From the NCBI GenBank assembly GCA_030696085.1, contig JAUYNL010000013.1, positions 1 to 40,690 on the forward strand: DNA of 40,690 nt, written 5' to 3'. The notes below the pieces were generated by a model. That model saw only the letters and a list, made by a program, of their open reading frames with translations. It made no database searches and was not told where the DNA came from. A program made the translations under genes and the position numbers. Source of the DNA: Luteolibacter sp. (GTDB lineage Bacteria; Verrucomicrobiota; Verrucomicrobiia; Verrucomicrobiales; Akkermansiaceae). Below are positions 1 to 40,690 of the stretch, one piece after another (position 1 is the first letter of the stretch; every line of letters begins with the position of its first letter).

Positions 1-236
1 AAAGCAGAAGATATTTACTGCTCGCGCACAGGGGGCCCCGCCACCCTCGCCGCAGACAACGAAACCATCACCTGCGATCTCAACCTCGACGGCACATCGG
101 ATTTCACCCGTATCCTGGACCGCAGCCAAAACACCCTCGCCCGCTCCGCCGGCTTTCAACTCAAAAACGGCAGCACCCTCGAAAACCAAACCACCCACAG
201 CTACCACGCCAGCGATGCCCGCGAATGTATCCTAAC
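1..236 (+). pseudogene. RHS/YD-repeat protein fragment, both ends missing
   Basis: The frame starting at base 1 is open from the window edge and reads like the YD/RHS-repeat part of a large surface or toxin-delivery protein: a DLNLDG segment, then GFQLKNGSTLENQTTHSY, a pattern common in RHS proteins. The resemblance stops near base 225-236, where the sequence switches to unrelated material; the frame itself ends at a TGA near 331. The 5' part lies outside the window. This looks like a gene broken by insertion or deletion next to transposase remnants. The RHS assignment is by pattern recognition only, and the exact break point is uncertain by about 15 bases. Confidence 0.5.
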
Positions 237-261
237 ATTTCCGGACCGCGGACATCCTTCA

Positions 262-440
262 GGCTACTCATGTAGTAGTTCGTTTCACTGCGGGTTTTGC
301 CCGCGCCCAGCAGGGTGTGGCGATGCACCATGATGAGGCTGGCAAGGCCTTTCGCGCACGGCGCGGATGGCAGGATTCATCCAATCGAGATCGTAACAGA
401 CCATGGTTTGGCGGGTTTCGGTGCGGTCGTGGCCGCTTTC
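262..440 (-). pseudogene. ISAs1-family transposase fragment, frameshifted
   Basis: On the minus strand, residues reading GHDRTETR then YDLDWMNP, followed after a one-base frame change near 350 by GLASLIMV, a GAGKTRSETNYYMSSL segment and a run-out, match the central part of ISAs1 (H-repeat) transposases, where GHGRIE.R, DDLDWL and ..YYISSL occur in this order. Neither the N-terminal domain nor the catalytic C-terminal part is present, and two frames are needed, so the copy is dead. It lies antisense to its neighbours, between an RHS fragment and an IS4-type fragment. H-repeat elements are known to accompany RHS genes, which fits the neighbouring RHS remnant. Confidence 0.55.
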
Positions 441-685
441 CTTGGTTTGGGCGAAACACCAGCGCCTGGGATCAAGCCGGGCGGGATCAAGGTGGCGCAG
501 GGGATTCCGGTGAATGGGGTCATTGCTCTCGGATTCACATCGATCTCTTCCACACGCCGCTCGCCGGCTCCAGCGTTTCCGAAATCGCCCACCACTATGT
601 GTCCGATGCTGCTGGCAACATCGGATCAAAGCAGGTAGGGAAACCCGGACTCGCGGCCACTATGACCACCTTCGCCGCCGCTGGC
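441..685. other. unassigned mosaic DNA between two transposase remnants
   Basis: This stretch joins the ISAs1 remnant to the IS4 remnant. It is open in several frames, but none gives a protein I recognise. One plus frame carries a short YVSDAAGNIGSK segment that faintly recalls RHS text. No terminal inverted repeat or target duplication could be located. It is best read as scrambled debris of mobile elements. Confidence 0.3.
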
Positions 686-997
686 GGCATCGAGGTGTTC
701 TTCAAACAGGTCAAGCAGAGCCTCAAGCCCGGCAGCTTTCTCGGGCACAGCGCCAACGCGGTGAGGTGGCGGATTTTCACCGCCCTGCTTGTCTATGTGC
801 TGCCGCGCTTCATGGCACATCTGTCGGATTGGGGGCACGGCTTCACCCGGCTCTTTACCGTCACGCGCTCCGCATTGTGGGAGCGCATCGACCTGCTGGC
901 GTTGTTGAAATCCTATGGGACAGCATCCGGGCGGTTGAAAGTGCTCGGAGCACTCAATACCGCGTGGTTGCCGGGTTTTGCGCCCGCCAGGACGTGA
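686..997 (+). pseudogene. IS4-family transposase, C-terminal remnant
   Basis: From about base 686 the plus strand encodes GIEVFFKQVKQSLKPGSFLG followed by NAVRWRIFTALLVYVL. This is the region around the catalytic glutamate of IS4-type DDE transposases (Y-(2)-R-(3)-E-(6)-K signature region), with the E in IEVFF and the K in VKQ visible. The frame runs on through a helical tail and ends in GFAPART with TGA at 995-997. The N-terminal two thirds with the two catalytic aspartates are missing and no start codon belongs to it. About 25 bases further on the recognisable element ends, and no inverted-repeat mate can be seen in the window. It is a non-functional fragment. Confidence 0.65.
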
Positions 998-1262
998 TGT
1001 CATGGGATAGCATCGCCGTGTAAACACCGGGATATATCAACTGCTCGCAAAAAAGTCGCAATCGCCATTCAACCCAAACGAGCTCAGGGCCTTGCAAATT
1101 CAAGGCTCAGGGCACGCCGCGCCCAGTCTGTGGGACGGCGGAGAATTCAAATATTGAAATCCAAGGACCCAGATCACTCCTTTCCAATGCTCGTGCTGCT
1201 AGAACGGCGACGGGGCTGAGGCACGGGCTCGGTTCAAATCACCCGCTTCGCCAAATGAAATT

Positions 1263-4064
1263 TCAAGGAACACTCGTGAATTCATAATTCCCGGAGCCAA
1301 CCACGAAAACAGCCGCTCCACCCTCCATGCGCAGGAATTTCACTCCACGCGCGGCAGCAACCGGTTGGTCGCTTTCAACCACGCGGGCGGGATCCTTGGT
1401 GGGCACGAAAACCGTGGCCGTGGCACCGACCGGGATGGTGATCCGCAGCTTGAACTCCGTTCCGTCCTTCTGCCAGTGGCTGGACACTTTGCCGCGCACC
1501 GAGTGATAGCTAGCCTTCGCCCAAGTCAGATCTCCGACCGGTTGTGGCTTGATGATGATTTCATCGAAGCCCACCGCATCGGGCGCGGGTTGGATGCCGC
1601 CCAACACCTTGTAGAACCACTCGCTCACGGAGCCGAACATCGGATGGTTATGCGAAAAATTGTCATCGCTGTACTCCCAATGTTCCCAGAGCGTCGTCGC
1701 GCCCCGTTCCAACATGTAACCCCAACCCGGGGACGTGCGCTGGTTGACGATGCCGTAAGCGAGATCCGCGCGTCCGGCATCGGCCAGCGCGTGCAACAGA
1801 TATTTCGTACCGAAGAGACCGGTAGTCAGGTGACCGTTATGAGCTTTGATGTCACGCGCCAGCACGTTCACCGCACTCGCCTTCTCGGCGGCTGGTACCA
1901 GCCCGTGATAGAGGGCAAACGCTTGGCAAGCTTGCGATGCGAAATCATACCTTCCGGATCCGGGTTGAAGAAACTTACGATTGAACGACGCCCGGATGCG
2001 ATCCGCCGCAACCTCCGCTTCGAGAGCGTCAGAGTTTTTACCAAGTGCGGTGGCGAGTTGGGCAAAGAGCTTCACGTTGAAAAAATAAAACGCTGTGCCC
2101 GTCAAGGCGCGCGGCTTGGGCACCAGGCTCTCATGATCGCTGATGCCATTGTCGAGAATCCCATCCGCCGCACGCTCGTGCAGTAGTTTGATCCAGCGTT
2201 TCGTGGTTTCGTATTGCTCTTCGATCAACCGTTGCTCGCCGTAATACTGGCGCAGTTGCCAAAGCAGAAGCGGCTGCGCGGTACCCCAACCGACCGGGCC
2301 GGATCGCCCGCCCAATCCCTGATCGCTGATGCCGACAAACGGCGACGTCTCGGTGAAGCCGCCGTTGCTACGTGCCGCATCGGACAAATCACGCACCGCC
2401 TTGGCATAGAACCGGGACATGTCAAAGTTTAACATCGCCATTTCACTGGATGCCACGATGTCTCCGCCATAGCCAAATTTTTCCCGGTGCGGACAATCCG
2501 ATTGCACGCTGAAAAGATTGGAAAGCTCAGTCCATAATGTCATCTGTTGAATGCGATTGAACATTTCGTTCGAACACTCGAACGATCCGACCGGAGCCAC
2601 ATCGGAGTTCAGACGCAAGCCTTCCAAGGCATCAAGCGAGGGCTTGCCGGGATAGCCAGTGACTTCCGCATACCGAAAACCGTGGTAGGTAAAACGCGGG
2701 GAATAGGTTTCCAGACCTTCGCCCTTCAGGACGTATTCGTCGAGTTGGAAGGCTGTCTTCGGCTGGCCGATGCCATCGTAAATGTAATCCTTACCGCCGC
2801 CTTTCATTTGGCCGGCAACGGCCGTCATGCCGTTGAGCGAACCATCAGGAAAAAGCAATTCGCCCGAACGAATTCTCACCCGGCTGCCAGCCGGACCTTT
2901 TACTTTCAATCTCACCCAACCCGAAAAATTCTGCCCGAAATCAAAGATGAAAACCCCGGGCTTTGGTTCCGTAAGTTTGGCTGGTTGCAGCACGCGGGTG
3001 ACACGGATGGGCGGCGCGTCTTGCGCCCGCAACGGTCCAAGCGCCGGGGAATCTGCGGGGGTAGCAACTTCCCAACGCGAGTCGTCAAACCCGGGCCGAT
3101 CCCAGTTTCCCTGCTCCCTCCGGGCGTCATATACTTCGCCCAGATAGACGCTATCGCGCAAAATCGGCCCATCTCCCGCCTTCCAGCTCTCGTCAGTACC
3201 AATGATTTGCGTCGTGCCATCCACGAATTCCACGGCGATTTGAGCGATCGCTCGCGGCTGGCCAACGGTCAAGTTCTCCCTTGGACTGATCCTTCCCCAC
3301 AGCCGCAACGGCAGCGGATTGAACCAACCATTTCCTAACATGATTCCGACAACGTTGGGTCCATCTTGCAGTTCCGATGTGATGTCATAAGTTGAATAAA
3401 GAACCCGCCGCGCATAACTCGTCCAACCCGGATCCAGTTCGTGATCGCCGATTTTCCGGCCATTGATCCGCAATTCATAATAACCCAGCCCGCTGACATA
3501 GGCGCGGGCGCGGGCAATTTTTTTCGGCAGCAAAAACTCTTTCCGCAACAGCGGCCCGGGATGGTCCGCGAACATTTCCTCGTCGGTCAATGCCGCACGC
3601 GGTTGACGCGTGATCCACCGCGCCTGCCAGTCGGCTACCTCCAACAGCGCCGTTTCGAAGTGCGTCGGTTCGCTGTAGGCGGAAGGTTGGCCCTCTGCAT
3701 CCCAGACCCGGACGCTCCAGAAAACGCGCTGGCCCGAGCGCAGCGGTTTCCCGGCGTAGGTGATGCCCAACGTTTCGGCGGATGTCACTTCCCCGCTGTC
3801 CCATAGATCGGCGCGTCCAGAAACCAGTTGCTCCGGACTGGATGCGGCGAATACCTGGTAACGGCTTTGAGTGGCGGCGCGGCGGTCCGACCACAAAACC
3901 CAACTCAACCGCGGCCGGGCCGTATCGATTCCTAACGGCATGACTTGCGATTCACAACGCAACCCCTGAGGCGCAATGGTCGATTTCCCGGCGAAAACCG
4001 GGCCAACGATCCATGCGGAAAGTGCGGAAAAGATGGCCAGCCTGGCAATTTGAAACTCTCGCAT
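1263..4064 (-). CDS. alpha-L-rhamnosidase, glycoside hydrolase family 78, secreted
   Basis: The 933-residue protein begins with a signal peptide (hydrophobic LAIFSALSAWIVGPVFA, cleavage expected near residue 25). It continues with the N-terminal beta domains of bacterial rhamnosidases (from about residue 35, PQGLRCESQVMPLGIDTARP) and an (alpha/alpha)6 barrel. The catalytic signature DCPHREKFGYGGD near residues 522-534 keeps the acidic residues equivalent to Asp567, Glu572 and Asp579 of Bacillus RhaB. A WEHW motif near residue 793 fits the region of the fourth acidic residue. The enzyme should release terminal L-rhamnose from plant or algal polysaccharides or glycosides outside the cytoplasm. 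It is convergent with nothing and lies 110 bp downstream of the AraC gene on the same strand, next to rhaA and rhaT, so the released sugar would feed that module. Confidence 0.93.
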   Translation of the reverse strand: MREFQIARLAIFSALSAWIVGPVFAGKSTIAPQGLRCESQVMPLGIDTARPRLSWVLWSDRRAATQSRYQVFAASSPEQLVSGRADLWDSGEVTSAETLGITYAGKPLRSGQRVFWSVRVWDAEGQPSAYSEPTHFETALLEVADWQARWITRQPRAALTDEEMFADHPGPLLRKEFLLPKKIARARAYVSGLGYYELRINGRKIGDHELDPGWTSYARRVLYSTYDITSELQDGPNVVGIMLGNGWFNPLPLRLWGRISPRENLTVGQPRAIAQIAVEFVDGTTQIIGTDESWKAGDGPILRDSVYLGEVYDARREQGNWDRPGFDDSRWEVATPADSPALGPLRAQDAPPIRVTRVLQPAKLTEPKPGVFIFDFGQNFSGWVRLKVKGPAGSRVRIRSGELLFPDGSLNGMTAVAGQMKGGGKDYIYDGIGQPKTAFQLDEYVLKGEGLETYSPRFTYHGFRYAEVTGYPGKPSLDALEGLRLNSDVAPVGSFECSNEMFNRIQQMTLWTELSNLFSVQSDCPHREKFGYGGDIVASSEMAMLNFDMSRFYAKAVRDLSDAARSNGGFTETSPFVGISDQGLGGRSGPVGWGTAQPLLLWQLRQYYGEQRLIEEQYETTKRWIKLLHERAADGILDNGISDHESLVPKPRALTGTAFYFFNVKLFAQLATALGKNSDALEAEVAADRIRASFNRKFLQPGSGRYDFASQACQAFALYHGLVPAAEKASAVNVLARDIKAHNGHLTTGLFGTKYLLHALADAGRADLAYGIVNQRTSPGWGYMLERGATTLWEHWEYSDDNFSHNHPMFGSVSEWFYKVLGGIQPAPDAVGFDEIIIKPQPVGDLTWAKASYHSVRGKVSSHWQKDGTEFKLRITIPVGATATVFVPTKDPARVVESDQPVAAARGVKFLRMEGGAAVFVVGSGNYEFTSVP

Positions 4065-4174
4065 ACGCCAGAGCTAGCAAGAGATTTCCGGCATAGCACG
4101 CGAAAAACCGTGCTTCACGATCTTACTATAGATCAAGGCGCGTTCGCAAGCAGCCAGGCGAAGAAATCCCCGCA

Positions 4175-5044
4175 TCACGCCATTCCCTGGCGCATCCGGA
4201 ATTCACGTGGCGAAAGCCCGGTCATCCGGCGAAACTGCCGCGTGAAGTAATTGCTGTCGTTGAATCCGACTTCAAATGCAATCTCGGTGACGCGCTTGTC
4301 GCTGTGGCACAGCAAACCGCAGGCACGCTGAATACGGCGTCCAATCTGCCAAGACAGCGGCGAACTGCCGGTGGCCGATTGGAACACCCGCTGAAAACTC
4401 CTGCGCGACATGTGAGCAATGGCGGCCAATTCATCCAGATTCACTTCGGCGTGAATGCTACGCTCCAGATGAGAAAGTGCCTCGCCGATTCTGAGCAACG
4501 CTCGGTCATCCGGCGACGAACTCCGACCATAAGTGCGCGCGAGTTGCCCGATGAGTTGCATGAAAGCGGCCGTGGCCATAAACCCGAAACCCGGCTCGCG
4601 GGCCGCGAGTTCCAGCTCCAACCGGTCAACCAATCCAGTGACATGGACAAGCTCCCTCGGGTTGAGACGCAGCCGCCCCATGCTCGACCGCCGCAGTCGC
4701 CGCGTCGGCTCCAACGTGAATAGCGCGTGATAGCCCGGCACCGCCGTCAGGTCCAGCAGCCGCATTTTCAACAGATCCGGCTGATAGATTACATTGACCA
4801 ACCGCAAGTCACACAAATCCCGGTATTCGTGCATCCGGGGTCCAGAAATCACGAAAACATCACCCGCCGTAAGCCCCCATGAATCCTGCCCGGCCACATG
4901 CAACCCGCTACCACCGGTGACGATCACCAACTCGGCGAACTCGTGGGCATGCGGATCAAACTCTCCCTGCGGCTCCCGCCGCTCGATGCTGATCGGAAAC
5001 CCGTCGGGATGAAACCAATCGTCGATTTTCAGAATGCGCTTCAT
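4175..5044 (-). CDS. AraC-family transcriptional regulator, RhaR/RhaS-like
   Basis: This 289-residue regulator has an N-terminal cupin sugar-binding domain (residues about 1-100, with [17 protein letters not shown] and an AGDVFVI strand) and a C-terminal double helix-turn-helix (about 195-288, with [13 protein letters not shown] and the second motif ending [15 protein letters not shown] then GLSPREFR). I chose the ATG at 5044, which gives [10 protein letters not shown]; it aligns with the usual start of such regulators and leaves a 94-bp divergent promoter before rhaA, whereas a longer frame would overlap rhaA. Divergence from rhaA-rhaT and the downstream rhamnosidase make an L-rhamnose-responsive activator likely. 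The ligand is inferred from the neighbours. Confidence 0.88.
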
Positions 5045-5138
5045 TGGCGTTATCGTGCTGATTTTTGGCGAGGAGTTGGAGGTTTTTTTTCGATTCGCCG
5101 ATAAAAATCCACACGACTCGTCCGCAAAAATAACCTCC
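5045..5138. promoter_or_regulatory. divergent promoter of the AraC gene and rhaA with an inverted repeat
   Basis: The 94 bp between the two start codons contain an imperfect inverted repeat: GATTTTTGGCGA at 5060-5071 and TCGCCGATAAAAATC at 5095-5109, which differ by a three-base insertion (ATC). A T8 tract lies between the arms. AraC-type rhamnose regulators bind paired half-sites in such divergent regions, so this is the best operator candidate. No clear -35/-10 pair stands out, and rhaA has no obvious Shine-Dalgarno sequence. Confidence 0.45.
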
Positions 5139-6407
5139 ATGGCCAGAGCATCCAAATCTATCTCCCAGTCCTATTCGACCGCCAAAGCTCGCTACGCCGA
5201 AATGGGCATCAATACCGAAGCGGCGATGGATGCACTTTCCAAAATTCCAATCTCACTGCACTGCTGGCAAGGCGATGACGTTGGCGGATTTGAAAACTCC
5301 GGCGAAAGTCTCGGCGGCGGTATTGCCGTGACCGGAAACTACCCTGGCAAGGCCCGTACCCCGGACGAACTCCGAGCGGACATCGACATGGCCCTCTCGC
5401 TCATTCCCGGCAAACACCGCCTGAACCTGCACGCTTTTTACGGCGAATTCGGCAGCAAAAAAGTCGATCGCAACGAAATCCGACCCGAACACTTCAGCGG
5501 CTGGATCGACTGGGCGAAAGCCAACCACATCGGTATGGACTTCAACCCCACTTGCTTTTCCCACCCGAAAGCCGCCGATGGCTTCACGCTCTCCCACCCG
5601 AAAAAAACGATCCGTGATTTCTGGATCGAGCACTGCGTTGCCTCGCGCGAAATCGCTGCAGTGATCGGCAAGGCGCTCGGCTCGCCCGCAGTCACCAACG
5701 TTTGGATTCCAGACGGCTCCAAGGATACCCCGGTGGATCGGCTTGCTCCGCGCCAGCGACTATCCAATTCCCTCGACAAAGTTTTTACGAAAAAACTCAA
5801 CCCAAAACACCAACTCGACTCGGTGGAATGCAAGCTCTTCGGCATCGGCAGCGAGAGTTATGTCGTCGGATCGCATGAGTTCTACATGGGCTACGCGATC
5901 AAAAACCAAAAAATCCTCTGCCTCGATGCCGGCCATTTCCATCCGACCGAAAACATCGCGGACAAACTCAGCTCGGTGCTGCTGTATGTGCCATCCGTCC
6001 TCCTCCACGTCAGCCGCGGCGTGCGCTGGGACAGCGATCATGTCGTCACGCTCAATGACGCGCTGCATGAGATCGCCTCCGAACTGGTGCGCAACCAACT
6101 GCTCAGCCGCACGCACATCGGCCTGGATTTCTTCGATGCCAGCATCAATCGAATCGCCGCTTGGACCATCGGCACCCGCAACACGCTCAAGGCGCTGCTC
6201 ATCGCCCTGTTGGAACCGCCAGCGCTACGCGAGGCGGAGAAATCCGGCGATTTCACCTCGCGACTTGCGCTGATGGAAGACGCGAAAAGCCTGCCGTGGG
6301 GAGCCGTTTGGGACGCGTATTGCGAATCGCGGAACGTCCCCGCCGGAATCCGGTGGCTGACCGAAGTGAAACGGCACGAAGCATCCGTTCTTGGCAGGCG
6401 CGGTTGA
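5139..6407 (+). CDS. rhaA: L-rhamnose isomerase
   Basis: RhaA interconverts L-rhamnose and L-rhamnulose in the cytoplasm, the first step of phosphorylative rhamnose breakdown. The 422-residue product has nearly the length of the E. coli enzyme. It shows the family landmarks [14 protein letters not shown] near the N-terminus, [12 protein letters not shown], the acidic metal-site segment [32 protein letters not shown] and RWDSDHV. The ATG at 5139 ([10 protein letters not shown]) is preferred to an upstream in-frame ATG at 5034 because the latter would overlap the AraC start and encode a low-quality leader. rhaT follows after 30 bp, so the two are probably co-transcribed. No rhaB or rhaD gene accompanies it here. 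Confidence 0.95.
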
Positions 6408-6437
6408 TCCGATCAAAAAATCGAACCCATTGAATTC

Positions 6438-7961
6438 ATGAACCCAATGCTCGGCGTGTTTTTCCACTGGCTCGGCGGCCTTGCCTCTGGATCGTTCTAT
6501 GTTCCATTCCGCAGCGTGAAACGCTGGTCATGGGAAACCTCCTGGCTCGTCGCCGGGGTGTTTTCATGGATCATAGCACCATGGTTCTTCGCTCTTCTAA
6601 ACACCACCGACACCATCACAGTCCTCAAGGAAACTCCGGGAAACGTCTGGTTTTACGCCTATTTCTTCGGCGTCCTGTGGGGATTCGGCGGCCTCACCTT
6701 CGGCTTGACCATGCGCTATCTGGGCATGTCCCTGGGCATGGCTGTGGCGCTCGGATATTGCACGGTGTTCGGCACACTCATCCCACCGATTTTCAAAGGA
6801 GAGTTCGCCTCCAAGTTGGTCGAACCCATGAACGGCCGCTGGGTGTTAGCCGGCCTCTTCGTTTGCGTGATCGGCATCATCGTTACCGCTCTTGCCGGGC
6901 GTTCCAAAGAAAGCGATATGAGCGAGGAGCAGAAGAGGGACACCGTCAAAGAGTTTGATTTCAAAAAAGGGATTATCGTCGCCACCTTCTCCGGAATCAT
7001 GAGCGCCTGCTTCGCCTTCGGCCTCAGCTCGGGTGACAAGATCCGCCAGATCACCTATAAAGTGGACATTGTCAACAGCGCCAAGGCCACAGGCAAAACC
7101 GCCGTACGTACCGAAGAACCTTCCGCCAAAGAAACCGCCGCTCTGCTCGACTCGTTGACAGCCGCGAAAATATTCCCTGCTGGATCCAAGCCATCACTCA
7201 CAGCCCTCCTCGACATCCTCGAGGAACCCTACACCCTGGCAACAGCCGCCGCCAAGGGCGCTCGAATCAACAGGCAACCGAACAAAATTCACGCCGCCAA
7301 AACCAAGACAGAGATCCTTCTGGCAACCATCAGAAACACCCCGTCGCCGCTTGCCAGCCGACTGATAGATTACTCCACCACCATCGCGACTTCGAATTCT
7401 TTTGGCATCATCGACGATCTCCCGACCCTATCGGAAAAGGAAACCGCACTCCATGTCGCGGCCTCGGGAGCCGATCTTGCGGCCATACACTCGAAGCACA
7501 GCCTGTGGACCGGGCTGCCCGTCCTGATCGTCGTCCTGCTCGGTGGCTTCACCACCAATTTCATCTGGTGCCTGATTCTCAACATCCGCAACCGCACAGG
7601 TTACGAATACCTCGCCGCAACACAACGCCATCCCGCGCACTGCAAGGACGGCAACAGCCGGCCCATTCCCCGCGTCTCCAATTATCTGCTCGCCGCCCTC
7701 GCCGGCACCACCTGGTATTTCCAGTTCTTCTTCTACTCGATGGGAGAAACGCAGATGGGCGAATACAAGTTCAGTTCATGGACTCTGCACATGGCCTCCA
7801 TTATCATCTTCAGCTCGATCTGGGGCATCGCCTTGCGCGAATGGAAGGGGGCCGGCGTAAAATCCAAAACTCTGCTCTTCGCTGGCTTGGCCATTCTGGT
7901 TCTCTCAACTGTCATCATCGGCTACGGCAACATGCTCGCAGAAACCTCATCCGCCCACTGA
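6438..7961 (+). CDS. rhaT: L-rhamnose/H+ symporter with a large inserted loop
   Basis: RhaT imports L-rhamnose with protons through the inner membrane. Ten membrane segments can be drawn, and the family motifs are clear: FYVPFRSVKRWSWET after TM1, GLTMRYLGMSLG, and WYFQFFFYSMG in TM8. The protein has 507 residues against about 344 in E. coli. Nearly all of the excess is one insertion, roughly residues 198-352, between TM6 and TM7, where E. coli has about 20 residues. Basic residues cluster in the odd-to-even loops (after TM1, 3, 5, 7 and 9), so by the positive-inside rule the insertion would face the periplasm. It is helical and Ala/Lys/Thr-rich and resembles no domain I know. The gene lies 30 bp behind rhaA. 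Confidence 0.92.
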   Translation: MNPMLGVFFHWLGGLASGSFYVPFRSVKRWSWETSWLVAGVFSWIIAPWFFALLNTTDTITVLKETPGNVWFYAYFFGVLWGFGGLTFGLTMRYLGMSLGMAVALGYCTVFGTLIPPIFKGEFASKLVEPMNGRWVLAGLFVCVIGIIVTALAGRSKESDMSEEQKRDTVKEFDFKKGIIVATFSGIMSACFAFGLSSGDKIRQITYKVDIVNSAKATGKTAVRTEEPSAKETAALLDSLTAAKIFPAGSKPSLTALLDILEEPYTLATAAAKGARINRQPNKIHAAKTKTEILLATIRNTPSPLASRLIDYSTTIATSNSFGIIDDLPTLSEKETALHVAASGADLAAIHSKHSLWTGLPVLIVVLLGGFTTNFIWCLILNIRNRTGYEYLAATQRHPAHCKDGNSRPIPRVSNYLLAALAGTTWYFQFFFYSMGETQMGEYKFSSWTLHMASIIIFSSIWGIALREWKGAGVKSKTLLFAGLAILVLSTVIIGYGNMLAETSSAH

Positions 7962-7998
7962 TGAGGAATGACTGGGTGATTTTCCCATTTCCATTGGT

Positions 7999-8015
7999 AA
8001 CAGTTTAGCTGTTTT
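7999..8015 (+). terminator. weak hairpin with T-run behind rhaT
   Basis: AACAG-TTTAG-CTGTT followed by TT forms a five-pair hairpin 38 bases after the rhaT stop. It is short for an intrinsic terminator. A second small hairpin (CCCGG-CATT-CCGGG, near 8036-8049) without a T-run follows. The rhaAT transcript may end here, but the signal is weak. Confidence 0.25.
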
Positions 8016-8086
8016 CAGAGGAGGAAGAATTGCCCCCCGGCATTCCGGGTAAGAAGAATTGAGGCAGGGTGCGGGGAGGGGTTTCC

Positions 8087-8476
8087 TCAGAATCCGATCA
8101 GGCAGACGAGTTCCATGTCACTATAGTCGTCCAATTGGTCCACGGCGGAGATGAGGACTTCGGTTTCGGCGATTTCCTGAATTTCGGCGAAGTCGCTGGA
8201 TAGGACCAGCGTGGTTTGGCCCGTGGAGTCCGGGGCGGGTGTCTGGAGGCTGAGCACGGCGAACACCAGGGCGGCGGTGGCTGCGGCGAGACCGGCGAGC
8301 GGTGCGGGCGTGAAGATGCGTTTCCACCATGGGGCGGTTTGTCCGGCGAGGCGCGCGGCGCGCAGCGTCTCATCCGCGAAGCGCGGACTGGCGGACGCGG
8401 GTGGCGACTGATCGAGCAGTTTCCAGACGGCGTCATGTTCCCAGGAGTCTTCGGTGGGTTGAGGCTTGCGGTTCAT
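8087..8476 (-). CDS. small single-span membrane protein of unknown function
   Basis: The 129-residue product has a soluble N-terminus (residues 1-50, with VWKLLDQSPPASASPRFADETLRAARL), a basic WWKR stop, one membrane helix at about 55-75 (LAGLAAATAALVFAVLSL), and an acidic C-terminal tail ending EIAETEVLISAVDQLDDYSDMELVCLIGF-like text. The architecture resembles small membrane proteins encoded beside ECF sigma factors, some of which act as anti-sigma factors, but no sigma factor gene lies next to it. It sits 57 bp downstream of cimA on the same strand and could be transcribed with it. The function is unknown; the reading frame is supported by its protein-like composition. Confidence 0.65.
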   Translation of the reverse strand: MNRKPQPTEDSWEHDAVWKLLDQSPPASASPRFADETLRAARLAGQTAPWWKRIFTPAPLAGLAAATAALVFAVLSLQTPAPDSTGQTTLVLSSDFAEIQEIAETEVLISAVDQLDDYSDMELVCLIGF

Positions 8477-8533
8477 GGCTGGCAGTGGATGGACGATCAG
8501 GAAAACCCCGTGGTCCCGGAAAAGTTGCGGATT

Positions 8534-10114
8534 TCAGGAGCCTTTGGCTTTGAGCCGTTGCAGGAAAAGATCGATGCCATCGACCAGCGCGAGCCAACTG
8601 GCCTCGATGATGTTTGCGGAAACTCCGACGGTGCCCCAGGTGCTTTCGCCATCGGTGGAAACGATGAGCACGCGGGTTTTGGAGGCGGTGGCATCATGGC
8701 CGTCGATGATGCGCACCTTGTAATCGACCAGCGAGACGCCGGCGATTTCCGGATAGAAGGGCAGCAGGGCCTTGCGCAGGGCAAGATCCAGCGAATTCAC
8801 CACGCCGAGGCCTTCGGCGACGGTGAGCTCCGGCGTGCCATCGACGACGAGTTTCACGGTGGCCTCGCAGACCGGCGGGTGGCCGTCGCGGTATTTGCGG
8901 AAGCTGGTGTGGTATTCGGTGAGATCGAAGGGTTTCTGGTGATCGCCGAGTTCGCGCCGGATCAGGAGTTCGAGGGTGCCGCCGGCGGCTTCGAACGAGT
9001 AGCCTTCGTGTTCGAGGTCCTTGACCCGCTTGAGAACGGCCTTCGCGGAGGGAGATCCTTTGGCGAGGGGCAGGCCGAGTTGTTCGGCCTTCGAGAGGAT
9101 GTTGTCCTGTCCACTGAGTTCGGAAACGAGGATGTTCTGGCGGTTGCCGACGCTGGCGGGCTCGATGTGTTCGTAGCTGCGGGCGAGTTTTTTCACCGCG
9201 TTGACGTGCATGCCGCCCTTGTGGGCGAAGGCGGTGGAGCCGACGAAGGGGGCGCGGGCGAAATGCGGGTTGTTGGAAACATCGTCCACGAAGTAGGACA
9301 GTTCGCGGAGTTTTTCGAGCTGGGGAACGACTTCCAGGCCCATCTTGAGCTGGAGGATGGGGATCACGGAGGTGAGATTGCAGTTTCCGGTGCGTTCTCC
9401 GTAGCCGTTGATGGTGCCCTGGATCTGGCTGGCGCCGGCTTTCACGGCGGCGATGGCATTGGCGACGGCTAGCTCGCAATCGTTGTGGGTGTGGATCCCG
9501 AAGGGGGTGCCGGGGATGCGGGCTCTCACCGCCTGGCAGATTTGCATCACTTCGGATGGGAGCGTGCCGCCGTTGGTATCGCAGAGCACCAGGCAGGATG
9601 CGCCTCCTTCGGCCGCGGCTTCGAGGGTGGACAGGGCGTGCTCGGGCGAGTCCTTGTAGCCATCGAAAAAATGCTCGGCATCATAGACCACCTCGCGGCC
9701 GTGCTTGACCAGATGGGTCACGGTGTCGCGGATCATGGCCCGGTTTTCCTCAGGCGTGGTGCGCAGGACCTCGGTGACCTGCATCTCCCAGCTTTTGCCG
9801 AAAATGGTGACCACCGGGGTTTCCGCTTCGAGCAGGGTGCGGACCTGCGAATCCTCCTCCACCGCCACATCCGCGCGGCGGGTGGAGCCGAAGGCGGCGA
9901 GCTTCGCGTGCTGGAATTTCAGGTTTTTCGCCTCGCGGAAAAACTCGACATCCTTCGGATTGGAGCCCGGCCAGCCGCCTTCGATGTAATCGACTCCGAA
10001 CGCATCGAGACGCCGGGCGATGCGCAGCTTGTCGAGGCCGGAAAGTTGGAAGCCTTCGCCCTGGGTGCCGTCACGCAGGGTGGTGTCATAGAGGAATACA
10101 GGTTTGGCGCTCAT
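8534..10114 (-). CDS. cimA: (R)-citramalate synthase
   Basis: CimA condenses pyruvate and acetyl-CoA to (R)-citramalate, the entry step of the threonine-independent isoleucine pathway. The 526-residue protein has the TIM-barrel signature LYDTTLRDGTQGEGFQLS at the start, the metal-binding HTHND motif, and the NGYGERTGNCNL segment near residue 240. A C-terminal LeuA-type regulatory domain spans about residues 390-526. The YIEGGWPGSNPKD segment is typical of CimA (LeuA type 3) rather than of isopropylmalate synthase. The ATG at 10114 (MSAKPVFLYD) matches the family start; the frame is open farther upstream but would run across gspG. The gene is divergent from the secretion operon, with 168 bp between. 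Confidence 0.92.
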   Translation of the reverse strand: MSAKPVFLYDTTLRDGTQGEGFQLSGLDKLRIARRLDAFGVDYIEGGWPGSNPKDVEFFREAKNLKFQHAKLAAFGSTRRADVAVEEDSQVRTLLEAETPVVTIFGKSWEMQVTEVLRTTPEENRAMIRDTVTHLVKHGREVVYDAEHFFDGYKDSPEHALSTLEAAAEGGASCLVLCDTNGGTLPSEVMQICQAVRARIPGTPFGIHTHNDCELAVANAIAAVKAGASQIQGTINGYGERTGNCNLTSVIPILQLKMGLEVVPQLEKLRELSYFVDDVSNNPHFARAPFVGSTAFAHKGGMHVNAVKKLARSYEHIEPASVGNRQNILVSELSGQDNILSKAEQLGLPLAKGSPSAKAVLKRVKDLEHEGYSFEAAGGTLELLIRRELGDHQKPFDLTEYHTSFRKYRDGHPPVCEATVKLVVDGTPELTVAEGLGVVNSLDLALRKALLPFYPEIAGVSLVDYKVRIIDGHDATASKTRVLIVSTDGESTWGTVGVSANIIEASWLALVDGIDLFLQRLKAKGS

Positions 10115-10282
10115 CGCTGGGGGCGGTGAGGCTAGCTCCCGCGCGGCGGATGGGCAAGGGGGAAGAGAAAGCCTGAAATCACCGGGGGATCCGCAAATTT
10201 CGTTTTTTCCCGACAACTTTTGCATCGCACGGCGTTGATTTCCCTGCGAGGCTGTCGCCGGGCAGCAACCCTTGAAATTTTC

Positions 10283-10726
10283 ATGAAAATCCATCGATCC
10301 ACCGCCAACATCCGCCGCATGGCGGCCTTCACCCTTCTTGAAATGGTCATCGTGCTGGGCATCATCGCGGTGCTTCTGGGCGGATCGATCGCCCTCATCG
10401 GCGGTCTCGGAGAAGGTGCCAAGCTTCAGCGCGTGGAAGCGGACTTCAATGCCGTGGGTGCCGCGCTCAAGACCTACAAGCTGAATGCGGGGACCTACCC
10501 CACCACCCAGCAGGGGCTGCGGGCCTTGGTGGAAAAGCCGGGTTCCTCGCCCGTGCCGCGGCGCTGGACCCAGCTCTCGGAAAAAATCCCCACCGATCCC
10601 TGGGGCGCCGATTACCTCTACCGCTTCCCCGGCAAGAGAAACGCCAGTGAGTTCGAATTGATCAGCAAGGGCAAGGATGGGCAGGAGGGTACCGATGATG
10701 ATTTCAGCAGTCAGGACCCGAAATAA
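10283..10726 (+). CDS. gspG: type II secretion major pseudopilin GspG, Ala at -1
   Basis: GspG builds the pseudopilus that drives substrates through the type II secretion channel. The 147-residue protein starts MKIHRSTANIRR, then carries the prepilin signature A-FTLLEMVIVLGIIAVLL with the conserved Glu5, a long N-terminal helix, and the GspG-specific C-terminal calcium-binding region (YPTTQQGLRAL, DPWGADYLYRFPG, ISKGKDGQEGTDDDF). The residue before the cleavage point is alanine, not the almost invariant glycine. The ATG at 10283 gives a 14-residue basic leader; an upstream frame to 10220 is less likely. It is the first gene of a nine-gene operon, and gspH overlaps its end by 32 bases. Confidence 0.92.
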   Translation: MKIHRSTANIRRMAAFTLLEMVIVLGIIAVLLGGSIALIGGLGEGAKLQRVEADFNAVGAALKTYKLNAGTYPTTQQGLRALVEKPGSSPVPRRWTQLSEKIPTDPWGADYLYRFPGKRNASEFELISKGKDGQEGTDDDFSSQDPK

Positions 10727-11264
10727 CCGGACACGCGGTTTCTCACTTCTTGAAATTGTCATCGTGTTGACCATCGCGGCCCTGATGATGGGCGGCGCGA
10801 TCGGGATGATGGTTTATTCATCGGATGAGCGGGTGCTGCGCAATGCCTCCGGCGAGATCGAGCTGTTAGCCAAGCGCGCCCGCACCACCGCCATCCTGTT
10901 GCAGACGCCCTATGCGTTGGAATTCCGTGAAGGCATCGTGAAACTGATGCCGCTGGCCGAGGCCGGGCGTGATGAGAAACGCACCGCTGGCGGCCGCCGA
11001 ATCGGCGGAGAGCCCGTCGTTCAGGAAGGCAGCGGCGAACGCTGGGAATACCCGCTGGAAGGCGGCATCCAGATTTTTGTCCGGCGCTGGAACTCTGAAG
11101 AATGGCTGGCCACCCGCAAGGACACCGTCCATGTCTGGCGCTTTGATCCGGATGGACTCTGCGAGCCGATTTCCGTGCGCCTCGCCCTGGAGGAAAGCTG
11201 GGCGGAGGACACCTATCACCCGCTCACCGCGACCATTCGCGAAAGCCTGTTGGAAGCCCGATGA
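10695..11264 (+). CDS. gspH: type II secretion minor pseudopilin GspH
   Basis: The 189-residue protein begins MMISAVRTRNNRTRG and has the prepilin cleavage motif G-FSLLEIVIVLTIAALM. A helix and a mixed beta C-terminus follow, as in GspH minor pseudopilins, which sit near the pseudopilus tip. The start at 10695 overlaps the end of gspG by 32 bases and gives a leader of ordinary length; an in-frame codon at 10677 is an alternative. The order G-H-I-J-K is that of classical type II systems and supports the H assignment more strongly than the weakly conserved C-terminal domain does. Confidence 0.82.
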   Translation: MMISAVRTRNNRTRGFSLLEIVIVLTIAALMMGGAIGMMVYSSDERVLRNASGEIELLAKRARTTAILLQTPYALEFREGIVKLMPLAEAGRDEKRTAGGRRIGGEPVVQEGSGERWEYPLEGGIQIFVRRWNSEEWLATRKDTVHVWRFDPDGLCEPISVRLALEESWAEDTYHPLTATIRESLLEAR

Positions 11265-11671
11265 AACCCCGCGTCCATAGCGTTAGAAACGGCTTCCTTC
11301 TCTTTGAGATGGTGCTGGCGCTGGGCGTGTTCGCCATGGCCGCCACCGGATTCGTGGTGGCGCTGAACCGGATGTCGGATGCCGCCGCGCTGGCGCAGAG
11401 CGAGCTGCGCATCACCCGCATTCTCGACAGCGCGCTGGACGAAACGCTCTCCCTGCCGGCGCTTGAGGAAGGCGAGACCAACATCACGGTGGGCGAGACG
11501 GGCATCGAGCTCGATACCACCATCGAGCTGATCGAGGATCTCGAAAACGAGGACGGCCAGCTTTTGCAGGAGATGTATCGCATCGAGATCCGTGCTAAAT
11601 GGTTTGCCAACGGCCAATGGCAGGACCGCATCGTGGAAACGTGGCGCTACGGCCGCATGTACCAACCATGA
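11261..11671 (+). CDS. gspI: type II secretion minor pseudopilin GspI
   Basis: The 136-residue product has a short basic leader, the cleavage motif G-FLLFEMVLALGVFAM with Glu5, and a small acidic C-terminal domain. GspI forms the tip complex with GspJ and GspK and starts pseudopilus assembly. Its ATG overlaps the gspH stop as ATGA, which points to translational coupling. The assignment as I rests on order, size and the FxLFEMVLAL pattern. Confidence 0.8.
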   Translation: MKPRVHSVRNGFLLFEMVLALGVFAMAATGFVVALNRMSDAAALAQSELRITRILDSALDETLSLPALEEGETNITVGETGIELDTTIELIEDLENEDGQLLQEMYRIEIRAKWFANGQWQDRIVETWRYGRMYQP

Positions 11672-12426
11672 ACGCACAACCCCACAGATCCCGCCGGTCC
11701 GGATTCACGCTGCTGGAGCTCGTGATTTCGATGGGCTTGCTCGCGCTCATTGTGGGCATGGTCTTCGGCATCGCCCGCACCTCGCTGGTGCTCGGAAACA
11801 CGATCGTCCAAACGCAGAACGAGGAGATGGAGCATCAGGCGTTTTTCGAGCTTCTCAGCCGCAGGTTTTCCGCGCTTCCGGGAAATACCCGCTTCGATCT
11901 CCAGGTCGAGGATTCCGGCTCGCATTATCTATCCGATCTCACGCTTCAGAACGTGCCGCTCGGCTTCACCTGGGGCGGCGAGGAGCGCATCGCCAAGGCC
12001 GTGCAACTCTCCACCGTCAAGCGCCGCAGCGGCTACATCGATGTGGTCCTGCGCTATTTTGAAAACGAAATCCTCGAGGGCTCCGAGTCCACTGCGGGTG
12101 CCAGCGCGCTGGTCAACGAACCGTTCGCGGAAATCATCCTGCTGGAAGACGTCGCCTATTTCGAATGGCGGGTGCTCGATGGCCGCTCGATGGAGTGGCT
12201 TTACGATTGGGAGATCCAGGGCCGCCTGCCGTTGCAGCTCGAACTCACCATGGCCATCGGCGCCAAGGGCGAGGAAATCCGTCATGTGTTCTGGCTGCCG
12301 CCGAAACAAAACCCGGAAATCGCCATGCGCCAGATGATGCAGGGCGGCGGCGGTGGCGGCACGACTCCCAAACCAGATATAATTATAGGTCCAGGTCCAG
12401 GTCCAGATCCAGATCCAAAACCATGA
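11668..12426 (+). CDS. gspJ: type II secretion minor pseudopilin GspJ with Gly/Pro/Asp tail
   Basis: The 252-residue protein has an MNAQPHRSRRSG leader, the prepilin motif G-FTLLELVISMGLLALIVG, and a long beta-rich C-terminal domain as in GspJ. The start at 11668 overlaps the gspI stop (ATGA). An unusual tail of about 27 residues follows the fold: a run of six glycines, then TTPKPDIIIGPGPGPDPDPKP, encoded by a simple repeat of the triplet pair CCAGGT/CCAGAT at about 12388-12420. Such a tail is not part of known GspJ structures and looks like a repeat expansion at the 3' end of the gene. GspJ should sit in the tip complex with GspI and GspK. Confidence 0.82.
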   Translation: MNAQPHRSRRSGFTLLELVISMGLLALIVGMVFGIARTSLVLGNTIVQTQNEEMEHQAFFELLSRRFSALPGNTRFDLQVEDSGSHYLSDLTLQNVPLGFTWGGEERIAKAVQLSTVKRRSGYIDVVLRYFENEILEGSESTAGASALVNEPFAEIILLEDVAYFEWRVLDGRSMEWLYDWEIQGRLPLQLELTMAIGAKGEEIRHVFWLPPKQNPEIAMRQMMQGGGGGGTTPKPDIIIGPGPGPDPDPKP

Positions 12427-13358
12427 GACTTCATTCCACGCGCAATCTTCGCCGCGGTGTCGCGCTGCTCGCGGTGCTTTGGTTGATTGCGATTCTTGGC
12501 ATCGCCACCATGGCGGCGCTGCGTGTCATTTCCTTCGATATGGAACTTGCCACCGCGAAAATCCATGGCTCGCGCGCTCGGCAAGTCGCTGAAATGGGCA
12601 TTGCCATCGGCTCCAATCCCGTCGTCAAACGCACGGACCCGATCCTGCGCCAGATGGACGAGGCTACCGGCGAGGGTTTCGAAGTCCGGATCGTTTCCGA
12701 GGGCGGCCGCTTCAACATCAACGCCATCCTGCTTCAGGACGACAAGGCCTTGCTGCGCTCGATCTTCGTCGATTGGGGGCTCGAACTCGACGAGGCGCAG
12801 TCCGTGGTCGATGCCCTCGGCGATTGGGTGGATGCCGATGACGAGGTCGCTCTCAATGGTGCCGAAAAGGACGAATACTACGAGGCCGGCCGCATCAACC
12901 AACCCTTCAACCGCCCGTTTTACGAAATCAGCGAAGTCCGCCTCGTCCGTGGCATGGACCTCGTCGAAGCCGTCCGCCCGGATTGGCGCGATTGGTTCAC
13001 CGTCTGGAGCGGCGGTGCCCTCGATCTCAACGAGGCCAGCGCCGAATTGATCGCCGCTGCCGCCGAAGTCATGATCGAACAGGCCGACATGATCCCCGAA
13101 GCCGTCCGCGGCTCGGATGGCCTGCGCGATACCGAGGACGATGTTCCTTTTCAAAATGCCGCCGCCGCGCTTGATCTTTTGGGCATCGACATGAAAGGTC
13201 GGCCTGATCTCGCCCGGCGTTTCACCGTCAATGATGCCACCACGCGCATCGAAAGCATCGGCTATGCGGATGGGGCCAAACGCAAAATCATCGCCATCGT
13301 CCGCAACCGCACCGGCAAACCGGCCCTTCTCGAACGCACCGAAGAAATCATCCCGTGA
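12423..13358 (+). CDS. gspK: type II secretion minor pseudopilin GspK
   Basis: GspK caps the pseudopilus tip. The 311-residue protein has a basic leader (MRLHSTRNLRRG), the motif G-VALLAVLWLIAILGIATMAA, and the large GspK domain. Typical elements are GGRFNINAIL, a DWVDADDE.. segment near residue 135-145, YEISEVRLVRGM and a DLNEAS helix-hairpin-helix-like region. Position +5 after the cleavage point is alanine or valine-region text rather than glutamate, as is usual for GspK, which lacks Glu5. The ATG overlaps the gspJ stop, and a GTGA overlap joins it to gspL. Confidence 0.88.
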   Translation: MRLHSTRNLRRGVALLAVLWLIAILGIATMAALRVISFDMELATAKIHGSRARQVAEMGIAIGSNPVVKRTDPILRQMDEATGEGFEVRIVSEGGRFNINAILLQDDKALLRSIFVDWGLELDEAQSVVDALGDWVDADDEVALNGAEKDEYYEAGRINQPFNRPFYEISEVRLVRGMDLVEAVRPDWRDWFTVWSGGALDLNEASAELIAAAAEVMIEQADMIPEAVRGSDGLRDTEDDVPFQNAAAALDLLGIDMKGRPDLARRFTVNDATTRIESIGYADGAKRKIIAIVRNRTGKPALLERTEEIIP

Positions 13359-14602
13359 GCAAATCCACCGAACATGTGCTTCTTGTCCCCGGCGAATCCG
13401 GATGGGAAATCTGGACCAGCCAGGGCGATGACGGCTTTTCGCTGCATAGCGCCACCGGTCTCGCCCAGGCCGCTGAGCTTTCCGGCATTCCCGCCGGCGA
13501 TCTGACGATGCTGTTTCCCGTGAAATTCCTCACCGCGGTGCCGATGCGCGTGGCCAGCGATGATGAGGCGCTTTTTCCCGATCTCGCCTCCCTGCATGCG
13601 GAACGCCTCGGACTCCGGCCGGATCCGATGGCCGGGCAGCTCAGTGATGTGTTTGTGGTCGCCCGCGAGGAGGAAAACACCGCCTTGCTCTCGGTATTCC
13701 TGCGCGCCCCGGTGGAGGGCGATCTGCCACCCCGCGGACCACGGGGCTTTGACATCTCCGCCCGCGCCTACCCGATGGAGGGTGATTCCCTCGCCATCTG
13801 GAAGGAATTCGGCCGATGGGTCTTCGCCATCTCCCATCAGGGGAAACTGGTCTATTGCCAAGCCACCTCGGTGGATGCCGGGCAACCGGAGGTTTCGCTG
13901 ACCCGCGAAATTCGGCTGTCCCTCATGCAGTTGGGCATGCAGGGCCTCAACTTCGAACCCCCGCGGATCACCGTTTGGAGCGATTCCGAAACCATCGATA
14001 CGGCCGCGCTCAAAACCGCGTTCCTGAATGCCACCGTCGTGGTCTCGCCGCGGCCCGCTCCCATTCTTCCCGCCCCGCTGAGCAAGCTGCTCCCGGCCGA
14101 TGTCCGCGCCGCCCGCCGGAGCGCCCTGCGCCGCCGCAATGTCACCCTCGGCCTGGCCGCCGCCGCCCTCATCTACCTCGGTCTCATCGGTTGGTTCGGC
14201 TATGGCTTGTGGCAGGCTGATTCGGAGACCCGCAAGCTGCTCGCCCAAGCCGAGAAAGTCGCGCCCGAAGGAGAGGCCTACGCCCTGCACATCGCCAAGT
14301 GGGACGAACTCGCCCACGCCGTCGATCTCACCCATTCGCCGGTCGATATCCTGCATCGTATCGCATCCTGCATCCCGCCCAACAGCCTATTGCGCCTCAA
14401 AACCGCGGACATCAACGCCATGGAGGTCAAGCTCACGGGCGAGGCCCCGCAGTTCCAAGCCGTTAAAACCTTCAGCCTCAATCTCTCCAAAAACAACGGC
14501 CTCGCCCATTTCACCTGGCAGACTCCGGAGCCCAATCAATCGACCCGCGGATGGGAATTCGTCTTCACCGGAGAAGTTCCCTCCGCCGATTCCCAACCTT
14601 GA
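13355..14602 (+). CDS. gspL: type II secretion assembly-platform protein GspL-like
   Basis: The 415-residue protein starts with GTG inside the gspK stop (GTGA). Residues 1-235 form an actin-like cytoplasmic domain of the GspL/PilM type. A basic stretch (ARRSALRRR) precedes one membrane helix at about 262-288 (LGLAAAALIYLGLIGWFGYGL), then a periplasmic ferredoxin-like region of about 120 residues. GspL links the secretion ATPase GspE to the inner-membrane platform. Sequence conservation with proteobacterial GspL is low; the call rests on architecture and on its place between K and M. No gspE or gspF gene accompanies it here, so the partners must be encoded elsewhere. Confidence 0.75.
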   Translation: MSKSTEHVLLVPGESGWEIWTSQGDDGFSLHSATGLAQAAELSGIPAGDLTMLFPVKFLTAVPMRVASDDEALFPDLASLHAERLGLRPDPMAGQLSDVFVVAREEENTALLSVFLRAPVEGDLPPRGPRGFDISARAYPMEGDSLAIWKEFGRWVFAISHQGKLVYCQATSVDAGQPEVSLTREIRLSLMQLGMQGLNFEPPRITVWSDSETIDTAALKTAFLNATVVVSPRPAPILPAPLSKLLPADVRAARRSALRRRNVTLGLAAAALIYLGLIGWFGYGLWQADSETRKLLAQAEKVAPEGEAYALHIAKWDELAHAVDLTHSPVDILHRIASCIPPNSLLRLKTADINAMEVKLTGEAPQFQAVKTFSLNLSKNNGLAHFTWQTPEPNQSTRGWEFVFTGEVPSADSQP

Positions 14603-14654
14603 CCGACAATTCACCGCCGAACCGGCATTCTCTCAGCAAAGGAATCCCAAACCT

Positions 14655-14669
14655 GAAATTTAAAATTTC
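14655..14669. repeat. AT-only palindrome between gspL and gspM
   Basis: GAAATTTAAAATTTC is a 15-nt near-perfect palindrome in the 79-bp gap between gspL and gspM. It resembles the tandem AT palindromes 13 bases after the gspM gene and the ATTCAAAATCCA units before folD. It stands out from the GC-rich surroundings. Confidence 0.6.
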
Positions 14670-14681
14670 AAATCCCCAGCC

Positions 14682-15218
14682 ATGTCTCCCCGCGAGAAAA
14701 AACTCCTGATCTTCTTCGCCACTGCGGGTTTTCTCGTGCTCAATTTCCTGGCCATCGGATTTTTCAAAACCAAACGCGCCGCCGTGGACGTTCAGCGCGA
14801 TCAGGCGCGCCAGAAACTCGAAACTGCGGAGATGTTCCGCGCCAGTCGCGAACAGGTCACCGACCAAATGGACTGGCTCGCCAAGCACGAACCGCAGGCC
14901 GCCGCCAACCAGGATGTCCAGACCAAGCTCCAGCAACTCTGCGAGCGCGAAGCCACCAGCACCGGCCTGACCATCAAAAACCAGAAACCGCTGCCCACCA
15001 CCTCCACCGAGGGCCTCCACTATCACCGCGCCAAAATCCAGATCACCGTGAATGGCAGCGAGGAAGCCCTCTACCGCTGGTTCGATCGTCTCAACATTCC
15101 CGAACAATTGCGCAGCGCCACCGCCATCCGCCTCTCGCCCAATTCCCAGGACGACACCAAAATCGATTGCACCGCCACCATCGAACAATGGTTCGTCCCC
15201 ATTCCTCCATCAGCCTGA
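14682..15218 (+). CDS. gspM: type II secretion protein GspM-like
   Basis: The 178-residue protein has one N-terminal membrane helix (LLIFFATAGFLVLNFLAIGFF, residues 8-28), a coiled-coil-prone stretch at about 30-90, and a C-terminal ferredoxin-like fold. This is the layout of GspM/PilO, which pairs with GspL in the inner-membrane platform. It starts with ATG at 14682 after a 79-bp gap and is followed by a 44-bp gap rich in AT palindromes. Sequence identity to known GspM is weak, so position and architecture carry the call. Confidence 0.7.
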   Translation: MSPREKKLLIFFATAGFLVLNFLAIGFFKTKRAAVDVQRDQARQKLETAEMFRASREQVTDQMDWLAKHEPQAAANQDVQTKLQQLCEREATSTGLTIKNQKPLPTTSTEGLHYHRAKIQITVNGSEEALYRWFDRLNIPEQLRSATAIRLSPNSQDDTKIDCTATIEQWFVPIPPSA

Positions 15219-15243
15219 ATTTTAAAATTTAATTTTAAAATTT
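15218..15243. repeat. tandem 13-nt AT palindromes after gspM
   Basis: Two adjacent copies of AATTTTAAAATTT start at the last base of the gspM stop codon. Each copy is nearly self-complementary. The pair is almost free of G and C and separates gspM from the next gene of the secretion operon. It could act as a weak transcript attenuator, a processing site, or simply be an intergenic repeat of this genome. Confidence 0.65.
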
Positions 15244-15262
15244 TTACAGTTACACATCACCC

Positions 15263-15871
15263 ATGCACGCCGCGCTCCGCATCATCCTGCTCTCACCCGC
15301 CCTTGTCGGCTGGGCTGTCGCGGATTTGCCGAAAAAAGCGCCGCTCATGAAATACACCGGCCTGTGGACGAATTCGCCATTCACCTCCAAGCCGCCGCCA
15401 CCCGAGCAAGGCCAAGCCGCCAACCCGCTCGAAGACTACGCCCTTGGCGGCGTCTCGCCGATCGGCAGCGGCTACCGCGTCACCCTGCTCAACAAGAAAA
15501 AGCCCGACGAACGAATCATGGTCGATTCGGACAAACCCAGCGGCGGTTTCAAAATACTTTCCGTCACCCGCAAAGCCGGCGATCCCCTCGGCACAATCGT
15601 CCGCATGTCCTCCGGTTCCGTCTCCGGCACCGTCTCCTTTGATGAGGCGCTCCTCAAGCTGGCGGCAGCACCCGCCGCCGCAGCAAACCACCAAACGCCG
15701 CCTGGAGCCCAGCCGCTGCCGGGCCAGCCGCAGCCCGGCCAGCCGCCGCAACGCCAGCCGCGCCCGCGCGTCGTTCCTCCACCCGCCCCTGCCGCCAATA
15801 ACCAAGCCAGGCCCCAAGGAGCGCAACCCCAATCCGGCCAACCCTTGCGCCGCCCGGATCGCCGCCACTGA
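15263..15871 (+). CDS. secreted proline-rich protein, possible GspC/PilP counterpart
   Basis: The 202-residue product has a hydrophobic N-terminus that fits a signal peptide (IILLSPALVGWAVA). A central beta segment at about 55-110 reads LEDYALGGVSPIGSGYRVTL, and a Pro/Gln/Arg-rich tail covers about 135-202. The central segment recalls the HR domain of GspC and PilP, which also begins with a leucine-rich strand followed by a G..GY-type turn and which binds the secretin N0 domain. Its place directly before gspD is the usual place of such a connector. This function is inferred; I see no membrane anchor other than the signal sequence, and homology is not proven. Confidence 0.55.
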   Translation: MHAALRIILLSPALVGWAVADLPKKAPLMKYTGLWTNSPFTSKPPPPEQGQAANPLEDYALGGVSPIGSGYRVTLLNKKKPDERIMVDSDKPSGGFKILSVTRKAGDPLGTIVRMSSGSVSGTVSFDEALLKLAAAPAAAANHQTPPGAQPLPGQPQPGQPPQRQPRPRVVPPPAPAANNQARPQGAQPQSGQPLRRPDRRH

Positions 15872-15907
15872 AAACGGTTTTCCGCCCGCAATTCATCCAC
15901 TTTCCCC

Positions 15908-18388
15908 ATGTCCATCCACCGTCTCATCATTCTCCTCCTGCTTGGCTGGATCACCGCGAGCGCTCAAGAACCCGCCGAGGCTCCACCTGATGTGCCCGCC
16001 GAGGCCCCGCCCGGCGTGCCGGTTCCCGGTGTGGCCCCTGCGCCTGCGGGCGCTCCCGCCGTGAAACCTGCCACCAATCTCGGCGAAACCAAGATCATCG
16101 AGGATATCATCGAGCCGAAACTCAGCGGCAACGCGTTGGCCGGCCTCTATCGGAAATACACCGGCCGCCGCGTCATCGTCTCCACCGCCGCCGCCGCCGC
16201 CGAGTTTTCCTTCGTCCAGGATGCCACCGCACAGGATCCGCTCACCTATGCCGAGGCTGCGGAACTGCTCCGCAAAGCCGCCGTGCTCGAAAACTTCGTC
16301 TTCGTAGAGCACCCGCAGGATGCCAACCTCGACATCCTCACCCTCGCCACCGGCGGTCCCCGGCCCACCAACGTGGACATCAGCGTGTTCAATGAAAACA
16401 CCCCGCTGCCCGATACGGATGTCGTCATCACCTACGTGATGTCCCTCAGCCACATCAAGCCGGACCAGGCGCTCAATATCTTCACCCAGGTCATCGGACA
16501 GTTCGGTGCCTACGGCTCCATCGCCGCCGTGCCCAACGCCTCCGCCGTGGTCATCACCGAAAAGGCATCCCTCATCCGGAGTCTCGTCGATCTCCAGAAA
16601 ACCATCGATGTTCCCGGCTCCGTCCAGTCCACCCGGTTCATCAAGGTGCAATACGCCGATGTCACCGAGATCGCCAGCGTGCTCACCGATCTACTCACCG
16701 CCCAGCAAGGCGCTCAAAGCACCGCTGGCGTCCAGCGCACCAATGTCGGCGAGCCTCCCGGAGCTCCCGGCGGCGCACCAGCCGGATCTTCCTCCGGCGG
16801 TGGTGGCGAGGACACTCCCGTCCAGATCATCCCCGAGCCGCGCACCAACCGCATCTTCGCCATGGGCCGCCCCGTCGATCTGATCTTCGTCGAGGGCCTG
16901 ATCCGCGAATTCGACATTCCCACCAGCGACAAAACCTTCCTGCGCCGCAAACTCCGCTTCCTCACCGTCTCCGAGTTTTTACCCATCGCCGGAGATGCGC
17001 TTACCCGCGCCTTCACCGGCACCGGCGAGGGCGGTTCCGGCGGTGCGAGTGGCGGCACATCCGGTTCCCGCAGCCAAGGGTCCTCCCGTCAGTCCGCCAG
17101 CGGCAACAACCGCGCCAACCAGACCTCCAGCGGCTTCGGCGGCGGCAATCAATCCTCCGGTTTCGGCGGTTCCAGCAGCGGCTTCGGCGGCTCCGGCGGC
17201 GGCTTCGGCGGATCGTCTTCCGGTAGATCCGGCTCTTCTGGCGGCGGCAGCGCCCTCGGCGATTCAAACGTGAGCGCGGCTCCGGAATCCCTGCTCGTCG
17301 GACGCACCCTGCTCGTTGCCGACAACATCACCAACACGGTCGTCGTCCAAGGCCCGCCCTCCGGCCTCGAAATCGTCGAGCGACTGCTCGATCAACTCGA
17401 TGTGAAACCCGATCAGGTCATGATTTCCACGGTCATCGGCCAGCTTTCCCTCACAAATAACAAGGATACCGGTGTGGGCTACCTCTTCCGCGGCGGGGAC
17501 ATCAACGCAGGCGGCGGCGGCGGGCTTCCCATCATCCCGATCCTGGACGAGCTGACTCCTGAAAATCTGAGTGCCCTCGGCTTGTCGTCCTCCGGCCTGC
17601 GTGCCTATGGAACGGTGGGGGATCTCAGCATCTATCTCAAAGCCTTGCAGTCGAAAACCGATTTCCGGGTGCTCTCACGCCCCAGCATTTTCACCTCCAA
17701 CAATCAAAAGGGCACCATTTCCAGTGGTGAGCGCATCGCCATCCCGACCAACAGCAACAACTTCAGCGGCGGTGGATCCAGCACCAACATCGAATACCAA
17801 GATGTCGTCCTCAAACTTGAAGTCATTCCGCTGGTGAACTCGAACAACGAAATCACCATGCAGATCGCCCTGTTGAGCGACGAGCAGAACGGCAGCCAGA
17901 CCATTTCCGGAGCTGGCGGCAATGGTGAGGATCTCGTGGTCCCCCGCATCACCACCCGGGAAATCCTCACCACCGCCACCGTCCCGAACAACAACACCAT
18001 CGTGCTCGGCGGCTTGATTGTTGGTCGAAACGGTGAGGATAAGAGCGGTATCCCGATCCTTAGTGACATTCCCTACCTTGGAAGACTCTTCTCCACCACC
18101 AAGGACAACGATGATCGCTCGGAACTCATGATCTTCATCCAGCCCTCGATCGTGAACAGTGATCGTTCTCTCAGCGACGTCCAGAATGACATGGACAGCC
18201 GTTACAAAATTTCCGGTGACGTCCGCGCCTTCGGCGATGGCCCCGGTGTATTGCCCCCGGTGGATGAAATCCCGCGAGTTGTGGAAAAAGGCAAAGGAGG
18301 CGCAAGCCCCCGCAGTGCCAGCACGGCGCAGCCCGCCGCCACCAACACGGCGGTCAAGCCCTCACTCCGCCCGGCCCACCGCCGCTGA
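15908..18388 (+). CDS. gspD: type II secretion secretin GspD
   Basis: GspD forms the outer-membrane channel. The 826-residue protein has a signal peptide (residues 1-19), a Pro/Ala-rich linker (21-55), N0/N1/N2 domains to about residue 370, then a Gly/Ser-rich insert (about 372-455) containing repeated GFGG and SSGFGGS units. The secretin domain follows to about residue 750. It carries VPRITTREI, the VPNNNTIVLGGLI strand, and the end signature SGIPILSDIPYLGRLF.....RSELMIFI. The last 75 residues are poorly conserved. A Gly/Ser linker in the N3 region occurs in many secretins, but its length and Phe-Gly repeats are unusual. It is the last gene of the operon. Confidence 0.93.
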   Translation: MSIHRLIILLLLGWITASAQEPAEAPPDVPAEAPPGVPVPGVAPAPAGAPAVKPATNLGETKIIEDIIEPKLSGNALAGLYRKYTGRRVIVSTAAAAAEFSFVQDATAQDPLTYAEAAELLRKAAVLENFVFVEHPQDANLDILTLATGGPRPTNVDISVFNENTPLPDTDVVITYVMSLSHIKPDQALNIFTQVIGQFGAYGSIAAVPNASAVVITEKASLIRSLVDLQKTIDVPGSVQSTRFIKVQYADVTEIASVLTDLLTAQQGAQSTAGVQRTNVGEPPGAPGGAPAGSSSGGGGEDTPVQIIPEPRTNRIFAMGRPVDLIFVEGLIREFDIPTSDKTFLRRKLRFLTVSEFLPIAGDALTRAFTGTGEGGSGGASGGTSGSRSQGSSRQSASGNNRANQTSSGFGGGNQSSGFGGSSSGFGGSGGGFGGSSSGRSGSSGGGSALGDSNVSAAPESLLVGRTLLVADNITNTVVVQGPPSGLEIVERLLDQLDVKPDQVMISTVIGQLSLTNNKDTGVGYLFRGGDINAGGGGGLPIIPILDELTPENLSALGLSSSGLRAYGTVGDLSIYLKALQSKTDFRVLSRPSIFTSNNQKGTISSGERIAIPTNSNNFSGGGSSTNIEYQDVVLKLEVIPLVNSNNEITMQIALLSDEQNGSQTISGAGGNGEDLVVPRITTREILTTATVPNNNTIVLGGLIVGRNGEDKSGIPILSDIPYLGRLFSTTKDNDDRSELMIFIQPSIVNSDRSLSDVQNDMDSRYKISGDVRAFGDGPGVLPPVDEIPRVVEKGKGGASPRSASTAQPAATNTAVKPSLRPAHRR

Positions 18389-18419
18389 TCACGGGAAAAT
18401 CCGCTAAAGATTGAACGAC

Positions 18420-18587
18420 ACCCGCTGCCGGGAGTCCAAAAACCATGAAGACCGGGCGCAAGTTCGTGTTTTCATGTAAGGGTGAACAGCAGTTGTCAGC
18501 CTCATAAAACAAGCGGGTAAAACCGCTGGTGTGTGTGAAGTTGCTCAACTTGGCCGCCGGGGTGGGTGCCCCGGCGGCCTCTTTTTT
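18420..18587 (+). ncRNA. possible small RNA or 3' element ending in a terminator
   Basis: Between gspD and the convergent lipoprotein gene, three hairpins follow each other: AGCGGG-TAAA-ACCGCT-like pairing near 18513-18528, AAGTTG-CT-CAACTT at about 18538-18551, and the strong terminator at 18552-18587. Upstream lies a 20-codon frame at 18445-18507 (MKTGRKFVFSC...SAS). The stretch could be a separate small RNA, an mRNA for a micro-peptide, or just the 3' untranslated region of the secretion operon. I do not recognise it as a known RNA family. Confidence 0.3.
18552..18587 (+). terminator. strong intrinsic terminator of the secretion operon
   Basis: GGCCGCCGGGG at 18552-18562 pairs perfectly over 11 bases with CCCCGGCGGCC at 18569-18579 around the loop TGGGTG, followed by TCTTTTTT. 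It ends the plus-strand transcript 164 bases after the gspD stop and touches the last codon of the convergent gene. Confidence 0.88.
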
Positions 18588-19428
18588 AGAGAGGATGCAG
18601 CGGTCTCGCGTAGGTGGCGCAGCGATTGTGCCAGCCCTCTTCCCAGCGTTTTTCCCCACGGGCCGGCGGCGAATTGGCGATGCGGCGCGAAAGCACGCGT
18701 TTGGCGGCCGCGCCGAACTCGCTGGCTGCGGAAGCACCCGCGGGGACATCCTTCATCTCTCCCAGAACTTGCAGCAATCCCCAGCCGCGCCCTTGATAGC
18801 GCTCCGAGACCTGGGTGCCATCGCCCTTGAAGTTCACATAATCGATCAAGGCATAAGTCCCCTGTGGCGTGGTCCCGACTTTCCGGTGGTTCGCCTCGAT
18901 CCGCGCCTTCTCGGAGCGTGGCGCGGCGTCCAGGATTTTCGGCAGCGCCGCCTGCGAGCGGGCGATGATGAAATCCGTCTGCAAGGCCACGTTTCCCGCC
19001 AGCCACTTGCGCAGCGCCGTCAATCGCGGCCCGTTGAAATCCTTCTGGAATTCCGCCTTGCTGCGCCACGGGCTATGACGTTCCAGCGCCACCTCCGGCG
19101 GGTTCGCTCCCCATTTTTTCGCGAACGCGGCAAACTGCGGCCAACTCTCTTCGAAGCGCCCTTTGAATCCCGCCGGATACCAGATGAAGTGGCCGATGCC
19201 CAATGATGGAAACTCCTCGCCCGCATTCCAAGTGGTGAGGCCATTCACACTGCCCGCGCACTCGTTCTGCCAGATTTTCCGGCCAATCGCCGCCTTCTGC
19301 GAGGCATTCAGGGAGCCGGTCCGCGCCACCACCGGCCCACACGCAGCCACCAGAACCATCATTCCAATACCCACGAGACCAACGGCTTGCATGGCGGAAT
19401 GATACCGAGGGCCAAGCTGCAGATTCAA
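18586..19428 (-). CDS. putative lipoprotein with lysozyme-like GIGH motif
   Basis: The 280-residue protein has an N-terminal hydrophobic stretch ending in a lipobox (LVAAC, Cys near residue 30), so it is probably a lipoprotein. Its best-conserved part reads IWQNECAGS, then LTTWNAGEEFPSLGIGHFIW at about residues 51-83. A glutamate some 25 residues before a GIGH motif recalls phage-type lysozymes, where a catalytic Glu precedes TIGIGH. I have seen this NE..LT.WN.GE.F.SLGIGHF pattern in other bacterial proteins of unknown role. A peptidoglycan-cleaving role is therefore an inference only. The long start at 19428 gives a signal sequence with a basic residue; an ATG at 19392 is an alternative. It is convergent with the secretion operon. 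Confidence 0.7.
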   Translation of the reverse strand: MNLQLGPRYHSAMQAVGLVGIGMMVLVAACGPVVARTGSLNASQKAAIGRKIWQNECAGSVNGLTTWNAGEEFPSLGIGHFIWYPAGFKGRFEESWPQFAAFAKKWGANPPEVALERHSPWRSKAEFQKDFNGPRLTALRKWLAGNVALQTDFIIARSQAALPKILDAAPRSEKARIEANHRKVGTTPQGTYALIDYVNFKGDGTQVSERYQGRGWGLLQVLGEMKDVPAGASAASEFGAAAKRVLSRRIANSPPARGEKRWEEGWHNRCATYARPLHPL

Positions 19429-19470
19429 GCACGATGTGTGTCACACGCTTGCCCGGGATGCCACCAGTCG

Positions 19471-20532
19471 CTATGCGGGCGCTTCCGTGTCCTCGTGCTT
19501 TTCCAAGGGTGCGACAAAGGACGGCAGCGGCCGGACCAGATTGTTGGGCAGGGGAAACACACGCTCGAAGATGTTGGGCGCGATTTCCTGGGTCTGGGTG
19601 TAGGCGTCGCGGATCATTTCGAGTTTGGCGTCCATGTTGTCGATGTAGTGGAGAGCGAAGGCCTCGGGCGTGCGCGGCAGCACGGGCGAGCCGTACTCAT
19701 GCTCGCCATGGTGGCTGCCGATGAGGTGGAGCAGGTGCAGGCGGGTGTCCTCGGTGGCGGGCGCGAGCATGTTCCAGGTGGCGGCCTCCGGTAGTTCCGT
19801 TAGTTCGCGCCAGAGTTTGTTCACCAGCTCGATGCCTAGCGGGATGTGGCCCATCATCTCGCCGTGGATGCTCAGGATTTGCGTGAAGCCATACTCCGGG
19901 TAGGAGTTTTCCCATAACTTCCCGCTGTCGTGAAACAGTATGCCGGCGATCATCAGGTCGCGGTTGAGTTCCGGATAGACCGGGCCCAGCGCATTCGCGC
20001 TGCGCATCATCTGGGCGCAGTGTTCGACCAAGCCTCCGCGGCGGGCGTGGTGGTTGCGTTTCGCGGCGGCGGTGCGCCGGAAGCGGTCGCCAAGTTGCTT
20101 GAAAAAGTGCTCGCAGAGCGCGTGCAGGCGCGGATCGGCGATGGAGGCGCAGAGTTGCCGAATTTCCGCGTAGTCGCGGTCCTGCTTTTCGCGGATGGCG
20201 GGATCACCGGCGAAGAAGTCGCCCAGCGCCTGCTCGTCGGGCTGATGAAATTCGAGATCCCGGCCCTCGATGCCGTAGGAGTTTTGCGTCCATTTGCCCT
20301 CGATGCGGAAAACCTGGCCTGCCGGGAGGGTGTCGGATTGTTGATAGATCGGCGAGTCCGACCAGATTTTGAGCGGGAAATGCCCGGTGGCGTCGGCGAA
20401 GACGAGTTCGAGGTAGGGTTTCCCGGTTTTGGTGCTGCGGGTGGAGCGCGATTGGAGTTGCGCGTGAATGGCGGCGAGCAGGGGTTTTTCCCCGGCTTGT
20501 TCCCTGAGGGCGGCGATGGTGATGGGACTCAT
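19471..20532 (-). CDS. YhaM-like 3'-5' exoribonuclease, OB fold plus HD domain
   Basis: Residues about 10-100 form an OB-type nucleic-acid-binding fold (STKTGKPYLELVFADATGHF, KIWSDSP), and residues about 150-320 form an HD phosphohydrolase domain. The HD domain shows GGLVEHCAQMM (near 170), LFHDSGKLWE (near 200), a GHIPLG helix, the HLIGSHHGEHEYGSP segment, and ALHYIDNMDAKLEMI. This is the architecture of YhaM of Firmicutes, which trims RNA or single-stranded DNA from the 3' end in the cytoplasm. The ATG at 20532 (MSPITIAALREQ) was chosen because the open frame upstream runs across the divergent gene. The product has 353 residues, close to the family length. Confidence 0.82.
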   Translation of the reverse strand: MSPITIAALREQAGEKPLLAAIHAQLQSRSTRSTKTGKPYLELVFADATGHFPLKIWSDSPIYQQSDTLPAGQVFRIEGKWTQNSYGIEGRDLEFHQPDEQALGDFFAGDPAIREKQDRDYAEIRQLCASIADPRLHALCEHFFKQLGDRFRRTAAAKRNHHARRGGLVEHCAQMMRSANALGPVYPELNRDLMIAGILFHDSGKLWENSYPEYGFTQILSIHGEMMGHIPLGIELVNKLWRELTELPEAATWNMLAPATEDTRLHLLHLIGSHHGEHEYGSPVLPRTPEAFALHYIDNMDAKLEMIRDAYTQTQEIAPNIFERVFPLPNNLVRPLPSFVAPLEKHEDTEAPA

Positions 20533-20642
20533 CGGGCGCACTCTAAAATCGCAATCCCCGCATACGAAATCAAAATTGCGGATTTGTGGCCAATGGTTGC
20601 CGGCCTTGCATCGATCGCGCGGAAGCTTTAGGCAACGGAGCG

Positions 20643-21281
20643 ATGAATGACGCGCCGCCAAAACCCCAGAGACATCCTTCATGGTCCCGCACGCTGGTGC
20701 GCGTGCTGCTGATCTGCGCGGGCAGCGTGGCCATCCTGCTGCCGGCCTGGCTGCCAAACAGGCCCTCGGTGCCCATCGGGCGCGGAACCGTGGAGTTGTT
20801 GCAGGCGTTTCTGCTTTTGGGAGCGGCGGCGGTGACGCTGGGCGCCTCACCGCATGCGGGAGCCTACCGGCCGATCTGCCGGGTTCTGTCGCTGGGTCTG
20901 ATCGCGGCCTTTGTGGGTGAGATCGAGGATTTCATCTCGGACATTCTCCAGTGGCCTTTTCCGGAAGCCTGGGTGATCGGGGTGATCCTGTTCCTTGCGC
21001 TGGCCACGACCTTCAAGCACCGGCGGGTGATGTTTCATTTCATCGCCACCCTCGGCCACCATGCGGGATCGGGTCTGATCGCCGCCGCTCTGCTCATCAT
21101 TTATGTTTTCAACCGGGTGATCGGCAGCGCGGCCTTCTGGAAAGCCTCTTTGGGTGAGGCGTTCTCGCCGGAGATTCCAAAAATCTGCAAGAGTTATCTC
21201 GAACTGCTCGCATGTTATCTCATCTTCATCGGGGCGCTGGGGCTTTCGATCACGCTGGCCCGCCGCAGGGAACCCTCCTGA
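20643..21281 (+). CDS. multi-span membrane protein of unknown function
   Basis: The 212-residue protein has about six predicted membrane helices (for example VRVLLICAGSVAILLPAWL, LLQAFLLLGAAAVTLGA, VIGVILFLALATTF, IAAALLIIYVFNRVIG and a last one near 185-205). Conserved-looking polar patches are GEIEDFISDILQWPFPEA between helices 3 and 4, and KHRRVMFHF after helix 4. I do not recognise the family. The start at 20643 follows a GGAG sequence at proper distance, better than the frame start at 20586. trmL follows after 9 bp, so the two are probably one transcript. Confidence 0.7.
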   Translation: MNDAPPKPQRHPSWSRTLVRVLLICAGSVAILLPAWLPNRPSVPIGRGTVELLQAFLLLGAAAVTLGASPHAGAYRPICRVLSLGLIAAFVGEIEDFISDILQWPFPEAWVIGVILFLALATTFKHRRVMFHFIATLGHHAGSGLIAAALLIIYVFNRVIGSAAFWKASLGEAFSPEIPKICKSYLELLACYLIFIGALGLSITLARRREPS

Positions 21282-21290
21282 ATCCCGGCC

Positions 21291-21752
21291 ATGTTCCACA
21301 TCGTTCTGCTAGAGCCGGAGATCCCGCACAATGCCGGCGCAGCGGGCCGTCTGGCACTTGCCACGGGTTCCACCCTGCATCTCATCGAGCCGCTCGGTTT
21401 TTCGCTCGATGACAAACATGTGCGCCGAACCGGCCTCGATTACTGGCACGATGTGAAACTGAGCGTCTGGAAATCCCTGCCGGACTTGCAGGCCGCCGCG
21501 GATCCCGCCGCCGGATTCTGGTTCCTGAGCACCAAGGCAAGCACCACACCATGGGCGGCGCGCTTCCAGGCGGGCGACTACCTCGTTTTCGGCCGTGAAA
21601 CCAAGGGCCTGCCCGAGGAAATCGTCCGCAAGGCCGGTGATCACGCCCTGCGCATCCCCATGGAGCCCGGCGGCACCCGCAGCCTGAATCTCTCCACCGC
21701 CGTGGCCATCGTGCTTTACGAGGCGGTCCGCCAGCAGAATCCGGGTTGGTAG
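21291..21752 (+). CDS. trmL: tRNA (cytidine(34)-2'-O)-methyltransferase
   Basis: TrmL methylates the ribose of the wobble base 34 in certain leucine tRNAs, using S-adenosylmethionine. The 153-residue protein is a minimal SPOUT (trefoil-knot) methyltransferase close to the E. coli length. It shows EPEIPHNAGAAGRLA at the start, LVFGRETKGLPEE in motif 2 and RSLNLSTAVAIVLYE in motif 3, the AdoMet-binding knot. It lies 9 bp behind the membrane-protein gene. Confidence 0.93.
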   Translation: MFHIVLLEPEIPHNAGAAGRLALATGSTLHLIEPLGFSLDDKHVRRTGLDYWHDVKLSVWKSLPDLQAAADPAAGFWFLSTKASTTPWAARFQAGDYLVFGRETKGLPEEIVRKAGDHALRIPMEPGGTRSLNLSTAVAIVLYEAVRQQNPGW

Positions 21753-21982
21753 CAGGCACGGCACGGAGGTGAAATTTTTTCTTGTTCCGCATTGCCTCCA
21801 TTTTTCCGATGCTTCTCTTTTTCCTGTTGTGCGGGATCTCCGCATCCGGCGTGGAGCATGGGCGGCGGGAAGGGAAAATTTCACGAAACAGGCGAGAAAT
21901 GGCTTTACAAGCAGGGTCTGGTGGCTAGCTTTCGCGCCCCGGTTGGCACGCGCGATCGGTTCCACTCACACCATTTCCAGTC

Positions 21983-22144
21983 ATGAAAGTTCTTTCTTCC
22001 CTCGCCTCCGCCAAGCGCCGCCACGCTGATTGTCAGATTGTGAAGCGCAAGGGCACGGTTTACGTGATCTGCAAATCGAACCCGAAGTTCAAGGCCCGCC
22101 AAGGAGCGACCGTCGGCACCCGGCTCTCGAAAAAGGGCCTCTGA
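21983..22144 (+). CDS. rpmJ: 50S ribosomal protein bL36, zinc-free (C-) type with short extension
   Basis: This 53-residue protein starts [18 protein letters not shown] and continues with [22 protein letters not shown], the pattern of bL36 of the YkgO/RpmJ-2 type. Only two cysteines (17 and 30) remain of the zinc-binding set, and the usual histidine is absent, so it should not bind zinc. Twelve residues beyond the canonical QG end ([12 protein letters not shown]) are extra. It stands alone, 230 bp after trmL, not inside a ribosomal protein operon, and is followed by a strong terminator. I see no clear Zur site upstream. Confidence 0.93.
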
Positions 22145-22175
22145 GTCCAGCCCTTGCGGTGGTCTCCATCTTTCG

Positions 22176-22200
22176 AAAAGCGGCCTGCGGGCCGCTTTTT
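22176..22200. terminator. bidirectional terminator between rpmJ and rsmI
   Basis: AGCGGCC at 22179-22185 pairs with GGCCGCT at 22190-22196 around TGCG, flanked by AAAA on the left and a T-run (TTTTTT, running to 22201) on the right. The hairpin therefore works for the plus-strand rpmJ transcript and, less strongly, for the convergent rsmI transcript, whose stop is at 22206. Confidence 0.88.
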
Positions 22201-22205
22201 TCGTG

Positions 22206-22889
22206 TCAGGCGGCGGCATGCACCAGCAGCACGATTTCGCCCTTCGGCGGATGGGCCTGGAAATGCGCGAGCAGTTCCGCAGAGCTGCCTCGGTGATAGG
22301 TTTCGAACTTCTTGGTCAACTCGCGGGCGACGCAGACGCGCGCCGCAGGATTGATCTCCACCAGGATCTCCAGCGTGGAGAGCAGGCGGTGCGGGGACTC
22401 GAAGAAAATCCCGGTTTCGCCGGACTCCAGCGCGGCGGCCAGGGCGCTGCGGCGCTTGCCGGATTTCACCGAGAGGAAGCCGCCGAAACGGAAGGCATGG
22501 CATGGGAAGCCGGATCCGATCAGCGCGGTGATCACGGCGGATGGGCCGGGCAGGACTTCCACCGGCGTGCCCGATTCGATGCAGGCCTGGACCAGGCGAT
22601 AGCCGGGATCCGAGATGCCGGGCATGCCCGCATCGCTGATCAGCGCGATGGTTTCTCCGGCGCGGGCGGCTGCGGCGAGTTCCGGCGCGCGACGGGCCTC
22701 GTTGTGTTCGTGTAGCGCCACCAGCGGCTTGCCGGAGATCCCGTGATGTGCCAGCAGCGGCCCGGAATGCCGCGTGTCCTCGCAGGCGATGCGATCGGCG
22801 TTTTTCAATACCTCCAGCGCCCGCAAGGTGATGTCGGACAGGTTGCCGATGGGCGTGGGGACGAGGATGACGCGACCGGTGGTTTCCAT
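22206..22889 (-). CDS. rsmI: 16S rRNA (cytidine(1402)-2'-O)-methyltransferase
   Basis: RsmI methylates the ribose of C1402 in the decoding centre of 16S rRNA. The 227-residue protein has the tetrapyrrole-methylase-like fold with VPTPIGNLSDITLRAL at the N-terminus, ACEDTRHSGPLL, LISDAGMPGISDPGYRLV, VEVLPGPSAVITAL and VARELTKKFETYHRGS. E. coli RsmI is about 286 residues; the C-terminal part is shorter here, as in many non-proteobacterial homologues. It lies 32 bp downstream of tRNA-Gln on the same strand and may share its transcript. Confidence 0.94.
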   Translation of the reverse strand: METTGRVILVPTPIGNLSDITLRALEVLKNADRIACEDTRHSGPLLAHHGISGKPLVALHEHNEARRAPELAAAARAGETIALISDAGMPGISDPGYRLVQACIESGTPVEVLPGPSAVITALIGSGFPCHAFRFGGFLSVKSGKRRSALAAALESGETGIFFESPHRLLSTLEILVEINPAARVCVARELTKKFETYHRGSSAELLAHFQAHPPKGEIVLLVHAAA

Positions 22890-22920
22890 GGGGCGGGGGA
22901 CGGCGCGAAGTCTCTGAAAA

Positions 22921-22993
22921 GTAGCCTCACTAGGATTCGAACCTAGAATAACGGAATCAAAATCCGGGGTGTTACCATTACACTATGAGGCTA
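22921..22993 (-). tRNA. tRNA-Gln, anticodon TTG
   Basis: On the minus strand a cloverleaf can be drawn: acceptor TAGCCTC with GAGGCTA (seven pairs), a short D arm (GTG/CAC, loop with GG), anticodon stem and loop TTTTGAT giving TTG, and T arm CTAGG-TTCGAAT-CCTAG. The U1-A72 pair is typical of bacterial glutamine tRNA. Two oddities: the discriminator base reads C, and pair 27-43 is a C-T mismatch. The CCA end is not encoded. Confidence 0.95.
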
Positions 22994-23080
22994 TTGCGGG
23001 GCTCCCGGCCCTTCGGCGGGCGGAACGTAAACCGACTGCCAACGCTTTGGCAACAGGGAAAATTGCTGCGGAAATTTCGC

Positions 23081-24319
23081 TCAATGTGATGCGATGCGCA
23101 CCGCCTTTTCCACCATCGCCTCGGCCATATCGAAGTCCACGGCGGTGCGGGCGTGGATGCGGCAGAGCGGCTGCCCGGCGAGGATCGTGCCGCCCACCTT
23201 GACGAGGCGGTCGAATCCCACCGCGAAGTCCACGCCATCGCTGGCCTTGGCGCGGCCGGCTCCGAGCTGCAGTGCCGCCTGGCCGATCATTCCGGCATCG
23301 ACTTTCACAAGCTCGCCGGTGATCGGGGCGAGCATTTCACGGATCACTGGCGCGCGGTGGATTTCTCCGAGGCGCGGCAGATCGGCCGGGTTTCCGCCTT
23401 GGGCGGAAACGAGTTCATCGAATTTCCGGCGGGCGCTGCCATCGTCGAGCAGGCGTTCCAGCTCGGGGAGCGAAACGCCGGCGATTTTTTCCGAGAGATC
23501 GAGCACGATGGTCCGCAAGTCCGCGGGACCGCCGCCTTCGAGGCATTCGATGGCTTCGATCACCTCCAGCACGTTGCCCACGGCCTGGCCGGTGGGTTCC
23601 ATCATGGGATTCAGGACGGTGAAAACCTCGACTCCCATTTCCCCGCCCACGGCGACCATGCTGGCGGCGAGCGCCTCGGCGGCGTGTTTGGTGCGCATGA
23701 AGGCACCGCTGCCGTATTTCACATCGAGCACCAGGCGGTCGAGCGATTCGGCGAGCTTTTTGGACATGATCGAGGCGGTGATCAGCGGGATGGACGGCAC
23801 GGTGCCGGTGACGTCGCGCAGGGCGTAGAGTTTCCGGTCGGCCGGGCAGAAGCGCTCGGTCTGGCCCATCATCACGACGCCGAATTTCTCCAACTGGGCG
23901 GCGGCTTGATCGAGGCTGAGATGCACGTTGAAGCCCGGGATCGATTCGAGTTTGTCGAGCGTGCCGCCGGTGATGCCGAGGCCGCGGCCGGATACCATCG
24001 GCACCCGGCAACCGGCGCAGGCGACCAGCGGCGCGAGAATCAGCGAGACCTTGTCGCCGATGCCGCCGGTGGAATGTTTGTCCACGACCGCCGGGTGACC
24101 GCTGCGGTGCGAGAAACAATCGCCGCTGTCCATCATGGCGCGGGTCAGCGCCGCGGTTTCGGCAGGCGTCATGCCCTTGAAGAACACCGCCATGGCGAAG
24201 GCGGACATCTGATAGTCCGGCACCTCGCCGGACGTGTAGCCGGCGATGAGTTTCTGAATTTCGCGGGCGGAGAGTTCTTCTCCTTCGCGCTTGCGGGAGA
24301 TCAGTGTGGGAATGTGCAT
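23081..24319 (-). CDS. deoA: thymidine/pyrimidine-nucleoside phosphorylase
   Basis: The enzyme splits thymidine (or uridine) with phosphate to the base and (deoxy)ribose-1-phosphate in the cytoplasm. The 412-residue protein shows the three-domain order of the family: helical N-terminal part with SAREIQKLIAGYTSGEVPDYQMSA-like text, the phosphate-binding signature DKHSTGGIGDKVSL at about 80-93, SGRGLGITGGTLDKLESIPG, and a C-terminal alpha/beta domain. The K in GGIGDK is more like pyrimidine-nucleoside phosphorylase than E. coli DeoA, so substrate range is open. Its start codon lies inside the 3' end of a decayed RAYT reading frame and directly beside two REP palindromes, which may have replaced the original upstream region. 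Confidence 0.9.
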   Translation of the reverse strand: MHIPTLISRKREGEELSAREIQKLIAGYTSGEVPDYQMSAFAMAVFFKGMTPAETAALTRAMMDSGDCFSHRSGHPAVVDKHSTGGIGDKVSLILAPLVACAGCRVPMVSGRGLGITGGTLDKLESIPGFNVHLSLDQAAAQLEKFGVVMMGQTERFCPADRKLYALRDVTGTVPSIPLITASIMSKKLAESLDRLVLDVKYGSGAFMRTKHAAEALAASMVAVGGEMGVEVFTVLNPMMEPTGQAVGNVLEVIEAIECLEGGGPADLRTIVLDLSEKIAGVSLPELERLLDDGSARRKFDELVSAQGGNPADLPRLGEIHRAPVIREMLAPITGELVKVDAGMIGQAALQLGAGRAKASDGVDFAVGFDRLVKVGGTILAGQPLCRIHARTAVDFDMAEAMVEKAVRIASH

Positions 24320-24852
24320 GAGGGTCTGGGAGCGCCGGTCCCCAACTCGGCGGTTGTAACATCATTAGCACCGAGCTGGGGATCGGCATTCTTTTCCATG
24401 GCCCACCTCCCGGTGAACGATTTCCATGACTGCACGATCTTCGATAAAGCCTCCTTCGTCTCAAGCAGCACATGCACGCGATTGGGCATGATGCACCAGG
24501 CGAAAAGCCGGTGGCGGTCGCCATTCCACTTCAAAAGGGTTTCCTGCAAGAGTGATGCAAGCGCGGGGTGTTTGAGCGCACAGCAGCCGATACCGGAATC
24601 CAACCATGCTTCGATTTTCTTTCTTCGTTCCGAGTCCACTTTGGCGGGAGGCATGCTGGCCAGCTCATTCTCAATTTCCCGCAGCTTTGCTTGCGGCAGT
24701 GAGTCGGCCAGACGAAAGGTGATAGATTGGATGGTTTCGCGGTTGTTGTAGTGGGAAAGATAGCCGCGTGAATACCAACCGACTGGTGGAACGCTGGTCC
24801 CGGGAACGCCAAGCCGCAGCCTGGCGGGATTTTCTTCGGGTGGTGGGTTCAT
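24301..24852 (-). pseudogene. REP-associated tyrosine transposase (RAYT), truncated and mutated
   Basis: The 183-codon frame matches RAYT (TnpA-REP, IS200-like) proteins: ETIQSITFRLADSLPQ near the start, a CCALKHPALASLLQETLLKWNG helix region, and LFAWCIMPNRVHVLLE, followed by KIVQSWKSFTGRWA. The HUH motif normally reads NHVH; here the first His is Arg. After the GRWA region the usual segment with the catalytic tyrosine (..W.RYIR.E..) and the NPVKAGL end are missing. The last 28 codons are instead read through two REP palindromes and end 19 bases inside deoA. The gene is therefore probably dead. It occupies the rnr-deoA junction. Confidence 0.8.
24333..24392. repeat. inverted pair of REP-like palindromes (BIME-like)
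   Basis: Two palindromes face each other: CGCCG-N10-CGGCG at 24333-24352 and CCGA-N8-TCGG at about 24371-24386. The reverse complement of the first (CCGAGTTGGGGACCGGCG) matches the second (CCGAGCTGGGGATCGGC) with few changes. They lie at the 3' end of the RAYT remnant, as expected for RAYT-mobilised REP elements, just upstream of deoA. Confidence 0.7.
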
Positions 24853-24869
24853 GGGATCGAAAAGTTTCG

Positions 24870-24889
24870 CGCCGAGCTGGGGTTCGGCG
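24870..24889. repeat. third REP-like palindrome, at the rnr end
   Basis: CGCCGA-GCTGGGGT-TCGGCG is a six-pair hairpin 12 bases from the rnr stop codon, in the same orientation as the copy near 24371. Together with the inverted pair it brackets the RAYT remnant. It could stabilise the rnr 3' end. Confidence 0.72.
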
Positions 24890-24900
24890 TTCCCGGGAAA

Positions 24901-27237
24901 TCAGCGGCGGCGTTTCCCGCCTTTTTTCCCGCGCTTCGGCGGGCCTGCCTTGGCGGCGGGTTTGGGGGCCGGCTTGCCGCGGTGTTTGGCGGGCGGGGCG
25001 GCGGGACGGGGCGTGAGCGGGCGGGTGCCTTCGGTGGTAGGGCGGCCGGCCACGGCGAAATCGACGAAACGTTTCTCGCGGTCCAGCCCGATGACGTGCA
25101 GCGGGATGCGCATGCCCATGGCGATGACCTTGCCATCGGCGGAAACCCACGCGCCGCGATGGCCTTCGAGCCGCCAGCGTCCTTCGGGCAGGTCCTCGCG
25201 TTTGACCACGCCGCGGATGCCCATGTCCGGAATTTCCACCATCAGGCCCATCGGGCGGACGTCGGTGACGAGGCCGTCGAATTCGTGCGGATCGTGCATC
25301 TCCGCTACGCGTTGGAGATACTCGAAGAGTTTGATCATCTTCGTCTCGCTTTCCGCTTCGGCGGAGGTGCGTTCGGTATCGGAAATGTGGCGGGAAATTT
25401 CGCGCAGGTCGGCTTGCGAGGGCGTGGTGTCGTGTTTGGACGGCGGGTTTTCCAACAGCGGTTGCAGCGCGCGGTGGACGATGAGATCGGCGTAGCGGCG
25501 GATGGGGCTGGTGAAGTGGCAGTAGTCGCCTTTCGCGAGACCATAGTGGCCGATGGGTTCTGCGGAATAGGCTGCACGTTTCAGGCTCTTGAGCAGGCCG
25601 AGCTTGATGATGTGCTCTTCGGGCGTGCCCTTCGACTCATCCAGCAATTTCTGGATATGCGCGCGGTTGGTGAGATCCCCGGGGCGGTAGCCGTGGAGTT
25701 TGGCGGTCTCGGTGTAATCCATGAGCCGCGATGGATCGGGATCCTCGTGGACGCGATAGACGGCGGGTTTCATGCGCTCGCGCAGCACCTTGGCGACGGC
25801 GTCGTTGGCGGCGAGCATGCATTCCTCCACGAGTTGGTGGCTCGCGGTGTGGATCACCGGTTCGGCGGCGACCGCGCGGCCCTGCTCATCGAGGCGGATT
25901 TTGATTTCCGGCATTTCGAGATCGAGCGCGCCCTGCGTGAACCGCCGGCGGCGCATGACGGACGCGAGATTCCAGCTTTCGCGCACCATCGTCACGAGTT
26001 GCGGATCGGAGCCTTCGGGCGCGGGTTTTCCATCGAGGATCGCCTGCGCCTGTTCGTAGGAAAGCTTGGCGCGGCTGTGGATCACCGCATCGATGAAGCT
26101 GGCCTTGGTGACTTTTCCTTCGGCGGAAATTTCCAACAGCGCGCATTTCGTCAGGCGGTCCACGTCCGGCTTGAGCGAGCAGATGCCATTGGAAAGCTCC
26201 ACCGGCAGCATCGGCAGCACGCGGTCCACGAGATAGGTCGAATTGCCGCGTTCGATGGCTTCCTTGTCCATCGGGCCGGCCGGTTTGATGTAGTGGGAAA
26301 CATCGGCGATGTGCACGGCCAGCGTCCAGCCGTCGCGGGTTTTCTCCACCCAGATCGCGTCGTCGTGATCTTTGGCATCGGCGGGATCGATGGTGATGAC
26401 GAGCTTGTCGCGCCAATCGTGGCGGCGGGCGATTTCCGCAGGCTCCGGTTCCTCCGGCACGGCGCGGGCGGAGGCGAGCACTTCTTCGGGAAACGAGGTG
26501 CGCAGGCCAAAGCGGTGGATCACCGCGATGATGTCCACGCCCGGATCGCCGGGCCAGCCGAGCACTTCGATGATGCGGCCGCGCGGGGTGGTGTGCGGAT
26601 CGCTCCAGTTTTCCAGATCCACGACGACCATCTGCCCGGGTTGGGCGGTGGTGTCGCCGACGAGTTCGACGCGGCCATCGACCGCCTTGTCCTCGCAGTC
26701 GATCCAGCCGAAATTCTTCTCCTTGCGGAAAATCCCGGCGAGGCGACCCGAGCGGCGGCTGAGGATTTTCTCCACCTTTCCGCGGGCCTCGTCCGGACTG
26801 TCCGGCACGATTTCGCTGCGGGTGCGGAATGGCCGTTTCGGGCTGGGTTTCTGGATGGAAACGAGCACGCGGTCGCCATCCAGCGCGGTGCCGGTATCGC
26901 GGCGCGGGATGTGCACGCGGTCCAGCGCCACGAGATCCATGCCGGTGGCGAGGTTTTCCTCATTGGTGAGGTCCGGGAAAAAGAAGGCGTGGCCTTTCGG
27001 GTGGAATTTCAAGCTGCCGGTCAGGGCATTGCCGGTCTTGGCCCGCAGCACATAGCAGGCTTTTTTCGCTTCCTGGATCGCGCCTTCCGAAACCAGGGCT
27101 TCGATGGATTTGCGCAGCTCGGAACGACGCTCGACGGGCACTTCGAGTTGGCGGGCCAGGGATGACTTGGTCATCGGTTGGCCGGGGTGGCTGCGCATGT
27201 GATCGAGAATCGCGTCTCGGAAATTTCCGCCGGGCAT
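24901..27237 (-). CDS. rnr: ribonuclease R
   Basis: RNase R is a 3'-to-5' exoribonuclease that degrades structured RNA. The 778-residue protein has an N-terminal winged-helix region (1-75), cold-shock domains (about 80-240), and the RNB domain with the aspartate cluster IDPADAKDHDDAIWVE at about 285-300. The second active-site signature HFTSPIRRYADLIVHR lies near 575. An S1 domain spans about 655-735, and a basic Pro/Lys/Arg-rich tail of about 40 residues ends GKKGGKRRR. All catalytic residues visible in the family are kept. Its stop is 12 bases from a REP palindrome; the upstream side is divergent from the pseudopilin gene at 27394. Confidence 0.94.
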   Translation of the reverse strand: MPGGNFRDAILDHMRSHPGQPMTKSSLARQLEVPVERRSELRKSIEALVSEGAIQEAKKACYVLRAKTGNALTGSLKFHPKGHAFFFPDLTNEENLATGMDLVALDRVHIPRRDTGTALDGDRVLVSIQKPSPKRPFRTRSEIVPDSPDEARGKVEKILSRRSGRLAGIFRKEKNFGWIDCEDKAVDGRVELVGDTTAQPGQMVVVDLENWSDPHTTPRGRIIEVLGWPGDPGVDIIAVIHRFGLRTSFPEEVLASARAVPEEPEPAEIARRHDWRDKLVITIDPADAKDHDDAIWVEKTRDGWTLAVHIADVSHYIKPAGPMDKEAIERGNSTYLVDRVLPMLPVELSNGICSLKPDVDRLTKCALLEISAEGKVTKASFIDAVIHSRAKLSYEQAQAILDGKPAPEGSDPQLVTMVRESWNLASVMRRRRFTQGALDLEMPEIKIRLDEQGRAVAAEPVIHTASHQLVEECMLAANDAVAKVLRERMKPAVYRVHEDPDPSRLMDYTETAKLHGYRPGDLTNRAHIQKLLDESKGTPEEHIIKLGLLKSLKRAAYSAEPIGHYGLAKGDYCHFTSPIRRYADLIVHRALQPLLENPPSKHDTTPSQADLREISRHISDTERTSAEAESETKMIKLFEYLQRVAEMHDPHEFDGLVTDVRPMGLMVEIPDMGIRGVVKREDLPEGRWRLEGHRGAWVSADGKVIAMGMRIPLHVIGLDREKRFVDFAVAGRPTTEGTRPLTPRPAAPPAKHRGKPAPKPAAKAGPPKRGKKGGKRRR

Positions 27238-27393
27238 GAGATCAGCTTGTCGCGTGGCTCCTGCCTCCGCAACGGCAAAGGCGGAAATTAATGGTTGCGG
27301 CCAGCACTCGCCGGAATTAGGTGTTTACCATGTGACTGCGGAAATCGACCTGGCCATTTTCCCAATGCACAACTTTATGTTTGCGCCTGATCC

Positions 27394-28041
27394 ATGAAAA
27401 TCCATCCTCAACCCGTCATGAAGATCCCAAATTCCCGCCGCCGCTACCACGGCTTCACCCTCGTCGAACTGCTGGTGGTGATCGCGATCATCGCAGTGCT
27501 TGCCTCCGCAGGATTCGCCGCCGGCGGCGCCGCCATCCAGAAGGCCAGGAAAACCACCGCCCTCGCCACCGCCGTCGCGCTAGAAACCGCGGTGAACAAT
27601 TTCTACACCGAGTATGGCAGCATGCCCAAGGACGGTGATCAGGACACCGTGACCGTTAAAACCGATACCGATCTCGATGTTCTGAAAGCCCTTCTGGGCA
27701 TGGAGGGCACGGGGACCGGCGTGTTGAACACCCGCGCGATCAAGTTCCTTTCGGTGAGGGAGGGTAAGAAAAAGGGAACCGGGGGCGTCAACGGGCTGGT
27801 TTACTCGGGTACTGGAGGCACCTCCATCCAGGGCCTTTACGATCCATGGGGCGGACCATTCTATCTGGCGATGGATCTCAACTATGATGAGAGAATCACG
27901 GTTCAGCCAAAGATGGGGGGCTCGACCATTCTCAACGGCCGCCGCGCTGCGGTGTGGAGCAACGGAGCGGATGCCACCGGCCTGCCCGGCAGCACGGGCA
28001 CCGGCAAGGCCACCGACGACGTGAAAACCTGGGGCCAATAA
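27394..28041 (+). CDS. type IV pilin/pseudopilin-like protein, stand-alone
   Basis: The 215-residue protein has a leader, then the prepilin motif HG-FTLVELLVVIAIIAVLASAGFA with Glu5, a long helix (KTTALATAVALETAVNNFYTEYG) and a GspG-like C-terminal region containing YDPWGGPFYLAMDLNYD. It resembles major pseudopilins but lies 9 kb from the secretion cluster with its own terminator. It may be an alternative pseudopilin for that system or part of a separate pilus. The start may be 27394 or the in-frame ATG at 27418; the second gives the more usual leader length of about 13 residues. Confidence 0.85.
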   Translation: MKIHPQPVMKIPNSRRRYHGFTLVELLVVIAIIAVLASAGFAAGGAAIQKARKTTALATAVALETAVNNFYTEYGSMPKDGDQDTVTVKTDTDLDVLKALLGMEGTGTGVLNTRAIKFLSVREGKKKGTGGVNGLVYSGTGGTSIQGLYDPWGGPFYLAMDLNYDERITVQPKMGGSTILNGRRAAVWSNGADATGLPGSTGTGKATDDVKTWGQ

Positions 28042-28064
28042 TACTGATTCCTTCCATTTTACAG

Positions 28065-28097
28065 CCCCGCCCGGATTCCTCTGTGGCGGGGTTTTTT
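28065..28097 (+). terminator. intrinsic terminator behind the pseudopilin gene
   Basis: CCCCGCC at 28065-28071 pairs with GGCGGGG at 28085-28091, followed by TTTTTT. It lies 23 bases after the pseudopilin stop and seven bases before the end of convergent argB. Confidence 0.88.
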
Positions 28098-28103
28098 GCG
28101 TCC

Positions 28104-28973
28104 TCAGCGCACGACTTCCGTGCCGATGCCGCCGTCGGTGAAAATTTCCAGCAGCAGGGCATGCGGTTGGCGGCCATCGATGAAGTGGACCTTGCGCACG
28201 CCGGCGTTGAGCGCGTCCACCGCGCTGCGGATTTTCGGAATCATGCCGCCGGAAATCGTGCCGTCGGCGATCAGGGCGTCCGCCTCGCCGCGGGTGACCG
28301 AGTTGATGAGCGAGGAGGGATCCTTCGGATCGGATAGAAGGCCGGGCACATCGGATAGATAGACGAGTTTCGCGACGCGCAGCTCCTTGGCCAGGGCGGC
28401 GGCGGCGAGGTCGGCGTTGATGTTGAGCGGCCGGCCGGTGGCCAGCTCCGCGGCGAGCGGGGAAATCACCGGCACGATGCCCGCGGCGTGAGCGGCGTCC
28501 ATGTGCGCGAGCTGGCAGCCGACGACTTCGCCCACGCGGCCGATATCCACCAGCCTGCCATCGGCGTCGCTGCCTTTGATTTTCTCGCCGAGAAACACGT
28601 CGTTGCCGGGAATGCCGACGGCCTTGCCGCCGAAATCGCGGATCATCCTGACAAGGCCGGGGTTGATCTCCTCGCTCAGCACGCGGGCGACGATGTCGAT
28701 GGCCTCATCGGTGGTGACGCGGAAGCCGCCGACGAATTTGGCTTCCAGGCCGGCCTTTTCCATCGCGGCGGAGATCGCCTTGCCGCCGCCATGGACGATG
28801 ATCGGATTGATGCCCGCCACTTCGAGAAACACGATGTCGCGCATGACCTTGGCGACGAGCTCCGGGTTTTCCATGGCGGAACCGCCCATTTTGATGAGGA
28901 AGGTCTTGCCGCGGAAGGCCTGGAGATAGGGCAGGGCTTCGATGAGGGCGTTCGCTTTGTCGATCGGTTGCAT
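28104..28973 (-). CDS. argB: acetylglutamate kinase
   Basis: ArgB phosphorylates N-acetyl-L-glutamate in the second step of arginine synthesis. The 289-residue protein shows the amino-acid-kinase motifs IKMGGSAMENP near residue 27, IIVHGGGKAIS near 60, the substrate-binding VGGFRVTTDEAIDIV, LNINADLAAAALA, and YLSDVPGLL followed by SGGMIPKI near the end. The product has the usual length for an arginine-sensitive type; an N-terminal helix (residues 1-20, IDKANALIEALPYLQAF) is present and is linked with arginine feedback in other hexameric enzymes. A truncated moaE lies just upstream on the same strand. Confidence 0.95.
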   Translation of the reverse strand: MQPIDKANALIEALPYLQAFRGKTFLIKMGGSAMENPELVAKVMRDIVFLEVAGINPIIVHGGGKAISAAMEKAGLEAKFVGGFRVTTDEAIDIVARVLSEEINPGLVRMIRDFGGKAVGIPGNDVFLGEKIKGSDADGRLVDIGRVGEVVGCQLAHMDAAHAAGIVPVISPLAAELATGRPLNINADLAAAALAKELRVAKLVYLSDVPGLLSDPKDPSSLINSVTRGEADALIADGTISGGMIPKIRSAVDALNAGVRKVHFIDGRQPHALLLEIFTDGGIGTEVVR

Positions 28974-29019
28974 CGGCGCGAAGCTTAGGGCGGAACGCGG
29001 CAGGCGGGAAGCGGAAAGC

Positions 29020-29187
29020 GGGGTATGCCTGGTATTCCAAGCGGCTGACGGCGTGGCCGTCGTTATGATTCCTCACACGTCCATCGAAGGTCACCTCCGC
29101 TCCGGCGGCCGGGTCGTGCAGAGCCTCGGCCAGCGATGCGACATCGATGGGCCGATCTGTCAGGTGAAAGCGAACTTCAGGCGGCAT
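29020..29187 (-). pseudogene. moaE fragment, N-terminal third of molybdopterin synthase large subunit
   Basis: The first 56 codons read as MoaE: FHLTDRPIDVASLAEALHDP, then GAEVTFDGRVRNHNDG and VSRLEYQAYP, all typical of the N-terminus. The following codons (AFRFPPAAF..) no longer match, and the frame enters argB in a different frame. The C-terminal two thirds with the catalytic lysines and the MoaD-binding part are lost. The remnant lies between DUF5069 and argB, all on the minus strand. A 3' deletion that brought argB close is the simplest reading. The original start codon is kept, so a short peptide may still be translated. Confidence 0.72.
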
Positions 29188-29228
29188 GTGCTGGAATCAG
29201 GTTTGAACCAAATAAGGCAGGAACCTGG

Positions 29229-29654
29229 TCACCGTCCCTCCTCGGCATCCATCAGGTCGAAGAAGGTCTGGATGTCCTCGCGCTCACCGAGGCCGGCGGC
29301 TTTTTTTTGTTCGGCGAGGCCTGCGGAGGCCTCATCCCGCCAACCCCGTTTCATCATGAAGCCGTTCCAGATTTCGATCTGCTCGGCGTCCGGTCCGCCG
29401 CATGTGGAAACACACCAATCCAGAATCTGCTCGTCCGTGCCACCTTCCAGCACGCGTGCTGCGAGAGCGTCGAAATCCACTCCGAGAAAGCGGCAGACAC
29501 GCTCATCGAAGGTGCGTTTCCCGGCGATGACGCCGAGATGGTAATCCTCCGGCAGCCTGCCCTCGCTGGCCTGAAGTCGGATCTTGTCCAGAATACGGCC
29601 GAACACGAAGAGGCCGCCTACTTTCTCACGCGGGGAGCGGATGGGAAAACTCAT
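29229..29654 (-). CDS. DUF5069 domain protein
   Basis: The 141-residue protein matches the DUF5069 pattern: PIRSPREKVGGLFVFGRILDKIR at the start, a DYHLG..GKRTFDERVCRFLGVDFDAL centre, and a TDEQILDWC segment. Proteins of this family are small, cytosolic and of unknown function, and are frequent in Verrucomicrobiota and Planctomycetota. The ATG at 29654 (MSFPIRSPRE) was preferred to an upstream codon at 29693 because it puts the conserved part at the very N-terminus. It is divergent from the large repeat-protein gene and leads the moaE remnant and argB. Confidence 0.8.
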   Translation of the reverse strand: MSFPIRSPREKVGGLFVFGRILDKIRLQASEGRLPEDYHLGVIAGKRTFDERVCRFLGVDFDALAARVLEGGTDEQILDWCVSTCGGPDAEQIEIWNGFMMKRGWRDEASAGLAEQKKAAGLGEREDIQTFFDLMDAEEGR

Positions 29655-30112
29655 GGAGGAAACTTGCCGGCTGGGGCCGCCGCCAGCAAGCACTCCGATT
29701 CATTGTTTTTAAAAATCCGCGGCTATGGCCATAAGACGATCGCCGAATAAACAAGGAACTTCCAAATCGTTCAAAAATAGTTTGAAAAACTTCTTGTATG
29801 GAACTCTTAAATTTCATATTTCTAAAAAGGTCAAGCGCCCGCAAGGATGTCATGACACTGCTGTTCCACACCAAATCGAATCAAAGGATCCTCAAAAATC
29901 CGATGAGTCACCGAAATTCCACCTGAGGGGAGAATCCCTTTTCATCCCTCAGGCAGTCCGAAACGGGAAACGTCCCTAAACGGCATGGTTCACCGGAATT
30001 CACCCTCCGGCCCGTGTCGGTATCCCGAATCGCGCTGACCGTCTCTTGGGAAAGTCCCATTTCCAAGGCCCGGACGGGGAGTTGCTTCCACTGCTCACCC
30101 TTACAACCAGCC
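29655..30112. other. 458-bp divergent region with operator-like repeat and hairpin-rich leader
   Basis: No convincing gene is seen here. The left part (29760-29840) is AT-rich and holds the inverted repeat TTCAAA-AATAG-TTTGAA at 29770-29786 and a promoter-like TTGAAA...TTAAAT. The right part has three hairpins before the repeat-protein gene: CCTGAGGG at 29922-29929 with CCCTCAGG at 29946-29953, GGG-AAACGT-CCC near 29966-29977, and CCGGA...TCCGG near 29995-30012. The layout fits a long, structured 5' leader. An 84-codon frame at 29725-29979 lacks protein-like features. Confidence 0.4.
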
Positions 30113-32659
30113 ATGAAAACCAGCCGCTTGGCCGCTACGGCCAACTCGTGCGGAGATACGCATCGTCGTGCCTTCGTCGCCACATCCCGCCAAGGAAATC
30201 CCTGTTTCCTGCCGTTCGGGCCATCCCTGAAACATCTTGCCGCCGCCTTGTGCCTCGGGGCCTTCAGTTTCCAAGCTGCGGCGTCCAGCGTCAATCTGGC
30301 ATGGAATCCAAATCCGGAGTCCGATGTCACCGGCTACCGCCTGAGCTACGGCATCAGCCCGGGATTTTATGCCAACACCGTGGCAACCGGGGCCGTGACC
30401 ACCGCCACCGTCAACGATCTTGAAGAAGGGCGGACGTATTATTTCTCGGTGCGAGCCGTGAATGCGGCGGGCTCCCAAAGCGAGGCTTCCGATGAAATTT
30501 CCCATCTGGTTCCGGTGACCACGCCGACCACGCCTCCGCCTTCGGGGACGTTGATCCCATCGACTGGCTGGACGCTCAAATCGGTGAGCAGCCAGGAAAC
30601 CGAGGATGAGGACGGCAGGGCCGTCAATGCCTTCGACGGAAACCCGAACACCATCTGGCACAGCCGGTTTTTCTCATACAACGCCTTGCCGCCGCACGAC
30701 CTCCAGATCGATCTCGGAGTGTCGCAGGCGATTCAGGGCTTCCGTTATCTGCCGCGCCAGGATGAGTACAATCATGGCAACATCGGCCAATATGAATTTT
30801 ATGTGAGCGCAGATGCCACAAACTGGGGTACCGCGGTGGCCAGCGGCACCTTCCCCGATACGAAAACCGAAAAGGAGGTGCTCTTTGCCAGCAAGACCGG
30901 ACGCTATGTGAGGTTGAGGGCCTTGACCGACGCGCATGGCGGAAATGTTTGCAGCGTGGCTGAGTTGAGACTCATTCAGGGCACGGCCACCGACGTTCCG
31001 GTGAACCATGCCCCGGTCGCTTCTTCCCAATCGGCAAGCACCGCCGCCGACAAGGCCGTGGGCATCGTACTTTCCGCCAGCGATGAGGAAGGCGATTCGC
31101 TCACCTACAGCATCGTTGCCAGCCCGTCCAAGGGAACACTCGGCGGCAGTGCGCCGAATCTCACCTACACGCCCAATGCGGATGCCAGCGGCACGGATTC
31201 CTTCAGTTTCCGGGTAAACGACGGCACGGTGAATTCCAACACGGCCACGGTATCCATCACCCTTACCGCAGTCGCCAACGAGGCGCCGGTGGCCGCCGCC
31301 CAAACCGTGAGCACTCTCGAGGACAAGGCGCTGGGCATCGTGCTTTCCGCCAGCGACAAAAATGGCGACCCGCTCAGCTACAGCATTGTCGCCAATCCGG
31401 CCAAGGGATCCCTCAGCGGCAGCGCGCCGAACCTTACCTACACGCCGAAGACTGATTTGAACGGATCGGATTCCTTCACCTTCCGGGTCAACGATGGCAA
31501 GGCGAACTCCAATACCGCCACGGTCACAATCAGCATCACGCCCGTCAACGACGCACCCGTCGCCCTCGCGCAATCAATATCCACCGCCGCCGACAAGGCA
31601 GTGGGCATCGTGCTTTCCGCCAGCGATGCGGATGGCAACGCACTCACCTACAGCATCGTCTCCAGTCCTGCCAGGGGGACGCTCGGCGGCAGTGCGCCGA
31701 ATCTCACCTACACGCCCAATGCGGGTGCCAGCGGCACGGATTCCCTCAGTTTCCGGGCGAATGACGGCACGGTGAATTCCAACACCGCCACGGTATCCAT
31801 CACCCTGACCAGCCCCGAGCCGACAAACAAACCGCCGGTATTTCTGTCAAATCCCGTCAGCCGCAGCGCCGGCCGGATCGAGCTGGCCTATAGCGGTCAA
31901 TCCCTGGCGGAAAGCGCCATCGACCCCGATGGTGATGCGCCCGCCTACACGAAGGTTTCGGGGCCGGCCTGGCTGTCGATCACGGCGGCGGGTGAGCTAT
32001 CCGGCACTCCCACTGCGGAAAACACGGGCTTGAACACATTCAAGATTCGCGCCACGGACCCTGAGGGGGCATTTGCCGAGGCAAGCCTTCAAATCGACGT
32101 GCAATCCGAAGATTTGGCCCTGCCATGGAATGCGGGACGCATCGGTGCGCCGCACGAGCAATCCATCGCATCCGGAGATTCCAGTGCGCTCCGGATCAAG
32201 AGCTCGGGATTGCTTGCGGGATCGGCGGACTGCGGTCTCCTCGCCTGGCAAACGCTGAATGGTAATGGCTCGATTACGACCCGGATCCGCACGCTTGAGA
32301 ATGCCGTTGGCACTTCACGATTCGGCCTTACGATCCGCGATTCGCTGGCACCGAACTCGAAACACGCCTTCATCGGTATGGATGGGAATGGCTACCTGAA
32401 CTGGGCCGCCAGGGCCAGCACGTCCGGCAAAACCGCCTTCTCCGTCGGTCGCAAAAAAATGCCACTGAATCTCTGGTTGCGCCTTGTCCGCTCGAAAAAC
32501 ACGATTTTGGCATACACCAGCCTCAACGGTTCCAGGTGGAGCCAGGTGGGCAAGACCACTCTCTACGCCGGCTCCTCCTGCTACATCGGGCTTTCCGTCC
32601 ATGGCGGGGCGGACAACCTCAGCACTGCGGTGTTTGAAAATGTGAAGGTCAATCCATAA
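30113..32659 (+). CDS. large secreted protein: fibronectin III, F5/8 type C and cadherin-like repeats
   Basis: The 848-residue product begins with a long signal sequence (hydrophobic LAAALCLGAFSFQAAAS, cleavage near residue 61). Then come a fibronectin type III domain (about 62-140), a discoidin/F5/8 type C carbohydrate-binding domain (about 150-290, with AVNAFDGNPNTIWHS and DLQIDLG), and three tandem cadherin-like or Ig-like repeats of 90-91 residues (298-568). A putative Ig domain of the He_PIG type (about 575-665, PAWLSITAAGELSGTPT) and a C-terminal jelly-roll-like domain (670-848) follow. No catalytic domain, cell-wall anchor or PEP-CTERM signal is visible. It is a candidate adhesin or polysaccharide-binding protein. 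The ATG at 30113 puts the signal peptide closer to the start than the open frame beginning at 30014. Confidence 0.85.
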   Translation: MKTSRLAATANSCGDTHRRAFVATSRQGNPCFLPFGPSLKHLAAALCLGAFSFQAAASSVNLAWNPNPESDVTGYRLSYGISPGFYANTVATGAVTTATVNDLEEGRTYYFSVRAVNAAGSQSEASDEISHLVPVTTPTTPPPSGTLIPSTGWTLKSVSSQETEDEDGRAVNAFDGNPNTIWHSRFFSYNALPPHDLQIDLGVSQAIQGFRYLPRQDEYNHGNIGQYEFYVSADATNWGTAVASGTFPDTKTEKEVLFASKTGRYVRLRALTDAHGGNVCSVAELRLIQGTATDVPVNHAPVASSQSASTAADKAVGIVLSASDEEGDSLTYSIVASPSKGTLGGSAPNLTYTPNADASGTDSFSFRVNDGTVNSNTATVSITLTAVANEAPVAAAQTVSTLEDKALGIVLSASDKNGDPLSYSIVANPAKGSLSGSAPNLTYTPKTDLNGSDSFTFRVNDGKANSNTATVTISITPVNDAPVALAQSISTAADKAVGIVLSASDADGNALTYSIVSSPARGTLGGSAPNLTYTPNAGASGTDSLSFRANDGTVNSNTATVSITLTSPEPTNKPPVFLSNPVSRSAGRIELAYSGQSLAESAIDPDGDAPAYTKVSGPAWLSITAAGELSGTPTAENTGLNTFKIRATDPEGAFAEASLQIDVQSEDLALPWNAGRIGAPHEQSIASGDSSALRIKSSGLLAGSADCGLLAWQTLNGNGSITTRIRTLENAVGTSRFGLTIRDSLAPNSKHAFIGMDGNGYLNWAARASTSGKTAFSVGRKKMPLNLWLRLVRSKNTILAYTSLNGSRWSQVGKTTLYAGSSCYIGLSVHGGADNLSTAVFENVKVNP
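31004..31810 (+). repeat. three tandem 270-273-bp repeats within the secreted protein gene
   Basis: The repeats start at about 31004, 31277 and 31547, each opening with an N-x-APVA motif and closing with NSNTATVSIT or a close variant. Copies 1 and 3 are nearly identical over long DNA stretches (for example GGCAGTGCGCCGAATCTCAC occurs in both), whereas copy 2 has diverged more. This suggests recent duplication or gene conversion of alternate copies. Confidence 0.85.
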
Positions 32660-32829
32660 GCTTTCGTTGCTGCTGCTGCCATGGCCGCGCGGTGAAGGGC
32701 ATGCCTTTTGTCGCGCGGCTCCTTGTTTGAAGCGGAGACGTCCCGATACTGGCGGAAATAGCGCTTTTCACCCCGCCTGCCACCGCCGGGCTTGTCAAAA
32801 CCGGGGCCTTGGCGAAACTGCGGGCGCTC

Positions 32830-34329
32830 ATGCATTTTCTCGGTATCGAAATCAGCCATGGTGGTACCCGTGCGGTGGCGCTGGATCTCGAATCCACCGT
32901 GATCCACGCGGAAGCCTGGGTGCCGCATGACTGGATCGAAGGCCTGCCCGCAGGCTATCGTGAACAAAATCCCGCACAATGGATCGATGCCGTGGACCGC
33001 GCCGTGCGCCAGTGCCTCCAGGCCCTCGGCAATCAAAACGAGAGCATTGCCGGCATCGGCGTGGCCGGTCCGCAGCGCGGGCTCGTCCTGCTGGATGAAT
33101 CCAACCGCATCATCCGTCCCGCGAAGCTCGCGGGCGATGTTTCGGTGAAACGCCAGGCCGACGAGATCGCCCGGGCTTTCGGCGGCACCCCGGGACTCAT
33201 CGAGCTCGCGGGCCAGGCCCCCGGAGTGGAATCCGCCGCCGCCGAATGCCTTTGGCTCAAGCAGCACGAGCCCTATCATTTCCAGCGCGCCACGAGTTTC
33301 CTCACGGCCCAGGATTTCATCGCCTACTGGCTCACCGGCGAACGCGCGACCGAGCCCGGCAGCGCTTCCGCCACCGGCCTGCTCGACATACGCAGCCGCA
33401 ATTGGTCGGGCGAGTTGCTCGATTTCATCGATCCCGGGCTGGCCTCAAGGCTGCCGCCGGTGCTGCCATCGGATCGACCGCGTGGCATGCTGCGTCCGGC
33501 GCTCGCCCGCGAGTGGGGACTGGCCGGCCATGTGCAGGTCGGGGCCGGCGGAGCCTCTCCGATGCTCGCCGCGCTGGCCGCCGGCTGTGTGGCGGATGGC
33601 AGCGTGGCGGTGGAACTCGGTCACTCGGGAATCGTCACCGGCGTGGGAGTCGCACCGGTCATCGATTATCGCGGCGAAATCACCTCATTGTGCAGCGCCA
33701 CCGGCTCCTGGCTGGGACTCGCCGGCACCGCCAATGCCGCCGTCGCACCCGAAGTGCTGCGCCGCCACTACGGCTGGTCCGGCGAGGCATTCGAGGCCAT
33801 GGTCGCCAGCGTATCACCCGGCGCGGACGGCTTGCTGATGCTGCCCTATTTCACCGGCGAATCGGTGCCACGCCTGCCGGAAGGCACCGGCGTGCTGCAC
33901 GGCATCACTCCGGAAAATTTCACGCCCGCCCACATGGCCCGCGCCGCAGCGGAAGGAGTGGCGCTGGGCCTCGGCTACGCCATGAGCCGCCTGCGCGAGC
34001 TCGGATTCGAGCCGCCGGAGATCCGCTTGTTAGGCCAGGGGGCCGCCAGCCCGGTGACGCGCCAGCTCATGGCGGATGTGCTGGGCGCGCCTGTGGTCAC
34101 GGTCTCCAGCCGCCAGGGAGCCGCCGTGGGAGCCGCGATGCAGGCGGCGGTGGCGTTTTTCCATGAGTGCGGCGAGTCACTCGGGTTTGAGGAAATTACA
34201 AGTTATCTGGTGGCCGGTGATGCCGGATCCCGCTGCGAACCGGATCCGCAGAACCACGCGCTCTATCAGGAATTGATGTCCCGCCAGCAATACCTCGTCG
34301 ATACCCTCCATCCCGCCGGTTTCCTGTGA
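32830..34329 (+). CDS. FGGY-family carbohydrate kinase homologue, xylulokinase-like, active-site residues altered
   Basis: The 499-residue protein has the two-domain FGGY fold and aligns with xylulokinase along its whole length (GIEISHGGTRAVALD, GVAGPQRGLVLLDESNRIIRP, YWLTGERATEPGSASATGLLDI, VQVGAGGASPMLAALAAG, VELGHSGIVTG, LLGQGAASPVTRQLMADVLG). Several active-site positions differ from E. coli XylB: Asp6 is Glu, MHG reads QRG, and WND reads AGD. The catalytic Asp of the AGGGDN motif is Ser (about residue 243), and SDAAGT reads GSASAT. It may be an inactive or repurposed kinase. The ATG at 32830 suits the fold; a TTG at 32809 is possible. A DUF374 gene follows after 22 bp. Confidence 0.85.
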   Translation: MHFLGIEISHGGTRAVALDLESTVIHAEAWVPHDWIEGLPAGYREQNPAQWIDAVDRAVRQCLQALGNQNESIAGIGVAGPQRGLVLLDESNRIIRPAKLAGDVSVKRQADEIARAFGGTPGLIELAGQAPGVESAAAECLWLKQHEPYHFQRATSFLTAQDFIAYWLTGERATEPGSASATGLLDIRSRNWSGELLDFIDPGLASRLPPVLPSDRPRGMLRPALAREWGLAGHVQVGAGGASPMLAALAAGCVADGSVAVELGHSGIVTGVGVAPVIDYRGEITSLCSATGSWLGLAGTANAAVAPEVLRRHYGWSGEAFEAMVASVSPGADGLLMLPYFTGESVPRLPEGTGVLHGITPENFTPAHMARAAAEGVALGLGYAMSRLRELGFEPPEIRLLGQGAASPVTRQLMADVLGAPVVTVSSRQGAAVGAAMQAAVAFFHECGESLGFEEITSYLVAGDAGSRCEPDPQNHALYQELMSRQQYLVDTLHPAGFL

Positions 34330-34351
34330 TGTTCCTTGTCTCCCGTTCCCG

Positions 34352-35023
34352 ATGAGTTCGAAAAAAACCAGCGAGATCCGCAGCGACCGCAAGTCCGCCC
34401 TGCTCGGAACCCTCGCGGGCTGGACGATCAGGCTGCTGGCGCTCACGCTCCGCACGAGCATACGGGATCTGAGCGGCATTGGCGCTCCGGACTCCGGCAT
34501 GCCACCCGTCATCTACATCCTCTGGCACAACCGCTTTTTCGCCGCGCCTCCCGCCTGGCAGAAACTCTGCGGCCCCGTACGAAAAGCCGTGGCTCTCACC
34601 AGCGCCAGCCACGATGGCGACATGGTCGCGCACGCCATGGCCGTCTTCGGCGTCGGCTCTGTCCGCGGATCATCCTCGCGCCGCGGCGTGGCGGCTCTCG
34701 TTGGTCTGAAACGCGCCTTGCAGGAAGGTCTCGACATCTGCGTCACGCCCGATGGCCCGCGCGGCCCGCGCTACAAGATCCAGCCCGGCATCGTCAAACT
34801 CGCCGAATCCACCGGCGCGCCGATCATTCCCATCCATGTCCGCTTTTCCTCCGCATGGCGCCTGAAAACCTGGGACCGTTTTGTCATCCCAAAGCCCTTC
34901 AGCCGCGTGGAGGTGACCTTCGCGCAAGCCATCCGCCTCACCCGCGGCATGGACGCCGAATCGTTTGAAAACGAACGCCTGAAACTCGAATCCCTGCTCG
35001 TCAGCGGCACCGACGACGCCTGA
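34352..35023 (+). CDS. DUF374 lysophospholipid-acyltransferase-like protein
   Basis: The 223-residue protein shows the DUF374 signature: [10 protein letters not shown] near residue 57, [18 protein letters not shown] with [16 protein letters not shown], then [21 protein letters not shown] and APIIPIHV. The family is related to LpxL-type acyltransferases and is thought to act on membrane lipids such as lipid A precursors; the His-Asn-Arg and DGPRGP motifs mark the active-site region. A hydrophobic N-terminal stretch (residues 17-35) can tether it to the inner membrane. It starts 22 bp behind the FGGY gene and is probably in one transcript with it and perhaps with folD, 44 bp on. Confidence 0.87.
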
Positions 35024-35027
35024 GATC

Positions 35028-35067
35028 ATTCAAAATCCAACATCCAACATCCAAAATTCAAAATCCA
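35028..35067. repeat. short tandem/inverted repeat cluster before folD
   Basis: The whole gap before folD is made of short units: ATTCAAAATCCA occurs at 35028-35039 and 35056-35067, with ACATCCA twice between them. The last unit abuts the folD ATG. A related ATTCAAATATTGAAATCC occurs near 1144-1161. Such pieces recur between genes in this window. Confidence 0.7.
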
Positions 35068-35946
35068 ATGACCACACCCCGCATTCTCGATGGAAAATCC
35101 GTGGCCGCCGCCGTGCTCGACGAGTGCCGCGCCGAAACCGCCGGGCTCAAGCAACTAGGCATCACTCCCGGACTCGCCGTGGTGCTTGTCGGTGAGGATC
35201 CCGCCTCCAAGGTTTATGTCGCTTCCAAAGCCCGCACCTGCGCCGAGCTCGGATTCCACTCGCTCAAGATCGAGCTCTCCGCGGATACCAGCCAGGAGGA
35301 ACTGCTCCAGGTTGTGCGCGATCTCAATGCGGATCCCGCCATCCACGGCATCCTCGTGCAATCGCCGCCGCCGAAACACATCGACGAGGAGGCCGTCATC
35401 CGCGCCATCGATCCTCGCAAGGATGTGGATGGATTCCACCCGGAAAACGTCGCCAAACTCGTGTTGGAAGATCCCACCGGCTTCGTGCCATGCACCCCCG
35501 CCGGCTGCATGAAGCTGCTAGAAGTGTCGGGCATCGACACCAGCGGCGCGGAAGCCGTGGTCATCGGCCGCAGCATGATCGTCGGCAAGCCAATGGCGCT
35601 GTTGTTGGTTTCCAGGAAATCCAACGCCACCGTCACCATCGCCCACTCCCGTTCCAAAGACCTAGCCGCCATCTGCCGCCGCGCGGACATTCTCATCGCC
35701 GCCGTCGGCCGCCCGGAAATGGTTAGGGCGGACTGGGTGAAACCCGGGGCCGTGGTCATCGATGTGGGCATCAACCGTGTCGGGGATGCCACGAAAAAAT
35801 CCGGCTACCGCCTCACCGGCGATGTCGCCTATCAGGAAGTCGCGCCGCGTTGCGCCGCCATCACACCCGTGCCCGGCGGCGTCGGTCCCATGACCATCGC
35901 CATGTTGATGAAGAACACACTCCAGGCCGCGCGGCAATTGGCGTGA
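35068..35946 (+). CDS. folD: methylenetetrahydrofolate dehydrogenase/cyclohydrolase
   Basis: FolD oxidises 5,10-methylene-THF to methenyl-THF with NADP+ and hydrolyses it to 10-formyl-THF. The 292-residue protein has the usual length, with the catalytic lysine in [13 protein letters not shown] (near residue 53-57), [15 protein letters not shown] (the usual text is GILVQLPLP), [23 protein letters not shown], the NADP-binding [17 protein letters not shown] and the end signature [16 protein letters not shown]. The gene closes the FGGY-DUF374-folD run. Confidence 0.95.
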
Positions 35947-36253
35947 AACCCCTCCATGATCGGGCCGCCGTGCGCATCGTCGAGTCCCGCGCGATGACCG
36001 GACAGGGTGGTTTTCCCGTTCCTTGCGCTGGCTTTTGCGCTCGCTCGACCATCTCCGGTTTCTGTCCGGCTTCAAACATCCGCTGCAGCAATGTCACCGG
36101 ATGCGGCGTCCCGCAACCTGCGGTTCCGACATGACCCATTCCTCGCCACAAATCGCCGGCATTGCGGAAGCAAGTCCAGTCCCACTCGCCGGAACCCCTC
36201 GAACGGATGTTTCGAGGAATTCCATATCTGATTTTCATGCGCCCGGTTCCTCT
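35947..36253. other. 307-bp gap without a recognisable gene
   Basis: Between folD and the end of the DUF6515-type gene I find no convincing gene, RNA or repeat. A minus-strand frame over 35861-36238 is open but overlaps folD and has no recognisable motif, although its middle (from CGTPHPVTLLQRMF) is not random-looking. No clear terminator follows folD. Confidence 0.35.
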
Positions 36254-36865
36254 TCAGTAGGGACTGCTGACAATGATGTAACTTTCGCCCTGGCGGCGGT
36301 AATACCGATCCCCGGACTGATAGTATTTTTCCCCACGATGGTTCACTTCTCGATAGCCGTTAGGAAGACGGGTGATGACTTCATTGCCTTCATACTGCTG
36401 GTCATGACGGTTGGATGACTGCCGAAAGTCCCGGCTCGGCTGCTGGCTCCGGTGGCGGCGACCATAGTCGTCATAGTAACGGCTGCTGCGGGGCGCATCG
36501 ACAACCACATAGCCGCCGGAACCCTGGCGATAGTAATAACCGTCGTGATAATAGTAGGTGCTGCCCGAGATGGTTTCGCTGCGGTAGCCTCCCGGAAGAG
36601 AATTAACCCTGTATCCCGGCCGGTAGGTGGTGACGGTCGCGGAATCGCCGCCGTATGAATCATAGGGGACCACGCAGGATGAAAGTCCCATGCAGAGGGC
36701 CACGCCTGTAAGAATCCACATCGGCCTGAAGAATCCATGCGATTTGCCGGAGGCAAATCCGCTTTCGCTGCTGGCGTGTCCCGCCTCATCGGCGCAAGAA
36801 ATGTGCGACTCCTGGTGGGGATTGGTTGTTTTGATATCCCGTAGGTTATTGTTTTTGAATTTCAT
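36254..36865 (-). CDS. DUF6515-type putative lipoprotein with two Tyr-rich repeats
   Basis: The 203-residue protein has a membrane-targeting stretch WILTGVALCMGLSSC ending in a lipobox (LSSC), then a Tyr/Arg/Ser-rich body. Two related units can be aligned: LPGGYRSETISGSTYYYHDG with YYRQGSGGYVVVDAP, and LPNGYREVNHRGEKYY with YYRRQGESYIIVSSPY at the C-terminus. This L-P-x-G-Y-R..YY..YYR pattern belongs to the DUF6515 type found in envelope proteins. About 65 residues precede the lipobox from the ATG at 36865, long for a lipoprotein, so translation could start at the ATG at 36720 instead. The gene is divergent from the histidine kinase. Confidence 0.7.
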   Translation of the reverse strand: MKFKNNNLRDIKTTNPHQESHISCADEAGHASSESGFASGKSHGFFRPMWILTGVALCMGLSSCVVPYDSYGGDSATVTTYRPGYRVNSLPGGYRSETISGSTYYYHDGYYYRQGSGGYVVVDAPRSSRYYDDYGRRHRSQQPSRDFRQSSNRHDQQYEGNEVITRLPNGYREVNHRGEKYYQSGDRYYRRQGESYIIVSSPY

Positions 36866-37105
36866 GACGGCTTGTTTCCTTTTTGGGTTGATGGTCATCA
36901 TCCAACAGTGGCGGATGCGATATGTAAGCCCCCCATGGCGGGGTTTTCCATGGGGTGAAACCCTACGGTTTCAGCATGCGCGGGAATTCAGGTCAAAAAA
37001 TTGGGTTGCGACCGGGACTCAGGTCGAACATCCTGCAGCCTGTGGCGAGAGAGGAATTTCGAATGCCCGCGTCAGGACAGCTTCGAAGATCCGGTTGAAA
37101 AACGC
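36866..37105. promoter_or_regulatory. divergent promoter of lipoprotein and kinase with shared 14-nt motif
   Basis: Two elements stand out. CCCCATGG at 36931-36938 and CCATGGGG at 36948-36955 form a perfect eight-base inverted repeat with a nine-base spacer. The motif GGGTGAAACCCTAC lies at 36953-36966, overlapping the right arm; the identical sequence occurs on the other strand at 39555-39568. GAAACC-CTAC-GGTTTC at 36957-36972 is also a hairpin. No -35/-10 pair can be named with confidence. Confidence 0.45.
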
Positions 37106-38788
37106 ATGAAAAAAAATCCACCACCGGTCCGGCGAGTACGGAAGCCCCATACAGCGGTTCTCGAAAAAGGACGCGCATCGCAAGCGCCGATTTCACCGGA
37201 ATCCGAACTTGATGTCCATCAAATCGAGCTGGAGATACAGAATACCGAACTCCGCCTGGCACTCGATGATGCGGAAGTCCTGCTTGATAAATACACTGAA
37301 CTCTACGATTTCGCACCGGTCGGCTACTTCACCCTCGCGACCGACGGCACCATACGGCTCGCGAATCTAACCGGTTCCGCCATGCTCGGCATCGGACGCG
37401 CGAATCTGATCGGCCGCTCCTTCGGCATGCTCGTGGCCCATGGGCAGTGCGCCGGGTTCAAGGCCTTTCTGAAGCAGGTTTTCGCGGCTGAAACCAAACA
37501 ATCCGGGGAGTTCGATCTGGCAGACGCGAACCTTGCGACCCGTGTCGTCATGATCGAAGCCCGTCGCGCACCCAACGGACTGGAGTGCAGCGCCATGATT
37601 CTGGACATCACCGCGCGCCGACAGGCCCTGGAGCGGATGCGCGTCTCGGAAATCCGCTACCGCCGCCTTTTTGAAGCGGCGCATGACGGCGTCCTCCTCA
37701 TCGATCCTGATACCCGGAAGATCATCGACGCCAATCCCTTCATGACCCGCCTGCTCGGCTATCCGCGCGATCAGTTAATCGGCAAGGAACTGTTTGAAAT
37801 CGGACTGCTCAAGGATGAGGCGACGAGCCGGCAAATGTTCCGCAAGCTGAAAAGAAGCCACGAGGTCCGCTATGAGGACCTGCCGCTGGAAAGCCAGGCG
37901 GGACGCCGCCAGGAAGTCGAGGTGGTCGCCAACCTCTATCATGAGGACGGCCAGCCCGTGATCCAGTGCAACATCCGCGATATCACCGTGCGTAAGCTGG
38001 CCGAGGACATGTCGCTCAGGAATGTGAAATTGAATCTGGAAATCGCCCGCAGAAAGGTCGTCGAGGAGGACCTGCGGGCGAACCGCAGGGAGCAAAGCCG
38101 TCTCCTGAGGCAATCGCGGGTGCAACAGAAACACCTGCGTGACCTCTCCCACGCGATCCTGCACGCCCAGGAGGAGGAGCGGAAGCGTATCAGCCGCGAG
38201 TTGCATGATGTCATCGCCCAGTCCCTGGTGGGCATCAATGTCCATCTGGCGCTGCTGGCCCAGGGAAACGTCGCATCTCCGGAAACCCTGCGGCAGCAGA
38301 TTTCCAAAACGCAACGGCTCGTCGAGAAGGCGGTGGAGATCGTGCATGTCTTCGCCCGCGAATTGCGCCCGACCATGCTTGATGATCTGGGGCTGATTCC
38401 GGCGCTCCAGGCATACCTGAAGCAATTCATGGAAGACACCGGAATCAGGGTTGGTCTGAAGGCGTCCGCGAAGATCGACCAATCGGCAACCAGGGTGCGC
38501 ACGGTGCTCTACCGCATCGCCCAGGAAGCGCTCACCAATGTGGCCCGCCATGCCAAGGCCAGCCGTGCCGAAGTCCGCATCGAGTGTCTGGAAGACGTCA
38601 TCCACATGACCATCCAGGACGACGGCCAGGGTTTCCAGGTCAGCGGGAAAGCGGGCTCGAAGAAGAAAAACCGGCTGGGCCTGATCGGCATGAAGGAACG
38701 TGCGGAGATGATTGGCGGCACCTTCCAAGTGGACTCCGCGCCCGGCGGCCCCACCGTGATCCAGGTGGAGATTCCCTCCGTCAGTTGA
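37106..38788 (+). CDS. PAS-domain sensor histidine kinase, HisKA_3 (NarX/DegS-like) type, orphan
   Basis: The 560-residue protein has a basic N-terminus, a first PAS domain (about 70-185, with YDFAPVGYFTLATDGTIRLAN), a second PAS (about 195-310, FEAAHDGVLLIDPDTRKIIDAN), a long helix (about 310-360), and the HisKA_3 dimerisation part EEERKRISRELHDVIAQSL with the phospho-acceptor near His367. The ATPase domain (about 470-558) shows NVARHAKAS, DDGQGF and GLIGMKERAEMIGG. No membrane segment is visible, so sensing should be cytoplasmic. Kinases of this type normally partner a LuxR/NarL-type regulator; none lies in the window. The ATG at 37106 (MKKNPPPVRR) is preferred to 37001, whose extra 35 residues look non-coding. 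A strong terminator follows. Confidence 0.9.
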   Translation: MKKNPPPVRRVRKPHTAVLEKGRASQAPISPESELDVHQIELEIQNTELRLALDDAEVLLDKYTELYDFAPVGYFTLATDGTIRLANLTGSAMLGIGRANLIGRSFGMLVAHGQCAGFKAFLKQVFAAETKQSGEFDLADANLATRVVMIEARRAPNGLECSAMILDITARRQALERMRVSEIRYRRLFEAAHDGVLLIDPDTRKIIDANPFMTRLLGYPRDQLIGKELFEIGLLKDEATSRQMFRKLKRSHEVRYEDLPLESQAGRRQEVEVVANLYHEDGQPVIQCNIRDITVRKLAEDMSLRNVKLNLEIARRKVVEEDLRANRREQSRLLRQSRVQQKHLRDLSHAILHAQEEERKRISRELHDVIAQSLVGINVHLALLAQGNVASPETLRQQISKTQRLVEKAVEIVHVFARELRPTMLDDLGLIPALQAYLKQFMEDTGIRVGLKASAKIDQSATRVRTVLYRIAQEALTNVARHAKASRAEVRIECLEDVIHMTIQDDGQGFQVSGKAGSKKKNRLGLIGMKERAEMIGGTFQVDSAPGGPTVIQVEIPSVS

Positions 38789-38803
38789 TGATGAATACAA
38801 CAA

Positions 38804-38840
38804 GACGCCTGCGGCGAACCGCAGGCGTCAGAGCTTTTTT
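38804..38840 (+). terminator. strong intrinsic terminator behind the histidine kinase
   Basis: GACGCCTGCGG at 38804-38814 pairs perfectly with CCGCAGGCGTC at 38819-38829 around the tetraloop CGAA. The tail is AGAGC then TTTTTT. It lies 16 bases after the kinase stop and 18 bases before the stop of the convergent fasciclin gene. Confidence 0.87.
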
Positions 38841-38858
38841 CAGGAACAATGGCGGGGC

Positions 38859-39431
38859 TCAGTTGTCGAGACCTACGAATCCATCAAGCGATTTCGGCAC
38901 CAGCACCTTGCCGATGCTGTGCATGACACCATTGTTGGCGGTGACATCGGTGCTGAATAACTTTGCTCCATCGACTTCGATCTTGTCGCTTTCAACATCG
39001 ATTTTCAATTTCGCGCCGTTCACGGTTTTCACGTCTCCATCGATGAGCTCGGCGGCAAGTATCCTGCCCGCGACCACATGATACAACAGCAGCATGCGGA
39101 GTTTCTCCTTGTTCTCGGGAAGCATGAGCTTGGCGAGCGTCTCGGCTGGCAGTTTGCCGAATGCCTCGTCCGTGGGCGCGAAAACCGTGAAGTCACCTTT
39201 GGCTCCAAGGGTGATGTCGAGCTCCGCCGCCTTGAGGGCCTTCGTGAGCGTGGAGAATGTGGCGCTGTCAGCAATCACCGCGGTGAGTGATCCCGGTTGG
39301 ACGGTGGCTTTCTCCTCCATCACCGGCTTGTCAGCCGGTTTGTCAGCCGTTTCGGTCTGCGCGAATGCGGATGGATTGAGCGCCGCCATGGAAATGAGCA
39401 GCACGGTGTGGGTCAGGTATTTTGTTCTCAT
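38859..39431 (-). CDS. secreted fasciclin (FAS1) domain protein
   Basis: The 190-residue protein has a signal peptide (LTHTVLLISMAALNPSAFAQ, cleavage near residue 24), a short charged linker with DKPADKP, and one FAS1 domain over about residues 48-188. Family landmarks are FSTLTKALKAAELDITL, FTVFAPTDEAFGKLP (the H1 region), LLYHVVAG, and NGVMHSIGKVLVP (the H2 region) at the end. FAS1 domains mediate adhesion or matrix binding; bacterial single-domain versions are common in envelope-stress or biofilm contexts. The start at 39431 places the signal peptide first. The gene is divergent from the YXWGXW gene. Confidence 0.9.
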   Translation of the reverse strand: MRTKYLTHTVLLISMAALNPSAFAQTETADKPADKPVMEEKATVQPGSLTAVIADSATFSTLTKALKAAELDITLGAKGDFTVFAPTDEAFGKLPAETLAKLMLPENKEKLRMLLLYHVVAGRILAAELIDGDVKTVNGAKLKIDVESDKIEVDGAKLFSTDVTANNGVMHSIGKVLVPKSLDGFVGLDN

Positions 39432-39611
39432 GGTCTGATTTTGGTTTTCGGATAGACTCTTGTGGCCACCCTTGACGGATGAAGATGGCTGGTCATGACA
39501 AGCCGCGCCATGGGGTGTATCCCGCACTTTATCGGGCTGGATGCGACACCCGAAGTAGGGTTTCACCCTATTGCTCCAAGAAGGATACGGAGTGACATTC
39601 TGACCTCCCGA
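39432..39611. promoter_or_regulatory. divergent promoter of fasciclin and YXWGXW genes with shared motif
   Basis: GTAGGGTTTCACCC at 39555-39568 is the exact reverse complement of the motif at 36953-36966. It is part of the small hairpin TAGGG-TTTCA-CCCTA. To its left, CATGGGGTGTATCCCG around 39510 resembles CATGGGGTGAAACCCT around 36950, and GGGTGT...ACACCC forms a wider hairpin. The similar makeup of the two divergent regions suggests common control. Confidence 0.45.
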
Positions 39612-40556
39612 ATGATGAACATCAACCTAATGGAAATGCAGACGAACCGGAACCCACGTCATATCATGCGACGGATTTCAAAGTTCGGAATGGTGGCGGC
39701 ACAGACCGTCCTGATCGGCCTCGGGGTCACCATCGCAACGAGCCAGACGGACTCTGGTGTTGACGACCAAGGGGCGCAAGTGCTCACCCGGGGTCCGGTC
39801 CATGAGGCTTTCGCCGGTATCGTCAATTACAATCCCGAACCGGGCGTCATCGTGGAAAAAGCTCCTCCCGAAGCCATTGAGGAACTGCCGCCGGGAGAAC
39901 GGCCGGTAGGTGACAACATCACCTGGATTCCGGGTTATTGGGCCTGGGATGACGAACGGAGCGACTATCTCTGGCTCAGCGGCATGTGGCGCGCCCTGCC
40001 GCCAGGCCGCCAGTGGACCACCGGCTATTGGGCGGCAAGCGGGAATGACAACCAGTGGATTTCCGGATACTGGGCTGATTCCGAAGAGCGGGAGACAGCC
40101 TATCTGCCAAAACCTCCAGTGACCGTGGAGGCCGGCCCCAATGTCGAGGCACCGTCGCGGGATCATGCCTGGACCCCCGGCTCCTGGATGTGGAATCAGG
40201 AACGTTACGCGTGGAGGCCCGGATATTGGGCGCAGGGACGGACCGACTGGGAATGGATTCCCGCCCACTATGTGTGGACGCCGCGAGGATACATTTTTGT
40301 CGATGGTTATTGGGACTACAGCGTGGAACGCCGGGGGCTTCTCTATGCTCCGGTATATTTTCAATCGGGCTACCATTCACGCCCGGGATATCATTACTCG
40401 CCGGTGATCGCCATCGATGTGGTGTCGTTGATCGAACATCTTTTCCTGCGGCCTCGCTACCATCATTACTACTTCGGAGACTACTATGCACCGAGATATC
40501 GGGACAACGGGTTCTACTCGCCATACGCATTCCAATCCAGCAGCTACGGATACTGA
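39612..40556 (+). CDS. YXWGXW repeat-containing secreted protein
   Basis: The 314-residue protein has a signal peptide (from the in-frame ATG at 39666, MRRISKFGMVAAQTVLIGLGVT). A domain rich in Trp/Tyr/Gly repeats at about 100-225 follows: WIPGYWAWDD, WTTGYWA, WISGYWA, WTPGSWMW, WRPGYWAQG, WIPAHYVW and VDGYWDY. A Tyr/His-rich C-terminus (RPRYHHYYFGDYYAPRYRD) ends the protein. The YXWGXW repeat family is secreted, of unknown function, and typical of Verrucomicrobiota and Planctomycetota; a structural or surface-layer role is often supposed. The ATG at 39612 or 39666 is possible; the signal peptide favours the second. It lies at the right edge and is complete. Confidence 0.85.
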   Translation: MMNINLMEMQTNRNPRHIMRRISKFGMVAAQTVLIGLGVTIATSQTDSGVDDQGAQVLTRGPVHEAFAGIVNYNPEPGVIVEKAPPEAIEELPPGERPVGDNITWIPGYWAWDDERSDYLWLSGMWRALPPGRQWTTGYWAASGNDNQWISGYWADSEERETAYLPKPPVTVEAGPNVEAPSRDHAWTPGSWMWNQERYAWRPGYWAQGRTDWEWIPAHYVWTPRGYIFVDGYWDYSVERRGLLYAPVYFQSGYHSRPGYHYSPVIAIDVVSLIEHLFLRPRYHHYYFGDYYAPRYRDNGFYSPYAFQSSSYGY

Positions 40557-40690
40557 TTAGTCCTTGGCATAGGCTACACTTGGCGCGTGAAAAAAGGATT
40601 TGACGAGCTTTGGGTTTGATTTGATTGCCGCCAAGTCAGCTATAACTCGTTCCTTTAAAGACTCATTTTGCTTCAAAGGCTTTTTGGATA
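40557..40690. other. right-edge stretch without a recognisable feature
   Basis: After the YXWGXW stop the sequence turns AT-rich. No gene, RNA or clear terminator can be supported before the window ends. Confidence 0.3.

Follow-up and report, generated by a model that had tools for sequence, protein, structure and literature searches.

A near-palindromic promoter element recurring across Verrucomicrobiota is the probable binding site of a NarL-type response regulator

Introduction

Two-component systems of the NarL/FixJ type, such as NarXL, LiaSR/VraSR, NreBC and UhpBA, combine a REC-GerE regulator with HisKA_3 kinases and a palindromic operator near -35, and in NarXL/NarQP there is more than one kinase per regulator. 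DosR/DevR of mycobacteria is a NarL-type regulator as well; many stress genes are preceded by its GGG...CCC palindrome, and the core of its box is GGGACT/AGTCCC. The SigB/Rsb system has CsbD-type targets and the signalling protein RsbU, which joins an RsbU_N domain to a PP2C-type phosphatase. In Alphaproteobacteria, EcfG/PhyR feeds two-component signals into a broad stress regulon, and EcfG promoters carry GGAAC...GTT.

The locus analysed here, in a 40,690-nucleotide stretch of Luteolibacter sp. DNA (the window), leads to a system that shares three features with the NarL/FixJ group, namely a receiver plus GerE regulator, a HisKA_3/HATPase_c kinase and a palindromic operator near a computed promoter; its operator sequence and target set, however, differ from those systems. 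The NCBIfam equivalog cut-offs for MctSR, LiaSR, NarXL and UhpBA were not reached, the best scores being 186.9 of 300 for MctR and 180.3 of 700 for MctS, with LiaS at 96.4 of 450. The dyad is not the DosR box, and the Pfam table of the window kinase holds PAS domains instead of a DosR-type GAF domain. Unlike RsbU, the RsbU_N protein found here carries a HisKA_3-like stretch and no phosphatase domain, and the output appears to be a response regulator acting with a sigma-70-type -10 rather than a stress sigma promoter; the TANNNT -10 together with the dyad argues against an alternative-sigma promoter of the SigB or ECF kind, and the promoter is unlike the EcfG consensus. In the titles and abstract openings that our searches of the open-access literature brought up, we found neither the promoter nor the regulon described.

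Results

The starting point was a 14-mer, GGGTGAAACCCTAC, which the original prediction placed in two divergent promoters of one envelope cluster. Both copies are present, at 36953-36966 (plus strand) and 39555-39568 (minus strand), and the window holds no other exact copy. Each lies between the two genes of a divergent pair, and Pfam matches agree with the genes named for them, DUF6515/HisKA_3 kinase and fasciclin/WXXGXW protein. The whole genome (110 contigs, 3,765,543 bases) contains one further exact copy, at C81:16096 on contig C81, against a chance expectation of ~0.03 copies (by arithmetic) and none in the reversed genome control, in line with the view that the match is unlikely to be accidental. 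The nearby boxes said to be common to both promoters are also there: CATGGGGTG occurs at 36949-36957, overlapping the first copy of the 14-mer, and at 39509-39517, where it is part of a weaker site with 4 mismatches. GGGTGAAACCCTAC is most of one near-palindromic 17-bp site that has a direction, GTAGGGT-N3-ACCCCAT. The features of the region are as follows.

36254..36866, minus strand: DUF6515 lipoprotein gene (Pfam DUF6515 4.7e-11, scanned from 36901), predicted target of site 1
36922..36927, minus strand: TTACAT, in the -10 position belonging to site 1 and one base off TANNNT
36950..36966, minus strand: site 1, perfect GTAGGGT-N3-ACCCCAT towards DUF6515
37106..38788, plus strand: PAS-PAS-HisKA_3-HATPase kinase (Pfam), probable extra sensor for the regulator on contig C38
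38859..39431, minus strand: fasciclin-domain secreted protein (Pfam 2e-34), predicted target
39510..39526, minus strand: proximal site facing fasciclin, degenerate with 4 mismatches, its -10 being CATCTT at 39482-39487
39555..39571, plus strand: site 2, GTAGGGT-N3-ACCCTAT, one mismatch when read towards YXWGXW, its -10 being GACATT (39594-39599)
39615..40556, plus strand: YXWGXW/WXXGXW secreted protein (Pfam WXXGXW 8.5e-09), predicted target, start uncertain (39612 to 39690)

The DUF6515 start codon was picked by eye, an AGGA-like stretch preceding the ATG at 36866. Read in the kinase direction, site 1 departs from the consensus at 4 positions and lacks a suitable -10, and no such promoter was detected for the kinase, so that the kinase is unsupported here as a target. 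Site 2 read towards fasciclin has 3 mismatches, and its TAAAGT lies one base beyond the usual distance. Matches with 4 mismatches to the 17-bp consensus number 17 in the window and 14-27 in ten Markov-generated windows, hence the proximal fasciclin site alone is no better than background. Around it lies an 18-bp block, GGGATACACCCCATGGCG, that the related locus L077 shares letter for letter in its fasciclin promoter, and the rest of the upstream region has diverged. Every window site has a -10 element that departs from TANNNT. Taken together, the window probably contains three targets (DUF6515, YXWGXW and fasciclin) and one sensor, and no regulator gene was found in its 36-40.7 kb part.

Alignment of 70 sites in one direction gave the consensus G-TAGGGT-N3-ACCCCA-T-N-G, after which A and T recur at set positions, each in 71% of the sites. 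We counted TANNNT by offset in 61 of these sites, leaving out nine rows from loci of an extra-G pattern, one of which is also a core-pattern site. TANNNT is present 3, 20, 7 and 2 times at offsets 37, 38, 39 and 40, respectively, and 21 times altogether at the 68 remaining offsets of the range 18-89. The spacing is conserved while the bases between dyad and -10 vary. From the end of the dyad to the -10 there are 22 bp, and the next hexamer leaves a 17-bp spacer. We take the TANNNT -10 to be sigma-70-like; if it is placed as usual, the dyad would be centred at about -43, beside a weak hexamer with a 17-bp spacer, a geometry from which we infer class II activation. Judged by sequence, the layout is that of a putative activator site overlapping the -35 region. 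The extra-G variant of the pattern was met in 8 of 288 genomes, at 10 places, and control matches were more numerous than that. In genome G640, three sites stand in tandem (C11:11355, 11378 and 11401) at a 23-bp spacing, about two helical turns.

In the genome as a whole, a search for the full promoter that allowed up to 3 mismatches gave seven places, on contigs C56, C38, C69 and C81, twice in the window and on C44, with two matches in the reversed control. The gene behind the C56 site encodes a small lipoprotein whose single Pfam match, MT0933_antitox, is below cut-off. Behind the C69 and C81 sites lie genes of two paralogous secreted 'APPGKG' proteins, that of C69 having no match in the Pfam scan. 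The C38 site is followed by genes for entericidin and a DUF5670 protein, and after these by those of a HisKA_3 kinase and a NarL-type response regulator (denoted RR). Two dyads with 1 mismatch were considered as promoters and taken as chance, C44:26379 because it is inside a called gene and C69:143831 because it is absent from the full-promoter matches. We also observed that the C69 site (L028:1504-1520) is directly behind a stretch (L028:370-1437) holding, by resemblance, a ZraP/CnrX-like gene and an ECF-like sigma gene (871-1437); downstream of it are the APPGKG proteins and a gene that resembles those of P-type ATPases.

The core TRGGGT-N3-ACCCTAC, which contains the GGGTGAAACCCTAC copies, has five occurrences in this genome and none in its control, and it is present in 24 of the 59 genomes searched. 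Within the genus it gave 56 matches against 2 in the control; in the other 22 genomes of the order this short pattern was not above control (10 against 20), and outside the genus only the full promoter was. When no more than 1 mismatch was allowed, 54 of the 387 genomes sampled from the phylum contained the full promoter, with 230 sites altogether and up to 24 per genome, compared with 3 matches in all in the reversed control; in one of the 54 (G559), the three matches are an artefact of a short tandem repeat. Among genomes with a relative of the window kinase, 9 of 50 match the full promoter. These include six of the seven with a verrucomicrobial title, all but that of L087, and the genome of L083, titled 'bacterium', in which a NarL-type regulator stands behind the kinase. 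Two of the other 42 match, an Anaerolineae genome with 2 sites and a Chitinophaga genome with 1, and these look like chance. The 14-mer is thus, on sequence grounds, the core of a predicted promoter that recurs across Verrucomicrobiota before small envelope or stress-type genes. Counting in the genome and in relatives, as had been proposed for this motif, shows that it recurs beyond the cluster, on C38, C56, C69 and C81 and in other genomes, and is not exclusive to the window.

In the loci examined, which include a set chosen for its high number of sites so that the counts are not those of a random sample, we found 185 distinct sites with at most 1 mismatch and a -10. Only 6 of the 185 lie inside a called gene, the opposite of the scatter over random places that would have spoken against the motif. 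A correctly oriented gene follows within 450 bp at 162 sites (median 105) and at 23 there is none; genes at the loci, including kinase and regulator neighbourhoods, were called with a simple script. Removing 5 proteins longer than 800 aa from 153 non-redundant first genes left 148 for Pfam scanning, and in this likewise non-random set the families were BON (15), Ice_binding (12), DUF5670 and Entericidin (8 each), CsbD (7), DUF883_C (6), DUF3309 (5), HisKA_3 (4), and LpxR, Response_reg and RsbU_N (3 each). None of these target families is among the families with at least two of 107 control genes, which come from the own genome only and for which 25 of 156 families were listed, so that single members may occur among the controls. 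The target families are linked with stress and envelope in other bacteria. The target set resembles general or envelope stress genes rather than adhesion genes, and the adhesion system proposed originally finds no support. Co-regulation of the site-bearing genes is well supported by the shared promoter sequence.

Three arrangements at these loci may be recorded. L255 and L256 (G538:C226) have many sites in less than 30 kb, several of them before ice-binding-like (PF11999) proteins. In L048, L172 and L177, a site stands between a divergent ketoacyl-synthase (PKS-like) gene and an asparagine synthase-like gene. At L054:1501-1558, L073:1501-1558 and L169:1618-1675, two facing sites with starts 42-43 bp apart stand between CsbD and the gene of a short histidine-less kinase-like protein.

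The regulator RR is encoded at C38:32452-33129 and has a receiver (Response_reg 1.6e-26) and a GerE/LuxR helix-turn-helix (GerE 1.1e-17); GerE matches in the genome number nine over cut-off and one weak. A search with the DNA-binding part of RR found matches at 1e-18 in 56 of 387 genomes. RR is present in 39 of the 54 motif genomes versus 17 of the 333 others (Fisher 7e-28, too small a value because shared descent inflates significance), and genomes with RR hold 194 of the 230 sites. Among 59 relatives, 20 of them with RR, the regulator occurs in 14 of 15 genomes with at least two core sites versus 6 of 44 others (Fisher 4e-8, inflated by kinship in the same way), and within the genus alone in 11 of 12 versus 2 of 25. 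A control LuxR-type regulator was found in 14 of 387 genomes at 1e-16; five of these have the motif, all five with RR, and of the six that are without RR none has it. Comparison by hand of the 18 relatives that have both RR and a core site showed such a site within ~5 kb of an RR gene in 13 and none within that distance in four; the own genome also belongs in this tally via its C38 site, which has 1 mismatch and is within ~5 kb of RR. At the threshold used, RR was not found in 15 motif genomes, some of which have 3-7 sites (G554, G422, G436, G413, G591), and a full site within 1 mismatch was not found in 17 RR genomes. The nearest relative, G001, whose contig carries the L077 kinase, has site and kinase but no RR match. 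RR is the probable DNA-binding regulator, and we consider it likely, from co-occurrence and proximity, that the motif is the binding site of this NarL/LuxR-type response regulator.

The genome has eight HisKA_3 matches. The DHp domain of the window kinase is 58% identical to that of the C38 kinase and 19-33% identical to those of the six others, and both kinases carry HisKA_3 and HATPase_c. A NarL-type regulator lies in the examined stretch of 7 of 12 named kinase loci (L077-L087, L099); in L079 and L083 it immediately follows the kinase, and in G316 (L250) a kinase with the same N-terminal signature as the window kinase overlaps the regulator gene by 4 bases. The window PAS-PAS-HisKA_3 kinase is therefore most likely a further cytoplasmic sensor for RR. 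Of the suggestion that the cluster has its own sensor kinase, the link to a kinase survives through this DHp resemblance, but its role as a target of site 1 is unsupported here. Residues 163-301 of the kinase (window 37592-38008, the PAS region) are 65-73% identical to stretches from Alphaproteobacteria or from proteobacterial MAGs (L089-L091, L093-L096, L104), a level higher than would be expected of the kinase's other parts.

One short protein (201-244 aa) is met repeatedly; it looks like RsbU_N followed by HisKA_3 and has no ATPase domain. At the phosphoacceptor position it has N or Q in 8 of 9 readable cases (three nearly identical) and H in one, three unreadable proteins being left out; all nine of the longer kinases have H there, including four that are cut by a locus end. 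Examples with N or Q, each with a HisKA_3-like stretch and no ATPase domain, are L175:1196-1918, L060:674-1408, L054:682-1407 and L085:5677-6408, the first of which has RsbU_N, a weak HisKA_3 match and no phosphatase domain. These short histidine-less proteins are possible pseudokinase partners.

Discussion

That the motif is chance or a dispersed repeat can practically be dismissed: apart from the tandem repeat in G559, which does behave in this way, the -10 spacing is conserved while the intervening bases vary, few sites fall inside genes (6 of 185), and 3 control matches stand against 230. A plain 14-mer repeat is ruled out by the dyad with its fixed -10. An envelope or adhesion system private to this cluster and equipped with a kinase of its own would explain why both copies and the kinase lie within 2.6 kb. 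We regard it as very improbable, since sites are also present on four other contigs and in many other genomes, the target families are stress-like and the 36-40.7 kb part has no regulator gene; as a private adhesion operon it is contradicted by the genome-wide sites. What stands of the co-regulated system first proposed is the shared regulatory site, the co-regulation of envelope-type genes and the link to a sensor kinase, and what falls is its restriction to the cluster, since the sites are genome-wide and phylum-wide.

Two further readings accept the promoter as real. In one, GTAGGGT-N3-ACCCCAT is the -35 region of an alternative ECF-type sigma promoter, as the fixed distance between box and -10 and the ECF-like sigma gene (L028:871-1437) just upstream of the C69 site might suggest; this is improbable, given that the box is near-palindromic as expected for a dimer, that 22 bp from its end to the -10 is too long for a -35/-10 spacer where the next hexamer gives 17, that TANNNT is sigma-70-like, and that RR tracks the sites. 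In the other, the site is shared and functional but bound by another regulator (LuxR-type, or a CRP- or MerR-like activator), RR being just a target in the neighbourhood. Because RR genes adjoin sites, RR as a mere target would also co-occur with them, and the 15 motif genomes without a detected RR fit this reading too. We nevertheless find it unlikely, since the second LuxR-type regulator shows no independent association and the DNA-binding protein met again and again in the site-bearing clusters examined is RR.

With RR as the preferred regulator, its dimer would bind GTAGGGT-N3-ACCCCAT, centred ~43 bp upstream of the transcription start and beside a weak -35, and would recruit polymerase with an ordinary sigma-70-type factor to the TANNNT -10 by class II activation. 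Phosphorylated RR, encoded outside the window, would switch the promoter on, stress being the presumed signal. The predicted regulon comprises small envelope, periplasmic and stress-type proteins, with DUF6515, YXWGXW and fasciclin as its window members. RR and its own kinase lie downstream of such a promoter on C38, presumably co-transcribed with entericidin and DUF5670, and the circuit is for this reason probably self-reinforcing. The window PAS-PAS-HisKA_3 kinase is most likely an additional cytoplasmic sensor, which would feed RR by phosphotransfer.

On a wider proposal we are evenly divided. Verrucomicrobiota may answer general or envelope stress with no sigma factor dedicated to it, through a single self-reinforcing activator of the NarL type that reads a 17-bp dyad before housekeeping-sigma promoters; several kinases would feed in (soluble PAS-PAS, RsbU_N-like and possibly CheB/CheR-PAS hybrids), and a short RsbU_N/kinase-like partner, having lost the phosphoacceptor histidine and the ATPase domain, would tune the response. 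The promoter can be recognised from sequence and gives a testable list of targets in dozens of genomes. It would tie DUF5670, DUF3309, DUF6515, YXWGXW and ice-binding-like proteins to one response and names a single regulator for them, and the control of stress and envelope genes in Verrucomicrobiota would thereby become directly testable.
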